From the NCBI GenBank assembly GCA_902812465.1, contig CADDZE010000010.1:1-64000 (forward strand): 64,000 bases of DNA, given 5' to 3'. Below are positions 1 through 64,000 of this stretch, in pieces; position 1 is the first letter of the stretch, and each line of letters begins with the position of its first letter. The translations under genes were made by a program, and so were the position numbers. Source of the stretch: Acidobacteriota bacterium. Its GTDB lineage: Bacteria; Acidobacteriota; Terriglobia; UBA7540. The notes below the pieces were generated by a model. The model did no database searches. It had not been told where the DNA came from and saw only the letters and a program-made list of their open reading frames with translations.

Positions 1-1305
1 GGTCTGACGTCCCCGCCCCAGGGGGCCGCACCCGGATCCGGACTTGACGCCCAGGACGTCTGGACACCCGCCGGCTACGTGAACGCGCGGCTGCCCGGCT
101 GGTTGCGTTTGAGTGGAGAGTTCCGCACCCGGGCGGAAGGACGGACGGCCTATGGCTTTACCCCGGGCCAGGATGATGCGTATGCACTGACTCGCGTGCG
201 CCTCGGCGTGGATTGGACACCGGCCGCGTGGTTCCGCACCTTTGTCCAGGCGCGGGATGCGGAGGTCCTCGGGGCGGACCCGCGGCACGTGACCAGTTCC
301 ATGCGCGACGTCTTCGACCTCAGCCAGGCCTACCTGGAGTTCCGCAACCGCGAGCGCGGCTGGTTCCATCTCAGGGTCGGACGCCAGGAAATGGTGTTTG
401 GTGACGAGCGCCTGATTGGCCGCAGCAATTGGTCGAATGCGTCGCGTTCCTTTGACGCTGTCCGGCTTACGCTGGGCACCGAGGGCGCAGGTGCCGTCCT
501 CGACCTGTTTGCCGCGGCGGTGGTGAAAAACTATCCGACCAGCTTCGACCGCGTTCAACCGGGCCGCAATTTCTACGGGGTGAACCTGGCGCTCACCCAG
601 CTGGTCCCTCGGGCCACCCTGGAGCCCTATGTCTATTTGAAGACCGTGCCCAGTGTGCGGGGTACGGACAAGATTTCCGGTAACGAACGACTGTACACTT
701 CGGGGTTGCGCTGGACCGGCACCCTTCCCGGCGGGTTCGATTACCGGGCGCGCTATTCGATCCAGACAGGCCACTTCGCGAATAACTCCATCCACGCCCG
801 GGCTGGGTACGCCGTCTTGGGCTACACGATTCCGGGCACGCGGCTGCAACCGCATCTATCGATCGAGTACAACTACGCCAGCGGAAATAGAGCCATCGGC
901 AGCCCGGTGCGGGGCACCTTTGACCTGCTCTATCCCACCACGCACCAATGGCACCGTATCACCGACCTCCTGGGCGAGCAAAACATTAAGGACCTGAAAC
1001 CAGGCTTTGACTTTCACCCTACTAAGAAGATGCGGGTGTATTGCTTTCTCAGCGATCTGTGGCTCGCCAGCCGGTATGACAGCTTGTACGACAGCGCCGG
1101 AGCCGTCCTCGTGGCGGTTCCCAAGGGCGGCGCGCTCAGCCAGCATATTGGCCGCGAGGCCGATCTTTACGGAACCTACGACATCAACCCCAGGCTGCAG
1201 TTGGGGGCCGGCCTGGGGCACCTTTACGCTGGACGCTTTCTAAGGGAGAACACTCCGGGTTCCGGCGCCTCCTATCCCTACGCATTCTTGGACTATCGCT
1301 TCTGA
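1..1305 (+). CDS. Alginate-export-type outer membrane porin, 5' end outside window
   Basis: The reading frame is open from base 1, so the N-terminus and any signal peptide lie upstream; a GTG at 79 is probably internal. The 434 visible residues look like an outer membrane beta-barrel: alternating aromatic strands and a terminal strand ending in DYRF. The stretch GRQEMVFGDERLIG (about nt 379-420), followed by NWSNASRSFDAVRL, is the signature I associate with the alginate-export (AlgE-like) domain family. In Acidobacteria such proteins are usually annotated only as alginate export family protein, and the true substrate is unknown. The export role is therefore inferred from family only. A DcaP-like porin gene follows on the same strand after a 219-nt gap. 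Confidence 0.75.
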   Translation, partial: GLTSPPQGAAPGSGLDAQDVWTPAGYVNARLPGWLRLSGEFRTRAEGRTAYGFTPGQDDAYALTRVRLGVDWTPAAWFRTFVQARDAEVLGADPRHVTSSMRDVFDLSQAYLEFRNRERGWFHLRVGRQEMVFGDERLIGRSNWSNASRSFDAVRLTLGTEGAGAVLDLFAAAVVKNYPTSFDRVQPGRNFYGVNLALTQLVPRATLEPYVYLKTVPSVRGTDKISGNERLYTSGLRWTGTLPGGFDYRARYSIQTGHFANNSIHARAGYAVLGYTIPGTRLQPHLSIEYNYASGNRAIGSPVRGTFDLLYPTTHQWHRITDLLGEQNIKDLKPGFDFHPTKKMRVYCFLSDLWLASRYDSLYDSAGAVLVAVPKGGALSQHIGREADLYGTYDINPRLQLGAGLGHLYAGRFLRENTPGSGASYPYAFLDYRF

Positions 1306-1329
1306 CGCTCGCGGTGCCACGCGGCCTTC

Positions 1330-1358
1330 TTAGGCAGAACCGGCGGAGGTGTGCCTAA
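1330..1358 (+). terminator. Inverted repeat after the porin gene
   Basis: TTAGGCA (1330-1336) and TGCCTAA (1352-1358) form a perfect 7-bp stem with a 15-nt loop, 25 nt after the stop codon. No T tract follows, so it is only a possible terminator or mRNA end structure. Confidence 0.25.
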
Positions 1359-1524
1359 ACTCCCAGGATGTCCCGTAATACGTTCAAAATAGATGCTATA
1401 GCCCACCGCTTAACAGAAATATAACGGTTCCTTGACGAGAACTTAACCGCCCGGTTTCACAATCGCTTTGTTCGTAAGCTGCATCCAGATTCCAGCAAGC
1501 AACCTAATTCTGAAGGAGTGTAGA

Positions 1525-3309
1525 ATGCGCAGACTTAGAACTTTGGCGATGTTTTTCGTGGCGGGCGCGACGGCCCTTGCGGCCACTGCGGTCCCTGTCT
1601 TCTCGCAGACCGGAGTACCCACCGGCCGTGCGGGAAGTGACGACATAGCAGTGCTCCAGCAGCAGATCGCCCAGCAACAGAAGCAGATCGAGCAGCTGCG
1701 AACGGAGCTTGAACAGCAGCAGAACCTCTTGCGGCGGGTTGCACCCCCAGGGGACCGTACCTTGCAACCGTCCGGGCAGTCCCAGACTGATCTGGGCCAA
1801 GTGGCCAGCGCGGTGCCAATTTTCCCCGCGGTCAAGGCCAGCGCCGTTGACACTCCGCTAGCGGGAGCGGCCCGGATCAGCGACGCACGGATTCAGGGCA
1901 GCCAGGCTGAGAACGAACCGGGCAAATCGCCCCTCACGCTGCGCATCGGCGACGCGGACTTTACGATCGGCGGGTTCGTCGATGCGACCGCCTTCTTCCG
2001 TACGACCAACCTGGGCAGCGGCATCGGAACCTCGTTCGGCGCCATCCCCTTTTCCAATTCGACGGCCGGCCATCTGACAGAGACGCGCTTCAGTGCGCAG
2101 AACTCGCGCTTCAGCCTCATGGCTACGAGCAAGGTGGGCGCCAACGATGTAAAGGGTTACATGGAGACTGACTTCCTCGGCTTTCAGCCCAACAACGCCT
2201 TTGTGACCAGCAACAGCAACAGCCTGCGTCTGCGCCTTTACTGGGTGGAGCTGATGCGCGGCAAGTTTGAATTCCTTGGCGGGCAGTCTTGGAGCATGCT
2301 GACGCCCAACCGCTCTGGCCTCTCGCCCATGCCTTCGGACCTCTTCTATTCCCAGGACATGGATACCAACTACCAAGTGGGCCTCACTTGGAGCCGCCAG
2401 CAGCAGTTCCGCTTCATCTATCATGCTTCCAAGAAGTGGACGGCGGGCGTCTCGCTCGAGAATCCCCAGCAGTTCGTGGGTAGCGCTTCCGCACTGCCCT
2501 TCACCAACGGCGCCGTGGTGCTTCCCTCCCCTGCCTACGCCGCGCAGGTGGACGTGAACCAGGGCCTTTCCGGAGTCGGCGGCGTTTCGGCCGTGACGAC
2601 CACGAACACCCCCAGCGGCCCCATCACGCAAATCAGCGGTGGCCTGGGCGGCGGTACCGCGACACCCAACCTGCACCCCGATATCATTGCCAAGATCGCT
2701 TACGATCCCACGCTCGGCGGCAAACACATGCACGTCGAAGCGGCCGGCCTTCTGAGCTCCTTCAAGCTCTACAATCCCTCGGCCAAGACCACCTCAACCG
2801 CAACCGGTGGTGGCGGGGCGGTGAATCTGAATCTCGAGCTCTTCAAGAATTTTCACGGCATCCTCACCTCCTTCTATAGCGACGGCGGTGGCCGCTACAT
2901 CTTCGGGCTGGGGCCTGACCTGATCGTCAAGCCCGACGGCACGCCCTCCCTGGTGCATGCGGGTTCGGGCATCGTGGGCTTTGAGTGGCAGGCTACGAAG
3001 CAGACGATGTATTACGCGTACTATGGCGGGGCGTACTTCCAGCGAAACACAGCCGTGGATCCGGCGAGCGGCAGCTACTTGGGCTTCGGGTTTCGAGGCT
3101 CGTCGTCTTCAGCCAATCGTGCCATCCAGGAAGCCACGTTCGGGATCATTCAAACCTTCTGGAAGAATCCCCGCTATGGGGCGCTGCAACTCATCACCCA
3201 GTATTCGTACCTGACGCGTTCTCCGTGGTCGGTGTCGCCAACCTCCGGCAATCCGAAGAATGCTCACCTGAGTATGGCTTACGCGGACGTGCGTTACGTT
3301 CTTCCTTAG
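1525..3309 (+). CDS. DcaP-like trimeric porin with N-terminal coiled coil
   Basis: Predicted outer membrane channel of 594 aa. The ATG at 1525 is chosen because AAGGAG sits 6 nt upstream and the protein then starts with a typical signal peptide (MRRLRTLAMFFVAG..., cleavage near residue 28). Residues about 42-72 are a Gln/Leu-rich heptad region (QQQIAQQQKQIEQLRTELE) expected to trimerise in the periplasm. The rest is barrel-like, with IGGFVDATAFF near the barrel start and WVELMRGKFEFLGGQSWSML inside, the pattern seen in DcaP-type porins. It ends in an aromatic-rich strand (YADVRYVLP). The transported solute cannot be read from the sequence. A weak -10 (TATAAC, 1420-1425) lies upstream but has no convincing -35. 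Confidence 0.75.
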   Translation: MRRLRTLAMFFVAGATALAATAVPVFSQTGVPTGRAGSDDIAVLQQQIAQQQKQIEQLRTELEQQQNLLRRVAPPGDRTLQPSGQSQTDLGQVASAVPIFPAVKASAVDTPLAGAARISDARIQGSQAENEPGKSPLTLRIGDADFTIGGFVDATAFFRTTNLGSGIGTSFGAIPFSNSTAGHLTETRFSAQNSRFSLMATSKVGANDVKGYMETDFLGFQPNNAFVTSNSNSLRLRLYWVELMRGKFEFLGGQSWSMLTPNRSGLSPMPSDLFYSQDMDTNYQVGLTWSRQQQFRFIYHASKKWTAGVSLENPQQFVGSASALPFTNGAVVLPSPAYAAQVDVNQGLSGVGGVSAVTTTNTPSGPITQISGGLGGGTATPNLHPDIIAKIAYDPTLGGKHMHVEAAGLLSSFKLYNPSAKTTSTATGGGGAVNLNLELFKNFHGILTSFYSDGGGRYIFGLGPDLIVKPDGTPSLVHAGSGIVGFEWQATKQTMYYAYYGGAYFQRNTAVDPASGSYLGFGFRGSSSSANRAIQEATFGIIQTFWKNPRYGALQLITQYSYLTRSPWSVSPTSGNPKNAHLSMAYADVRYVLP

Positions 3310-3335
3310 AGTGTGGCTGAAAGACCGGGAGCGCG

Positions 3336-3362
3336 GGGCCGGTCGCCGGGGTCAGCCGGCCC
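3336..3362 (+). terminator. GC-rich hairpin after DcaP-like gene
   Basis: GGGCCGG (3336-3342) pairs with CCGGCCC (3356-3362) across a 13-nt loop, 27 nt after the stop. There is no T run, so termination is only a possibility. Confidence 0.25.
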
Positions 3363-3477
3363 TCCGCTCTCACCCATGCCCCGATCCGCGGGCGCTGGCT
3401 TGCCCGCGCAGCCAAGGCTAGCCCCTGAGCCCATCAGCGGGTCATTCCGAGAAGCCCTCCGTTTACCGGCTTTGCGG

Positions 3478-3483
3478 TATGAT
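3478..3483 (+). promoter_or_regulatory. -10 element 8 nt before the thioredoxin start
   Basis: TATGAT (3478-3483) lies 8 nt before the ATG at 3492. No clear -35 is found at 16-18 nt. There is no Shine-Dalgarno sequence between it and the start, so transcription probably begins at or next to the start codon. Confidence 0.4.
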
Positions 3484-3491
3484 CCACTGGG

Positions 3492-4637
3492 ATGATGACC
3501 TTCCGAGATCTGCCGGCCATCCCCCTGGCGGTTGTCTTCGCCCTCGCCGCTTGGGCTCCTGCCACTTTGGGGCAAGGATTTCAGGAAATCATCGAAACGA
3601 ATTTCCGCGCGCCCGAGTTTCCTCCGCCCGGCGAAAACGTCTCCGGCACGACCTGGATTAATTCTCCGCCGCTGCTGATGGCGCAGTTGCGGGGCAAGGT
3701 CGTGCTGATCGACTTCTGGGAATATACCTGCATCAACTGTATTCGCACCTTTGCTACCAACAAGAAATGGTACGAACGCTACCACCGTTACGGTTTCGAG
3801 ATTATCGGAGTGCACGACCCGGAATTCGACATCGCCTACCCGGTGGAGAACGTCCGCGCGGCGGTGAAGCGCTTCGGCCTGCCTTATCCCATCGTGGTCG
3901 ATGATTGGTTCAAAATCTGGACTTCCTATCAAAACCACACCTGGCCCAACCGCTTCCTCGTGGATGCCAAGGGTATCGTCCGCTATAATCGCGCCGGCGA
4001 GGGCGCGGACGCTGCCCTCGAGCGCGCCATCCAGAGGTTGCTGAAGGAAGCCCATCACGGCCTCGAGTTTCCTGCCAGCTACACCATCCCGCACGAGGAC
4101 GATCCCTTTGCTCCCTCCTGCGGCTTGCCCACGGCAGAGATGTACGTCGGCGACTGGTACGGCCGCGGCGTGCTGGCCAACCATCCCGGGTATAAGAAGG
4201 GTAAGACGCTGGACTACCAGCTTCCGCCTCAGGTTAAGGATGGCCGCGCCGCCGTCTCCGGTCGGTGGGAAACGGATAAAAACGGCATGATCTATCGCGG
4301 TGCCGGATCGAAGAACGGCCCCGGCACAGACCGGCTGGTGATGCGCTACCACGCCCGGGAGCTTTACTCTGTCATGAACGTGTCGCACGGCAGCCCCTCG
4401 CGGCTCTATATTCAGCAGGATGGCAAGGACCTGACACCGCAGAATAAGGGCGTGGACGTGCAATGGGACTCACAGGGCCGCTCCTATATCCAGGTGCGCG
4501 AGCCACGCATGTACTACCTGGTGCAGAACCCGAAGTTCGGCAGTCACGAGGTCACCCTGTTTCCCACCAAGCCGGGGTTGACCGTGAATTCCTTTACCTT
4601 CGGCAACGATTGCCAGACCGATTTTCCCCACCTGTAA
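3492..4637 (+). CDS. Secreted thioredoxin-like protein with DipZ-type C-terminal domain
   Basis: 381 aa. A signal peptide of about 28 residues suggests periplasmic or extracytoplasmic location. Residues about 45-190 are a TlpA/AhpC-type thioredoxin fold with redox motif CINC at residues 80-83 in the context WEYTCINCIR, matching the DipZ-like subgroup (DipZ proteins carry a very similar FW-x-CINC segment). The C-terminal half (about 215-380) resembles the carbohydrate-binding-like domain that follows thioredoxin in DipZ. Full DipZ also has an N-terminal CcdA-type membrane domain. That domain is absent here and no ccdA gene is adjacent, so the electron donor is unknown. A role in thiol-disulfide exchange is inferred from the family. 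The leader appears to be almost absent (see the -10 at 3478). Confidence 0.8.
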   Translation: MMTFRDLPAIPLAVVFALAAWAPATLGQGFQEIIETNFRAPEFPPPGENVSGTTWINSPPLLMAQLRGKVVLIDFWEYTCINCIRTFATNKKWYERYHRYGFEIIGVHDPEFDIAYPVENVRAAVKRFGLPYPIVVDDWFKIWTSYQNHTWPNRFLVDAKGIVRYNRAGEGADAALERAIQRLLKEAHHGLEFPASYTIPHEDDPFAPSCGLPTAEMYVGDWYGRGVLANHPGYKKGKTLDYQLPPQVKDGRAAVSGRWETDKNGMIYRGAGSKNGPGTDRLVMRYHARELYSVMNVSHGSPSRLYIQQDGKDLTPQNKGVDVQWDSQGRSYIQVREPRMYYLVQNPKFGSHEVTLFPTKPGLTVNSFTFGNDCQTDFPHL

Positions 4638-4784
4638 GCATCGTGCGTTGGGTTAACGTCGTCTCGATGGGGTTTACTTGTAAGCATTGGTTCGCGCTGT
4701 TTGCGGCGTAAAAATTATCGCCAATGTACACAGCGGTCGCCGGGACCGCCTGCCGGCGTGCCGTCTGGATGACGCAATACATAA

Positions 4785-4828
4785 TTTGACCAAACGAACC
4801 GGATATGTAGTTGAAAACAAAGGGTCGG
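4785..4828 (+). repeat. Dispersed repeat, copy A
   Basis: TTTGACCAAACGAACCGG followed by ATATGTAGTTGAAAA, then AAAGGGTCGG after one base. It matches copy B at 21556 and the reverse complement of copy C at 32016 almost base for base over about 33 nt; only one core base differs (TATGTAG for TATGTTG). It lies 116 nt before the TPR gene at 4945 and points toward it. Confidence 0.75.
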
Positions 4829-4928
4829 TAAAAAAGGATCGCGAGTTATCACGCGCGAATCGGCGCACCGTCCGCGGTGCTCAGGCCCTCCGTTGCTGGC
4901 TTAGGTCCGAGGGCCGGCTACCCCGTGC

Positions 4929-4934
4929 TAGAAT
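4929..4934 (+). promoter_or_regulatory. Extended -10 close to TPR gene start
   Basis: TGCTAGAAT (4926-4934) fits an extended -10 (TGn plus TAGAAT), ending 10 nt before the ATG at 4945. No -35 is evident and there is no Shine-Dalgarno, pointing to a leaderless or near-leaderless message. Confidence 0.4.
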
Positions 4935-4944
4935 CGACGTACAG

Positions 4945-7329
4945 ATGGGCAGGACGAACTCGCAGGCGCGGCCCGCCTGGCCATACTTCGCTGTGACTTG
5001 GCTGGCCCTTTCGTGCCCAGGCCAGGCCCAGCAAACACCGAAGACCCCAGCTGCAGCCCACCTCCAGCGTGGGCTAGCGCTCCTCAGCCGCGAAGACTGG
5101 AAGGGGGCTGCGGCGGAATTTCGGACTGCACTTCGCCTGAACCCGAGGTCGGCAGAAGCCCATAACGGCTTAGGACTGGTCTATAAACAGGGCGACCAGT
5201 TACCCGAGGCGATTGCCGAATTTCGCCAGGCGGTGGCGCTGAATCCTGGTTTCATCCGCGCTTACAACAACCTGGGTTCGGCGCTGGTGAAGGCCGGGCA
5301 AGTCGACGAGGCGGTGCACGTGCTGCGCACGGCCGTCCAGCTACGGCCGCGCGACGTTCAGGCGCATCTCAACCTGGGCGTGGCGCTGCGTGGTGAGGGG
5401 AAGCCTGCCGCGGCAGTGGAAGAGTTTCGTACCGCGCTGGCCCTGCATCCCGAAGCCCGGATGGCCTATTACGCCTACTACCAGCTCGCCCAGGCGCAGC
5501 GTGAAAACGGGAACCTCGGGGCCGCGATTGATGCCTTTGAACGTGCCATCCGCCTGAATCCGGTCATGGGCGAGACCTACTACGGGCTAGGCTCCACGCT
5601 GCAGCAGATCGCTTCCCAGCACAAGCCACTACCGGCTCGTCCGGCTTCCTTCGAGCTGCAGGAGCGCATCCAGAACGGTGCCAGCAAGTTGGCGCAAGGC
5701 GACCTGGACGCGGCTCGGCAAGAACTGGCACGGGCCGTAGAGGCCGATCCCAACAACTCGCAGGCGCATAACCTGCTAGGCTACGTGCTGGCACAGGGCG
5801 GTGACCTGACCAGCGGGATTGCCGAGTTGAAGCGCGCGGTGGCGCTGGACGGAGCATCGGCGGACGCTCATTACAACTTGGGAGTGGCCCTGTGGTATTC
5901 GGGCCAGCGAGCACCGGCCATCGAGGAACTGCGCACCGCTCTGCGGCTCGATCCCGCCTCGGCCGAGGCTTATCAATTTCTGGGCATGGCGCTGAAGGAG
6001 ACGGGCGACCTAGAAGGAGCGCTGCGAAACCTCAGCCGCGCCCTGGCTTTAAATCCCAACTTCCTGCCATCCTACATGGACCAAGGCGTGGTCTTGCTCA
6101 AACTCGGTGAGGTGCGGGCGGCGCTGGTCCAAGTGGAAGAGGGACTCGATCTGGATGCGAAGGCCGCACAGGGCCAGGCGGACCTGAGCGAAGTCATTGC
6201 TGCTATTCGCCACGCTGTTGCGGGCAAGACGTCCTACCCCGAAGCGCACGACGTCCTGGGGCGGCTGCTGGGACGCCAGGGCGCCAGCGCGGAGGAGATT
6301 GCAGCGGAGTTTCGCGAAGCGATTCGCGAGAAGCCCGATTTCTTCGAGGCCCACAACAACCTGGGACTGGTCCTAGCGCAGGAAAACAAGGATGCGGAAG
6401 CGGTGGCCGAGTTCCGTGAGGCAATCCGCCTGAAGCCTGACTATGCTGACGCCCATGCCAACTTGGGTGCGGTGCTGATTGACACGTCGCTCGACGAAGC
6501 CATCGAGCACCTCGAGACGGCCATCAAGCTGCAGCCCAACCTGCTCAAGGCTCACTACAACCTGGCCATGGCCTACGGCCGGAAGGGCGACCTCGACGCG
6601 GAGATCGGGGAGCTGCGCAAACTGATCGCGATGGATCCCAACTCGGCAGAGAATGAGACCGCCTTGGGCAAGGCGTTGCTGCGGAAGAAGGCGCTCGATG
6701 AAGCCATCACCCACCTCCGCCTGGCGGTGCGGCTGAATCCCTCGCTAGGCGAAGCGCACTACCAGTTGGCGCTTGCCCTGGGCCGCTCGGGAAAGGGGGA
6801 AGAAGCGGAGCTGGAGATGAAGCGGGCCAACCAGCTCATCCGGGCCCAGGACCGCGCCCGCATCGCAGACCAGGACTTCCGCCAGGCGCAGCAGGAGCTT
6901 GCCAAGGGCGACTTCCAGCAGGCGGCCATGGAATTCGCCGAAGTCCTTCGGCTTGAACCCAACTCGGCGGAAGGACATCTAGGTTTGGGCCTGGCGCTGG
7001 TCCAGCAGGGTGACGGGGCCAAGGCGATCGCCGAGTTCCGGCAGGCGCAGCGGCTTAAGCCCGACTCTTACGACGCCGCCTTCAACCTCGGCCGGGCGCT
7101 ACTGGCAGGTGGCCAGGTGGACGACGCCGTCACCAGCCTGCAGGATGCGATCCGGTTGCGCCCTTCATCGGCTGAGGCTTACAACCAGTTGGGCCTCGCC
7201 CTGGCCCAGAAGGGAGACCGTCACGGCGCGATCGCTGCCTTCCGCGAGGCGCTGCGCGTCAATCCCCAGGGACCACAGGGCCGGCTGGCGCAGAATCATC
7301 TGGACGCGATTTTGAAGGGAGAACGCTGA
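4945..7329 (+). CDS. Secreted multi-TPR repeat protein (first gene of TPR-TPR-CRTAC1 unit)
   Basis: 794 aa from the ATG at 4945, chosen because it gives a signal peptide (hydrophobic segment FAVTWLALSC, likely cleavage near AQA, residues 27-29) and because the longer frame runs through a dispersed repeat. The mature protein is an almost continuous array of roughly twenty 34-residue tetratricopeptide units, with repeated N-x-A-x-A-H-x-N-L-G and A-I-A-E-F-R-x-A-I-R-L-x-P segments. TPR solenoids bind other proteins and no enzymatic domain is visible. It is followed after 1 nt by a second TPR gene and then a CRTAC1 gene, so it is probably the scaffold of a periplasmic or surface assembly. The specific partner is unknown. 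Confidence 0.85.
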   Translation: MGRTNSQARPAWPYFAVTWLALSCPGQAQQTPKTPAAAHLQRGLALLSREDWKGAAAEFRTALRLNPRSAEAHNGLGLVYKQGDQLPEAIAEFRQAVALNPGFIRAYNNLGSALVKAGQVDEAVHVLRTAVQLRPRDVQAHLNLGVALRGEGKPAAAVEEFRTALALHPEARMAYYAYYQLAQAQRENGNLGAAIDAFERAIRLNPVMGETYYGLGSTLQQIASQHKPLPARPASFELQERIQNGASKLAQGDLDAARQELARAVEADPNNSQAHNLLGYVLAQGGDLTSGIAELKRAVALDGASADAHYNLGVALWYSGQRAPAIEELRTALRLDPASAEAYQFLGMALKETGDLEGALRNLSRALALNPNFLPSYMDQGVVLLKLGEVRAALVQVEEGLDLDAKAAQGQADLSEVIAAIRHAVAGKTSYPEAHDVLGRLLGRQGASAEEIAAEFREAIREKPDFFEAHNNLGLVLAQENKDAEAVAEFREAIRLKPDYADAHANLGAVLIDTSLDEAIEHLETAIKLQPNLLKAHYNLAMAYGRKGDLDAEIGELRKLIAMDPNSAENETALGKALLRKKALDEAITHLRLAVRLNPSLGEAHYQLALALGRSGKGEEAELEMKRANQLIRAQDRARIADQDFRQAQQELAKGDFQQAAMEFAEVLRLEPNSAEGHLGLGLALVQQGDGAKAIAEFRQAQRLKPDSYDAAFNLGRALLAGGQVDDAVTSLQDAIRLRPSSAEAYNQLGLALAQKGDRHGAIAAFREALRVNPQGPQGRLAQNHLDAILKGER

Positions 7330-7330
7330 C

Positions 7331-8410
7331 TTGGTCCGACGAAATGGGACACTGGCGAGCTTTTCTTCGCCCCCCGCTGGGTGGTCCGTGGGTGCTGTCC
7401 TCGTTCTCGGTGTCATGCTCGGCATCATGGGCGCCACGGCAAGCGCGCGGGCTCTCCCGCTTCAGAACTCGCCGTCCGCGATCGGCACGCTGATGCTCGA
7501 TCCCACAGATGACTTATCACGGCTCGAGCAAGTCGAAGCCGCGATTGCCGCGCAGAAATACGACGAGGCAGCACCTAAACTCGAAGCTTACTTAAAGGAC
7601 CACCCTGAATCCTGGCGGGCCCACTACGACCTGGGCTATGTTGAGTTCCGCACTCACCGCATCGGCGCGTCCGTCAAGGAGCTTTCCAGGTCACTAGCGC
7701 TCAACCTGAACAACGCCGAGGCGCACAAAATACTGGCGCTGGACTGTAACTTGGTCGGCCGGTACGACCTGGCGGAGACGGAGCTTGAGGAAGCCCGCCG
7801 CTTGAAACCCGGTTCCGCCGAAATTCATTATCTGCTCGGCCGGCTTTACTACACGAAGGGGGTCTACCCGCTGGCAAAGGCTGAGTTCGAATCGGCCATT
7901 CGCTTGGACCCCTCCTATATGAAGGCGTACAACAACCTCGGCCTCACCCTGGAAATTCTCGGTGACAACGCCGCGGCCTTGAAGAATTACACCACTGCGG
8001 CAGAGCTCGACGAGCAGCAGGGATTGCGTTCCGAATGGCCGTACGTTTACCTAAGCGCCTATTTCAACCGGCAGGAGCAGCCGAAGCCGGCCTTGGACTA
8101 TGCGCGCAAAGCACTCGAATTGAACCCGAAGTCTGACCTCGCCTACTTCCAGATGGCCAAGGCCTATCGCTTCCAAGGTGACTGGAAGCTGGCGGCGGAG
8201 GCGGCCCGGGCGGCTATCCAAATCAACCCGCGCACGCCGGATTTCTACTATGTGCTGAGCCTGGCGCTGCGCAAGCTGGGCCGTACACAGGAGAGCCAGC
8301 AGGCCATGGAAACTTTCCAGGGACTCCAGCAGCAGCCGGTGCGCACGCTTCAGAAGGCCAGCGGCCGCCTGGCTAGCGACCCGGCTATGGTCCCGCGCGA
8401 TGAGCCTTAG
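7331..8410 (+). CDS. TPR repeat protein with N-terminal membrane/signal segment
   Basis: 359 aa. The start is a TTG at 7331, one base after the preceding stop, with AAGGGAG about 10 nt upstream; a later ATG (7415) cannot be excluded. Residues about 18-40 are hydrophobic (signal peptide or anchor), and residues about 60-330 hold tandem TPR units (for example AHYDLGYVEFRTHRIG and YNNLGLTLEILGDNAAALK). Its 3' end overlaps the CRTAC1 start by 11 nt, indicating translational coupling. Function beyond protein binding is not readable. Confidence 0.8.
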   Translation: MVRRNGTLASFSSPPAGWSVGAVLVLGVMLGIMGATASARALPLQNSPSAIGTLMLDPTDDLSRLEQVEAAIAAQKYDEAAPKLEAYLKDHPESWRAHYDLGYVEFRTHRIGASVKELSRSLALNLNNAEAHKILALDCNLVGRYDLAETELEEARRLKPGSAEIHYLLGRLYYTKGVYPLAKAEFESAIRLDPSYMKAYNNLGLTLEILGDNAAALKNYTTAAELDEQQGLRSEWPYVYLSAYFNRQEQPKPALDYARKALELNPKSDLAYFQMAKAYRFQGDWKLAAEAARAAIQINPRTPDFYYVLSLALRKLGRTQESQQAMETFQGLQQQPVRTLQKASGRLASDPAMVPRDEP

Positions 8411-10301
8411 ACGTTTGCATGCGGCGCCTATGAATACGCTGAGCAGCCGTCGCGGATTCCTTCGCCTGCTGGCCGGCTTCGCGCCGCCTCTGCCCGCTCG
8501 CATAGCTGCCAGTCTGCTGCCTGCTCCTCGCCCGCAGGTTGCTAGCGTTCGCTCCCCTCGCCGCCCTTCGGACCCAACCCACCACGCCGCTCCCCTCGGT
8601 TTCAAGCTGACAGACGTAGCATTGGAGGCTGGGCTGGGCGGTGCCCTGAACGTCTACGGTGGCGTCCGCAGCAAGCGCTTTTTGTTGGACGAAATGGGCT
8701 GCGGCGTCGCGTTCTTCGATTATGACCACGATGGCTGGCTGGATATCTTTCTAGTGAACGGCACCAGGTTGGAAGGCCTGCCGCCGGGACCGCCACCCTC
8801 GAACTTTCTCTTCCACAACAACCGCGACGGAACGTTCACGGACGTCACGCGCAGGGCCGGCCTCGTGCGCTCAGGCTGGGGACAAGGCTGCTGCATCGGC
8901 GACTATGACAACGATGGCTTCGATGACCTGTTCATCACCTACTGGGGCCAGAACGTGCTTTATCACAACAACGGCGACGGCACCTTCACCGACGTCACGG
9001 AGAAGGCCGGCCTGGTGCAGAGGGGGTCGTACCCTCGTTGGAACACTGGCTGCTGCTTCCTAGACTACGACCGGGATGGCCATCTAGACCTCTTCGTCGC
9101 CAACTATGTCACCTTCGATCCGCGGCTTGCGCCCCCGCCGGGTGCCAATGCCCTCTGCCACTACTACGGAATCCCGGTGGCTTGTGGACCACAGGGCTTG
9201 GGCGGTGGAACGAATGTTCTCTATCGCAACCGGGGCGACGGGACTTTCGAAGATGTATCCGAGGCGGCAGGCATTGCCGTGCCGCGCGGCGTAGCTGAGC
9301 CCACATCCGTCAGCGACCACTGGATTCCCATCGGCTCCTACGGCATGTCTGCCGTCGCGGCGGATTTCGACAATGACGGCTGGCCCGATATCTACGTCTC
9401 TTGCGACGAGGCGCCGAGCCTCCTCTACCACAACAACCACGATGGCACGTTCAGCGAGATTGGTGTCCCGGCTGGATGTGCCCTGAGTGGCGACGGGGCG
9501 GCGCAGGGCGGCATGGGCATCGGCGTGGGCGATTACGACGGTGACGGCTGGCTGGATATCGTCAAGCCGAACTTCTCGGACGAGACCATCAGCCTCTACC
9601 ACAACAACGGCAATGGCACTTTCTTTGATGCGGTCTTTCAGGCAGGACTGGGATCGAACCGCAAGTACGTCGGCTGGGGAGCCGGCTTCTTCGACTTTGA
9701 CAACGACGGCTGGAAGGACATCTTCATCTCCACCGGGCACGTCTTCCCGGAAATCGAGGGGCACCGGCTGCACGTTACCTACGCCGAGCCCAAGCTCGTC
9801 TATCGCAACCTCGGCAACGGACGCTTTGCCGACGTCTCCTCCCAAGCCGGGCCGGGCGCCACGCAGCCCCACGTCAGTCGCGGCTGCGCATTCGGCGATT
9901 TCGACAATGATGGCGACGTGGACGTCCTGGTGAACAACATGAACGAGCCCCCGTCGCTCCTGCGCAACGACAGCCAGGGGGGTAATTGGATCAAGGTGAA
10001 GTGCATTGGTACGAAGTCGAATCGCAGCGCCATCGGTGCGCGCGTCAAGGTGGTCACGGGCAACCACATTCAGATCGATGAAGTGATAAGCGGCTCGAGC
10101 TATATTTCACACAATGATTTCCGGCTGCACTTCGGACTCGGGCCGGCCGCGCGCGTGGACGAAATCGAGGTCCGCTGGCCTTCCGGCCATGTTGATTCCA
10201 TCAGGCGCGTGGAAGCCCAGCAGCTCGTGGTCATCGAGGAGGGGCGGGGCATGGTTAGAGTGGAAAGGTGGAACGCGCGGAAGCAGCATGCTGGAACGTG
10301 A
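8400..10301 (+). CDS. CRTAC1 / FG-GAP-ASPIC-UnbV repeat protein with Tat-like signal
   Basis: 633 aa. The N-terminus has SRRGFLRLL with a twin arginine at residues 17-18 and a hydrophobic/alanine segment, consistent with Tat export. The body carries seven VCBS/FG-GAP calcium-loop motifs (DYDHDGWLD, DYDNDGFDD, DYDRDGHLD, DFDNDGWPD, DYDGDGWLD, DFDNDGWKD, DFDNDGDVD), each near an NNRDGTF-like turn, predicting a seven-bladed propeller. The C-terminus (about 530-610, FRLHFGLGPAARVDEIEVRWPSG split across strands) is the ASPIC/UnbV domain. Such proteins are abundant in Acidobacteria and are mostly uncharacterised; the family is related to UnbV and to human CRTAC1. The start overlaps the upstream TPR gene, so the three proteins are likely made together. 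Confidence 0.88.
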   Translation: MSLRRLHAAPMNTLSSRRGFLRLLAGFAPPLPARIAASLLPAPRPQVASVRSPRRPSDPTHHAAPLGFKLTDVALEAGLGGALNVYGGVRSKRFLLDEMGCGVAFFDYDHDGWLDIFLVNGTRLEGLPPGPPPSNFLFHNNRDGTFTDVTRRAGLVRSGWGQGCCIGDYDNDGFDDLFITYWGQNVLYHNNGDGTFTDVTEKAGLVQRGSYPRWNTGCCFLDYDRDGHLDLFVANYVTFDPRLAPPPGANALCHYYGIPVACGPQGLGGGTNVLYRNRGDGTFEDVSEAAGIAVPRGVAEPTSVSDHWIPIGSYGMSAVAADFDNDGWPDIYVSCDEAPSLLYHNNHDGTFSEIGVPAGCALSGDGAAQGGMGIGVGDYDGDGWLDIVKPNFSDETISLYHNNGNGTFFDAVFQAGLGSNRKYVGWGAGFFDFDNDGWKDIFISTGHVFPEIEGHRLHVTYAEPKLVYRNLGNGRFADVSSQAGPGATQPHVSRGCAFGDFDNDGDVDVLVNNMNEPPSLLRNDSQGGNWIKVKCIGTKSNRSAIGARVKVVTGNHIQIDEVISGSSYISHNDFRLHFGLGPAARVDEIEVRWPSGHVDSIRRVEAQQLVVIEEGRGMVRVERWNARKQHAGT

Positions 10302-10352
10302 GCTCGCCGAGTGCAGGTCAGTCGCTCAGCGACGGACCGGTGAGGGGGATCC

Positions 10353-11927
10353 TCAAACACCTGCACCGGAAGCACTGCCTGCCGCTTCCTGCATGATCTT
10401 CACACTGGCGCTGGCGCCGATACGCGTGGCCCCAGCCCGGAGCATTCTCTGCAAGTCCGCGTAGGAACGGATCCCCCCCGCGGCCTTAACGCCCGTCTCT
10501 GGCCCCACGGCCAGCCGCATTAGCTCCACGTCGTGGGCCGTGGCGCCGCCCGAAGCGAAACCGGTGGAGGTTTTGACGAAATCTGCACCCGCTGACTTCG
10601 CCAGGTGGCAGGCTGTCACCTTTTCCTGGTCCGTGAGCAAGGCACACTCGAGGATCACTTTGCAGATGGCGCCGCCGCGGTGGCACGTTTCGACGACGCC
10701 GCGGATGTCCTGTTCGACGCGCTCGTGCTGCCCGGACTTGAGTGCGCCGACGTGAAGGACCATGTCGATTTCGCGCGCACCCAGCCTGACTGCTTGCTCC
10801 GCCTCGAACCGCTTCACCCCCGTGAGCGTGGCTCCGAGTGGAAAGCCCGCCACCGTGCAGACCTTTACTACCGAGCCGCGCAGCAAAGCCACGGCGAGCG
10901 GTACCCAGGCCGGGTTCACGCAGACGGTGGCAAAGGCAAAGCGGCGCGCCTCATCACACAGCTGCCGAATCTGGGCTTCGGTGGCTTCGGGCTTCAGCAG
11001 CGTATGATCGATCAAGGCTGCGATGTCCGCAGGAACGCGGGAAACGCCCTGGCCCGCGCTTACCCGTGCTGCGCCAGCTGCCAACACGCTCCGTGTTTTC
11101 TCCGGACACGCTTCGGCGCAGCGGCCGTCACAGTCCGGACAAACTGCATCATCCCGCTCCAGGCCGCGCACTTCGCCCCGTGGCTGCTCCGCAAGCTGGC
11201 AGAAGACCTCGCGCGCAATCGCTTCGATCAGGCGCTCGCGTTCTAACGAATCGATCGCGGGCACCTCCCGCGCAACTGAGCCCGCGCGAATGGACGAGGC
11301 TTCTAGAGCTTTGATCTTCTCCAAGCGCGCCGCGTGCCGTCCGCCGGCAAACGCGGTTGCCAGCCAAACGGCGGCGATTTCGCGCGCCTCCTCAGGACGA
11401 AGCATCCGCGCACCGAGGGCGAGGACGTTGGCATCATTGTGCTCCCGGCTCTGATGCGCGGTTGCCCGGTCGTAGCAAAGCGCTGCCCGAATTCCTGGCA
11501 CCTTATTAGCCGCGATCGCGGAATCGATCCCCGCGCCGTCAATGACAATGCCGCGCCACGCTTTCCCAGAGGCGACGAGTTCCGCGACGGCGCGCGCGAA
11601 ATCCGGGTAGTCCACCGAAGCTGGAGACGTGGTTCCCAGGTCGAGGACCGCGTATCCCATATCCTGGAGGGCGTGTTTTAGATATTCCTTCAGTTCGAAT
11701 CCGGCGTGGTCGGCACCCAGTGCCACCGTCCCTATGCTCTTGGTCCGCGAAGCTGGTAACACCTCCGCCTCGGAGCTGGCGGGTAGGCCGTCCGCCCGAA
11801 CCCTCACTCCAAGTTCGGCGGCCACCTCCCGTGCCTGGTCGGTGAGGATCGCCTCCGCAGGGACAAGCAGTTCGCCTGCGCGCGCAGCGGCCTTGACATC
11901 CGCGGCGGTGATGACTGGCCTGGACAT
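10353..11927 (-). CDS. RpiB-like sugar-phosphate isomerase fused to deoxyribose-phosphate aldolase (DeoC)
   Basis: 524 aa in three parts. Residues 5-45 ([14 protein letters not shown]..., [15 protein letters not shown]) resemble the N-terminal segment of ethanolamine-utilisation protein EutQ. Residues about 64-206 are RpiB/LacA-like ([22 protein letters not shown]). However, the usual catalytic Cys of the CGTGIG loop is Asp130 here ([16 protein letters not shown]). A linker with C263, C266, C270, C274 ([12 protein letters not shown]) follows and could bind metal. Residues about 297-517 are DeoC, with Schiff-base Lys452 (VKTSTGF), Lys481 (VKAAGG) and Asp388, so aldol cleavage of 2-deoxyribose-5-phosphate to acetaldehyde and glyceraldehyde-3-phosphate is expected. 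Whether the isomerase half is active is open. DeoC plus RpiB is the reported cargo signature of sugar-phosphate microcompartments. Confidence 0.88.
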
Positions 11928-11935
11928 GTGGGGCG

Positions 11936-11953
11936 GGATCGTGGAGACGATCC
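11936..11953 (-). promoter_or_regulatory. Perfect inverted repeat just upstream of rpiB-deoC
   Basis: GGATCGT-GGAG-ACGATCC: a 7-bp perfect stem with a 4-nt loop, 8 nt before the start codon on the minus strand. Its position suits an operator or a translation-controlling hairpin. No Shine-Dalgarno is visible between it and the ATG. Confidence 0.35.
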
Positions 11954-12043
11954 GAAGCCTAAATGTAACGTCCTACCCGGCCACGCGCAAGCCAACGCGG
12001 CCCTGGCGACTGGCAAGGCTGCCCGGCGAGAAGAGCAAAGTGT

Positions 12044-12448
12044 TCAGAGGGGCTGGGCGGAGGCCGGGTTGAGAGGCGGAGCGGGCCCGAGGACGCTGCG
12101 GAGCCGCTCCCAAAGGTCCTGCATCAGCCGGGTCTCCTGCACGGGGGGCACGCAGCTGCGCTCGATTAGCGCGGCAGTTTGAGGGTCCGAGACCTGGCCG
12201 GTGATGAACAAGACTCGCCCCACCAAGTTCGGGCGAATCTCCTTGATCTTCGAGAGAACCTGATCGGCGGGTACATCCGAACAACGCAGGTCCAGCAGCA
12301 CGGCGTCAAACGACTCCCGGCGAATCATGGCCAGCGCCTGCCGGCCGTTATAGGCCACATCGCCCTCGCATTGTAAGGCCGACAAAAGAATATAGACGAG
12401 GTTGCGGACGGAAGGTTCGTCCTCGATGACCAGCACCCGGCGTGACAT
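12044..12448 (-). CDS. Single-domain response regulator, degenerate C-terminal site
   Basis: 134 aa CheY-like receiver. The start at 12448 is set by AGAGGAGG directly upstream; the frame continues further but without a better site. Acidic pocket Glu9, Asp10 and Glu11 (VIEDEPS), phospho-acceptor Asp53 (VLLDLR) and switch Thr83 (FITGQ) are present. Where receivers normally carry the conserved Lys-Pro, this one reads PPVQETRL, so the Lys is missing and phosphorylation-driven switching may be altered. There is no output domain and no adjacent histidine kinase. A 14-bp palindrome lies 87 nt upstream. Confidence 0.75.
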   Translation of the reverse strand: MSRRVLVIEDEPSVRNLVYILLSALQCEGDVAYNGRQALAMIRRESFDAVLLDLRCSDVPADQVLSKIKEIRPNLVGRVLFITGQVSDPQTAALIERSCVPPVQETRLMQDLWERLRSVLGPAPPLNPASAQPL

Positions 12449-12534
12449 AGGGCCTCCTCTGGGCCGAACGTTGACCCGGGGAACTGCCCGACCCGGCAAT
12501 ACGCGCTCGCTGGTCCTAAGCCTATCCCCTATTT

Positions 12535-12548
12535 CTTGACATGTCAAG
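12535..12548. promoter_or_regulatory. 14-bp perfect palindrome CTTGACATGTCAAG
   Basis: Complete two-fold symmetry, upstream of the response regulator. On the minus strand its TTGACA half could double as a -35 (17 nt to TAGGCT, a weak -10), so a bound dimeric regulator could block or activate that promoter. The site assignment is inference. Confidence 0.4.
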
Positions 12549-12599
12549 TCAATTATGAGGTATAGCAAGACATCAATGTAACGAAACAGATATCGACTT

Positions 12600-13403
12600 C
12601 TAGCGGCTTTGGGGGTCTTTCGCCCCAGTTTTTTCCTCCCGGGAATTGGCTGCTGCGTTGGAGGGGGTCGAGAACTGGTGGTCGTGGCCGGGCACAATGA
12701 TGCCTCCCAGAGACAGGATCCGCTCCCGGTCACGTGCGAACTGCTCCCGGTTGCACGGGATCATAGTGAGCACCTGCTGATCGTCCTCCCGAGTCAGAAG
12801 CGCGTCCCCGGCGATCACCGTGGTGCTGCCTTGAGATGGGGCCAGGATCGAAACATGTCCCGGTACGTGGCCGGCGGTCACCAAGAAATCCAGCGCGTCG
12901 GGCAGACCCTCCGTTTCCATCCAATGGAAGCGGCTCCGCTCCCCCAGGCGCTCGGCCTTCCACCAGCGCAGGGCGAACTTGCGCAGACCAGCCATTCGTT
13001 GCCGTGCTTCTTCGTAGTCCAGGAGCTCCGGATAGTACTTCAGCGAAAGCTGTTCCCAGTTCCGATCGTCCCGCAGGTCGGAATAGAGCGAGCAGCACCA
13101 GTCATAGGACTCTTGTGTCGCGTAGATCGCCGCTCTGGGGAAGAGGCAGTTGTTCAGGACATGGTCGACATGAAAGTGCGTGTTGACGACAACTTCCACG
13201 TCTTCGGGCCGCAATCCCTTCCGCTCCAGAGAGCGAACCAACTGGTGGGCTTCGTGGGGCAGGCCGGTGTCGACTACCAGGTGGTGCTGCCCCTGGGAAA
13301 GCAGCACCGAGGTAGCTCCGCGCCAGCTCCCCGGCATGAGAACCTCTACTTTCCAACCCGTGTCAGGCAAGAAGAACTCCTCGGTTAGACGGGCGCGCCT
13401 CAT
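12600..13403 (-). CDS. MBL-fold metallo-hydrolase
   Basis: 267 aa. Metal-binding signature THFHVDH at residues 75-81, a later GHVPGH motif (His ligand) and GDALL (bridging Asp) give the full metallo-beta-lactamase-fold ligand set. The N-terminal part (TSVLLSQGQHHLVVDTG) is the usual beta-hairpin before the site. Overall it resembles MBLAC1-like and lactonase-like hydrolases; the substrate cannot be assigned. It lies upstream of the response regulator on the same strand with a 151-nt gap, so co-transcription is uncertain. Confidence 0.8.
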   Translation of the reverse strand: MRRARLTEEFFLPDTGWKVEVLMPGSWRGATSVLLSQGQHHLVVDTGLPHEAHQLVRSLERKGLRPEDVEVVVNTHFHVDHVLNNCLFPRAAIYATQESYDWCCSLYSDLRDDRNWEQLSLKYYPELLDYEEARQRMAGLRKFALRWWKAERLGERSRFHWMETEGLPDALDFLVTAGHVPGHVSILAPSQGSTTVIAGDALLTREDDQQVLTMIPCNREQFARDRERILSLGGIIVPGHDHQFSTPSNAAANSREEKTGAKDPQSR

Positions 13404-13501
13404 TGTAACAGGGGAGACGGCCGGGGCGGGAAGCGAAATCGCTCGGCGGTTCGGAAGCGACGGTTCGGCAGGAGTCCGCTAAAGCTGTGCGGTCGCGGCG
13501 C

Positions 13502-15307
13502 TCACGATTTGCTAGCAATAGGCTGCTCGTGACTTTCCTCTTCCATCACCCAACGCCGCAGGCGCAGGATGTCCGCGGCGCGCGCGACGCCTATGGGTTT
13601 CATCACGCCATCTTGCTCGATCACTACCACGTTCTCTGCGTTGCGACGGATCATCTCGCGGGTCACTTCATCCACCGATTGACCCGGGTAAGCGAGCACA
13701 TAGTCACGCCGTGCGAGTTCGCGGGCCGTCACACCGCCATCGAGCTTTCGCAACAAGTCGTGTGCCTCCACGATGCCCGCGAGTGAGCCGTCCTTCTCGA
13801 CCACGGGAAGCACGCCGATGTTTTCCGTGTACAGGTCGCGCACCACCGTTTCCACTGGCGCGTCGGCAGGAATTACGGTGAACTCCCTGCGGATCACCTG
13901 GTCGATGCGGGCGCGCATCATGACCGGGGCGGAGTAGTCCTGCAGGACTATCAGTCCGCGCTTCACCAGCTTGCCCGTCATGATCGACTCGGAACTGAAC
14001 AATCGCACCACGCCGTCGGAAACCATGCAGCAGACGACGAGCGGTAGGATAGCGTTGGGGTTCCGGCTAAGTTCGAAGAGGAAGACGATGCTGGTGAAAG
14101 GCGCCCGGGCAATCCCGGCGAAGGTTGCCGCCATGGCCACTAGCGCGTAGAGGGCGGGATCGCTCACCAGGTTGGGTAGCGCGTGATGCCAGGCGGTAGC
14201 GTAGGCAGCCCCGAGGCCGCCGCCGACGATGAGCGAAGGGGCGAAGACGCCTCCCGTGGTGCCGGAGCCCAGGGAGATCACCAGGGCCCAGAACTTGGCG
14301 ACGGAGACGCCCAGCAGCTTACCCACCGTGAGGCGGTCATTCAGCATGTCGCGGATAGTGTCATAACCAGTCCCGAAGACCTGGGGATAGAAGTAACCGA
14401 TGATGCCCAGCAGCAGCGCTCCGGCCACGGGTGCCCAGACGGCGGCCGGCTTCAAGAAGAAATGGTCAAACCAATCTTCGAGGAGAAAGAGCACGCGGAT
14501 CATGAGAATCCCCACCATTCCCGTCACCAGGCCCAGGAGCCCGAACAGCCATAGCTCCTGCATGCTGGTTAGCACAAACGCCGGCGTGGGGAAGAGGGGC
14601 GCCCACCCGCGGAAATGGACAGCCACGGAAGTAGCGACGGCGGAGGCGATGGCGACAGGGATAAATGATCGGGCGCGAAATTCAAACAGGAGCAGTTCGA
14701 TGGCCACCAGTACGCCGGCCAGCGGCGCCATGAACGTGGCGGCCATCCCGCCGGCGGCTCCTGCGGCCAGCAGGACGCGCCGCTGGTAGGGTGTAAGGTG
14801 AACCAGCTGGCCGAAGATCGACCCGAAGGCGGCGCCGGTCTGGATGATAGGTCCCTCGGCACCGAACGGGCCCCCGGTGCCGATGGCAAAGGCCGTAGCA
14901 ATCGGCTTGAGGATGCCCACCCGCAGACGCACGCGGCTCTTGCCCATGAGGACCGCCTCCATGGCCTCCGGAATGCCGTGACCCTTCAGGGTGGGCTCCC
15001 AAAAATGGATCATGAGCCCTACGACCAGGCCGCCGATGGGCGGGATCAGGATCACCCAGGCACCGAGGTGATGGTGGACGGGATAGGTGATGGCGAACGA
15101 CCACTTGCCGTAAAAGAAGAGGTTCGTGAAGAGGTAGATCAGCTCGAGCAGGCCTTGGGCCACCAGGCCGGCAATCAAGCCGACCAGCGCGGCGTAGAAC
15201 GAGGTCAGCACCACCTCGGGCTGAAGGGCTACTCCAAACTCCTTCCGCCCCGGGGCGCGGGTGGGGTCCTTGCTATGGGTCATTACCGTCGGGTGCTTCA
15301 GGTCCAC
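13502..15307 (-). CDS. clcA: CLC-family chloride channel/antiporter with C-terminal CBS pair
   Basis: 601 aa from a GTG at 15307, chosen because GGAGG is 8 nt upstream; other in-frame starts are GTG 15316 and ATG 15284. Multiple membrane helices carry the CLC signatures: GHGIPE (109-114, anion site), GAEGP (149-153, gating Glu151) and GGVFAPSL. From about residue 450 the protein has two CBS domains (ending DILRLRRW), which often bind adenine nucleotides and regulate gating. The retained gating Glu allows either channel or Cl-/H+ exchange. It begins 27 nt after marR on the same strand, so it is probably controlled by that repressor. Confidence 0.88.
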   Translation of the reverse strand: MDLKHPTVMTHSKDPTRAPGRKEFGVALQPEVVLTSFYAALVGLIAGLVAQGLLELIYLFTNLFFYGKWSFAITYPVHHHLGAWVILIPPIGGLVVGLMIHFWEPTLKGHGIPEAMEAVLMGKSRVRLRVGILKPIATAFAIGTGGPFGAEGPIIQTGAAFGSIFGQLVHLTPYQRRVLLAAGAAGGMAATFMAPLAGVLVAIELLLFEFRARSFIPVAIASAVATSVAVHFRGWAPLFPTPAFVLTSMQELWLFGLLGLVTGMVGILMIRVLFLLEDWFDHFFLKPAAVWAPVAGALLLGIIGYFYPQVFGTGYDTIRDMLNDRLTVGKLLGVSVAKFWALVISLGSGTTGGVFAPSLIVGGGLGAAYATAWHHALPNLVSDPALYALVAMAATFAGIARAPFTSIVFLFELSRNPNAILPLVVCCMVSDGVVRLFSSESIMTGKLVKRGLIVLQDYSAPVMMRARIDQVIRREFTVIPADAPVETVVRDLYTENIGVLPVVEKDGSLAGIVEAHDLLRKLDGGVTARELARRDYVLAYPGQSVDEVTREMIRRNAENVVVIEQDGVMKPIGVARAADILRLRRWVMEEESHEQPIASKS

Positions 15308-15334
15308 CTCAGCCACCTCCGATAGGTTGACACC

Positions 15335-15853
15335 TCAACGAGGCCCGCTGCGCGCGCTCTTCACCCCGCGCGCTTTCGGTCCGGGCGCGGAGCCACCCTG
15401 CACCCTCACGGCTCCGCGCCCGAGGTTGGGCCGCTTGGTCCGGCCAGCGGCGGCCATTACCCCCAGCAGCGTCTCCTGCAGGCGTATGAGCTCCTGGCGG
15501 TGCATCTTGGCCAAGCGGTGGAGCAGTTGCTTGCCACGCGGCGTCAGGCTCACCCGGACGAAGCGCCGGTCCGCGGCGCTCGGCTTCTTCTGCACCAGGC
15601 CTCTCCGCGCGGCACGCTCGACCAAGCCCACCACCGCGTTATGGCGTTCCTGCAGGAACTCGGCCAAGTCCGACACCGTGGTCCAGCCATTTCCCGTGTA
15701 GCCCGCCACCCCCAGCAGAAGCTGGTGCTGCTGCGGCGTCAGACCGCACTCCCGCGCCGCCTGTTCGCTGAAGCGCAGGAAGCAGCGCAGGCGATAACGA
15801 AAGAGCGCCAGGCGGCGGACGATGGGCGTGGCTCCTGGCGCGCGAATCTTCAC
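15335..15853 (-). CDS. MarR-family transcriptional regulator
   Basis: 172 aa from a GTG. A winged helix-turn-helix lies around residues 40-125, with LTPQQHQLLLGV, SDLAEFLQERHNAVVGLVER (recognition region) and the wing containing DRRFVRVSLTPRG, the hallmark DxR...LT..G of MarR proteins. The C-terminal tail is basic and low complexity. It sits directly upstream of clcA in the same direction. A near-palindrome overlaps its own -10 (15862-15884), so autoregulation is likely. The ligand is unknown. Confidence 0.88.
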   Translation of the reverse strand: MKIRAPGATPIVRRLALFRYRLRCFLRFSEQAARECGLTPQQHQLLLGVAGYTGNGWTTVSDLAEFLQERHNAVVGLVERAARRGLVQKKPSAADRRFVRVSLTPRGKQLLHRLAKMHRQELIRLQETLLGVMAAAGRTKRPNLGRGAVRVQGGSAPGPKARGVKSARSGPR

Positions 15854-15859
15854 CGGCTG

Positions 15860-15865
15860 ATTATA
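15860..15865 (-). promoter_or_regulatory. -10 of marR, 6 nt from the start codon
   Basis: TATAAT on the minus strand (15865-15860) is followed after 6 nt by the GTG start at 15853. This consensus -10 so close to the start, with no Shine-Dalgarno, predicts a leaderless marR-clcA mRNA. The -35 is weak. Confidence 0.55.
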
Positions 15866-15884
15866 TCACATTGCGATGTATATA
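15862..15884. promoter_or_regulatory. Probable MarR operator
   Basis: TATATCACAT and ATGTATATA flank TGCG, an imperfect inverted repeat of about 23 bp (one base deleted on one side). It overlaps the marR -10, the expected position for MarR autorepression. Confidence 0.5.
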
Positions 15885-15956
15885 AACGAGGAAGGTGCTC
15901 GGCCTGCGGTGTCCGCCCGCGGCGCGGAACGCGTCTAGACTGCTGCCCTCCCAGGC

Positions 15957-18818
15957 TTATTGGGTGGGCAGCAGGGACTGCTCGAAGGAGAGCGCGTTGA
16001 CGTCCGTGAAGCGGGGCGTCCCCGGCGGCAGCGTCGTAATGCTCAGGAAGTCGGTATCAAAGGCGTATCCTCGGTTGGGAGGACCATACACCGTGGTGCA
16101 ACATTTGTAGACGCCCGTGGCTTGCCGCGAGAAATAGAAGCTCACCAGCGAGCCGCGGTAGCTCAAGGCGACCCCGCCCCAGTTCTCGAGGTATCGGAGA
16201 AAGTTGTGGACGCCGCCATCGGTGCCAAAATCCTGCCCGCCTGAATAGGGAGGATTGGTGATGTAACTGGGCCAAGGAAAGGAGACGTTCTTGCCGCCGA
16301 TAATGGCCGTCCGGTAGGAAGACGCGGTGGCGGCCCGGCCGCTGGGACTCAGGGGGCTGGAGAAGCTGTTGCTGTCATTCCAGTTGTTGGAGAGCAGCGT
16401 TACCGCGTCGGCGATGACCGAGGCAGGCACGTGGCACTTGCCGGCGGCCACATTGTCATTGAAGACGCCCAGGCCCTGGGTGTTGTCGGCATTGTAGTCG
16501 CCCCAGATGTAGATGGGGTTCTCCGCGGCCACGGTGAATCCGCCGTATCCTGCGCCCAAGGTGCAGTTCGACGCGGCTTCGGGCGGCAGCAAGCCGAGAC
16601 GGGCGTCCATCAGCCTCAGGGCCCGGCGGAAGAAGATGACAGGATTCTTTTGCGCTATCGCAGGCCTGACGCTCGACTGCGGCGTGGCGGCGGTATTCAG
16701 CGGCGCGACAGCCCCGCTGGGCGGCAGTGGGTTGGCCCCGTAAGTATAAAAGGTGGGCGTATAGCCAGAAGGTTTGGGGACCGGCTGGTCGACGTCCTCG
16801 GCATTCTCCTGCACCCCGTCCGGCATGCCGCTTGACGACGAGGAGTTCACAATATCCTCATTCCCGTACTCTCCCGTTTCCGGACAACCCGAGAACTTGG
16901 GATAGGCGGCGGTGCAGGGCGACTGCGGCCCCCCGCCCATGTGATTGCCGCGCCGGTCGGAGAAGTAGACGATGTAGCCGCCGGAGGCCGATTCGGGGAT
17001 CTGCGTTCCGCTGCAAGGTGAGATCCCGGCATCACAGTTGAACCACTTCCGCATGTTGCCCACATCGAGCTCGATGATGTTCATGACCCCATTGAGAGTG
17101 ATCGTGTTGGGGCTGATCTGGCCAGGATTGCCCGCCGCGAGGTCGCGGAATTGCCCCTCGCGCGAGTCGTACAGGCTGATGGGAATATAGTCGCCCGGAG
17201 TATAGACCGGGGGCGGTCCTGCCAGCAGGACGGTGGTCGTGTGTGACACGTTGTCCACCTTCTCCAGATGCAGGATGGGATAGAAGGTCTTGCCTCCCGT
17301 GGTGCAGGATGAGCCGGCGGTTCCTGTAATGCCCTGGTTGAGGATCTCGGTGGTGACGGGCTTCCATAGCGGGGAATTCACCGGGTCGTTGGAGGTGTTC
17401 ATGTCGATCTCGATGTAACCACCGATCTCCGGCGTGCCGGCCGGGTTGGTGAAGTCCGCCAGGTCGGTGCCCGAGCTCGGGGTGACGCCGAGGGGAGGGT
17501 GGCAGGGGTCGACGACGTAGCCAAAGGCGTTCGGCTTGCCCACTCCCCAGGGCGAAGCCAGTGTGGAATTCAGCACCGGATGAACGGCATCGTTGGGAGC
17601 GTAGCTGGAATCGATGCCCAGCGGCACGATGGCGTTGCTCCCGGTGTTGGGCAGCAGGCTGGGATCGTCGGAGAGCAGGATGCGCAGGCTGGCCTTATTA
17701 AAGAAGCGCTCCTGCGAAACGAGTGCGGAGTCCCCCGGCAGGGCGCGGCGGATGATTTCGATGGGCGAACTGCCGCTGGGGCCAACCGTCAGGTCCATCT
17801 CGAGTTGCTTGACGGTGCCGTTACCTGTGTTGACCCCGTCATAGTTGCCGGCTTTCAGGTTATTGTTGTACGCGGTGGTCGATATGGTGGAGACCCAGTT
17901 GGGTGTCGGTGTGGAACCCACGCCGCCCTGTACGCTGCCCTCGGTCTGGGCGAGGGCGCGGCAGGTGGTTGAGGGTGGAGGCGGCGGCCAGCCCGCGCAG
18001 CCGCCCGCCGTGGTGATTACCTCCACGGTGCCGTTGTAGTTGCCATAACCCCGCGCGCCTCCCAGCGGGTACCCGTTCGACAGTTGGGTGCGAACGATGT
18101 CCCCGTAAGCGGATACCTTGTCACTCATCGCCAGCGTATTGCCGCTGCCTTCCGCCAAGAACAAATTGCCATTGGTGTGAACGCGCCCGCCGAAGCTGAA
18201 GTTGGGCCCCGCGAAGAAGGAGAGGTCCGTGTCGGAAAAGATGCCGAATTCAAACACTGGCACGGCTACGGCCTGGACCTGTCGCGTGAGCTTAACCTCC
18301 GTGTTGTTTGGGCCGTCGGCGACCACCGTCAGCACGATCGGGGTGATGACGCCCTGCAGTCCTGCTAAAGGTCCGGAGCCACCGATCGTGCCGCTGGTGG
18401 ATTGCAGGCTCCCGCTCGGAAAGGAGACGGTGTAGCCGCCACTCGGATAGGTGACGTTGGGAATCACGGGTTCGTTGGCCGGGCCGCCCACGGCCAGAAT
18501 CTGCGCCTGGCTCGGCGAGGCGTTGTTGGCGAACAGACTGGCGATGTCAGCGCTCATCTTCTCAAGGCCCGCTTCGGCTCCATAGAAAGCTACTGTATTA
18601 TCGCGGTTACTGATGGCGATTTTTTGCTCGCCCGTCACCAGAAAGTAGAATCCCAGTATCATCAGCGAGAGAATCAGCATCAGCCCCAGAACCACGATAA
18701 GGGCGATACCGCTCTCCTTTCTCTGGCCGAGACGGGTAAACGGTAGGCCGCAACCCCTGGCTGGCCGGGTGCCTTCAGGGCCCGGGGTGACGCTCTTGCT
18801 GGCAAACGTTCTGGACAT
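15957..18818 (-). CDS. pilX: Very long PilX-like minor pilin / pilus-assembly protein
   Basis: 953 aa. The ATG at 18818 is preferred because GGGGAGG lies 12 nt upstream; a TTG at 18830 directly abuts that site. A positively charged leader is followed by a single hydrophobic segment (about residues 37-62, GIALIVVLGLMLILSLMILG) and then GEQKIAISNRDNTVAFYGAEAGLE, the PilX N-terminal domain pattern. Gly-Ile could be the prepilin-peptidase site, but the Glu5 of typical pilins is missing, as in other PilX proteins. The remaining ~880 residues are a Gly/Pro/Ser/Thr-rich extracellular region unlike the ~150-250 aa usual for PilX. It is the last gene of the fimT-pilV-pilW-pilX operon. Confidence 0.75.
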   Translation of the reverse strand: MSRTFASKSVTPGPEGTRPARGCGLPFTRLGQRKESGIALIVVLGLMLILSLMILGFYFLVTGEQKIAISNRDNTVAFYGAEAGLEKMSADIASLFANNASPSQAQILAVGGPANEPVIPNVTYPSGGYTVSFPSGSLQSTSGTIGGSGPLAGLQGVITPIVLTVVADGPNNTEVKLTRQVQAVAVPVFEFGIFSDTDLSFFAGPNFSFGGRVHTNGNLFLAEGSGNTLAMSDKVSAYGDIVRTQLSNGYPLGGARGYGNYNGTVEVITTAGGCAGWPPPPPSTTCRALAQTEGSVQGGVGSTPTPNWVSTISTTAYNNNLKAGNYDGVNTGNGTVKQLEMDLTVGPSGSSPIEIIRRALPGDSALVSQERFFNKASLRILLSDDPSLLPNTGSNAIVPLGIDSSYAPNDAVHPVLNSTLASPWGVGKPNAFGYVVDPCHPPLGVTPSSGTDLADFTNPAGTPEIGGYIEIDMNTSNDPVNSPLWKPVTTEILNQGITGTAGSSCTTGGKTFYPILHLEKVDNVSHTTTVLLAGPPPVYTPGDYIPISLYDSREGQFRDLAAGNPGQISPNTITLNGVMNIIELDVGNMRKWFNCDAGISPCSGTQIPESASGGYIVYFSDRRGNHMGGGPQSPCTAAYPKFSGCPETGEYGNEDIVNSSSSSGMPDGVQENAEDVDQPVPKPSGYTPTFYTYGANPLPPSGAVAPLNTAATPQSSVRPAIAQKNPVIFFRRALRLMDARLGLLPPEAASNCTLGAGYGGFTVAAENPIYIWGDYNADNTQGLGVFNDNVAAGKCHVPASVIADAVTLLSNNWNDSNSFSSPLSPSGRAATASSYRTAIIGGKNVSFPWPSYITNPPYSGGQDFGTDGGVHNFLRYLENWGGVALSYRGSLVSFYFSRQATGVYKCCTTVYGPPNRGYAFDTDFLSITTLPPGTPRFTDVNALSFEQSLLPTQ

Positions 18819-18837
18819 ACTTTCTTTCAACCTCCCC

Positions 18838-20019
18838 TCAGTACCTGTTCCGGTAGGCCAGGTCGCGAATGGTGACGCCGGTCACGATCTGGTTGACGTA
18901 GTAACGCTTGGCGTTGGTGGAGAGCGGCGCCGAAGCCGCCGCCACCTGCAGGTTCACCTTCCGAATTTCGTTGGGTGAATGAGAGCAGACGGGCAGCAGC
19001 CCGTTGATGATGTCGGAAACACCGTTCAGCGTCCCCTCAAACAAATCGTAGGTGAAGTAGAGCTTGTTGATGCCGGTGGCCACCGGATTGGGCGGAGCGG
19101 CGTCGATGGCCTGCATCAAGCGCGGGCCGGAGGGGAGCGAGTTATCCAAGTAGTAGCTGATCATCAGCACCTTATAGGCGACGGTGGGCGGGAAGGTCGT
19201 CGAGAAAGGAGGCGTGGCGAGGTTCCACAAGGTGCCACTGGCAGCGGCCGGCTGATTGATCCGCAGCGGATCGTAGCCCCCGGTATCCACATCGAACTGG
19301 ATGGTGTTGTTGGAGGGGTTGTAGTTGGTGACCACGCCGAGGGCGGTGCCTTGAGAATTGCTGAACATCATCAAGTCGCCTTTATTCAACTGGCTGACCA
19401 CCGTTCCATTGAGGGAAAAGGTGGCTGGCGAGGTCCCCAGATTCACGCTGAAGCCGGCGGGCATGGGCGGATTGGCGGTGTTGATTGTGGCGATCCAACC
19501 CGCGCAGGACGACGGCGAGCAACCCACGGGGTCGCCGGTAATGCTGCTGAAGGTCAGCGGGGCAGGCTCGGCAGGGCTGGGCATGAACGTCGAGTCCACG
19601 GTCAAGAGGGTGATCGCATCCGTGGGGGGCGTTCCCGGGATCACCACTGGTCCCAGGCCGGGCCCGGGGGTGATGGCGGAGTACACTCCGGTACACGTCG
19701 GAAACGTCTGAGCGAGACTGTTCGGCGGGCGAAACACACCCACCGACCCCGCTCCGCTGGGGAGGGGAATGCCGCCCAGGGGAATGCCCGAGCTAGCGCG
19801 GGTGAGATCGCGCGCAATCAGGTCCACGCCCGCGCGCAGATTCTGGTTCATGTCGGCGATGTTGGCGGCCGACTGGCTGACGGTGAAAAGCTGGCCCAGA
19901 AGCACAAAGACCGCCCCCAGAAGGATCAGCGATGCCGCCATGGCCACCATCAGCTCGACCAGGCTGAACCCGCTACTGGCAGGCCGCGCTCGGCGCGCCT
20001 TAGATGTAGGAGGATACAT
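18838..20019 (-). CDS. pilW: PilW-like minor pilin
   Basis: 393 aa. Class III signal with cleavage expected after Gly17 (SSG|FSLVELMVAMAASLIL), including the invariant Glu5 of the mature pilin. A long amphipathic helix follows (NLRAGVDLIARDLTRAS), then a large beta-rich C-terminal region. Position between pilV and pilX and a size above 300 aa fit PilW, which primes type IV pilus assembly with FimT, PilV and PilX. Its 5' end overlaps pilV by 20 nt, so translation is coupled. Confidence 0.8.
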   Translation of the reverse strand: MYPPTSKARRARPASSGFSLVELMVAMAASLILLGAVFVLLGQLFTVSQSAANIADMNQNLRAGVDLIARDLTRASSGIPLGGIPLPSGAGSVGVFRPPNSLAQTFPTCTGVYSAITPGPGLGPVVIPGTPPTDAITLLTVDSTFMPSPAEPAPLTFSSITGDPVGCSPSSCAGWIATINTANPPMPAGFSVNLGTSPATFSLNGTVVSQLNKGDLMMFSNSQGTALGVVTNYNPSNNTIQFDVDTGGYDPLRINQPAAASGTLWNLATPPFSTTFPPTVAYKVLMISYYLDNSLPSGPRLMQAIDAAPPNPVATGINKLYFTYDLFEGTLNGVSDIINGLLPVCSHSPNEIRKVNLQVAAASAPLSTNAKRYYVNQIVTGVTIRDLAYRNRY

Positions 20020-20599
20020 AGGTGCTCACCTGTACTTGCCGGGTCAAGCCGGCCGGGGTTGTGTATTTCACGGTGACGGTTACTTGCTTGAGGGTCGAAC
20101 TCAGGTCCGTAATGACGATTTGGCGCTGGTAATTGGTCAGCGGCACCGTGACGTCGTCGGCCGTGCCCAGGATGCCATCCGGCCCGGGCAGGGTGATTGA
20201 ATCGAGGCCCGCCGCCGCGTCGTCTGCCGTGCCGATGATCCCATCGACGCCCGCCAAGTAGAGCGGCTGCCAGCCATTGACGAAGATGCCGGAGCTGCCG
20301 GTGGCAATATTATCGATTTGGGAGAAGCTGATGGCCTGCGTGTTGCGCCCGGTCAGCACGCTTTCGAGCGCCTCGCGGGCTTTCTGGCGGGCGATGGTAT
20401 CCTCTTGGGCGGTGCCGACGGTGGCGAGTCCGGCCATGAATCCATAGGCCACAGCGAGGAGTCCAATGGTCATGATGAGGCCGGCCACCATGACCTCCAC
20501 CAGCGTGAAACCAGCGTCGCTGCTCGGCCTACCGGGGTCCGTCCGGCTCGCGGCGGGCAGCGTCCCGCCCCCCGGCCAAGGGCCTTTTGTTGGCTTCAT
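20000..20599 (-). CDS. pilV: PilV-like minor pilin
   Basis: 199 aa with GGGAGG just upstream of the ATG. Prepilin motif G30|FTLVEVMVAGLIMTIGLLA. The C-terminal region carries two copies of DG-I-x-GTADD (residues 119-127 and 141-149), acidic turns that could bind calcium. Order and size fit PilV in a minor pilin operon; the assignment rests on synteny plus the prepilin motif. Confidence 0.75.
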   Translation of the reverse strand: MKPTKGPWPGGGTLPAASRTDPGRPSSDAGFTLVEVMVAGLIMTIGLLAVAYGFMAGLATVGTAQEDTIARQKAREALESVLTGRNTQAISFSQIDNIATGSSGIFVNGWQPLYLAGVDGIIGTADDAAAGLDSITLPGPDGILGTADDVTVPLTNYQRQIVITDLSSTLKQVTVTVKYTTPAGLTRQVQVSTYVSSYI

Positions 20600-20608
20600 A
20601 GCGCCTCC

Positions 20609-21322
20609 CTAATTCCAGACCGTCCCGTTGTACCGGTACCCCTTGATGCGTCCCGTCGCCCCCATGATGGTCACGGCGCGCGCCGTCGCTGGGCTTTGCC
20701 CGGAAATGCCCAGGAAGACAGTGCCGTTGATGGTGAGCATCGTCGAGGGGTTCAGCATGGTGCCGTCACTTTGAAAGGTCACCATGCAGGGCATGGCTGT
20801 GCACATCGTTACAGGGCGCGAGTTGCCCAACCCATCGGGCGTGTCCGGCACACCGGGAGTTACCATATAGGAGACAGTGTTCGGTAAAAACAGGTCGGCG
20901 ATCGGGTTCAGCGGGCAGGACCCCGAGCACGGCGCGGGGCAGGCCGGATCGCCGCAAATAGGCTGCTGCTGCACCAGGATCTCGTTCGTGCCTCTGAATG
21001 TCACCAGAAAGGCTCGCCGCTGGTCGACCGAGCTCATCCGCGCCTGGCGAAGGGCTGTGACCATCATCTGCAGGGCTGAATCGGCGCGCAGGGTGGGCAT
21101 GTAACTGCTGATGGCCATGGTCGCCATTCCAATGATGAGGCCGATCACGGCCACGACGATCATCAGCTCGATGGCTGAGAAACCGGTTCCCCGGTCTGAA
21201 GAAGCACTTCGCATGAGCTTGCAGGACCGTCCGCACCCTGAGGAAGGTGTGGGTGCGGGGCGGACCACCCCCTTTCTACGTTCGGCAGAATGCCAGCGGA
21301 TCTTGAGCGCTGGCTGGAGCAT
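20609..21322 (-). CDS. fimT: FimT/GspH-like minor pseudopilin
   Basis: 237 aa if the ATG at 21322 is used (AGGTGAG upstream); an ATG at 21214 would give an 11-residue leader, more usual for prepilins. Motif G47|FSAIELMIVVAVIGLIIG has the invariant Glu5, and the GspH/FimT-type helix LQMMVTALRQARMSSVDQ follows. It is the first gene of the operon and probably serves as an initiating or DNA-binding minor pilin, as FimT does in competence pili. That role is inferred from the family. Confidence 0.75.
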   Translation of the reverse strand: MLQPALKIRWHSAERRKGVVRPAPTPSSGCGRSCKLMRSASSDRGTGFSAIELMIVVAVIGLIIGMATMAISSYMPTLRADSALQMMVTALRQARMSSVDQRRAFLVTFRGTNEILVQQQPICGDPACPAPCSGSCPLNPIADLFLPNTVSYMVTPGVPDTPDGLGNSRPVTMCTAMPCMVTFQSDGTMLNPSTMLTINGTVFLGISGQSPATARAVTIMGATGRIKGYRYNGTVWN

Positions 21323-21403
21323 TGCTCACCTGCCTTCTGGCTGCACCCGGGGAGCACGCACTTCGGGGTTGGGCTGGGTTCCCCGTAACGGGTCCCCTGG
21401 CTG

Positions 21404-21432
21404 TTTATATACTACGTAAGATAATTATACAA
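21404..21432 (-). promoter_or_regulatory. Promoter of the minor-pilin operon
   Basis: On the minus strand TTGTAT (21432-21427), 17-nt spacer, TATAAA (21409-21404), within an AT-rich patch unlike the surrounding DNA. It predicts a leader of about 75 nt before fimT. Confidence 0.5.
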
Positions 21433-21555
21433 TTAATATCTGAGATTCGTCTTTGGACATTGGTAGCCTGTCGCATTTGTGGACGATGTAGTGCGCCTGG
21501 TCGGGTGCCAATGCGGCAGAGAAATCCTACCGGCGTGATGAGGAACAAATGTTGA

Positions 21556-21600
21556 TTTGACCAAACGAACCGGATATGTTGTTGAAAAATCAAGGCCGGG
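21556..21600 (+). repeat. Dispersed repeat, copy B
   Basis: TTTGACCAAACGAACCGG, then ATATGTTGTTGAAAA, then a downstream CAAGGCCGGG. Identical to copy A over the first 33 nt except one base. It points toward the TPR gene at 21747 and lies about 78 nt upstream of that gene's -35. Confidence 0.8.
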
Positions 21601-21677
21601 GTTTGAAATCCGTGGTGTCTCACCACACTCAGCTCCGATCCTCGCCGTCCCGGCAAAACGCCAACCAGCTCCATCTT

Positions 21678-21706
21678 TTGACACGTCCCACCGCCTGTGG
21701 GATACT
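21678..21706 (+). promoter_or_regulatory. Promoter of TPR gene at 21747
   Basis: TTGACA (21678-21683), 17-nt spacer, GATACT (21701-21706). Consensus -35 and four of six -10 bases. Its position inside the upstream open frame supports the ATG at 21747 as the true start. Confidence 0.6.
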
Positions 21707-21746
21707 GAGCGTGAAGAAACGGAGCGACAGAAAGGTCGGTGTCAGC

Positions 21747-23840
21747 ATGGGCGGAAGGATGGGGGCTGTAGCATTCAGCCTTTTTTTATTCGCCGGTGGG
21801 GGCTTCAGCCAGAGCAGTGCACCGCCGAAGCAAGTGACCGCCCCAGCTCAAGCCGCGCCTGGGAGCGCGCTTGCGCAGCAGCCTGACCACGCTGCGGCCT
21901 ACTATCACTTCATGCTCGCCCGGCGTTATCAGGAGCTGGCGGCGGGCTACAACCGGAGCGACTACGCCGACCGCGCCGTCTCCGAGTACGAGAAGGCTAT
22001 CCAGGCTGACCCGGAATCGCTCTTCCTGCGCGTGAACCTGGCTCAACTCTACTGGCGCATGGGTCGCATCGCCGACGCGGTGCGGGAAGCCGAAGGTGTA
22101 CTGAAGGCCAACCCTGACCAGGAAGATGCGCACCGCTTGCTGGCCAACCTTTACCTTCAGAACCTGGGCAACGGTCAAGGGCCGAAGGTGGCCAAGCAAA
22201 GCCTGGAGAAAGCCATCGAGCACTTTGAAGCCCTCACCCGCCTCGAGCCAAATCAAATCGATTCCTATGTGGTCCTGGGGCGCCTCTATCAGCTGAATAA
22301 CCAACGGACCAAGGCCGAGGAGGTTTTGAAGAAGGCGGTCGAGGCGGACCCCACCTCCCGGAATGCCATCAACGGTCTGGCGAAGCTCTACTTTGACCAA
22401 GGCCAGTACAGCGAGGTCGTGGATCTGCTGAAGCGCATTCCGGATGGGGAGAACGAACCGGGGACGCTAGCCATGCTCGGGCTGGCCTACGCTCAGTCGC
22501 ATCACCTGGTCGAAGCCTTAGATGCCTATCAGAAGGCGCTGGCGCAGGAGCCGGACAACGAGGAGGTGAGGCGCTATTACGCCGAGGCGCTCCTCGAGAG
22601 CGGTAAGACCGCCCAGGCGCGAGCCGAGTTGCAGAAGCTCCTTCAGGCGGACCCCCAGGACGGCTCCACCTACCTGCGCCTGGCTCAGCTTGACCGCCAG
22701 GAAGGGCACTTCGACCAGGCGCGCAAGGAATTGGATCGGGCCAAGGCTCTCCTGCCGGATGATATCGAGGTTCCGTATCAGGAGGTGCTGCTGGAGGAAG
22801 CCCTGGGGAACGAGGACAAGGCGGTCAGCATCCTGCAGGAGCTGTTGAAACAGTCCGAAAAGCCGGAGGGGAAGTACACCGTGGCGGAAGCGCGAGACCG
22901 CGCCATCTTCCTCGAACGCCTGGGGCTGATCTATCGTAATCAGGAGAAATACGATCAGGCCCTGGATGCTTTCCGTCAGATCGTTGCGCTGGGGCAGAAC
23001 CAGGAGCCCCAAGGCGAGGCCTTGATCATCGATACCTTGCGCCTCAGCCATCAGCCGCAGAAAGCGCTGGAAGAGGCGAACGCCGCCCTCGAGAAGTACC
23101 CGAAGGACCGCTCCTTGAAACTGCTGCGGGCTTCCCTCCTGGGCCAGCAGGGCAAGGTGGATCAGGCCGTGCAGTCCCTCGAACGTGAGCTTAAAGGCGG
23201 CCCGCAGGACCGCGACGTGTACGTGGCGATCGCCCAGATCTACTCCGACGCGAAGCGCTACAAGGACGCCGAAGCCGTGTTGCAGAAGGCGCTCGCCGCA
23301 GATCCCAAGGTGGAAGACCAGGAATTCGCTATCTTCCTCCTGGGTTCGGTCTACGAGCGGCAGAAGAAATACGACGAGGCGGAAGAGCAGTTCAAGAAGG
23401 TTCTGGCGCAGGATCCCCTGAATGCTGCCGCGGCCAACTACCTGGGATACTTGCTCGCCGACCGCGGCATTCGCCTCGAGGAGTCGGTAAAATATATTCA
23501 GAGGGCGCTGCAGATCGAACCCAACAACGGCGCTTACCTCGATAGTCTTGGCTGGGCCTACTACAAGATGAAGCGCTACGACCTGGCGCAGCCGCCGCTG
23601 GAGAAAGCCGCGCGCCTGATGCGGACCGATCCCACCATCCTCGAGCACCTCGGCAAGCTCTACCTGGCCCAGGGTAAAACTCAGGAGGCGGAAGAGCAGT
23701 GGGAGCGCGCGCTCAAGGTTTGGCCCAACGCGGTGGGGAGCGATTTCGATGCCGAAGAGGCCGCGCGGCTGCAAAAGCAGCTCGATGAGTTGAAGCTTCG
23801 CCTGGCGCGGCAGAAGGCTGGCAACGAGAGCCGCGAATAA
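21747..23840 (+). CDS. Secreted TPR repeat protein
   Basis: 697 aa. The start at 21747 is supported by the promoter upstream and a clean signal peptide (VAFSLFLFAGGGFSQS). The mature protein is a TPR superhelix of about sixteen units with linkers (for example AAYYHFMLARRYQELAAGY, YLDSLGWAYYKMKRYDLA). The last block (DSLGWAYYKMKRYD..., LEHLGKLYLAQGKTQEAEEQWERAL) is the pattern frequent in outer-membrane-associated TPR proteins. No catalytic domain is seen. It is monocistronic by spacing. The partner is unknown; it is the third long TPR protein in the window. Confidence 0.82.
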   Translation: MGGRMGAVAFSLFLFAGGGFSQSSAPPKQVTAPAQAAPGSALAQQPDHAAAYYHFMLARRYQELAAGYNRSDYADRAVSEYEKAIQADPESLFLRVNLAQLYWRMGRIADAVREAEGVLKANPDQEDAHRLLANLYLQNLGNGQGPKVAKQSLEKAIEHFEALTRLEPNQIDSYVVLGRLYQLNNQRTKAEEVLKKAVEADPTSRNAINGLAKLYFDQGQYSEVVDLLKRIPDGENEPGTLAMLGLAYAQSHHLVEALDAYQKALAQEPDNEEVRRYYAEALLESGKTAQARAELQKLLQADPQDGSTYLRLAQLDRQEGHFDQARKELDRAKALLPDDIEVPYQEVLLEEALGNEDKAVSILQELLKQSEKPEGKYTVAEARDRAIFLERLGLIYRNQEKYDQALDAFRQIVALGQNQEPQGEALIIDTLRLSHQPQKALEEANAALEKYPKDRSLKLLRASLLGQQGKVDQAVQSLERELKGGPQDRDVYVAIAQIYSDAKRYKDAEAVLQKALAADPKVEDQEFAIFLLGSVYERQKKYDEAEEQFKKVLAQDPLNAAAANYLGYLLADRGIRLEESVKYIQRALQIEPNNGAYLDSLGWAYYKMKRYDLAQPPLEKAARLMRTDPTILEHLGKLYLAQGKTQEAEEQWERALKVWPNAVGSDFDAEEAARLQKQLDELKLRLARQKAGNESRE

Positions 23841-23955
23841 TTAGCAATAGATCCGCCGGCTCATGGACTCCTGGAGCCCTTGGAGACATGCCGTGTGGGC
23901 TGGGCGTTCGTGATCTACAGGCGCTCTTCGGACACCTCCTCTTACCTTAACCCGC

Positions 23956-23985
23956 TTTCCAGCCAGTTTTGTTCTCCTTTAGAAT
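23956..23985 (+). promoter_or_regulatory. Possible promoter of the xylB-DUF4380 unit
   Basis: TTTCCA (23956-23961), 18-nt spacer, TAGAAT (23980-23985). It ends 12 nt before an in-frame GTG (23998) and 60 nt before the preferred ATG (24046). Confidence 0.35.
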
Positions 23986-24045
23986 GGCGTTCTTTGTGTG
24001 ACGGCGACGCTGGGGCTGTTCAGCCTGCCGCGTTCCTGTCCGGCC

Positions 24046-25590
24046 ATGGCCCATCTACTTGGCATCGACGTCGGTACCACTGGCACGCGAGCCGTGATCA
24101 TTGAGCCGAACGGCTCGGTGGTGGGAGCGACCACGGCTGACCACCCACCGATGGCTATGCCCAGACCGGGGTGGGCCGAGCAAGACCCGGAAGACTGGTG
24201 GCAAGCCACGATTCGTGCCGTGCGCGGCGCGCTGGAACGGGCCCGCCTCGCCGGCGCCGACATCACGGCGGTTGGCCTCTCCGGGCAGATGCACGGCGTG
24301 GTGCTGTTGGACCAGCGTGACGCGGTCCTGCGGCCGGCACTGATCTGGTGCGACCAGCGGAGTCAGGCCCAGTGCGACTGGATCACCTCCCAGGTCGGAG
24401 CGGAACGCCTCATCCGGCTTGCCTCGAACCCTGCCCTTACCGGCTTCAGCGCCCCCAAGCTGCTTTGGGTCCGCGACCACGAGCCGCAGCTCTACGAGCG
24501 CGTGCGCCGCTTTTTGCTGCCTAAGGACTACATTCGCTTCCGGTTGACCGGTGAATTCGCTACCGAAGTTTCCGACGCTTCGGGCACGCTCTTGTTTGAC
24601 GTGGCCCAGCGCCGCTGGTCGGGGGAACTGCTCTGCCTGCTCAACGTTGATTCCAGCTTACTTCCCCGGTGTGTGGAGTCGCCCGACGTCACCGGCACTG
24701 TCACGCCGGCAGCAGCGCGCCTGACTGGGCTTCAGGCGGGTACGCCCGTGGTGGGCGGCGCGGGCGACCAGGCTGCCAGCGCCGTCGGCAACGGTATCGT
24801 CGAACCTGGTCTCACCTCCGTAACCCTCGGCACCTCCGGTGTGGTGTTCGCTTATACAGAGACGCCCAAGCTGGACCCCCGCGGCCGCATTCATACCTTC
24901 TGCCACGCTGTGCCTGGCCGCTGGCATGTGATGGGCGTCACACAGGGAGCAGGCCTGTCGCTCCGCTGGTTCCGCGATCAACTGGGCACAGAGGAGTGCC
25001 GCCAGGCAACAGAAACGGGCTCGGACCCTTACGACCTCCTGGTGGGTCAAGCTCGGCAGGCTCCGGCGGGATGCGACGGACTGATCTTCCTGCCGTACCT
25101 CATGGGGGAACGCACACCGCATCTGGATCCGCAGGCGCGAGGCGTGTGGTTTGGACTGACGGCGGCCCACACCCGCGCCCACTTGATTCGTTCCATTCTC
25201 GAAGGCGTGGCCTTCAGCTTGCGCGACTCGCTCGAAATCTTCGGAGAGCTGGGAATTCCCGTCGAACAGATCCGCGTCTCCGGAGGAGGAGCGCGCAACG
25301 CTCTCTGGCGGCAGATTCAGGCGGATGTCTACGGGCGCGAGCTGGTGACACTGGCAGAGTCCGAAGGTTCGGCTCTGGGGGCAGCATTGCTGGCAGGAGT
25401 TGGGGGAGGTGTATATAGTTCGGTGCAGGAAGCGGCGCGCTGGCTGCATCTCCGCCAGCGCATTGATCCGCAGCCCGAATCCGCGCGCCTTTACGCGCGC
25501 CAATATGAGGTGTACCGGGCCTTGTACCCGGCCGTCAGGGATCTGGCGCACCAGCTGGCCGGAGTCAGCGGACCTTTTTCAAGGACTTAG
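24046..25590 (+). CDS. xylB: FGGY-family carbohydrate kinase, probable xylulokinase
   Basis: 514 aa from ATG 24046, where the protein begins MAHLLGIDVGTTGTRAV, the phosphate-1 loop at the usual distance from the start of XylB. A GTG at 23998 would add 16 residues and cannot be fully excluded, since a -10 precedes it. SGQMHGVVLLD and WCDQRS are xylulokinase-type substrate-loop motifs; GGAGDQAASAVG carries the expected catalytic Asp (about residue 241); SGGGARNALWRQIQADVYG is the C-terminal nucleotide-binding signature. Predicted reaction: ATP-dependent phosphorylation of D-xylulose. The gene is 3 nt from a DUF4380 gene, and no xylose isomerase or transporter is adjacent. Confidence 0.85.
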   Translation: MAHLLGIDVGTTGTRAVIIEPNGSVVGATTADHPPMAMPRPGWAEQDPEDWWQATIRAVRGALERARLAGADITAVGLSGQMHGVVLLDQRDAVLRPALIWCDQRSQAQCDWITSQVGAERLIRLASNPALTGFSAPKLLWVRDHEPQLYERVRRFLLPKDYIRFRLTGEFATEVSDASGTLLFDVAQRRWSGELLCLLNVDSSLLPRCVESPDVTGTVTPAAARLTGLQAGTPVVGGAGDQAASAVGNGIVEPGLTSVTLGTSGVVFAYTETPKLDPRGRIHTFCHAVPGRWHVMGVTQGAGLSLRWFRDQLGTEECRQATETGSDPYDLLVGQARQAPAGCDGLIFLPYLMGERTPHLDPQARGVWFGLTAAHTRAHLIRSILEGVAFSLRDSLEIFGELGIPVEQIRVSGGGARNALWRQIQADVYGRELVTLAESEGSALGAALLAGVGGGVYSSVQEAARWLHLRQRIDPQPESARLYARQYEVYRALYPAVRDLAHQLAGVSGPFSRT

Positions 25591-25593
25591 TTT

Positions 25594-27000
25594 ATGCGGC
25601 CCCGACACTCAGCCCTTACCGCGGTGGCATCCGCGGGTCTCTGCCAGGTCCTAGTGCTGCTTCTTCTGGTGTGGAGGTGTTCGATGGCTCAGCCGGGAGC
25701 CCCCTCGTTCGCGGCCCAACTGGAGAAGACCACCTATCGCGGCTGGAACGCCTACAAGCTCACCAACGGCATCGTCAGCTTGTATGTGGCGCCGGACATT
25801 GGCGGCCGCGCCATTCAGATGCAGCTGGGCGATCAGGAATTCTTCTTTGTCAACAAGGACCTCGCAGGTAAGGTGCTGCCCGAATCCGAAAACAATCTCC
25901 AGGCCGGCTGGGCGAACTACGGCGGTGACAAGGTGTGGCCCGCTCCGGAGGGCTGGGCCAACGATGATCAGTGGCCCAGCATTCCCTACTACATCCTGGA
26001 CGGGAGCCGCTTCCGGTCCGAAGTGGTGAAGGAGTCGGCCGAGGAAGTGGCCGTACGCGTCACCAGCCCGCCCGACCCGCGCACCGGCATCCAGTTTGAG
26101 CGCACCTACCACGTTTACGCGGGCACCACGCGCATCCGCGTAGACCAGGTGATGCGCAACGCCAGCCGCCGCCGCATCCGCTGGGGCATTTGGCACCTCA
26201 TCCAGAACGATGCTGCGGACGCCCACGATCCCTCCAAGCCCAATCCCGAGCTGTATATGTACGTGCCGCTCAGCGCGCACAGCATTTACCCGCAGGGTTA
26301 CACGCACCTTTATGGGGACGTGTTGCATCCGAGCTATGAAGTCCTGCCAGGCCGCATGCTGCGCATTCACTACCTGTACCGTGTCGGTAAGGTAGGCGCG
26401 GACACCGATCGCGGCTGGCTCGCCGTGGTCAACGGCCAGAAGAACATCGGCTTCGTGGAGACATTCAAGTGCTTTCCTGGCCTGGAGTATCCGGATAACG
26501 CTTCCGTCGAGGCCTGGAACGATGGACCTGGGACTATCTCCCGCGGCGCCTTTGACCAAGTGCTGCCCGACGATCCGAAGAAGACTCCGTACTTCCTTGA
26601 ATCGGAAGTACTCAGTCCTTACGCCCAACTGGACCCCGGCGAGCAATCCGAGTTCACGGTCCACTGGTCGCCCACTAGCGTGCCCAATCCCGTCCACGAG
26701 GCCGTCTGGGCCGGAATCGTCAGCCAGCCGCTGAACGTGGAGAATCCCACGGGGGCTGGTTCGCAGCTTACCCTGAAGGGTGTGTTTGGCGTTTTCACAC
26801 CCGGCACCGCGGAGGCTGTCTTCTACGGCCAAATGGGTGACGAGTTGGGTCGCGAGCGTCTGCAGGCTGTCGATCCACGGCAGGTGTTTCGGCTCGATAA
26901 GGCCGTCCAAGTGCCGCGGGGCGCGTATCGCGTGAGTGTGCGGGTGCTCGATGCCGAGGGGGAGAATCGCGGCTACCTTGGCAACGTAATCCTGCGGTAA
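25594..27000 (+). CDS. Secreted DUF4380 protein
   Basis: 468 aa. ATG 3 nt after the xylB stop, with AAGGA 8 nt upstream. A signal peptide covers about residues 1-32. The body starts GGRAIQMQLGDQEFFFVNKDL and has WANYGGDKVWPAPEGW, the conserved DUF4380 block. This family is predicted to have a galactose-mutarotase-like beta-sandwich, so a role in sugar or oligosaccharide recognition is plausible but unproven. Coupling to a sugar kinase gene supports a carbohydrate link. Confidence 0.8.
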   Translation: MRPRHSALTAVASAGLCQVLVLLLLVWRCSMAQPGAPSFAAQLEKTTYRGWNAYKLTNGIVSLYVAPDIGGRAIQMQLGDQEFFFVNKDLAGKVLPESENNLQAGWANYGGDKVWPAPEGWANDDQWPSIPYYILDGSRFRSEVVKESAEEVAVRVTSPPDPRTGIQFERTYHVYAGTTRIRVDQVMRNASRRRIRWGIWHLIQNDAADAHDPSKPNPELYMYVPLSAHSIYPQGYTHLYGDVLHPSYEVLPGRMLRIHYLYRVGKVGADTDRGWLAVVNGQKNIGFVETFKCFPGLEYPDNASVEAWNDGPGTISRGAFDQVLPDDPKKTPYFLESEVLSPYAQLDPGEQSEFTVHWSPTSVPNPVHEAVWAGIVSQPLNVENPTGAGSQLTLKGVFGVFTPGTAEAVFYGQMGDELGRERLQAVDPRQVFRLDKAVQVPRGAYRVSVRVLDAEGENRGYLGNVILR

Positions 27001-27095
27001 GGGTGGGGAGGTTAGAGACGCGAAGGGTTCGGGTGCATCGGCAGACCGGCAGCCGGACGGCGCGGCTCTGATGACGGCAGGCGGGTAGCGAGCCG

Positions 27096-27860
27096 TCAAC
27101 TTTCCACGGGTACCCGCAGGGCGCTAAGCCAGCCGGAGAGGTGATTCAGGCTGGGATAGTCGGTGCGATCGGCTTGCAGAGGCGTGACGGAGATTTCCTG
27201 GGCGAGGATAGCCGCGTAATCGGAGTCCGGTTCGACATGATCGAAGGCGACGTATTCATCCTGCCAGTAGTAAGGCCGTCCGCGCGGGTCTTGCTTGGCG
27301 TGGATGACATTCTGAGTGATCTTGCGGCTTTGGCGTGTGATCCGGACTCCACGCACCTCTCCGCGTGGCACGTTCACGTTCAGCATCACGCCCGGCGGGA
27401 GTCCTTCAGCTAAAACCTTGCTGGCAATCCGCGGCGCGAACGCAGCGGCCGCCGAGAAATCCAGGTGGTGGCGCGAAGCGAGGGAAAAGGCGATGGCCGG
27501 GACACCGTGCAAGGTCGCTTCCATGGCCCCAGCGACGGTGCCGGAGTAGATCACGTTCTCCCCCAGATTACCGCCCGCATTGATGCCCGACGCCACCAGG
27601 TGGGGCCTTTCCGGAAGCAACCGGTGCAGGGCGAGAATGACGGCGTCGGCCGGGGTGCCAGAAACGCTGTAATGCCGGTCGTCGAGCTGACGGACGCGCA
27701 GAGGCGCATGAATGGTGATGGCCTGGCTGGTTCCGCTCATCTCGTGCTCAGGCGCGACTACCACAACGTCTCCGAGCGAGGCTAGGCTGTGTTCGAGCGC
27801 CCTCAGACCTTCGGCGTAGATTCCATCGTCATTGGTCACCAGGATTTGCTTACGAGCCAT
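27096..27860 (-). CDS. surE: 5'/3'-nucleotidase SurE
   Basis: 254 aa, full length for SurE. The N-terminus MARKQILVTNDDG has the two metal-binding Asp residues (11-12). EHEMSGTSQAIT, SGTPADAV and GINAGGNLGENVIYSGTVAGAMEA are the other conserved active-site blocks. It hydrolyses nucleoside monophosphates (and sometimes polyphosphate) with a divalent metal and is linked to stationary-phase survival. GGGGAGG lies upstream. It follows a LolA-like gene with a 51-nt gap on the same strand, so they may share a transcript. Confidence 0.95.
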   Translation of the reverse strand: MARKQILVTNDDGIYAEGLRALEHSLASLGDVVVVAPEHEMSGTSQAITIHAPLRVRQLDDRHYSVSGTPADAVILALHRLLPERPHLVASGINAGGNLGENVIYSGTVAGAMEATLHGVPAIAFSLASRHHLDFSAAAAFAPRIASKVLAEGLPPGVMLNVNVPRGEVRGVRITRQSRKITQNVIHAKQDPRGRPYYWQDEYVAFDHVEPDSDYAAILAQEISVTPLQADRTDYPSLNHLSGWLSALRVPVES

Positions 27861-27911
27861 CGTCCTCCCCTGGTATCACCGGCAGCGGGTTGGGCGGCAC
27901 GACCGTGAGGC

Positions 27912-28652
27912 TTAGGGCTTCGCTGCGGGCGGCTTTGGCATTTGAAACACGGCGGGATCAATCGCGGGATTCAGTTCGATCTTCTCAATACTCAACCGGG
28001 AGCGAAGCGGGCTGCCTTTAAGGCCGCTGACGAAGCTATGGGCAAAGAGGATGCCTCCGGTTTCTCGGTAGTCACCCACCTCCTCCTCCAGCGTCAGCAG
28101 TTTGCCGTTCAGCGTTCGCTCAATTTCCTCGCGAATTTCGAGAAACGACTGGGAGCACAGGTACTGGTACATGACGCGGCCGGTTTTGAGCGTGACTTTG
28201 AGCTTGTAGCAACGCTGGCCCTCCACGTCGGCGGTGCCGAGGAATTCCACGCGATTCCCCTTGGCGGCATAATCGGTCAGCGGCCCATCGATGCCATTCA
28301 GTGCCTCGTCCTGGAGGTTGGCCAGGTCGGGACCGCTCAAGGGCTCCGGGCCCTTGCCGCTTCCGGGGACGATCTGCCATCCGGTGTGTCCGTCGTAAGC
28401 GCGCGCTCCCGCGCTCCCTTGAAGGGTGAAGTCCTCGCGGATCGAGTCAGGCCGCAGGACGCGCACGGTAATGGGCCCTTCCGCGTCGGGTCCGAGACTG
28501 ATTCGCCCAGTCAGCAGCATGGCGCGGATGCCGCGCAACTTCTCCAGCCCGCCGCGCGCGGCGAGATTTCTGGCCACAATTTCGTCCGCTGTCTGGCTGG
28601 CAACCGGCGCCGCCAGCGCCAGCATGGCGACCGTAAGCAACGTTGCTTTCAT
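27912..28652 (-). CDS. Secreted protein resembling LolA-like outer-membrane lipoprotein-sorting proteins
   Basis: 246 aa. The start at 28652 is supported by GGAGG 6 nt upstream and a signal peptide (MKATLLTVAMLALAAPVASQ). The mature N-terminus TADEIVARNLAARGGLEKL is the sequence commonly seen at the start of periplasmic LolA/LppX-fold proteins in Acidobacteria. The remainder is beta-rich (MLLTGRISLG..., CYKLKVTLKTGRVMYQYL), consistent with that half-barrel, which binds lipid or lipoprotein. I cannot assign a cargo. Confidence 0.7.
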   Translation of the reverse strand: MKATLLTVAMLALAAPVASQTADEIVARNLAARGGLEKLRGIRAMLLTGRISLGPDAEGPITVRVLRPDSIREDFTLQGSAGARAYDGHTGWQIVPGSGKGPEPLSGPDLANLQDEALNGIDGPLTDYAAKGNRVEFLGTADVEGQRCYKLKVTLKTGRVMYQYLCSQSFLEIREEIERTLNGKLLTLEEEVGDYRETGGILFAHSFVSGLKGSPLRSRLSIEKIELNPAIDPAVFQMPKPPAAKP

Positions 28653-28692
28653 CGAGACCTCCGAAAATTTGCTTTGCTTCGCCGGAACAGGC

Positions 28693-28721
28693 ATCATAGC
28701 CTGCGGGCCGGTGAGCGTCAA
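28693..28721 (-). promoter_or_regulatory. Promoter of the LolA-like gene
   Basis: Minus strand: TTGACG (28721-28716), 17-nt spacer, TATGAT (28698-28693), about 40 nt before the start codon. Confidence 0.6.
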
Positions 28722-28750
28722 AACCTCCGGCGCACGATGAAGGAGCGACG

Positions 28751-29680
28751 ATGGGTGTGATGCGCAGCATACTGCTGGCGGCATCGCAGAACTCCTGGCT
28801 GCGCGAGCACGCTCCGCGTTATCGATTTGTGCGGCGGGCCGTCTCGCGCTTCATGCCGGGCGAGCAGCTGGAGGATGCTCTTGCTGCTGCAGAAGCGCTG
28901 GCCCGGCAGGGAATGGGCACGCTGCTGACCCGCCTGGGAGAGAACGTCGCCTCGGAAGAGGAGGCCAATCAGACGGCGAGGCACTACACTACGGTGCTGG
29001 ACGCCGTCCGGCAGCGCGGACTCGACGCGGAAATCTCCGTCAAACTGACCCAGCTCGGTCTCGACCTTAGCCGCGAACTTTGCTACCGCCATCTGGCCTC
29101 GTTGATCGAATATGCGGGCCCCACCAGCGTGGTCTGGATTGACATGGAAGCGAGCCCTTACGTGGATGTCACGCTGGAGCTCTACCGCCGCGCGCGCGCA
29201 GCCTTCCCTAACGTGGGAGTTTGCCTGCAGGCTTACCTCTATCGCACCGCCGACGATCTTGCTTCCCTGCTCCCCCTTGCTCCTGCCATCCGCCTGGTGA
29301 AGGGAGCTTATCGCGAACCAGCCCATATTGCCTTTCCCCGTAAACGCGACGTGGATGAGAACTACTACGTCCTGGCCAGCCGCCTGCTTGCTCCTGAGGC
29401 GCGCCGGGCCGGCGTGCGGGCAGGCATCGCTACCCACGACCGCAACCTCATCCGCCGCATTGAGGCCCTCGCGGCCTCGGACGGCCTGCGGAAGCAAGAG
29501 GTCGAGTTCCAGATGCTCTTCGGGATCCAGCGTAGCGAGCAGCTGCGCCTGGCCCAGGAAGGCTACCGCACCCGCGTGCTGATCTCCTACGGCTCCTGCT
29601 GGTTTCCCTGGTACATGCGGCGGCTGGCTGAGCGCCCGGCCAACCTTACTTTCGTCCTGAAAAACATCTTCTCTTCTTGA
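28751..29680 (+). CDS. Proline dehydrogenase (monofunctional)
   Basis: 309 aa, typical of single-domain ProDH rather than bifunctional PutA. AAGGAG lies upstream of the ATG. The FAD-binding beta/alpha barrel shows EISVKLTQLGL, WIDMEAS, LVKGAYREP (substrate/FAD Lys), ATHDRNLI and EFQMLFGI in the expected order. It oxidises L-proline to pyrroline-5-carboxylate at the membrane, passing electrons to the quinone pool. No P5C dehydrogenase gene is next to it. Confidence 0.93.
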   Translation: MGVMRSILLAASQNSWLREHAPRYRFVRRAVSRFMPGEQLEDALAAAEALARQGMGTLLTRLGENVASEEEANQTARHYTTVLDAVRQRGLDAEISVKLTQLGLDLSRELCYRHLASLIEYAGPTSVVWIDMEASPYVDVTLELYRRARAAFPNVGVCLQAYLYRTADDLASLLPLAPAIRLVKGAYREPAHIAFPRKRDVDENYYVLASRLLAPEARRAGVRAGIATHDRNLIRRIEALAASDGLRKQEVEFQMLFGIQRSEQLRLAQEGYRTRVLISYGSCWFPWYMRRLAERPANLTFVLKNIFSS

Positions 29681-29698
29681 TCCCGCGCGCGCGCCTGT

Positions 29699-29878
29699 TC
29701 AGGCTCCCGCCGCGACGCCCTTGGCCATGCACTCCGGATGCCGGCAGTTGCAGGAAAGCTCCATGGTGTCGCGCGCGTCGTGGCAGTAGTCGCTGCAATA
29801 TTTCTTACCCTTTTCGACGGTGCAGTTGCATGAGGGGTGTGCGCAGGGCTTCTTTTCGTCCTTAGGGGCTCCGGCCAT
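29699..29878 (-). CDS. Small Cys-rich metallothionein-like protein
   Basis: 59 aa, with AGGTGA 5 nt before the ATG. Eight cysteines and two clustered histidines: PCAHPSCNC near the N-terminus, KKYCSDYCHDARD in the middle, SCNCRHPEC near the end. The pattern C-x4-C-x-C, then Y-C-S-x2-C, then C-x-C-x4-C parallels cyanobacterial SmtA and Pseudomonas metallothioneins, which bind zinc or cadmium in a cluster with a zinc-finger-like fold. Function is inferred from the pattern. It is convergent with the proline dehydrogenase gene (stops 18 nt apart). Confidence 0.75.
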   Translation of the reverse strand: MAGAPKDEKKPCAHPSCNCTVEKGKKYCSDYCHDARDTMELSCNCRHPECMAKGVAAGA

Positions 29879-30065
29879 AAGTCACCTCCGCGGAGCTGTT
29901 GCGTGCTGCTGGTCATCGTACTCCTTCCACGTTCCCTTCTCAATGACAACAGCGAGCCTCCGAGGTTGACGCTGTGACTGGCCGCGCCTGCCCTCCCGAG
30001 GGCGCGTTGCCTTCTCTGTGTTCTGGCCTCGGCCCGGCCGCCGGCGACCGCAACAGAACCAGGCT

Positions 30066-30728
30066 CTAGCGACCTGCCAGAAACGGGTTGAACTCCCGCT
30101 CGTGCCCCAGTGTGGTCGGCGGGCCGTGCCCGGGAAACACGGGCGTGTCATCGGGAAAGACCAGCAAGCGCGTACGGATCGAGTGCAGGATCTGGCGGTA
30201 GTCGCCGCCCCACAGGTCGGTGCGGCCGATGCTCCCTTGGAACAGCGTATCGCCGCTGAAGATCCTCCGGTGCTCACCGGGCAGATAGAGCGAGACGCTA
30301 CCTGGTGAGTGGCCTGGTGTATGAAGCACTTCGAGCGCCAGCGAGCCGCAGCGCAGCTTGTCGCCCTCGGTGAGGAATTGCTCCACGGAGACGGTTTCCG
30401 GCGGGCGGACGCCCAGCCAGGCTGCCTGCTCGGCCAGATGCTGGTACAGAAACAGATCGCCTTCATGCATCAGTACCGGGGCGCCGGTAGCGCGTTGCAA
30501 CCGCTCGATGCCGCCCACGTGGTCAATGTGGGCGTGGGTGGCCACGATGTACTTCACCTTGAGGCGGTGTTGGGCCAGGAGGCTCTGCACGCGCTCCACC
30601 TCGTCACCCGGATCAATCACCACTGCTTCTCCGGAAACGGGATCACCCACGATCGAGCAGTTGCACGCCAGCATGCCGACGGGCAGGATTTCGTGGATCA
30701 AGGGGGCAGGGTTAACTGGTTTGCTCAT
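30066..30728 (-). CDS. MBL-fold hydrolase, glyoxalase II-like (YcbL type)
   Basis: 220 aa. THAHIDHVGG (metal site), GHSPGSVSLYLPG (third ligand) and SGDTLFQGSIGRTDLWGG (bridging Asp and following loop) are diagnostic of the short glyoxalase II-like group. ACNCSIVGDPVSGEAVVIDPGD is its N-terminal hairpin. Such enzymes hydrolyse thioesters, but the physiological substrate of YcbL-type proteins is poorly defined. The ATG overlaps the stop of an upstream remnant ORF by 4 nt. Confidence 0.88.
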   Translation of the reverse strand: MSKPVNPAPLIHEILPVGMLACNCSIVGDPVSGEAVVIDPGDEVERVQSLLAQHRLKVKYIVATHAHIDHVGGIERLQRATGAPVLMHEGDLFLYQHLAEQAAWLGVRPPETVSVEQFLTEGDKLRCGSLALEVLHTPGHSPGSVSLYLPGEHRRIFSGDTLFQGSIGRTDLWGGDYRQILHSIRTRLLVFPDDTPVFPGHGPPTTLGHEREFNPFLAGR

Positions 30729-31288
30729 GGGCTGCGATGGTAGCGCTGGGCGAAGAACTGCCCTTTGTCCATGGTTGCGGGCACGGCCACATCAAAAAAG
30801 TCGACCATTATCTCGTCGTCCGTCTGATTGCCCCACGTCACGGCGCGATCCGGATCGGGGTTGTGGGGATTGTGCCGCGAATTATCGTACCAAGCTACCG
30901 CCTCCAACTCGGCTCCGGCCTTTAGCGGCCGCAGCTCTTGCAGGCGGTAACTGAGCTGCCAGTGGAAAGCGCAGTTCACGCGCCGCAACGACTCGATGCG
31001 ACCGTTCGGATGCATGAGGTTGAAATGGCGGGGGCGGCGGAGCTGGCATCGGTCCTGGAGGATGGGCAAGATGTCGCGATAGAAAGTGCGCCTGAATGGG
31101 GGAGTTGTTGGAGCTGCCTGCAGCCCAGACGCCGCCATGGCCATGCCCTTTAAGGAGACAACGGAAGCCGGCGGCTCGATTAGCCGCGGCCCGTGCATCA
31201 GCCCGCGGCTTTGACGGTGGCTTGCGGCAGAGCTGCCCGCGCGGTTGAAGGCCGGTGCAGACCACCGTCGGTGCGGTGAGGCGAACAT
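30725..31288 (-). pseudogene. Internally deleted remnant of a cytochrome c/ascorbate-monooxygenase-like protein
   Basis: The frame (187 codons) contains FYRDILPILQDRCQ, which in intact relatives is followed by a C-x-C-H haem site and a copper-monooxygenase-like domain. Here it jumps straight to HFNLMHPNGRIESLRR and then the usual C-terminus (FHWQLSYRLQ, AVAWYDNSRHNPHNPDP, WGNQTDDEIMVDFFDVAVPA). The haem motif and central domain are missing, so the enzyme cannot work as in its relatives. The first ~50 residues look non-coding. The stop overlaps the next start as ATGA, so a short retained product is possible. Confidence 0.6.
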
Positions 31289-31324
31289 CTGAGAGGGTGT
31301 GCCAGCAACACCGGGAGTGCCGCT

Positions 31325-31834
31325 TCACCGGTGTAGGACGGCTTCTTTGAACGTCCCGTGCTGCTGCTCGATCTTTTTCTGCAGCATCATGATGGCGTAG
31401 ATCAGCTGTTCGGGACGCGGGGGGCATCCGGGCACATAGACGTCGACCGGGACGAACTGGTTGACGCCCTGCACGATGGCGTAGTTGTTGAAGACTCCGC
31501 CGGAAGTGGCGCAAGCGCCCATCGAGATGACCCACTTCGGCTCTGGCATCTGTTCGTAAAGCCGCTTGATGACCGGGGCCATTTTCTGGGAGACACGACC
31601 GGCCACAATCATCAGGTCCGATTGCCGGGGCGAGCCGCGGAAGACCTCCATCCCGAAGCGCGCGATATCAAAGCGCGAGGCGGACATGGACATCATCTCG
31701 ATGGCACAGCAAGCCAGGCCAAAGCTCATGGGCCACAGCGACGACTTGCGCGCCCAGTTCACGGCCTTGTCCAACTGAGTGAAGATCAGGCCTTCAAACC
31801 CGGAAGACGCAGGCGCTAACGCCAAATTCTCCAT
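31325..31834 (-). CDS. nuoB: NADH-quinone oxidoreductase subunit B
   Basis: 169 aa. Cluster N2 ligands are all present: adjacent Cys42-Cys43 (GLACCAIEM), Cys108 (MGACATSGG) and Cys137 ([10 protein letters not shown]). The subunit carries the last Fe-S cluster before quinone in complex I. The start at 31834 gives the usual N-terminus; the longer frame begins with a TTG and has no family resemblance. No other nuo gene is in the window, although nuoB normally sits between nuoA and nuoC. A TATAAT ends 7 nt before the start. Confidence 0.93.
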
Positions 31835-31841
31835 AGGGCTT

Positions 31842-31870
31842 ATTATAGGCCGTTTCTGCCCGCTTGTCTC
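31842..31870 (-). promoter_or_regulatory. Promoter of nuoB, leaderless configuration
   Basis: Minus strand: GAGACA (31870-31865), 17-nt spacer, TATAAT (31847-31842), then 7 nt to the ATG at 31834. The message would start at or next to the start codon. Confidence 0.55.
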
Positions 31871-31999
31871 CTTCCGCTCAGCCGGCCAGCGCTCGCCCAA
31901 AGCGTGTGCGAACGCGCCCCGCCCGTTCCCAGGACGCCCGCCAGCGTGACAGAATCGCCGCGTCCGGCTTCAGAAGGGGGTGAGATGCGTCCTTTGTTG

Positions 32000-32050
32000 C
32001 AACCCCGGTCCTTTCTTTTCAACAACATATCCGGTTCGTTTCGTCAAAAT
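32000..32050 (-). repeat. Dispersed repeat, copy C
   Basis: Read on the minus strand it contains GACGAAACGAACCGG, ATATGTTGTTGAAAA, then AAAGGACCGGGGTTG. Orientation is toward nuoB, about 130 nt upstream of its -35. Identity with copies A and B spans more than 30 nt. Confidence 0.8.
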
Positions 32051-32412
32051 CACTTTTTGCTACGCGAACCGAGCCGCGGCCTTTCGAAAACGTTCTCCTT
32101 GTCGACAACGTAGACGCCGCGCACACTTCTGAAGCGCGTCGACGATGTATGCAGGCTGAAGCGGTTGCTGGCGGGGTCCGGGTTGCTGACAGAAGCGAGG
32201 GAAGAGGCTCTCTTTCCCTCTAGCAGCGGGGTAGCCGCAGGTCGACGGGCTCCGAACGCGCCCCCGCTGGGACAGTTTAGGTGCCTCGTTCCTGGACCTG
32301 GGCGAGGTGGCTCCTCCGGCCTCGCCGCCTGTTCCCTCGCGCAGGCCAAGCCATCTCTACTGACCTCCCGCGTTTGGGGAGGCCGAAAGTCTATTCCGCC
32401 GCGTCGAGCCCC

Positions 32413-32664
32413 TTAAGCCGTACGCCGCAGTGCGTGATAGACCACCAGGAATATCACGGCTCCGGCCACCGCCACCAGAAGGCTGTAAAGGTTGAGTCCT
32501 GTAACGCCCGAAGCCCCGAAGAATCGAAAGACGAAGCCCCCTACTACCGCACCCACGATTCCAAGGACGATGTCCAGGAGTATCCCTTCGCCTGCCTTGT
32601 TCACGATCTTGCTGGCAATGAATCCCGCGATCAAGCCCAGGACAATCCAGGCAATGATTGACAT
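32413..32664 (-). CDS. GlsB/YeaQ/YmgE-family small membrane protein
   Basis: 83 aa with GAGGAGG 6 nt upstream of the ATG. Three hydrophobic helices: SIIAWIVLGLIAGFIASKIV, then ILLDIVLGIVGAVVGGFVF, then a third ending in VVYHALRR. Gly-rich spacing is typical of the transglycosylase-associated (PF04226-type) family, which is linked to envelope and general stress in several bacteria. The molecular role is unknown. Confidence 0.9.
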   Translation of the reverse strand: MSIIAWIVLGLIAGFIASKIVNKAGEGILLDIVLGIVGAVVGGFVFRFFGASGVTGLNLYSLLVAVAGAVIFLVVYHALRRTA

Positions 32665-32751
32665 GTTGGCCTCCTCTCTGCTGGGTGAGAGGCGCTTGCG
32701 CGCCCTCACGCGATACGGATCGGGTTGCCTTTCGCTTCTAGAGCGAAGGCG

Positions 32752-32781
32752 ACAGTACGTCCCAACACCCTTCGCGGTCAA
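32752..32781 (-). promoter_or_regulatory. Possible promoter of the GlsB-like gene
   Basis: Minus strand: TTGACC (32781-32776), 18-nt spacer, TACTGT (32757-32752). The adjacent GTAACTTA (32782-32789) and TAAGTTAC (32840-32847) form an inverted repeat around it. Confidence 0.4.
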
Positions 32782-32887
32782 GTAACTTACTGTATTAGAA
32801 TAAGATAGTTAGTACCCCATCGGGGAATATAGGACCCATTAAGTTACCGTGTACGCCTAACCGGTTCGCGGCGCGCCCTTCAGGGGC

Positions 32888-32917
32888 TTGCCCGCAAGCA
32901 AGTCACTCCTGTAGAAT
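32888..32917 (+). promoter_or_regulatory. Promoter of the DUF4038 gene, short leader
   Basis: TTGCCC (32888-32893), 18-nt spacer, TAGAAT (32912-32917), ending 9 nt before the TTG start at 32927. No Shine-Dalgarno is visible. Confidence 0.45.
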
Positions 32918-32926
32918 TTCCCGGCT

Positions 32927-34405
32927 TTGCCTACTCGTCCCCTTATTCTTCTCTTGCTCTGGTTGGGCAGCGCGCTCTCGCTGGTGCAGGGTCAGAACCT
33001 GCCGCTGCTACGAGTGAGCGAAAACCACCGATTTCTCGCCACCGGCGATGGCGAGCCATTTTTCTACCTCGCCGACACCGCCTGGGAGATCTTCCACCGG
33101 CTCCGCCGGGAGGAGGTGACGCGCTATCTGGACGTGCGCGCCGGTCAGGGCTTTAATGTGATTCAAGCGGTTGCCATCGCCGAGTTTGGCGGCCTCACCG
33201 TGCCCGAGGCCTACGGGGACGTCCCGCTGGTGGACGGCGATCCGCTGCGACCGTCCCCCCGCTATTGGGAATACGTGGATGGGGTGATCGAGCAGGCAAA
33301 CCGGCGAGGGCTTTACGTGGCGCTTCTGCCTTCTTGGGGTGGATGGGTCGTTAAGCAGAATCCGGATGACCGTCCGATCTTTACGGTGGAGACGGCGTTC
33401 GCCTACGGCCGCTTCCTTGGAGCGCGCTATCGGGGACGCGGCGTGCTATGGATGCTGGGCGGAGACCGTACGGCCGAAGGGGTCCAGGACATCTGGCGCA
33501 GCATGGCTCGCGGAATCGCCATCGGTCTTACGGGGCGGGAAGACTATACTGCGGCCATTTTTCTTTTTCATCCTCGCGGGGGGTTCTCCTCCTCCGCATA
33601 CTTCCCCGATGACGAGCCCTGGCTCACCGTGCGTACGCTTCAAACCGGCCACGGTCTAGCCAGCGAGACTCGGTGCTGGGACAAGATCGCGGCCGAGTAT
33701 GCTCGTAACCCAGTCAAACCCGTGATTGACGCCGAATCGCTCTATGAGGATCATCCGATTGCCTTTCGCTCCAAGCTCTATGGCTACAGCTTCGATGCCC
33801 ACATCCGGCAGCGCGCCTACTGGGACGTCTTCTCGGGAGCGGCGGGTCAAACCTATGGAAATCACGCCGTCTGGCAGTTTTATGCACCTGGTCGCCTTCC
33901 GATCAACGGTCCTCTGATGTACTGGACGGAGGCTATTGAGCGTCCGGGCGGGGGAGAGATGCGGCATTTGAAGGCGTTGATGTTAAGCCGGCCCTATTTC
34001 TCGCGGGTCCCTGACCCGACGCTCGTCCTCGACGCGCTGAGGGGGTCTGATCACATCGTGGCCACCCGCGGGGACGGCTACGCGTTCCTCTACACGCCGC
34101 AAGGCCGACCGTTCACGGCTGTGCTCGGCAGGATCTCGGGCACTAAGGTCGCGGCGTGGTGGTTCAACCCGCGCAGCGGCGATGCGCAGCGCGCGGGCGA
34201 ATACCTGAACCGGGGGACGAAGCGATTTACACCGCCTTCGGAAGGTTTTGGGAGCGACTGGGTGTTAGTGTTGGACGATGCGGGGCGGCGCTGGAGCCCA
34301 CCGGGAGCAGGACCCGTACGCAGCGGAAGCCCTCTCTCCAGCGAGAGCTTGGAGAAACAGGCTGTACACAGTGACTCCAGTGACCCAGTGACCTTGGTTC
34401 GTTGA
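32927..34405 (+). CDS. Secreted apiosidase-like glycoside hydrolase (DUF4038)
   Basis: 492 aa from a TTG, with a clear signal peptide (PLILLLLWLGSALSLVQGQ). The catalytic part is a TIM-barrel of the DUF4038/GH140 type: FFYLADTAWEIFHRLRREE, FNVIQAVAIAEFGG, LPSWGGWV, WMLGGDR and PVIDAESLYEDHP. The C-terminal region (about 385-470, WWFNPRSGDAQRAGEY) matches the putative collagen-binding/beta-sandwich domain that follows in this family. Characterised members release apiose from rhamnogalacturonan II; that substrate here is inference. The stop codon overlaps the downstream ribosomal promoter. Confidence 0.82.
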   Translation: MPTRPLILLLLWLGSALSLVQGQNLPLLRVSENHRFLATGDGEPFFYLADTAWEIFHRLRREEVTRYLDVRAGQGFNVIQAVAIAEFGGLTVPEAYGDVPLVDGDPLRPSPRYWEYVDGVIEQANRRGLYVALLPSWGGWVVKQNPDDRPIFTVETAFAYGRFLGARYRGRGVLWMLGGDRTAEGVQDIWRSMARGIAIGLTGREDYTAAIFLFHPRGGFSSSAYFPDDEPWLTVRTLQTGHGLASETRCWDKIAAEYARNPVKPVIDAESLYEDHPIAFRSKLYGYSFDAHIRQRAYWDVFSGAAGQTYGNHAVWQFYAPGRLPINGPLMYWTEAIERPGGGEMRHLKALMLSRPYFSRVPDPTLVLDALRGSDHIVATRGDGYAFLYTPQGRPFTAVLGRISGTKVAAWWFNPRSGDAQRAGEYLNRGTKRFTPPSEGFGSDWVLVLDDAGRRWSPPGAGPVRSGSPLSSESLEKQAVHSDSSDPVTLVR

Positions 34406-34430
34406 CAATTCCGGCTTGTCCGGTAACAAT
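34402..34430 (+). promoter_or_regulatory. Promoter of the rplM operon
   Basis: TTGACA (34402-34407), 17-nt spacer, AACAAT (34425-34430). Perfect -35. The first nine bases (TTGACAATT) are the same as in the rpsL promoter. Confidence 0.6.
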
Positions 34431-34474
34431 AAGGATTTGGACTCCGAGGGAAAAGTTCAGAGGCTAGGAACCGA

Positions 34475-34912
34475 ATGGGGACCTATCTGGCTAAAGCGCG
34501 GCGCGGAAAGGTGAGGTGGCACGTTCTGGACGCCGAGGGGCAGGTGCTGGGACGGCTGGCGGCGCGGGCAACGCGGGTTCTGACGGGGAAGGCTTTTCCT
34601 GACTACACGCCCCATGTCGAACACCGTGAAGGGCTGATCGTCATCAACGCGGAGAAGGTTCGGCTGACCGGCAAGAAGCTGGACACCAAGGTCTATCGTC
34701 ACCACACCGGATACCCGGGCGGATTGAAGGAAGTTTCTGCGCGAACCCTGCGCGATACAAAACCGGAGCGGCTGGTGTGGGAGGCGATCGTGGGGATGCT
34801 TCCGAAGACCCGCTTGGGAGACCGGATGGCGCGGAGATTGAAGATTTACGCCGGTCCTTCTCATCCGCACGGGGGGCAGAAGCCGGAGCCGATGCCCGTC
34901 GCCTCGGAGTAA
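34475..34912 (+). CDS. rplM: 50S ribosomal protein L13
   Basis: 145 aa, normal length. WHVLDAEGQVLGRLAARAT, GKAFPDYTPH, HTGYPGGLKE and MLPKTRLGDRMARRLKIY are the conserved L13 blocks. It is an early-assembly protein of the large subunit. First gene of rplM-rpsI-rpsB, downstream of a consensus-like promoter. Confidence 0.97.
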   Translation: MGTYLAKARRGKVRWHVLDAEGQVLGRLAARATRVLTGKAFPDYTPHVEHREGLIVINAEKVRLTGKKLDTKVYRHHTGYPGGLKEVSARTLRDTKPERLVWEAIVGMLPKTRLGDRMARRLKIYAGPSHPHGGQKPEPMPVASE

Positions 34913-35035
34913 CGCTCTGCGGCCAGCGCTCGCTGGCTGGTTTCCCCGGAAGAGTCCACGAACCGCGAGCTTGCGCTGCGGTTTGGGTGTCGGTCTCGTG
35001 AGGTGGCGCCCCACTGGCGCCTTGAAGGTGGAGAG

Positions 35036-35431
35036 ATGAACGATACGCCGATTATCCGGGCCACAGGCCGCCGCAAGACTTCGGTGGCGCGTGTGATCCT
35101 GCGGCCGGGCGAGGGGAAGCTGGTGGTGAACCGCCGCCTTTTCGATAGCTATTTCCCTTCCGTCGCCCTGCGGTGGGAGGTGCAGCAGCCGCTGGTGGCC
35201 ACCGAGTTGAACGGCAAATTTGATATTTTGATCTTAGCGCGCGGCGGCGGACTCCATGGGCAGGCGGGTGCGGCCCGGTTGGGGATTGCGCGCGCGCTCG
35301 TGGCTTACAACCCGGAGTTGCGCCCCAAGCTCCGCCAAGGCGGTTTCCTGACGCGCGATCCGCGAGCCAAGGAGCGAAAGAAGTACGGGCAGAAGGGGGC
35401 CCGCAAGCGGTTCCAGTTCTCCAAACGGTAG
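35036..35431 (+). CDS. rpsI: 30S ribosomal protein S9
   Basis: 131 aa. ATG at 35036 with GGTGGAG just upstream. [12 protein letters not shown] near the start, [19 protein letters not shown] in the middle and the basic tail [16 protein letters not shown] that reaches the P-site tRNA. Paired with rplM as in most bacteria. Confidence 0.97.
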
Positions 35432-35527
35432 CGGCGGGGGCGAGTGGCCGATTCCCGGGGCTGCGGGGAAGAGCTCCCAGCAACGGCCACCCACGCCCAT
35501 CGTCGGCTTCTGAAGCGGGGAGGTCTT

Positions 35528-36505
35528 TTGGCAACCATTACCATGAAAGAATTCCTGGAGGCCGGGGTTCACTTTGGCCACCAGACGCGCCGTTGGAATC
35601 CCAAGATGAAAGAGTACATCTATGGGGAGCGCAACGGCATTTACATTATCGACCTGCAGAAGACGCTGAAGCTTTTCAAGGAGGCGGCCAAATTTGTCTC
35701 CGATCTTGCGGCGGAGGGTAAGACGATCCTCTTCGTCGGCACCAAGCGGCAGGCCCAGGAGGCGATTGCCGAGGAAGCAACGCGGTGCGGGATGTTCTAT
35801 GTCAACCACCGCTGGCTGGGCGGGTTGCTGACCAACCACGTCACCATTCAGAAGTCGATCCAGCGCTTGCGGGAACTGGAGGAGATGAGCAAGGACGGCC
35901 GCTATGAGCTGCTGCCCAAGAAGGAAGTCATCCGGTTGGAGCGGGAGCGCAAGCGCCTCGAATACAACCTGGCGGGGATTAAAGATATGCCGGGACTGCC
36001 CGACGCGCTGATTGTGATTGACTCGAGCAAAGAGGAGATTGCGGTGCTCGAGGCACGCAAGTTGGGGATTCCGGTGGTGGCGGTGGTCGACACCAACTGT
36101 GATCCCGACCTCGTGGACTACGTGATTCCCGGTAATGACGATGCCCTAAGGTCCATCCGGCTCTTCGCCTCGCGCCTGGCCGACTCCGTGCTCGAAGGGC
36201 GGCAGGCGGCGCTGGACAAGCAGCTCGAGGCGGAGAAGCTGGAGGCGGAGCGGGTTGCCGAGGAACTGGAGCGGCAGCGGGAAGCCGAAGCCATCAGCAT
36301 CGAAGCGGGGCAGGAGGCGGCGGCCGAGGCGGAGGCCTACCCGGAGGAGTTCCTGTTCGATCAGGAGATATCCCCCGCCGTGGCCGATGCGGAAGAGGCT
36401 GCGGACGGTCACGTGCGCGTTCCAAAGAAGCGCCGTGCCGCGGGCCGCGCTGGACGTCCTGGGGACGAGGGTTTGGAGGATCTCCCGGATCACGGCCGGC
36501 TCTAG
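35528..36505 (+). CDS. rpsB: 30S ribosomal protein S2 with long acidic C-terminal extension
   Basis: 325 aa. The TTG at 35528 (after GGGGAGG) is chosen because it yields the standard N-terminus, [21 protein letters not shown]. Conserved blocks [36 protein letters not shown] and [19 protein letters not shown] are present. After about residue 230 comes a Glu/Ala-rich helical extension of roughly 90 residues ending with a basic patch ([13 protein letters not shown]), longer than E. coli S2. A factor-independent terminator follows 70 nt after the stop. Confidence 0.96.
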
Positions 36506-36574
36506 CTGCCGGGCGGGTGGGGTGGAACGAAAGCGCACCGACTGAGGCGAGCGGCAGCGCGAGTTGGGGTTGCG

Positions 36575-36602
36575 GGTAGGCGGCAGGTTCGCCTACCTTT
36601 TT
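36575..36602 (+). terminator. Intrinsic terminator between rpsB and tsf
   Basis: GGTAGGCG (36575-36582), 7-nt loop, CGCCTACC (36590-36597), then TTTTT. A textbook rho-independent structure; it would attenuate rather than fully separate tsf if readthrough occurs. Confidence 0.75.
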
Positions 36603-36606
36603 CGTG

Positions 36607-36637
36607 TCTAGCCCCTGGCCGGAGGGCCGGGGATAGA
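36607..36637 (+). other. Second hairpin in the tsf leader
   Basis: TCTA-GCCCC-T-GGCC pairs with GGCC-GGGG-TAGA around the loop GGAG. It lies between the terminator and the tsf ribosome site, so it may be part of tsf control or a processing site. Confidence 0.4.
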
Positions 36638-36663
36638 CCGGTGCCTCAGGCAGGAGGAGTGGT

Positions 36664-37290
36664 TTGAAGATAGGTCCCGACGAGGTCAAAAAGCTGCGCG
36701 AGATGAGTGGCGCTGGCGTGATGGAGTGCAAGAAGGCGCTCGAGGAAGCGAACGGGGACTTCGAGAAGGCTTTCACCATCCTCCGGCAGCGCGGCCAGGC
36801 CGCAGCCGCCAAGCGCGCCGGGCGGACCGCGGCCGAAGGGCTGGTGGGGTCGTACATCCATCCTGGCGCCAAGATTGGCGTCATCGTGGAGGTGAATTGC
36901 GAGAGCGATTTCGTGGCCCGTACGGAAGAATTTCAGGAACTGGCTCACGATCTGGCGATGCAGATCTGTGCGACCGATCCACGCTTCATCCGCAAGGAGG
37001 ATGTTCCCGCTGAAGTGCTGGAGCGCGAGAAGGCCGTGCTGCGAGCGCAGGCGGCCGCCAGCGGAAAGCCGGAAGCGGTGCTCGATCGCATTGTCGAAGG
37101 GCGCCTTAGCAAGTTTTACGAGGAGAACTGCCTTTACGAGCAGCACTTCATCAAGGACACGGCGGGTAGCCTTACGGTCAGGGAATTGATTAACTCGAAG
37201 ATCGCCAAGTTCGGGGAGAACATTACGGTGCGGCGCTTTTCCCGCTTCAAAGTGGGCGAGGGGCTTTCGCCTGCTCCCGCCGAATTGTGA
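36664..37290 (+). CDS. tsf: Elongation factor Ts
   Basis: 208 aa from a TTG with AGGAGGAG 4 nt upstream. The N-terminal UBA-like domain has VKKLREMSGAGVMECKKALE; the TDFVAR-type block reads NCESDFVART. The protein is of the short type seen in Thermus and many other phyla, lacking the extended second half of E. coli EF-Ts. It catalyses GDP release from EF-Tu, encoded at 42393. Confidence 0.96.
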   Translation: MKIGPDEVKKLREMSGAGVMECKKALEEANGDFEKAFTILRQRGQAAAAKRAGRTAAEGLVGSYIHPGAKIGVIVEVNCESDFVARTEEFQELAHDLAMQICATDPRFIRKEDVPAEVLEREKAVLRAQAAASGKPEAVLDRIVEGRLSKFYEENCLYEQHFIKDTAGSLTVRELINSKIAKFGENITVRRFSRFKVGEGLSPAPAEL

Positions 37291-37427
37291 GGCGGATGGC
37301 GGCAGCGTTGGTGGCCTGAGGGAGCGGTCTGCGGCGCTGAGAACTTGCTGGCACCACCCCCAAGCAGCCCAGGGCAGGGTTGGAGCGTTGACCGGACCGT
37401 TGCAGCCTCAGCCGTACGAGTGAGTGA

Positions 37428-38171
<744 letters not shown>

Positions 38172-38289
38172 CCTGGCGGCTCTGGTTCTGCCGCCGGAGG
38201 CATGGCGGATAGAGCAGGACCGGGGAAGCGGCGGATGAAGGCGCGAGTCCAGGGCATCCGCGGATGCTTCCCTTGAACGAGGTGAGTGT

Positions 38290-38850
38290 ATGACGAACCC
38301 GACCCTCGCCGAAGCCAGGGTGCGCATGAGCAAGGCGCTCGAAGACTTCCGGCGCGAGTTGGCAACGGTCCGCACGGGGCGGGCCTCGACCGCGCTCCTG
38401 GATCACCTCAAGGTTGACTACTACGGTGTGCCCACCCCGCTGAACCAGGTGGCTACACTCAGCGTTCCAGAACCGACGATGCTGACCGTGCAGCCCTGGG
38501 ACGTGTCGCTGCTGCCCGCCATCGAGAAGGTGATCCGTTCCTGCGACCTGGGATTGAATCCCATGAACGACGGAAAGGTGCTTCGGGTGCCGGTTCCTCC
38601 CCTCACCGAAGAGCGACGGAAGCAACTGGTGAAGCATCTTCACCGCGTGCTCGAGGAACACCGCACCGCGGTCCGCAATATCCGGCGCGATGCCAACGAG
38701 GCGCTGAAGAAACTGTTCAAGGAGAAGAAGATTTCGGAGGACGAGGAGAAGCAAGGGCTCGAAGAGGTGCAGAAGCTGACAGACGAGTTCATCGAGAAGC
38801 TAGAAAGCCAGGGCAAGGCCAAGGAGCGTGAGATCCTCGAGCTGAAGTGA
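38290..38850 (+). CDS. frr: Ribosome recycling factor
   Basis: 186 aa, standard length. LATVRTGRASTALLDHL (domain I), VDYYGVPTPLNQVATL and LTEERRKQLVKHLHRV are diagnostic, and the final coiled coil includes KISEDEEKQGLEEVQKLTD. It splits post-termination ribosomes with EF-G. GAGGTGAG precedes the ATG. Confidence 0.97.
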   Translation: MTNPTLAEARVRMSKALEDFRRELATVRTGRASTALLDHLKVDYYGVPTPLNQVATLSVPEPTMLTVQPWDVSLLPAIEKVIRSCDLGLNPMNDGKVLRVPVPPLTEERRKQLVKHLHRVLEEHRTAVRNIRRDANEALKKLFKEKKISEDEEKQGLEEVQKLTDEFIEKLESQGKAKEREILELK

Positions 38851-38864
38851 CCGGCCAAATGAAG

Positions 38865-38915
38865 CCTCGGCGTGCCACCCGAGGGTTGTGATGCGATGCT
38901 CTGGGCGCGCCGAGG
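38865..38915 (+). other. Long hairpin between frr and rpsL
   Basis: CCTCGGCGTGCC (38865-38876) pairs with GGCGCGCCGAGG (38904-38915): 12 bp with one G-U, loop of 27 nt. No T tract follows. It sits 41 nt before the rpsL -35, so it may end the upstream transcript or be an RNA-processing site. Confidence 0.4.
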
Positions 38916-38956
38916 CGAGTATAGGCCGTCACAGGGTGCTCGGGGCGCCAGGGTGC

Positions 38957-38986
38957 TTGACAATTTTCCGGGCTAGTTGCTACATT
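38957..38986 (+). promoter_or_regulatory. Promoter of the rpsL (str) operon
   Basis: TTGACA (38957-38962), 18-nt spacer, TACATT (38981-38986) preceded by TGC, an extended -10. The leader before rpsL would be about 85 nt. Confidence 0.65.
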
Positions 38987-39076
38987 CAAGTAGATTTGCG
39001 GTAAGCCCCATTGACATCCGTGAGACCGCGGCGGAAGTGGGATTGCCGCGGAACCGTACAGAGCAGCGGGTGCATC

Positions 39077-39454
39077 GTGCCGACTTTTAGCCAACTCGTC
39101 CGCCTGGGGAGGAAGCCGCCGCGTTACAAGACCTCCAGCCCCGCCCTGGAGGGTTGCCCCCAGAAGCGAGGCGTCTGCGTGCGCGTTTACACGCAAACGC
39201 CGAAGAAGCCGAACTCGGCGCTGCGCAAGGTAGCGCGCGTGCGGCTGAGTCACGGCGTGGAAGTCACGACGTATATCCCGGGCGTGGGGCACAACCTGCA
39301 GGAGCACTCGATTGTGCTCATTCGCGGTGGGCGCGTGAAGGACTTGCCGGGGGTGCGGTATCACGTGATTCGCGGGACGCTGGATGCGGCGGGAGTCAGT
39401 GACCGGCGGCAGGGCCGTTCGAAATACGGGGCCAAACGGCCCAAGGCGTCCTGA
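39077..39454 (+). CDS. rpsL: 30S ribosomal protein S12
   Basis: 125 aa from GTG 39077, giving the canonical N-terminus [32 protein letters not shown] keeps the Lys residues whose mutation confers streptomycin resistance, and [20 protein letters not shown] has the conserved Asp of the decoding-centre loop. No resistance-type change is visible. First gene of rpsL-rpsG-fusA-tuf. Confidence 0.97.
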
Positions 39455-39490
39455 GGAGGGCGGCCCAGCCTGTGCTGGTCCAGTGGCTGG

Positions 39491-39522
39491 GAGCCGATGC
39501 CGCGGTGAAGCCGCGGCGGCTC
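39491..39522 (+). promoter_or_regulatory. Hairpin in the rpsL-rpsG spacer
   Basis: GAGCC, 3-nt bulge, GCCGCGG, loop TGAAG, CCGCGGC, GGCTC. It occupies the same position as the E. coli str-operon site where S7 represses its own translation. The functional link is inference. Confidence 0.4.
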
Positions 39523-39562
39523 GGCTGCACGAGATGAGGAGAGCTGTTACTGGTTTTTAGTT

Positions 39563-40033
39563 ATGCCACGTAAGGGCACAGTGGAGCGCAGGGAAGTACC
39601 GCCAGACCCGGTCTATCAGAGTCCCCTGCTGCAGAAATTTATTAATTGCCTGATGTACGAGGGCAAGAAGTCGGTGGCACAGCGGATCGTCTACGATTCG
39701 CTGGAGGCGATCCGCAAGCAGACCAACGACGACCCGATGAAGGTCTTCAAGAAGGCTGTGGATAATGTGAAGCCGGCGCTGGAAGTGAAGAGCCGCCGGG
39801 TGGGCGGCGCCAACTACCAGGTGCCGGTGGAAGTGAATCGCAACCGCCAGACCTCGTTGAGTCTCCGCTGGATTATCGGCTATGCGAGGCAGCGGAACGA
39901 AAAATCGATGGTCCAGAAACTGACCGCGGAGCTGCTGGATGCAGCGAACAACCGGGGTGGGGCCATCAAGAAGCGCGACGATACCCATCGCATGGCCGAA
40001 GCCAACAAGGCTTTTGCCCACTATCGCTGGTAA
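39563..40033 (+). CDS. rpsG: 30S ribosomal protein S7
   Basis: 156 aa. [52 protein letters not shown] and [10 protein letters not shown] are the S7 signatures; the C-terminus [16 protein letters not shown] is complete. It nucleates assembly of the 30S head. There is no strong Shine-Dalgarno immediately before the ATG, and the upstream hairpin may matter for initiation. Confidence 0.97.
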
Positions 40034-40053
40034 TGGCGATAGCACTGCCCTAA

Positions 40054-40098
40054 CAGGGGGCGGGAGGCGGTTCCACCCGGAACGGCGATCCGCCCCTG
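40054..40098 (+). other. Compound hairpin in the rpsG-fusA spacer
   Basis: CAGGGGGCGG (40054-40063) pairs with CCGCCCCTG (40090-40098) with one bulge; an inner TTCC-ACCC-GGAA hairpin is nested inside. It lies 97 nt upstream of fusA. Confidence 0.35.
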
Positions 40099-40194
40099 CA
40101 CCCGGTCCACCGGGGTCCAGCGTTTCAGGTGTTGGAGAGAACCGGTCGAGTCCCGGGCTGGTGCCGGGTGACGTCAGGCCGGTTTGAGCAATTT

Positions 40195-42348
40195 ATGCCA
40201 CGAACGATTAGCCTGGAGAAAACTCGCAACATTGGGATCATGGCGCACATTGACGCCGGAAAAACCACTACGACGGAGCGCATCCTTTACTACACCGGGA
40301 TCACTCACAAGATGGGCGAGGTGCACGAAGGTACGGCCGTCATGGACTGGATGGAGCAGGAGCAGGAGCGGGGGATCACCATTACCTCGGCGGCCACCAC
40401 GTGCTTCTGGAAGGACTTTCGCATCAACATTATTGACACGCCGGGGCACGTGGATTTTACGGCGGAAGTCGAGCGATCGCTCCGGGTGTTAGACGGAGCG
40501 ATTGCCATTTTAGGGGCGGTCGAGGGCGTCGAGCCGCAGACCGAAACGGTCTGGCGCCAGGCGGACAAGTACCGTGTGCCCCGCATCGTGTTTGTCAACA
40601 AGATGGACCGCGTAGGGGCTGACTTCGAGCAATGCGTAGCGCAGCTGCGGAGCAAGCTGCACGCCACGCCGGCCGTGATCACCTTGCCGCTGGGTACGGA
40701 GGATCGCTTCCAAGGAGTCATCGACCTGCTGAAGCAGAAGGCGATTGTCTATCGCGACGACACGCTGGGAGCCGACTACGATGTGGTCGAAATCCCCGAC
40801 GCCTACCGCACGGCGGCCCGAAACGCGCGCGAGCAGCTCATTGAGACGCTGGGCGAAGTCGACGACCAGGTGATGGAAAAGTATGTGCACGGTGAGGAGG
40901 TAACGGAGCAGGATCTCCGCCGCGCGCTGCGCCAGCATACTATTGCGATGCGGATCTTCCCGGTGCTCTGCGGCTCCGCCTTCAAGAACAAAGGCGTGCA
41001 GGTGCTGTTGGATGCGGTGGTGGACTACCTGCCTTCGCCCGTTGATATCCCGCCCGTCGAGGGCACCCGACCCGGCACCGACGAGATCATTACCCGGCCA
41101 GCCAGCGACGATGCCCCCTTCGCCGCCCTGGTCTTCAAGATTATGACGGATCCCTTCGTGGGACAGCTGGCTTTTCTTCGTGTGTATTCTGGCACCCTGC
41201 AGAACGGCGATAGCGTCTACAACCCACGGCGCGACCGGCGCGAGCGCGTCGGCCGGCTGCTGAAGATGCACGCCAACAAACGCGAGGAAATCAGCGAGGT
41301 TCGCGCCGGCGATATTGCCGCGGCGGTGGGGCTGAAGAGCGTCTCGACCGGTGACACGATCTGCGCCGAGAGCGATCCGATCGTTCTAGAGGCCATGGAG
41401 TTCCCGGCGCCGGTGATCTCGGTGGCGATCGAGCCGAAAACCAAGGCGGACCAGGAGAAGATGGGAACGGCGCTCGCCAAACTGACCCAGGAGGATCCGA
41501 CGTTCAAGGTCCACACCGACGCGGACACCGGGCAGACGCTGATTTCCGGTATGGGCGAGCTGCACCTCGAGATTCTGGTGGACCGCATGATGCGGGAATT
41601 CAACGTGGCGGCCAGTGTGGGGCGTCCGCAGGTGGCCTATCGCGAGACCATTCGCACCGTCGCGGAGGGTGAAGGGCGTTACGTGCGGCAGACCGGCGGC
41701 CGGGGACAATACGGCCACGTGCATCTGCGGATTGAGCCGCTGGATCACCTCGACCCCGCCGCCATTGCCGAACTGACCCAGAAGAAACCACTCAACAAGT
41801 TCGACCCTGATCTGAATCTCCTCTTTCTTGACGAAATCGTGGGAGGAGCGATCCCACGAGAGTATATTCCGCCGGTCTACGACGGCATCCGCGAGGCCAT
41901 GGAGGCTGGCGTTCTGGCGGGCTACGAGATGACAGGAGTCAAGGCGACTTTGTTCGACGGGAGCTACCACGAGGTAGACTCGTCCGAGCTGGCGTTCAAG
42001 ATCGCCGGCTCGCTGGGGTTCAAGGAGGCGGCGCGCAAGGCCCATCCGGTGCTGCTGGAGCCGGTCATGAAGGTGGAAGTGGTAGTGCCGGAAGAGTTTA
42101 TGGGGGATGTGTTGGGCGACTTGAGCTCGCGGCGCGGCCACATTGAGGGCATGGAGAGGCGCGGTTCCACCCAGATCCTCCGCGCGACGGTGCCCCTGGC
42201 CGAGATGTTCGGCTACGCCACTGACCTGCGATCGCGCACCCAAGGGCGGGCCTCCTATACCATGCATTTTCTGAAGTACGAGCAAGTACCTGACCACATT
42301 GGCGAAGAAGTGATCGCCAAGGTGCAAGGCAGAGCCGTAGGCACGTAA
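40195..42348 (+). CDS. fusA: Elongation factor G
   Basis: 717 aa. The ATG at 40195 gives [20 protein letters not shown]. GTPase motifs: [17 protein letters not shown] (G1), [11 protein letters not shown] (G2), DTPGHVDF (G3), [10 protein letters not shown] (G4). Domain IV has GGRGQYGHV and domain [10 protein letters not shown]. It drives translocation and, with RRF, recycling. Location in the str operon marks it as the housekeeping copy. No Shine-Dalgarno is obvious. Confidence 0.97.
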
Positions 42349-42392
42349 GTGCCCGGCTCGTAAGCAAATCCAAGTTATGAGGCAATAAAGCG

Positions 42393-43583
<1,191 letters not shown>

Positions 43584-43592
43584 GGATTGGCA

Positions 43593-43922
43593 ATGCTTCA
43601 CGAGAAGATTCGAATCCGGCTGAAGGCGTACGACCATCGGGTGCTGGACCAGGCGGCGGCGGAGATCGTGTCGACCGCCAAGCGCAACGGCGCTTCGGTT
43701 ACCGGGCCCGTCCCCTTGCCCACTGTCATTAACAAATATTGCGTGCTGCGTTCGCCGCATACTGACAAGAAGTCGCGCGAGCAATTCGAGATCCGGACGC
43801 ACAAGCGTCTGGTGGACATTCTCGAGCCCACGCAAGAGACGATTTCCGCGCTGGCTAAGCTCGATCTGCCGGCGGGCGTGGACATCTCCATTAAGGCGTT
43901 TGGCAAGGAACACAGCCACTGA
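43593..43922 (+). CDS. rpsJ: 30S ribosomal protein S10
   Basis: 109 aa. The ATG at 43593 lies 6 nt after AAGGA and gives [39 protein letters not shown] and [12 protein letters not shown] are the conserved S10/NusE segments. It functions in the 30S head and in antitermination with NusB. First gene of the S10 block. Confidence 0.97.
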
Positions 43923-43935
43923 GTGGCCGACGAGT

Positions 43936-44577
43936 ATGGTGGACGGAATTTTGGGCAAAAAGCTGGGCATGACCCAAGTCTTTCGGGAAAACGGCGACCT
44001 GCTGGCGGCTACCGTCCTGAAGGCAGGGCCGTGTGTCGTGATTCAGCGCAAGACGACCGCCAAGGACGGCTACGAGGCGGTTCAGCTCGCGCTGGTCGAG
44101 GTGCCTGGCCCGAAGCACGTCAACAAAGCGCTGGAAGGTCATTTCAAGAAAGCGGGAGCGAATCCGGCGCGCTTCCTGCGGGAAGTGCGTTTGACCTCTG
44201 GCGAGGAGAGCATTAAGCCTGGCGACAAAGTCTTGGTCGATCAGTTCAAGGTGGACCAGCGCGTGGACGTGACGGGCGTCTCCAAGGGGCGGGGCTTTGC
44301 TGGCTTTCACAAGCGCCATCACTTCGGTGGCGGCGCCGCCTCCCATGGCTCGATGTTCCACCGCGCACCCGGCTCGATTGGAGCGTCGGCTTTTCCCTCT
44401 CGCGTCCTCCCGGGAATGAAGGCCGCCGGACATATGGGCACGGATCGGGTCACGGTGCGCAACCTGAGGATCCTACAGGTGCTCCCGGAGGAGAATGCTT
44501 TGGTGGTCGAAGGCGCTGTGCCAGGTCCGGATGGCGGTTACGTGGTGGTACGAAAGGCCAAGGCTCCGCACCCGTGA
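43936..44577 (+). CDS. rplC: 50S ribosomal protein L3
   Basis: 213 aa. The ATG at 43936 gives [16 protein letters not shown]; the longer frame is unlike L3. [38 protein letters not shown] and [13 protein letters not shown] are the family signatures, including the loop that reaches toward the peptidyl-transferase centre. Confidence 0.96.
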
Positions 44578-44618
44578 ACACTCCGGGCGCGGCGACCGAA
44601 GGCACAAGGCAACTGAAC

Positions 44619-45242
44619 ATGGCGACCGTGGACGTGAAAAACCTCGAAGGGCAAACGGTCAGACAACTGGAGCTGGCGGACGCCATTTTCTGCGCACGGC
44701 CCAACCAAAGCCTGTTGTGGCAGGTAGTGAAGGCCTATCTCGCCAGCCAGCGGCGCGGCACGCACAAGACGAAGAGCCGCGGAGAGGTGAGCGGTGGCGG
44801 AAAAAAGCCCTGGAGGCAAAAAGGAACGGGGCGGGCGCGCGCGGGGAGCGTCCGCAGCTCCCTGTGGCGCCATGGCTCGATTGCTCATGGTCCAGTCCCG
44901 CGCGACTATTCCAGTAAACCGCCAAAGAAGATGCTGCGTGGGGCGCTGCGTTCGGCGCTGGCAGCCCGGTTCCAGGAGCAGAAACTTACGGTGGTGGATA
45001 ACTTGGCGCTGCCTGAAGCTAAAACCAAGCTGTTCGCTCGCGCCTTGACCAGACTGAATGTCGGCAAGTCGGTGCTGGTGGTCAACGATGTGGCGAACCG
45101 CAACCTGGAGCTCTCTTCCCGCAACATCCGGGGATGCGAGCTGCAGTTGCATCATAACCTCCATCCCTATCACGTATTGAGCCACGAGGGATTATTAATC
45201 TCCGAAGGGGCTTTGGTGCGGCTCCAGGAGTCGCTACGATGA
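44619..45242 (+). CDS. rplD: 50S ribosomal protein L4
   Basis: 207 aa from ATG 44619 (MATVDVKNLEGQTV); a GTG at 44574 overlapping the rplC stop is an alternative start. RGTHKTKSRGEVSGGGKKPW and GTGRARAGSVRSSLWRHG form the conserved loop lining the exit tunnel. In E. coli L4 also represses the S10 operon. It overlaps rplW by 4 nt (ATGA). Confidence 0.96.
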   Translation: MATVDVKNLEGQTVRQLELADAIFCARPNQSLLWQVVKAYLASQRRGTHKTKSRGEVSGGGKKPWRQKGTGRARAGSVRSSLWRHGSIAHGPVPRDYSSKPPKKMLRGALRSALAARFQEQKLTVVDNLALPEAKTKLFARALTRLNVGKSVLVVNDVANRNLELSSRNIRGCELQLHHNLHPYHVLSHEGLLISEGALVRLQESLR

Positions 45243-45535
45243 CGAAGAATCCGTACCAGGTTTTGCTGAAGCCCGTGATCACCGAGAAAGGTTTGGATGT
45301 GAAGGAGCGGGCGCGAACGTTGGTGTTTCGTGTTCATCGCGACGCCAACAAGATGGAGATCAAGCAGGCGGTTCAGGCGGTTTACAAGGTGAAGGTTGAG
45401 TCGGTGCACACCGCGCATTTTCACGGCAAGTTGCGGCGTCGTGGGCGGACGTTTGGCTATAGCCCGGATTGGAAGAAGGCTTATGTGAAACTTCGCGCGG
45501 GCGAGAAGATGCCGGAACAGGTGGAAGGCGTTTGA
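45239..45535 (+). CDS. rplW: 50S ribosomal protein L23
   Basis: 98 aa. PYQVLLKPVITEKGLDVKE at the N-terminus and KMEIKQAVQAVYKVKVESVH are typical, with the basic loop GKLRRRGRTFGYSPDWKKAY. L23 sits at the tunnel exit and docks trigger factor and SRP. The start overlaps the rplD stop. Confidence 0.96.
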   Translation: MTKNPYQVLLKPVITEKGLDVKERARTLVFRVHRDANKMEIKQAVQAVYKVKVESVHTAHFHGKLRRRGRTFGYSPDWKKAYVKLRAGEKMPEQVEGV

Positions 45536-45578
45536 GTTGGCTCGGAGCGAAGCGAAGCTGCGCGGCGGGATGTGATCG

Positions 45579-46406
45579 ATGGGGATAAAAACCTACAGGC
45601 CGTACACCGAAACACGGCGGTTTCAGACTGGGTTGACGTTTGACGAGATCACGACCACCCGGCCATATCGCCCGCTGCTGGAACCGAAGAAGCGCATCTC
45701 CGGGCGTAATAACCAGGGCCAGCTGACCATCTGGCATCGCGGCGGGGGCCACAAGCGTCGCTACCGGATTATTGATTTCAGGCGCGACAAATTCGGGATT
45801 CCGGCTCGCGTGGCGACTATCGAATACGATCCCAACCGCTCGGCGTTCATTGCCCTGCTCCACTACGCCGACGGTGAGAAGCGATACATTCTCCAGCCGG
45901 CCGGATTGAAGGTAGGGGATCGTGTGGTTTCTGGGCCTGATGCGGACATTGTGGTAGGGAACGCGCTACCACTGCGGAACATTCCCGCGGGCACCGTCAT
46001 TCATAATATCGAGCTGCGGGCGGGCAAGGGCGGCCAGTTGGTGCGCAGTGCGGGAGGTGCCGCACAGCTTCTCTCCAAGGAAGGCGACTACGCGCAGGTA
46101 CGTCTGCCTTCGGGCGAAGTTCGGCTGGTACACCTCGACTGCATGGCGTCGATCGGACAGGTAGGTAATGTCGATCATGAGAACATTAGCATCGGCAAGG
46201 CGGGGCGACGGCGCTGGCTGGGCATTCGCCCGACGGTGCGCGGGGTGGCGATGAATCCCGTGGACCATCCGTTGGGCGGAGGCGAAGGGAAAACCTCAGG
46301 CGGCAGGCATCCGGTAACGCCGTGGGGCCAGCCGACACGGGGTTATAAGACGCGGCGCAACCGGTTGACGGACCGCTTCATTGTGAAGCGTCGCGAAAAG
46401 AAGTGA
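45579..46406 (+). CDS. rplB: 50S ribosomal protein L2
   Basis: 275 aa, full length. [35 protein letters not shown] and the C-terminal [29 protein letters not shown] motif with the conserved His near the peptidyl-transferase centre. It is required for subunit joining. Confidence 0.98.
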
Positions 46407-46416
46407 GGAGGATCGG

Positions 46417-46764
46417 TTGGGTAGGTCGCTCAAGAAAGGTCCTTTCGCGGATCAGCACCTGGTGAAAAAGATCGAGCTGCTGAACCGACGGTTCGAGAAG
46501 AAGGTGGTAAAGACGTGGTCGCGACGGTCGACGATCTTTCCGGAGATGGTCGGGCACACGATCGCGGTCCACAACGGGAAGAAATTTATCCCCGTCTATA
46601 TCACGGAGAACATGGTGGGGCATAAGCTGGGAGAATTCGCCCCCACCCGCACGTTCAAGGGACACAGCGTCAAGACGGCTACGGAGAGGACGGCGTCGGC
46701 GGCGCCTCCACCGGGTGCGGCAGCACCCCGCGCGGTGCCCTCTGGCAGCGGTGCCAGCTCGTAG
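46417..46764 (+). CDS. rpsS: 30S ribosomal protein S19 with C-terminal extension
   Basis: 115 aa from a TTG 6 nt after GAGGAGGAT, giving the canonical [34 protein letters not shown] and [16 protein letters not shown] are conserved. The last ~20 residues (Ala/Pro/Ser-rich) extend beyond the usual ~93-aa protein. Confidence 0.96.
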
Positions 46765-46801
46765 TGACGCCAGAGGTTGGGAGCGTTTGGACGAGGAATC
46801 G

Positions 46802-47149
46802 ATGGAAGCGCGAGCGACGGCCAAGTTTGTCCGTGTGTCACCGCAGAAGGCGCGCCTCGTGGTGGACCTGATTCGTGGACAGAATGTAGGGGACGCCCTG
46901 AGCATCCTGCGGTTCACGAAGAAGCGGGTGACGCGGGAAGTCGAGAAAGTGCTTCGGTCGGCGATTGCTAATGCGGAACAGAAGTCGGAAGCTGTTGACG
47001 TCGACCGACTGGTGGTCTCTCGCGCTTACGTGGGGGACGCACCACGGCTGAAGCGAATCCGGCCCGCGCCCATGGGGCGTGCGTACCGCTACCAGCGCCG
47101 TCTGAGTCACATCACCGTGGTGGTGGAGGAGAGGGGCGAGCGCCAATGA
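46802..47149 (+). CDS. rplV: 50S ribosomal protein L22
   Basis: 115 aa from ATG 46802. ATAKFVRVSPQKARLVVDLI, the loop region DVDRLVVSRAYVGDAPRLKR and PAPMGRAYRYQRRLSHITVV are diagnostic; the beta-hairpin lines the exit tunnel and is a macrolide-resistance hotspot. No unusual change is visible. Confidence 0.96.
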   Translation: MEARATAKFVRVSPQKARLVVDLIRGQNVGDALSILRFTKKRVTREVEKVLRSAIANAEQKSEAVDVDRLVVSRAYVGDAPRLKRIRPAPMGRAYRYQRRLSHITVVVEERGERQ

Positions 47150-47203
47150 GAAGCAGTGCGGCCAAGACAAGCTCGGCCGGGGACCGCCCTGCAGGAGGCT
47201 AGA

Positions 47204-47899
47204 GTGGGACAGAAAGTTCACCCTTACGGGTTTCGTCTCGGCTACAACAAGACCTGGAAGTCGCGCTGGTTTGCGAGGCGCGAGTACTCGGAGCTACTAC
47301 ACGAGGACTTGAAGCTGAAGAAGGAGCTGAAGGAGAAGTTGAGCAGCGCGGGCGTGGCTTCGGTAGAAATCGAGCGGCCCGGTAACAAACTGAAGATCAC
47401 CATTCACACCGCCCGGCCTGGAATCATCATTGGCCGAAAGGGAGCCGAGATCGACCGTTTGCGCCAGGAAATCCAGAAGCGCACCGGCCGGGAAGTGCTG
47501 CCGATTAATATCCAGGAGGTGCGCCGCCCAGAGCTGAATGCGCAACTGGTGGCGGAATCGATAGCCCTGCAGCTAGAGAAGCGCGTAGCCTTCCGGCGCG
47601 CCATGCGCAAGGCGGTCGACTCGGCGCTGCGCTTCGGCTGCAAAGGAATCAAGGTGCGCTGCGGAGGCCGGTTGAACGGGGCCGAGATCGCCCGCGCCGA
47701 GTGGTACCTGCAGGGTCGACTGCCACTGCACACGTTGCGGGCCGATATCGACTTCGGCATGGCGGAGGCAAAGACAACTTACGGCGTGATTGGGGTCAAG
47801 TGCTGGATCTACAACGGCGAGATCCTCGCGCAAAAGAAGCGGCCGGAGCCGCAACCGGCCTTTGCCGGCCCGGTGACAGCGAGCGCCGCAGCCAGCTAA
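47204..47899 (+). CDS. rpsC: 30S ribosomal protein S3
   Basis: 231 aa. GTG 47204 follows AGGAGG by 6 nt and gives [19 protein letters not shown]. The KH domain shows [18 protein letters not shown], and the C-terminal domain has [20 protein letters not shown] and [20 protein letters not shown]. It forms part of the mRNA entry helicase. Confidence 0.97.
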
Positions 47900-47939
47900 A
47901 AGGGCAGCGCCCGTCGCACCCGAATAGAGAAGCTGAAGC

Positions 47940-48356
47940 ATGTTGATGCCCAGCAAGGTGAAATATCGGAAGCAGCAGCGCGGCCGGATGCGGGGGAAGG
48001 CCTGGCGCGGCTCATCGCTTTCCTTTGGCGACTACGGGCTGAAGGCCATCGAGCCGGGTTGGATTACTGCCCGGCAGATCGAGGCCAGCCGCGTCGCCAT
48101 CATGCGGTTCATCAAACGCGGGGGCAAGCTCTGGATTCGGGTCTTTCCCGATAAGCCCGTCACCAAGAAGCCGGCAGAAACGCGCATGGGGAAGGGTAAA
48201 GGGGCACCGGAATTTTGGGTGGCCGTCGTCAAGCCGGGCCGCATTCTATTTGAGATGGAGGGAGTGAACGAAGCTGACGCGCGAGAGGCCCTGCGGCTGG
48301 CCAGCCACAAGCTCTGTGTGAAGACACAGTTCGTGGGTCGGAGCGCGGGGCACTAG
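47940..48356 (+). CDS. rplP: 50S ribosomal protein L16
   Basis: 138 aa. [19 protein letters not shown] at the start, [20 protein letters not shown] and [20 protein letters not shown] in the body. It organises tRNA contacts near the A site. The conserved Arg targeted by hydroxylase YcfD in E. coli lies in the last block. Confidence 0.97.
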
Positions 48357-48389
48357 TTCGACGCACCATTGTGGGACTGGAGTCGAAGG

Positions 48390-48638
48390 ATGGCGAAGAC
48401 GCGGCTGACGTTGATCAAGGAGCTGAAGGATCAGATGCGCGAAGCGCCGCTGGAGGAGGTCCGCGCTAAGGCGCTCGAGCTCGAGGGGCAGCTGGCAAAG
48501 CTGCGGTTTCAGCTTGCCGCTGGCCAAACGGACACGGTGCGCAAGATTCGCGAACTCCGGCGTGATGTGGCGCGCCTGAAGACGATTGTTCGCGAACGGG
48601 AGATTGCGGCCGCCCCGACAGGCCCGGCGGTGCGGTGA
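48390..48638 (+). CDS. rpmC: 50S ribosomal protein L29
   Basis: 82 aa from ATG 48390. Two antiparallel helices with [20 protein letters not shown] and [19 protein letters not shown], the latter being the L29 signature. Located at the tunnel exit beside L23. The stop overlaps the rpsQ start. Confidence 0.94.
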
Positions 48639-48925
48639 AGCCCATGGGAAACAAGCGACAGCAGAAAGTCGGCACGGTGTCCAGCAACAAGATGCAGAAG
48701 ACGGTGGTGGTGACCGTGGAACGGCAGGTGATCCATCCGCTTTACAAGCGCGTCGTGCGCCGTTCGAAGAAATTTATGGCTCACGACGAGCACAATGAGT
48801 GTCGCGTCGGAGACGTAGTGCGAATCGAGGAGACGCGGCCGCTGAGTGCGCGCAAGCGCTGGCGGGTGGTGGAGATCGTGGTGCGGGCGGAACAAGTCGA
48901 GCCCGTGCCGGAGGGTGAAGCATGA
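48635..48925 (+). CDS. rpsQ: 30S ribosomal protein S17
   Basis: 96 aa from GTG 48635 (overlapping the rpmC stop); ATG 48644 is an equally possible start. [38 protein letters not shown] and [19 protein letters not shown] are the OB-fold S17 segments. Overlaps rplN by 4 nt. Confidence 0.95.
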
Positions 48926-49290
48926 TCGGGATGAGGACTATCCTGCGGGTGGCTGACAATTCCGGCGCTCGTAAGCTTTCCTGCATCCTTCCGTTGGGTG
49001 GTGATGTCGGCTTGCAGGCAGGCTTGGGCGACGTCGTCACTGCCTCGGTCAAGGAGGCGGCGCCCGACAGCCCGATTCCCAAGGGTAAGGTGGTGAAATG
49101 CGTGATCGTGCGCATGAGGAAGGAACAGCGCCGGCGCGACGGCAGCTACATCCGCTTCGATGAGAACGCCGCCGTGCTGATCAATGAGGCTGGCGAGCCT
49201 GTGGGTACGCGTGTCTTCGGCCCAGTGGCCCGCGAGCTGCGCGAGAAGAAGTTCCTAAAGATCGTGTCGTTGGCTCCTGAGGTGCTGTAG
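48922..49290 (+). CDS. rplN: 50S ribosomal protein L14
   Basis: 122 aa, the normal size. [60 protein letters not shown] and [20 protein letters not shown] are nearly invariant in bacteria. It contacts 16S rRNA at the intersubunit face. Confidence 0.97.
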
Positions 49291-49617
49291 ATGGCGATTG
49301 GGCTGGATATTCGGAAGAATGATGAGGTGCGGGTGATCGCGGGGCGCGACCGCGGGAAGACCGGCCGGGTGCTGGAGGTCGAGCCGCGTAAGCGCCGGCT
49401 CTATGTGGAGCACGTGAACATGATCAAGCGTCATACACGTCCCAACCCGGCCAAACAGATTCGCGGAGGCATCCTGGAGAAGGAAGGCCCGATCCACATC
49501 TCGAATGTTGCCTTGGTGTGCGGCGACTGTGGTCCCACGCGCATCCAGCACCGGCAAACGGCTGCCGGCAAGAAGGTGCGTGTATGCGCGAAATGCGGCA
49601 AGGTGCTCGACAAATAG
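49291..49617 (+). CDS. rplX: 50S ribosomal protein L24
   Basis: 108 aa, starting directly after the rplN stop. The KOW motif is [19 protein letters not shown], and [19 protein letters not shown] follows. The C-terminus has CGDCG and CAKCG, a zinc-ribbon-like pair found in many but not all L24 proteins. It initiates 50S assembly. Confidence 0.96.
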
Positions 49618-49672
49618 TGATAGTGATGGACTGAAGCTGGCGAAATGAGGCCCACGGTGAGGGAGCGGGCGG

Positions 49673-50260
49673 ATGACTCCGAGGCTCAAAGAACGCTACA
49701 AGAAAGAAGTCGTTCCCGCGTTAATGAAGGAGTTTAAGTACGCGAACGTGATGGCGGTGCCGCGGCTGCGCAAGGTGGTGATCAACATGGGGCTGGGCGA
49801 GGCCATCCAAAATGCCAAGCTGCTGGACGCGGCCACACGCGAGCTGGCACAGATTACCGGGCAGAAGCCAGTCATCACGCGGGCGCGGAAATCGGTGGCT
49901 AACTTCAAGCTGCGGAAGAACATGCCGATTGGCGCCATGGTCACCTTGCGTGGCGACCGCATGTACGAGTTCCTAGATCGGCTGGCGAACGTTGCGTTGC
50001 CGCGGGTGCGCGACTTTAGGGGATTGTCATCGCGGGCCTTCGACGGCCGCGGCAACTACACGCTGGGGCTGCAGGATCAGCTTGTGTTTCCCGAGGTCGA
50101 TTACGCCAAGGTGGAGAAAATCAAAGGCATGAACATCTCGATTGTGACCGATGCCCGAACTGACGCGGAGGGTCTCGCCCTGTTGCGCCACCTTGGCTTG
50201 CCTTTTCGGCAAGATGCACGGCGACCGTCAGCGGCCACTGCCGAAGAGGCGAAAGGATAG
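49673..50260 (+). CDS. rplE: 50S ribosomal protein L5
   Basis: 195 aa with GGGAG upstream. [39 protein letters not shown] and the RNA-binding [20 protein letters not shown] are conserved. It binds 5S rRNA with L18. The last ~15 residues are a short variable extension. Confidence 0.97.
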
Positions 50261-50263
50261 CAC

Positions 50264-50449
50264 ATGGCTCGCGCTTCTCAGATGGCCAAGCTGCTGAAGA
50301 GGCCTAAATTTGAGATTCGGCATCGGAACCGATGCCGGATCTGCGGGCGGCCGCGTGGCTTCCTGCGCAAGTTTCAGATGTGCCGACTCTGCTTCCGGCA
50401 GCTTGCCTTAAAGGGAGACATCCCTGGGGTGATCAAATCGAGCTGGTAG
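50264..50449 (+). CDS. rpsZ: 30S ribosomal protein S14, zinc-binding type Z
   Basis: 61 aa, 3 nt after rpl[21 protein letters not shown] gives the C-x2-C-x12-C-x2-C zinc site of the short (C+) paralogue; the tail [15 protein letters not shown] is standard. It is the only S14 gene in this window. Confidence 0.97.
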
Positions 50450-50510
50450 AGCACGAGAACTGCGGCGCGGAAGGCCAGGCGGCCAGCGCCGCCAGAGAGG
50501 TTGCGATTTT

Positions 50511-50912
50511 ATGGGAGTTGTAACGGACCCGGTGGCCGACCTACTGACGCGTATCCGCAACGCGATTCGGGCGCGCCACGCTAGAGTGGATGTACCTAGC
50601 TCTAAGCTCAAAGTGGAGATTGCACGGATTCTTAAGGAGGAAGGCTATATCAGCAGTTTTAAGGTGGTTGAAGAGGGAAAAAAGAAGACCCTTCGGGTAG
50701 TTCTGCGTTACGGGCCGGATGGGGAAAGCGCTATTGCTTCACTCGAACGGGTATCACGGCCCGGACGGCGGGTGTATGTGGGTGCCCGGGAGATTCCTCG
50801 TGTTTTGGGAGGGCTGGGTATCGCCATTCTGACGACGCCGCGTGGCGTCATGACAGGCAAGAAGGCGCGACGCGCGGGCGTTGGCGGCGAGTTACTGTGT
50901 AACATTTCCTGA
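50511..50912 (+). CDS. rpsH: 30S ribosomal protein S8
   Basis: 133 aa. TDPVADLLTRIRNAIRARHA, PSSKLKVEIARILKEEGYI, LGGLGIAILTTPRGVMTGKK and GVGGELLCNIS match S8 throughout. It binds helix 21 of 16S rRNA, and in E. coli it is the spc-operon repressor acting near rplE; no obvious mimic was identified here. Confidence 0.97.
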   Translation: MGVVTDPVADLLTRIRNAIRARHARVDVPSSKLKVEIARILKEEGYISSFKVVEEGKKKTLRVVLRYGPDGESAIASLERVSRPGRRVYVGAREIPRVLGGLGIAILTTPRGVMTGKKARRAGVGGELLCNIS

Positions 50913-50953
50913 GCCCGGCAGGACCCGGGACTTTTGGGGACTCGGGGAAAGCG

Positions 50954-51499
50954 ATGTCAAGAATCGGAAACAAGCCCATCCAGATTCCTCCAGGAGCAGC
51001 GGTCGAGCTGGATGGCAGCACAGCGGTGGTAAAGGGAGCAAAGGGAACTTTGCGCGTTGGCATCCCGGCCGGAATCCGTGTCGAGAGGCAGGATTCGAAA
51101 CTGGTACTGCGGCGCGACAGCGACGAACACCGGGCGCTGCATGGGTTAGCTCGCAGCTTACTCGCTAACGCGCTGAAGGGTGTTACCGAGGGGTTCGAAA
51201 AGCATCTCGACATTGTCGGCGTCGGATACCGCGCTGAAGTCAAGGGCCAGACCCTGGTGCTGGCCCTCGGCTACTCGCACCCCGTGGAATTCCCACTGCC
51301 GCCCGGAATATCGGCGAGCGTCGAGAAGCAAACGCATATCGTACTGCGCGGCGTGGATAAGCAGGCGGTGGGGCAGGTGGCGGCCAACGTCCGAGCGGTG
51401 CGGCCTCCCGATCCCTACAAGAACAAAGGTGTGCGCTATACGGGCGAGCCATTGAAGAAGAAGGTGGGTAAGGCAGCGGCCGGTGCGGCCAAACAATAG
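50954..51499 (+). CDS. rplF: 50S ribosomal protein L6
   Basis: 181 aa. MSRIGNKPIQIPPGAAVEL, GLARSLLANALKGVTEGFEK, GVGYRAEVKGQTLVLALGYS and PPDPYKNKGVRYTGEPLKKK cover both L6 repeats and the C-terminal rRNA-binding tail. It lies near the sarcin-ricin loop. Confidence 0.97.
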   Translation: MSRIGNKPIQIPPGAAVELDGSTAVVKGAKGTLRVGIPAGIRVERQDSKLVLRRDSDEHRALHGLARSLLANALKGVTEGFEKHLDIVGVGYRAEVKGQTLVLALGYSHPVEFPLPPGISASVEKQTHIVLRGVDKQAVGQVAANVRAVRPPDPYKNKGVRYTGEPLKKKVGKAAAGAAKQ

Positions 51500-51556
51500 A
51501 CGAGCGAAAGCGCTGATTGGACTTGTTCTACCCATTGAACTCAGGGGGCTTGAATC

Positions 51557-51925
51557 GTGCTACAAGCTGCTTCGCGAAACGCCATGCGACGGCGGATTCA
51601 CCTGCGCATCCGCAAACGGGTGCAGGGCCGCGCCCAGCGTCCTCGGCTGAGCGTCTTTCGCTCCTTGAAGCATATCTACGCCCAGATCATTGATGACACG
51701 AGAGCGCGAACGCTGGTCTCCGCTTCCTCGCTGGATACCGAGTTACGACAAACAATGAAGAGTGGCGGCAATGTCGCAGCCGCTAGGCAGGTGGGAAGAA
51801 TCTTGGCCGAGCGGGCCAAGGCAGCGGGCATCACCCAGGTCGTATTTGACCGCGGCGGGTATGCCTATCACGGGAGGGTGAAAGCCCTGGCGGAGGCAGC
51901 CCGCGAGGGCGGACTGAAGTTTTGA
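51557..51925 (+). CDS. rplR: 50S ribosomal protein L18
   Basis: 122 aa from a [43 protein letters not shown] and [20 protein letters not shown] with the GGLKF terminus are typical. It binds 5S rRNA together with L5. Confidence 0.96.
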
Positions 51926-51939
51926 TCACGGAGGAGTAT

Positions 51940-52443
51940 TTGGCTCGGCGTATCGACGCGGCTGGTCTCACGCTGAAAGATCAGGTCATTTCCATTAACC
52001 GGGTCACCAAGGTGGTGAAGGGGGGTAAGAACCTCAGCTTCTCGGCTCTGGTGGTGGTCGGCGACGGCAGTGGTCACGTGGGATACGGGGCGGGCAAGGC
52101 ACGTGAAGTTCCCATGGCCATCCGCAAAGCGATCGAGGCCGCTAAGAAGGCCCTGGTGAAAGTGAACATTACATCTACGTCGATACCCCATGCGGTCGTG
52201 GGGCACTTCGGAGCTGGCAAGGTTCTGCTGAAGCCTGCGCCTCCGGGTACGGGAGTGATTGCCGGAGGTGCTGTGCGTGCGGTAGTCGAAGCAGCGGGCA
52301 TTCAAAATGTGCTGACCAAATCGCTCGGTACCACCAATCCGCATAATGTGGTGAAGGCCACCATGGACGCGCTGCTGAAGTTGCGCAATTCGGAAGAAGT
52401 GGCGGCCACGCGCGGGAAGGCATTAGAAGAAATCACGGCCTAG
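51940..52443 (+). CDS. rpsE: 30S ribosomal protein S5
   Basis: 167 aa. The TTG at 51940 is preferred over the TTG at 51922: GGAGGAG (51930-51936) lies just upstream and the product then starts [23 protein letters not shown], aligning with other S5 proteins. [40 protein letters not shown] and [20 protein letters not shown] are conserved; the KVVKGG loop is the spectinomycin-binding region. The ribosome site lies only a few bases past the rplR stop. Confidence 0.96.
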
Positions 52444-52462
52444 GGAACATCATGCATTCTGG

Positions 52463-52524
52463 GTATCTCTGGGGTGGTGCGGTCCGCTGAGCGACCCGGT
52501 GGCGCGCCAGCCTGCAAGAGATAC
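52463..52524 (+). other. Structured spacer between rpsE and rpmD
   Basis: GTATCTCT (52463-52470) and AGAGATAC (52517-52524) form a perfect 8-bp closing stem around 46 nt that contain two smaller hairpins (GGT-C-CGC-TGA-GCG-ACC and TGGC-GC-GCCA). It is not a tRNA. Confidence 0.4.
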
Positions 52525-52557
52525 GCGTTGTCCAGGCCCCGGTTTTACTAAGAACCG

Positions 52558-52947
52558 ATGAGAGAAAATGGAACAATTCGGATCAAGTGGGTGCGGAGTG
52601 GAATCGGCTTTGATCGCCGGCAGCGCCGAGTAATTCGCGGTCTGGGCCTCCGGCGGTTACACCAAGTGGTCGAGCCACCAGATGTACCGCAGGTCCGCGG
52701 CATGGTAGCCAAAGTGGCGCACCTGGTGGAGGTTTTATCCGCGGACAGCCAGACGCGCCACTGCGATCTCCCGGAATACGTAGTTCGTGCCGCGGCGGGT
52801 CACGCGCCGTCGCTGCAGGCCGCTCGCGAATCAGGTGAGCCGCGATCGCCGGAACCGGAAAAGGGTAGCGAGGTGACAAATCAAGCCCGTAGCTCCAGCC
52901 CTGATGGCTCGGTTGAAGGCGAGTGCAGCGGCGCGGCTAGCAGGTGA
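52558..52947 (+). CDS. rpmD: 50S ribosomal protein L30 with long C-terminal extension
   Basis: 129 aa against the usual ~60. Residues about 6-62 are L30: [54 protein letters not shown]. From there ~65 additional residues, hydrophilic and low complexity (Ser/Glu/Pro-rich), run to a stop 7 nt before rplO. The rplO ribosome site overlaps the stop, which suggests the extended frame is the real one. The extension's role is unknown. Confidence 0.88.
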
Positions 52948-52954
52948 AGCGAAT

Positions 52955-53407
52955 ATGGTGATACACGTCGGCACACTGGTTCCTCCCCGCGGCGCACACA
53001 AGCGACGCAAGCGAATCGGCCTGGGCATGGGTTCGGGGCACGGCAAAACGGCTACGCGCGGGTCCAAGGGACAAGGCTCGCGCACGGGATCACGCCTGCG
53101 GCCCGGCTTTGAGGGTGGCCAGATGCCGCTGCAGCGCCGCCTTCCCAAGCGGGGATTCACGAATATCTTTAAGAAGCATTACGCCTTGGTGAATGTGGGT
53201 GACCTTGAGGGCTTTGAAGCGGGGCAGAAGGTGAGCCCTGAACTTGTGTTAGAACGCGGTCTGGTGCGGAAGTTGGCTGATGGTATTAAGGTGCTGGGCG
53301 ATGGTGAGCTTAAGAAGCCACTTCACGTCTGCGCTCATGCCTTCTCGCGGGCAGCCCGGGCCAAGATCGAGGGTGCGGGGGGCAAGGTCGAGGTGATTTC
53401 CGCATGA
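52955..53407 (+). CDS. rplO: 50S ribosomal protein L15
   Basis: 150 aa from ATG 52955, preceded by AGGTGA; ATG 52904 would overlap rpm[41 protein letters not shown] and [20 protein letters not shown] are the Gly/Arg-rich L15 blocks. It overlaps secY by 4 nt (ATGA). Confidence 0.96.
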
Positions 53408-54798
53408 TTCAGACGCTGAAGAGCATCACGGAAATCCCCGATCTGCGCAAGCGACTGACCTTCACGCTGATCATCCTGGCGGTCTATCGCCTTGGGGCTT
53501 TTATTCCCACTCCCGGCATCAACACGGTTGTCTTCGAACAGTTTTTTAACCAGATGGCGGGAGGGCTTTTCGGACTACTCTCGATGTTCTCTGGCGGAAG
53601 CCTGCGGCGCCTCACGGTCTTCGCCCTGGGTATCATGCCGTATATTACGGCATCGATCATCTTGCAGTTGCTAGGCGTGGTGTCGCCCACACTGGAGAAG
53701 CTGCAGAAGGAGGGCGAGCTAGGGCGGAAGAAGATTACCGAGTACACGCGCTGGATGACGGTGGGCCTGAGCGCATTCCAGGCCTTCGGAATTGCCATCA
53801 CGCTTCAGCGGCAGCCCAACATGGTAGTCCATCCGGGCTTTGGGTTTGTGTTCAATACAGTGCTCACGCTGACCACCGGCGCCGTTTTCATTATGTGGCT
53901 AGGCGAGCAGATCACGGCCCGCGGCATCGGCAACGGGATGTCGCTGCTCATTTTCGCGGGAATCGTCGTCGGTCTGCCACGCGCCGTAAATGATCTCTAC
54001 CAGAAAGTTTTTGTGACGCGGGTCTGGAGCTTCCCCGTTCTGCTGCTGCTGCTGGCGTTCATGCTGGTGATCGTAGCTTTTATCGTCTACGTGGAGCGGG
54101 GCGAGCGTCGCATCCCTATCCAGTACGCGAAAAGGATCGTAGGGCGCAAGGTGGTGGGTGGGGTGTCCACCCACTTGCCGCTCAAGGTCAACAGTGGCGG
54201 GGTGATGCCGATCATCTTTGCGGTCTCGCTGCTGACGTTTCCCCAGACCGTGGGGCTCTTCTGGCGGAGCGGTGTCGTGGCCCGGGCTGTCAACGCCTTC
54301 TTGAGCCTGTTTGCCTACGGCGAACCTCTGTACACCTTGTCTTACGTTGTGCTCATCATGTTCTTCGCACACTTCTATTTGTCGATCATTTACAACCCCG
54401 ACGAGGTGGCCGACAACATCCGCAAGCAAGGGGGCTTCATCCCGGGCATCCGGCCGGGCAAGCGGACGGCCGATTACCTGGACGATGTGCTGACCAAGAT
54501 CACCTGGGTGGGCGGTGCCTACCTGGCGATCATCGCGCTGATTCCGGAGATTATGCTGGCCGGTCTGCGCCTCAATCATTTGCCGGCGTGGCTGGGCGGT
54601 AACTGGTTTGACGCGCATCTGCCGCCCTGGCTACTGCACGGGCTCAATGTCCAGTTTTATTTCGGCGGCACGTCCTTGCTGATTGTCGTGGGCGTGGCCA
54701 TGGACTTTGTGCAGCAGGTGGAAGCACAACTCATCATGCGGCATTACGAGGGGTTCCTAAAGAAAGGCCGCATTCGCGGTCGGCGGGCTGCATCCTGA
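53404..54798 (+). CDS. secY: Protein translocase subunit SecY
   Basis: 464 aa with ten predicted membrane helices. [12 protein letters not shown] in the first helix region, [15 protein letters not shown] (lateral gate helix 2b), [35 protein letters not shown] (cytoplasmic loop) and the late [14 protein letters not shown] match SecY. It forms the SecYEG channel; genes for SecE and SecG are not in the window. Translationally coupled to rplO. Confidence 0.97.
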
Positions 54799-54817
54799 GG
54801 GCGAGGACGCGGCGCCG

Positions 54818-55474
54818 ATGCGGGCACGAGCGTTGATCCTGCTGGGAGCTCCCGGGGCGGGCAAGGGAACTCAAGCCCGGGGGTTGGCCCAACACTTCGG
54901 CATCGCGCATATCTCGACCGGTGACATCTTGCGCCACGCCGTCAGTGCGCGGACGCCCCTGGGCTTGGCGGCGCAGCGGGAAATGGAGGCGGGCCATCTC
55001 GTTCCCGATCGTATCGTCAACGGCCTTGTAAGAGAGCGGCTGGCCCAGCCGGATGCCGCTCGCGGCTTTGTGCTGGACGGCTTTCCGCGCACCTTGGCGC
55101 AGGCTCGATACCTAGATCGTCTTTTGCGCGCACAGGGATGGGGCCGCCCTCTGGTGCTCAACCTGCGCACCGACGAGGACATACTTCGCAAGCGTATGAC
55201 CGGGCGCCGTACTTGTCCGGTTTGCGGCGAAATCTATAACATATATTTTAACCCGCCGCAGAATGACGCCATGTGCGACCGCGAGTGCGCCAAACTGATT
55301 CACAGGGCGGATGACCATGAAGAAGTAGTTGGGCAGCGATTGGCGGCCTATGAGGCACAGACCAAGCCCCTGATCGAGTATTACAGCCGGCGTAAGCTGC
55401 TGCACCATATCGACGGGAACGGAAAGCCCGAATCAGTCGCCCGGGAGCTGTACAGTTTCCTCCGGGACCCATGA
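54818..55474 (+). CDS. adk: Adenylate kinase
   Basis: 218 aa. P-loop GAPGAGKGTQA (residues about 10-20), AHISTGDILRHAV and FVLDGFPRTLAQA are intact. The LID has TCPVCGEIYN and CDRECAKLIHRADD; the Cys pairs suggest a zinc-stabilised LID with spacing slightly different from the usual CDxC. It catalyses 2 ADP to ATP + AMP. Overlaps map by 4 nt. Confidence 0.97.
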   Translation: MRARALILLGAPGAGKGTQARGLAQHFGIAHISTGDILRHAVSARTPLGLAAQREMEAGHLVPDRIVNGLVRERLAQPDAARGFVLDGFPRTLAQARYLDRLLRAQGWGRPLVLNLRTDEDILRKRMTGRRTCPVCGEIYNIYFNPPQNDAMCDRECAKLIHRADDHEEVVGQRLAAYEAQTKPLIEYYSRRKLLHHIDGNGKPESVARELYSFLRDP

Positions 55475-56217
55475 TTATTTGCAAGTCGCAGGCGGAGATC
55501 GAGAAGATGCGGCGCAGCGGACGCATCGCCCGGCAAATTCTGGTAGAAACCGGCGAGCGTGTCCGGCCGGGGATTACCACCTGGGAGCTGGAAGAGTTCG
55601 TGGCCAGGCGTATGAACCAGCTGGGAGTCAAACCGGCCTTCAAGGGCTACCGTGGCTATCCTTGTTGCCTGTGCGCCTCCGTCAACGAACAGGTCATCCA
55701 CGGCATCCCCGGGGAGCGGCGCCTGAAGGAGGGCGATATCGTCGGCCTCGACTTGGGCGTCATCCTGGACGGCTATTATGGAGATTCAGCATTGACCGTT
55801 CCGGTCGGAGAAATCTCGCCGGCGCTCCAGCGCCTTCTCCGCGTGACGCAGGAGGCCCTCGATTTGGCCATTGCCCAGGCGCGGGTTGGGAACCGGCTTG
55901 AAGATATTTCTTCGGCCATTCAGCAGTACGTCGAGGAAAACGGGTACTCGGTGGTGCGCGAGTTTGTCGGCCACGGCATTGGCCGCTCTTTGCACGAAGA
56001 GCCGAGCGTACCCAACTATGGTCGCCCGGGCCATGGACCTAAACTCAAGGAGGGCATGGTGCTGGCTATCGAGCCCATGGTAAATATGGGCGGCGCGGAA
56101 GTACGGCTGCTCGATGACCAGTGGACAGCCGTAACCGCAGACGGGGGCTACTCGGCCCACTTCGAGCACATGGTAGCGATAACTCGCAACGGCCCAGACA
56201 TTTTGACTCGGCTGTAG
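55471..56217 (+). CDS. map: Methionine aminopeptidase, type I
   Basis: 248 aa. The metal ligands appear in order: GLDLGVILDGYYGDSALT (two Asp), VGHGIGRSLHEEPSVPNYG (His), AIEPMVN (Glu) and FEHMVAIT (Glu). It removes N-terminal Met from nascent proteins. Location after adk in the spc region is standard, and the coupled start (ATGA) ties it to secY-adk. Confidence 0.97.
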   Translation: MIICKSQAEIEKMRRSGRIARQILVETGERVRPGITTWELEEFVARRMNQLGVKPAFKGYRGYPCCLCASVNEQVIHGIPGERRLKEGDIVGLDLGVILDGYYGDSALTVPVGEISPALQRLLRVTQEALDLAIAQARVGNRLEDISSAIQQYVEENGYSVVREFVGHGIGRSLHEEPSVPNYGRPGHGPKLKEGMVLAIEPMVNMGGAEVRLLDDQWTAVTADGGYSAHFEHMVAITRNGPDILTRL

Positions 56218-56257
56218 CGCCTCTCGGTGTGAATTGGGGTCGGAATCGCGGCCCGGC

Positions 56258-56285
56258 TTGTGTGCGTGCCTAAGATCGATAGGAT
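56258..56285 (+). promoter_or_regulatory. Weak promoter candidate before infA
   Basis: TTGTGT (56258-56263), 16-nt spacer, TAGGAT (56280-56285). A second -10-like TAGAAT is at 56345-56350. Either could serve infA, which is separated from map by 201 nt. Confidence 0.3.
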
Positions 56286-56418
56286 AGAACGCCATATACT
56301 TCGCGAAACGAGCAAACGTTTCCCGCGGTACGAAGCTAACGAGATAGAATCTAAACCAGGGACACTAGCATGAGTGGACAGATTGCGGAGGGGCAGGGAG
56401 GCGATAGGTAACAAGACT

Positions 56419-56715
56419 ATGCGAAGCAACAGCCGCAGCGACTCTGGTAAGAGCGGTTCTCACCGGGGCTCGGAGTCGCAAAACAAATCAAAGGCAACGG
56501 CCAAGGAAGAAGCCATTGAGGTTATGGCAACGGTGATTGAGCCGCTGCCGAACGCGATGTTCCGCGTGGAACTGGAGAACAAGCACCGCGTGCTGGCGCA
56601 CATCTCTGGCAAGATGAGGAAAAACTTCATTCGCATCCTGCCGGGTGACAAGGTAGCGGTTGAGCTATCTCCTTATGATCTGACGCGGGGGCGTATCGTG
56701 TACCGCTACAAGTAA
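56419..56715 (+). CDS. infA: Translation initiation factor IF-1 with N-terminal extension
   Basis: The OB-fold core [20 protein letters not shown] to [11 protein letters not shown] is a normal IF-1 of about 70 residues. There is no start codon next to the core. The nearest is ATG 56419, giving a 98-aa protein with a ~28-residue Ser/Arg/Lys-rich leader; a GTG at 56374 would add 15 more. No clear Shine-Dalgarno is at the right distance (GGAGG is about 17 nt away). IF-1 blocks the A site during initiation. Confidence 0.9.
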
Positions 56716-56769
56716 CGCTGCCAGCCTCCCGTGGGGTTTCCCGAGCGCTGGAGAAGAGTGAGCCGCGAG

Positions 56770-56883
56770 ATGAAAGTTCGGTCATCGGTGCGCAGAATTT
56801 GTTCGAAGTGCAAGATCATTCGCCGGCGCGGTGTAGTGCGGGTGATCTGTGTCAATTCGAAGCACAAACAGAGGCAAGGGTAG
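56770..56883 (+). CDS. rpmJ: 50S ribosomal protein L36
   Basis: 37 aa: [20 protein letters not shown] followed by [17 protein letters not shown]. Zinc ligands Cys11, Cys14, Cys27 and His32 make this the C+ (zinc-binding) form. It lies between infA and rpsM, the usual place. Confidence 0.96.
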
Positions 56884-56934
56884 GACCCTTAAGCGAGGAA
56901 GCCGCCCCGGGACTCTTCCTCTTGGAGGTCGAGT

Positions 56935-57321
56935 ATGGCTCGCATTGCAGGTGTCGACTTGCCCCGCGCCAAGCGCGTGGAGATCGGCCTGACCTACATT
57001 TACGGAATCGGCCGGGCGCGATCGCTTTCGATTTTAGCGCGCGCGGGCGTGAATCCGGACCGGAAGGTAGGCGAGCTTACGGACGATGAAATCACACGCA
57101 TTCGCCAGGTGATCGAAGAAGAGGGTGGAGTGGAAGGCGACCTTCGCAAGGAGATTGCGCTCTCCATTCGCCGGCTTATCGAAATCGGGTCTTACCGTGG
57201 CCTGCGGCACCGGCGCAATTTGCCAGTTCGCGGGCAGCGGACGCATACCAACGCCCGCACTCGTAAGGGCCCCCGCCGAGGCACTATAGCGAACAAGAAG
57301 CGGTCAACCGCCAAGACATAG
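56935..57321 (+). CDS. rpsM: 30S ribosomal protein S13
   Basis: 128 aa with GGAGG upstream. [40 protein letters not shown] and [28 protein letters not shown] are invariant blocks; the basic tail reaches the P-site tRNA. First gene of the alpha operon. Confidence 0.97.
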
Positions 57322-57402
57322 GGTGGGGCGGAGAGGTAGGACGCACCAAGCGGAGTGATCTTAACCAGAGGACTAAGGGTCAAACGCATATAGAGAGGTG
57401 GC

Positions 57403-57810
57403 ATGGCCAAAGCAGCGCCCAAAGCAGGCAAGAAGAAGGCGTTCAAGAAGAAGGAACGCCGGGTGGTCCCGAGCGGCGTCGTTCATATCCAGGCGACGTT
57501 CAACAACACGTTGATCAGTATCACGGACCCGGATGGGCGCGTCGTGTGCTGGTCGAGCGCTGGGGCGCTGGGATTCAAAGGGTCGCGCAAGGGAACTCCA
57601 TTCGCTGCGCAACAGGCAGCCCTGCGCGCTGCCAATGCTGCCCGCGACCATGGCATGCGCAGCGTCGATGTCCGAGTGAAGGGACCCGGAGCAGGCCGCG
57701 AGTCAGCTATCCGTGCCCTGGCCACGGCGGGAATCGAAGTACGCAGCATCAAGGATGTTACGCCCATCCCGCACAACGGTTGCCGCCCTCCGAAGCGTCG
57801 AAGGGTTTAG
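57403..57810 (+). CDS. rpsK: 30S ribosomal protein S11
   Basis: 135 aa. [20 protein letters not shown]-type block (here [20 protein letters not shown]), [20 protein letters not shown] and [18 protein letters not shown]. It forms the platform near the E site. GAGAGGTG precedes the ATG. Confidence 0.97.
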
Positions 57811-57907
57811 GCGGGTTGCTTACGGCCGACTGTTGATGTCTGTTGATCGAGAACGGGCCGGTTGGCGGTGAGCGGAAAGTGCTTGGGATTTGGAGAGGAG
57901 GATTATC

Positions 57908-58537
57908 TTGGCAAGGTATCGTGATGCCGTATGCCGGCTCTGCCGCCGCGAAGGCACAAAGCTCTTTCTTAAGGGTCAGCGCTGCTTGACGGAGAAGTGC
58001 GCAATCGAGAGGCGTAATTTTGCTCCAGGGCAGCACAGCAAGGCGCGGCGCCCTAAGCTGGTCGGATATGGTCTCCAGTTGCGCGAGAAGCAGAAGGTGC
58101 GGCGCCTTTACGGTATTCTGGAAGACCAGTTTCGTGGCTACTTTGAGAAGGCAGCGGCGTCGAAGGGTATCACAGGTGAGGCGCTGCTCTCCACGCTGGA
58201 GCGCCGGCTGGATAATGTCGTCTACCGGCTGGGGCTGGCCACGTCCCGCGCCGAAGCGAGACAGCTCGTTCGCCACGGCCATATCTTAGTGGCCGGACGT
58301 AAGGTCAACGTTCCCTCCTACCAGGTCTCTCCGGCGCAAGAAATTGCTGTTCGCGAAGGGAGTAAGCAGCTAGCGTCCATCCAGCGCGCATTGGATCTGG
58401 CCGGAGGCCGAAGCCTGCCCAGCTGGCTGGAATTTGACCGCGAAAAGATGCAAGGGAAGGTATTGTCTCTGCCCAGGCGTGAGGACATCAATTTTCCCAT
58501 TCAAGAACAGATGATCGTCGAACTTTATTCCAAGTGA
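57908..58537 (+). CDS. rpsD: 30S ribosomal protein S4
   Basis: 209 aa. TTG 57908, after GAGGAGG, gives [23 protein letters not shown]. CRLC together with CLTEKC forms the zinc site of C+ S4. The S4 RNA-binding domain is [20 protein letters not shown]. It nucleates 30S assembly and in E. coli represses the alpha operon. Confidence 0.97.
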
Positions 58538-58618
58538 GGTGGGTGGGGCGCTGCCGTTGAATCCGCCCTGGTTTGGGACGCGGCTACCAGGTTTTCGACT
58601 TCGCAAGGAGCATGAACA

Positions 58619-59641
58619 ATGTGGAAAGGATTTCAAAAACCCAAACGGCTGGTTTGCAATCTGGATACGCTAACGGACAAGTACGGCCAGTTTACGGCTC
58701 AACCTTTCGAGCGTGGCTTCGGCACGACGATTGGCACCGCACTGCGCCGTGTACTGTTGTCCTCGATCGAGGGTGCCGCCATTACGGCAGTGAAGATTGA
58801 AGGGGTGATGCACGAGTTTTCTTCGATTCCGGGCGTGGTTGAGGATGCTACAGATATCATTTTGAACCTGAAGCAGATTCCCCTGAAGATGCACGTAGAG
58901 GGGCCGAAGACCCTTTACTTGAATGTGGACCAGCCGGGTGAAGTGACCTCCGGCATGATTCAGGAAGATCCTGATGTTGAAATCCTGGATAAGGACGTTT
59001 ACCTCGCGACGGTAAGTGAAGGGGGCAGTCTGCACATGGAGATGCGCGTCAAGATGGGGCGCGGATACGTGTCGGCAGATAAGAACTTTGACGAAGACCT
59101 TTCGATTGGCTATATCCCCATCGATTCGGTCCACTCGCCGATTCGCAAAGTAAATCATACCGTCGAGGCAGCGCGCCTGGGTCAAATGACCGACTACGAC
59201 AAGCTGACGCTCGATGTATGGACGAACGGCGCCATCTCTCCACAGGACGCCATCGGCCTGGCAGCCAAGCTGCTGAAGGATCATATGGCCATCTTTATCA
59301 ACTTCGAGGAGTCAGCGGACGTCGACACAGTTCCCGCCGAAAAGGCCGTGGCCGTGCGAAATGAGAATCTGGACCGCTCGGTGGAGGAACTCGAGCTATC
59401 TGTGAGGTCGTACAACTGCCTCAAGAACGCTAACATCACTACGATTCGCGAACTGGTCAGCAAAACTGAAGCTGAGATGCTGAAGACGAAGAACTTTGGC
59501 CGCAAATCTCTCAACGAGATCAAGGAAATCCTAGCGGTGATGGGGTTGAGCCTTGGCATGAAGTTCGATGAGCACGGCAACCCAATACCCCCGACGCAGC
59601 AGGAGGCGCCAGCCAGCCTGCCCCCTGAACCGGCTGAATAG
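58619..59641 (+). CDS. rpoA: RNA polymerase alpha subunit
   Basis: 340 aa with AAGGAG upstream. Alpha-[43 protein letters not shown]. Alpha-CTD from about residue 255: [50 protein letters not shown], with the helix-hairpin-helix that binds UP elements. A short Pro/Glu-rich tail follows. Confidence 0.98.
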
Positions 59642-59660
59642 CTGAATAAAGGAACGGCCA

Positions 59661-60143
59661 ATGCGACATCGCAACTATGGCAAGAAGCTCAGCCGAAACC
59701 CGGCCCATCGTCGCGCTTTGCTGCGGAACCTCGTTACCTCTTTGATCCTTGAAGAGCGTATTGAAACCACGGTCGCCAAGGCTAAGGCAGCGCGGGGCCT
59801 GGCAGAAGAGATGATCACCTTGGGCAAGCGTGGCGACCTCCATTCGCGTCGTTTGGCCGCCAGCTACTGCCTGACGGCAGCGGCGGTGAAGAAGCTCTTC
59901 GCCGACATTGCCCCGCGATACGCTTCAGTGCCGGGCGGCTACACCCGCATCTTGCGCACAGGCTGGCGCGCTGGAGATGGTGCGGACACCGCTATCCTCG
60001 AGCTGGTGGGGACCGACGTGCTCCAGAAGCGCGCGGAAGCCCGAGCCCAGCGAATGGAGCGGCGCCGTCAGCGAGCGGAAGAGGAAGCCCGGGCCGCGCA
60101 AGAGCCGGGCACACCTGCTGAGTCGCGAGGGGAGCAGTCGTAG
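59661..60143 (+). CDS. rplQ: 50S ribosomal protein L17 with C-terminal extension
   Basis: 160 aa. MRHRNYGKKLSRNPAHRRAL, LRNLVTSLILEERIETTVAK and GGYTRILRTGWRAGDGADTA are L17. The last ~35 residues (Arg/Glu/Ala-rich helix) exceed the ~120-aa norm. Final gene of the alpha operon; a weak hairpin lies beyond. Confidence 0.96.
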   Translation: MRHRNYGKKLSRNPAHRRALLRNLVTSLILEERIETTVAKAKAARGLAEEMITLGKRGDLHSRRLAASYCLTAAAVKKLFADIAPRYASVPGGYTRILRTGWRAGDGADTAILELVGTDVLQKRAEARAQRMERRRQRAEEEARAAQEPGTPAESRGEQS

Positions 60144-60178
60144 GCCCGCCTTTTATTCCGAAAGCAGCCTGACGGAGC

Positions 60179-60198
60179 GCGCCGACTAGCCGGCGCCG
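60179..60198 (+). terminator. Weak terminator after rplQ
   Basis: GCGCCG, 6-nt loop, CGGCGC, then CGTTCTTT. The stem is short and the T run interrupted; possible end of the ribosomal transcript. Confidence 0.35.
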
Positions 60199-60299
60199 TT
60201 CTTTGCATTGGGCGCGGTTCTTGTGCTCGATGCCAAGCGTTCCTATTCTGAGCTCGTTTGCCGGGCAGCGCAGGCCGACGCCCATCCCTGGTGGCACCC

Positions 60300-61490
60300 A
60301 TGTTACCTGACCCTCGCAGGGTCACTCCTCCCGAGACACCGGAATCGCGGTTGCCTGCCAACGTTTGGATTCTCGGTGGGGTGGCGCTGTTCAACGATAC
60401 GGCCACCGAAATGAGCTACTGGCTGCTGCCACAGTTTCTGGTTGGAGTGCTCAAGGCCGGGCCGGCAGCCTTCGGACTCATTGAAGGTGCGGCGGAGACT
60501 GTTGCGAGCCTGGCGCGTCTCGCTTCGGGCTTCGTCTCGGACAGGCTGCGGCGCAGGAAGGTGCTGACCGCCATCGGATACACGATCAGCAACGTGGCGA
60601 AGCCGCTGCTGGCCTTGGTGCGCAGTTGGCCGCAGGTGTTCTGGATTCGCTTCTTCGACCGTGCCGCCAAGGGTTTTCGAGCCGCACCGCGCGACGCGCT
60701 GATAGCGGACTCAGCGTCTTCCAGCCAACGGGGTGCTGCCTTCGGGCTCCTGCAGAGCATGGACACGGCTGGAGCGATCCTGGGCCCGCTGGGGGCGATT
60801 GCGCTGCTGGCCCACTGGGGCGGTAACGTGCGCCGGGTCTTCTGGATAGCGGGTGCACCCGGGCTGGTGAGTTTGCTGCTGGCATGGCTGGCCGTTCGTG
60901 AGATTCCTCCGTGCCCGCTGCCGGCCGGCCCGGGGACGCCACCTCGTGAGCCGTGGTTTGGCAATCGCGCTTTGCGTCTGATCCTGCTGGGGAGCGCCGT
61001 CTTTGCGCTGGGTAATTCCTCCGATCTGTTTCTCATCCTGCGTGCTGAAAATATCGGGGTTCGCGCTGCCCTGGCGCCGGTGCTGGGACTGGTCTTCAAC
61101 TTGGTTTACACGGCGGCCAGCTGGCCGGCAGGCGCGCTATCGGACCGCGTTTCGAGGCGCAGCCTGGTGGTGAGCGGCTTTCTGATTTATGCCGTCGTCT
61201 ACCTGGGCTTTGCGCGTGCCACCTCGCCAAGAATAATGTGGCTGCTTTTCCCCTTCTACGGCCTCTACTACGCGCTCACCGAGGGAGTGTTGAAAGCCTG
61301 GATAGCTGATCTTCTCCCCAGCGAATCACGCGCCTCGGCCTTTGGCGTCTTCAACTGGGTCACGGGGGTGTGTGCCTTGCCGGCCAGCACTCTGGCGGGA
61401 TGGTTGTGGCGGCATTACGCGCCCTCGACACCCTTTTACGTTTCGGCGGCGCTAGCGACAACCGCGGGGGTGCTCCTCCTTCTGGCATAG
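60300..61490 (+). CDS. MFS transporter
   Basis: 396 aa from ATG 60300; an upstream TTG (60258) is possible. Eleven to twelve hydrophobic helices. The loop between helices 2 and 3 reads GFVSDRLRRRKVL, the MFS A-motif (G-x3-D-R-x-G-R-R variant); the equivalent in the second half is GALSDRVSRRSLVVSG. FNDTATEMSYWLLPQFLVGV in helix 1 and RAAPRDALIADS are shared with a group of uncharacterised bacterial MFS proteins, some annotated as drug efflux. The substrate is unknown. The 3' end overlaps the convergent vanZ-like gene by 55 bp. Confidence 0.85.
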   Translation: MLPDPRRVTPPETPESRLPANVWILGGVALFNDTATEMSYWLLPQFLVGVLKAGPAAFGLIEGAAETVASLARLASGFVSDRLRRRKVLTAIGYTISNVAKPLLALVRSWPQVFWIRFFDRAAKGFRAAPRDALIADSASSSQRGAAFGLLQSMDTAGAILGPLGAIALLAHWGGNVRRVFWIAGAPGLVSLLLAWLAVREIPPCPLPAGPGTPPREPWFGNRALRLILLGSAVFALGNSSDLFLILRAENIGVRAALAPVLGLVFNLVYTAASWPAGALSDRVSRRSLVVSGFLIYAVVYLGFARATSPRIMWLLFPFYGLYYALTEGVLKAWIADLLPSESRASAFGVFNWVTGVCALPASTLAGWLWRHYAPSTPFYVSAALATTAGVLLLLA

Positions 61491-61967
61491 CGGAGCCGGC
61501 AGACCAGGTACACCATCAGAATGCCGACCGCTGCGCCTACCGTGTCGATACCGCAATCGATCAGCGACGGCCCCCGCCCCGGCTCGAACATCTGATGGAA
61601 CTCGTCGGTTAGCGAATAAAGCGCCGCGATCACGACGCTCCAGCGCGCGACTCGCCCGTTCCACTCGAAGTCAACCCGCCGCAATAGGCTAGCGTAGAGC
61701 AAAGCGCCGAGGATCGCGTATTCAGTAACGTGGGCCAGTTTGCGAAACAGGAAGTGGACAGCAGCAAAGGTCATCGGCGCCAGGGAAAGGTGGGCGATCG
61801 CCAGCAACTGGCGCAGCAGCCACTCGGAGAGCGCGCCGCCAAACTGCGAAGTGGAGAGGCGGAAGATATTCCCCGCCCAGGCCAAAGTCGCTGCCCAGCG
61901 GATGGCGTGTCGCAGCTTGCTCGGATAGAGCGTGGACGCCAGCCCGACGCGTGCCTCGGCCGTAACG

Positions 61968-61975
<8 letters not shown>
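61436..61975 (-). CDS. VanZ-family membrane protein
   Basis: 179 aa with four or five membrane helices. [38 protein letters not shown] and [13 protein letters not shown] are the VanZ signature (K-x-x-H-x-x-x-Y and D-E-x-x-Q with the following D). The family is named for teicoplanin resistance, but most members have unknown function; no glycopeptide-resistance genes are near. It starts inside the end of guaB (8-bp overlap). Confidence 0.85.
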
Positions 61976-63425
<1,450 letters not shown>

Positions 63426-63474
63426 GTTCTCCTCTTAAGGGGATTGGATATCAGGCTGGCGAGAGCCATAGGCA

Positions 63475-63503
63475 ATTCTAATGGCCAGCGCGCGGGGCGT
63501 CAA
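63475..63503 (-). promoter_or_regulatory. Promoter of guaB
   Basis: Minus strand: TTGACG (63503-63498), 17-nt spacer, TAGAAT (63480-63475). The leader would be about 43 nt and includes the ribosome site. Confidence 0.65.
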
Positions 63504-63607
63504 GGTGGGGGCTCCAGGCGAAAGGGCGGATCAACCATCGTAGCGCGGGTTTCTGAACGACGATCCCCCGGGAGGCGGTCGGAGACAGCCGCTACGGCGC
63601 CTCAACG

Positions 63608-63640
63608 AATTTTCAACAACATAGTGGGATTCACCAAGGA
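63608..63640 (-). repeat. Dispersed repeat, copy D
   Basis: Minus strand: TTGGTGAATCCCAC then TATGTTGTTGAAAATT. The 14-nt core (63610-63623) is identical to copies B and C; the 5' flank differs (GAATCC in place of GAACCGG). Confidence 0.65.
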
Positions 63641-63672
63641 TTCTCAAAAAAGTCAGAAAGATGAGGCAAATC

Positions 63673-63708
63673 GGCCCTTTATTTTCAACAACATAATAGG
63701 ATTCTCCG
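63673..63708 (-). repeat. Dispersed repeat, copy E
   Basis: Minus strand: GGAGAATCCTAT, then TATGTTGTTGAAAA and TAAAGGGCC. Core at 63682-63695. The 3' flank AAAGGGCC matches copies A and C, so the shared unit extends beyond the core. Confidence 0.7.
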
Positions 63709-63723
63709 TGGCCCAATCTAATA

Positions 63724-63758
63724 TCTTGTTTATTTTCAACAACATATTGGGATTTATT
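63724..63758 (-). repeat. Dispersed repeat, copy F
   Basis: Minus strand: AATAAATCCCAA then TATGTTGTTGAAAATAAAC. Core at 63733-63746, 51 nt from copy E (copies D and E are 72 nt apart). Confidence 0.65.
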
Positions 63759-64000
63759 GCTACCCCGGATTTTTCTCGCGTGGTCACCCTCTTGGTTTCT
63801 ACACGCGGTACGTGGTCGAACTACCTGTCATAGCCATAACCATTATTAAATCAATGTATTATACGATTAATGGTTTGCGCCTGGCACGAAGCCACGCAGC
63901 AAAGATTACCTTTGCTGTGGGTGCTGCCTTAAGCGTCGCCGGCACCGCCAAGAGGCCCAGGGTCGGCTAAGGTCTGGAGAGCTAAATTCAGCGGGGCTGC

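Follow-up and report, generated by a model that had tools for sequence, protein, structure and literature searches.

A dispersed, non-palindromic intergenic repeat family upstream of guaB and many unrelated genes in one family of Acidobacteriota

Main finding

The array of repeats upstream of guaB in the genome studied here is one of 11 copies of a dispersed composite, and is not specific to guaB. The composite belongs to a family of non-palindromic intergenic repeats that is confined, among the genomes searched, to a single family of Acidobacteriota. Its elements lie upstream of many unrelated genes and, in the genome that contains the window (the 64,000-nucleotide stretch of DNA analysed, hereafter the window genome), they nearly always point in the direction of the gene; elements of the simpler of its two classes, class 1, often stand at a preferred distance from a sigma-70-like promoter. 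Taken as a whole, these features suggest a dispersed repeat whose core would be recognised by a putative factor acting upstream of sigma-70 promoters. We infer the regulatory step from sequence and placement, and give this reading a probability of about 0.5.

The array upstream of guaB

The features on which the analysis rests are as follows, in coordinates of the window.

61968 to 63425, minus strand: guaB, IMP dehydrogenase (IMPDH) with CBS domains
63475 to 63480, minus strand: guaB -10 box TAGAAT, after a 17-nt spacer
63498 to 63503, minus strand: guaB -35 box TTGACG; such a promoter is present at 30 of 30 guaB loci in the family
63595 to 63780, minus strand: whole class 2 composite at guaB (profile R2 match, 165 bits, E 1e-48; alignment A2)
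63609 to 63635, minus strand: unit D, the nearest to guaB, at 105 nt from the -35 box
63681 to 63707, minus strand: unit E, middle
63732 to 63758, minus strand: unit F, AATCCCAATATGTTGTTGAAAAT, distal to guaB
4776 to 4829, plus strand: class 1 copy A, ahead of the gene for a TPR-repeat protein, start near 4945 (profile R1, 55.7 bits; Pfam)
21546 to 21601, plus strand: class 1 copy B, ahead of the gene for a TPR-repeat protein, start near 21834 (R1, 64.7 bits; Pfam)
32003 to 32057, minus strand: class 1 copy C, upstream of nuoB (31325-31834, minus strand) (R1, 62 bits; NCBIfam)

The original prediction described three units before guaB in one orientation, and these were confirmed at 63609-63758, all in guaB sense on the minus strand, with start spacings of 72 and 51 nt. 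The nearest unit does lie 105 nt from the -35 box of a promoter of the form TTGACG-17-TAGAAT, and the distinct 5' flanks that had been reported (GAATCC or AAATCC in units D-F, GAACCGG in copies A-C) are as stated. A 14-mer core shared by these copies has six matches in the window at up to two mismatches, against 0.08 expected from shuffles, and an exact search of the 3.9-Mb genome gave 40 copies of it, the reversed control giving 0. No inverted repeats were found in 63000-64000.

A coding repeat was also considered (FNNIxGF, with spacings that are multiples of three, in a plus-strand ORF of 312 aa); it was rejected because this ORF runs antisense over guaB and because an ORF call overlies only 4 of 73 class 1 sites. 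Past the window end, at L011:3105-3869 (contig 64104-64868), a 254-aa minus-strand ORF with a Gly- and Lys-rich part lies upstream of the array; if it is real, the array would sit between co-directional genes.

Two classes of a dispersed repeat

That two subfamilies may exist had been proposed from the flanks alone, and they are found genome-wide, with 80 matches to the class 1 profile and 11 to the class 2 profile. Class 1 is a single site with a consensus of nearly WTTTGACSAAACGAACCGGATAWGTKRTTGAAAAWCRAGG (alignment A1, 72 sequences); its 80 profile R1 matches are those at E<=0.01, the weakest three scoring 17.8-30.5 bits, and 73 were placed, six not having been fetched and one carrying an indel (the rows include the double sites L102 and L118). 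Class 2, the guaB type, spans about 190 nt and is a composite in which three units of GAATCCCAYTATGTTGTTGAAAATAAA are separated by similar intervening sequence; profile R2 finds it at 11 places. The core GTTRTTGAAAAY is common to both classes, and the element is bipartite, a lineage-specific left arm being joined to this sequence as a constant right arm. A pair of TGTCTCA motifs stands between units in class 2 of the window genome.

The layout recurs at the other class 2 copies, so the 72/51 spacing is the anatomy of a dispersed element and not a product of guaB. Local tandem amplification, which would explain three similar units standing close together, is refuted at this locus by the dispersed copies, since the same three-unit layout with similar inter-unit sequence is found elsewhere in the genome. 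The composite also stands at 10 other places, mostly before unrelated genes, which does not support the proposed cooperative operator specific to guaB or to purine synthesis. What survives of the original interpretation is a set of repeated sites in one orientation, in two subfamilies, upstream of a promoter.

No RNA signal was found in the elements. Alignments A1 and A2 each yielded 0 consensus pairs, and no Rfam family matched the elements or, at gathering score, any part of the window; in 10 loci searched at E<=0.1 there were a tRNA in L070 and a weak AsdA match in L089, neither overlapping a site. An RNA element, riboswitch or structured leader was accordingly rejected. As DNA, the 33-nt class 1 core is unevenly conserved, with 27 columns at least 95% identical and four below 70% (heterogeneity chi2 630, df 32). 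Uniform decay would not give this pattern; change is concentrated where it is tolerated, which is what recognition of a specific sequence would produce. Over its 33 nt the core carries about 61 bits, where 16.6 bits would suffice to locate 80 sites, and this excess over the need of an ordinary regulator site suggests spread by copying as well.

It is here that the main rival to a bound core arises: a targeted mobile element, that is, a non-autonomous (selfish) repeat inserted upstream of active promoters in one orientation, for which regulation would be unneeded. We consider this possible, though with a probability well short of even. Core conservation beyond what a binding site needs speaks for it. 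So do the shortened composites C16 and C18 (2 of the 11 class 2 copies), which have two units only, as deletion between units would leave, and which look like recombination between units. Against it, an element of this kind might be expected to show inverted repeats or consensus pairing, and there are none.

Direction and distance to promoters

Genes were called with our own codon-usage script, so starts are approximate and some genes are missed (for example, the 254-aa ORF described above). Among class 1 sites with a called downstream gene, 68 of 71 point toward that gene (p 5e-17). Where both neighbours were called (n=69), 38 sites lie between divergent genes, 28 lie between co-directional genes and run with them, none runs against them, and three are convergent. 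Among class 2 copies, 8 of 11 share the direction of the first gene called downstream, or 9 when a short, weak antisense ORF at L061 is left out of account; the exceptions are L057, with the opposite direction, and L060, which has no downstream call.

The promoter scan covered 71 of the 73 class 1 sites. The best downstream promoter reached at least 11 bits at 26 of these, the other 45 having none that strong, and its -10 box fell 130-169 nt from the element start in 14 of the 26 and elsewhere in 12. At the 14 peak sites the core end is 81-112 nt from the -35 box, a range with which unit D at guaB (105 nt) agrees. For promoters of at least 9 bits, the bin 140-159 held 19 hits, compared with 3 in shuffled sequences. 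No fixed promoter distance was found among class 2 copies; the constant orientation and promoter-relative position expected of regulon sites are present, the position in class 1 only.

The genes downstream have little in common. The 39 of 74 class 1 target proteins that were named individually have unrelated functions, and include aroA, nuoB, recN, mutS, sucC, relA/spoT, thiC, trpD and glgA, together with leuA, trigger factor, uvrC, ksgA, TPR proteins and outer-membrane receptors. Over all 74 targets, TPR repeats (8 members) and outer-membrane barrels (4) are the most frequent Pfam families, and there is no transposase among the 25 target families listed of 129.

Orientation and placement are most likely explained, we infer, by binding of the core as DNA and an effect on the downstream promoter. 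In such a mechanism, a putative and probably lineage-specific protein would bind the core as duplex DNA and would modulate or organise a promoter some 80-110 nt downstream. Copying or gene conversion would have spread the copies and made them alike, so that each genus came to have a dialect of its own, and selection would retain those copies with a useful place and orientation; the array at guaB would then be an optional upstream module and not an essential operator. The unrelated targets, the variable promoter distances of class 2, the 12 of 26 class 1 promoters outside the peak and the 45 sites with no promoter of that strength count against this reading, as do the weaker orientation bias and different geometry in G009, the targets that mostly differ between genera and a core richer in information than a regulator site requires.

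Distribution and the guaB locus in relatives

Among the 151 genomes sampled from the class, the 12-mer core GTTRTTGAAAAY is enriched only in the family of the window genome (f1). Twelve of the 30 family genomes have 19-77 copies (53 in the window genome, 77 in G009, 70 in G014 and 58 in G023) and counts are 1-17 in the remaining 18, compared with 0-11 in the 121 genomes outside the family. At E<=0.001, 17 of 39 family genomes contain matches to the class 1 profile, with strong matches only in the window genome (79), G009 (61), G023 (52), G054 (15), G050 (11) and one contig of G014 (4). Class 2 occurs at full length in the window genome only, with weak partial matches of at most 33.5 bits in 15 others.

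At guaB itself, the search covered the 600 nt before a TFDDVLL motif near the protein start, less being available in G013, G023 and G001. A core with at most one mismatch is present in 6 of the 30 family loci (the window genome, G009, G014, G016, G017 and G047), always in guaB direction and 105-284 nt from the -35 box, with at least two cores in four of them (the window genome, G009, G014 and G017); on the reverse strand, matches appear only at two mismatches (G043, G045, G047). No core was found in the other 24, three of which had less than 600 nt available. The guaB promoter scores at least 13.6 bits in all 30, and in 27 its -35 box lies 95-108 nt before the motif. With the promoter in 30 of 30 and the core in 6 of 30, the array is dispensable for guaB in this family.

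The original prediction had itself named the guaB regions of relatives as the comparison that could refute it, and the outcome, 24 of 30 without a core and with the promoter kept, goes against a purine-specific role. The six loci that have oriented cores are a counterweight: by a rough estimate the element precedes 1-2% of genes in a core-rich genome, and 6 of 30 looks above chance. These cores reflect either ancestral retention or repeated gain. An array of cooperative sites for a purine regulator of guaB would fit these six loci, as it would three units in one orientation near a promoter, but the composite before unrelated genes, the core-free relatives with intact promoters and a spacing that belongs to the repeat's own anatomy leave this explanation largely refuted and very improbable. 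Repeated sites in front of a gene are not necessarily its operator.

Comparison with known intergenic repeats

One close likeness is to the pneumococcal BOX elements (boxA-boxBn-boxC), which are described as intergenic composites whose internal units vary in number, present in tens of copies, with little relation to the function of neighbouring genes and able to affect their expression (PMC3049150). Class 2 is similarly composite, dispersed and intergenic, with a variable unit number (11 copies, two of them with two units). BOX elements differ in having predicted RNA stem-loops and in being over-represented between convergent genes (PMC3049150), whereas here there are no consensus pairs, and in the window genome nearly all elements stand upstream of a gene and share its direction. 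The convergent placement of BOX and RUP, which are read as mobile (PMC3049150), is also a point against mobility of the present elements, which are not so placed.

REP/GTAG sequences with RAYT and TIR families with TIRYT transposases, one of the latter reported in Koribacter versatilis (Acidobacteria), resemble this family in being dispersed, short, extragenic and lineage-specific (PMC3733652). Their palindromes or terminal inverted repeats have no counterpart here, and the inverted pairing of a MITE was likewise not found. Nor is there a linked Y1 transposase, as mobility by that route would predict. No Y1 match at E<=1e-5 occurs in the window genome or in G014, both core-rich, and Y1 transposases are present in the core-poor G002, G003, G020 and G022; of 57 Y1 matches in relatives, 30 loci were fetched, and a core with at most one mismatch was present in just one of them. 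As to carriage on mobile DNA, no exact core match was found in viral contigs, and no plasmid match was found for one class 2 copy.

Two further systems bear comparison. The MIRU of mycobacteria are intergenic direct repeats oriented with neighbouring genes; in the present family, by contrast, the core is common to several genera and the arms vary. Sites of global regulators, as in regulons of the Fis, Lrp or CRP type, occupy duplex DNA at a favoured position ahead of many promoters, while the elements described here have about 33 nearly fixed base pairs, are non-palindromic and carry information far above need. No description of this repeat family was found in the openly licensed papers searched. 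The bacterial intergenic repeats set beside it here are palindromes, form RNA structures or take little account of which way genes run, and the present family may represent a genome-wide, promoter-side DNA element of a new kind. If so, its orientation, placement, constant core and dialects would make it a tractable case of a network of cis-elements evolving with the factor that recognises it.

Divergence between genera and species

The left arms differ by genus (ACGAACCGG, ACGAAGCC, AAGTCCCAC, GAATCCCAC) and the right arm is the same. The element of G009, in genus g10, spans about 330 nt and is composite, with two or three cores about 66 nt apart; 35 loci were fetched for its 61 matches, two cores per locus being common, and two matches at contig ends were dropped. 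A short iterated TGGGACAAATGGGACGAATGGGACAAA stretch stands ahead of the cores in the upstream part of these elements (L213-L247). Orientation is less strongly biased in G009 (26 of 35, p 0.006), and in 17 of the 35 elements (L213-L247) a TTGACW-16/18-TAGYCT sequence precedes the first core, mostly 80-82 nt ahead, so that the geometry differs from that of the window genome. Judged from these motifs, such elements may carry their own promoter.

This start, together with the single orientation relative to genes, is what would be expected of a transcribed leader or small-RNA element acting in the 5' untranslated region. We regard that explanation as improbable: no shared RNA fold was found for class 1 or class 2, no Rfam family matched an element, and the recognisable promoters of the window genome peak downstream of the element, which would therefore not be transcribed from them.

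Between species of g10, positions are partly kept. An element was found at the place orthologous to a G009 element in 11 of 23 sister-species loci (G054 7 of 10, G023 4 of 13), within 72 nt; L259, with its core about 2 kb from the expected place, was left out of this count. Paired cores of G009 and its sisters are 83-100% identical, compared with 18-67% in the sequence lying 200-300 nt beyond the start of the core, a difference that is partly ascertainment because the sites were found by their cores. The motif CCGGA of G009 is CCCGA in G054 at 6 of 7 orthologous sites and across the G054 set, which indicates that copies change together.

These comparisons bear in both directions on a selfish repeat inserted before promoters. 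Positions partly kept within a genus speak against it; lineage-specific dialects and copy numbers favour it, as do targets that mostly differ between genera. Of 28 proteins encoded downstream of elements in G009 (26) and G023 (2), a single one matches a class 1 target of the window genome, and at that count no regulon common to the window genome and g10 was found; apart from this one protein and guaB, no related targets conserved across relatives and no functional theme emerged.

Recognition by a factor and spread by copying could be combined. Yeast Ty elements spread to a set place at tRNA genes, and it is conceivable, though doubtful, that the spread of the present element is limited to a set position and direction ahead of active sigma-70 promoters, that its site of about 33 bp, non-palindromic, is recognised by a lineage-specific putative factor, and that a change in the preference of this factor would make the copies change dialect together.

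Some loci point to rearrangement. At L269 in G054, the upstream side and the element align to L233 of G009 and the downstream gene to L223 of G009; the locus looks like a recombination of two element loci, as recombination between copies would produce, which also favours a selfish repeat, and the repeats may serve as rearrangement breakpoints. In G023, several class 1-like matches stand at the ends of contigs C2, C27, C35, C52 and C58, so the repeat probably breaks assemblies. In G014 ('Acidobacteria bacterium isolate 17'), all four class 1 matches are on one 100-kb contig, C5 (CADDZC010000005.1; L051, L052, L134, L151, L161), and other G014 loci show another dialect; this contig may be mis-binned or acquired. 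When 8 kb of the class 1-bearing G014 contig was compared with the window genome in search of an orthologous empty site (40 of 110 candidates scored), only the element matched.
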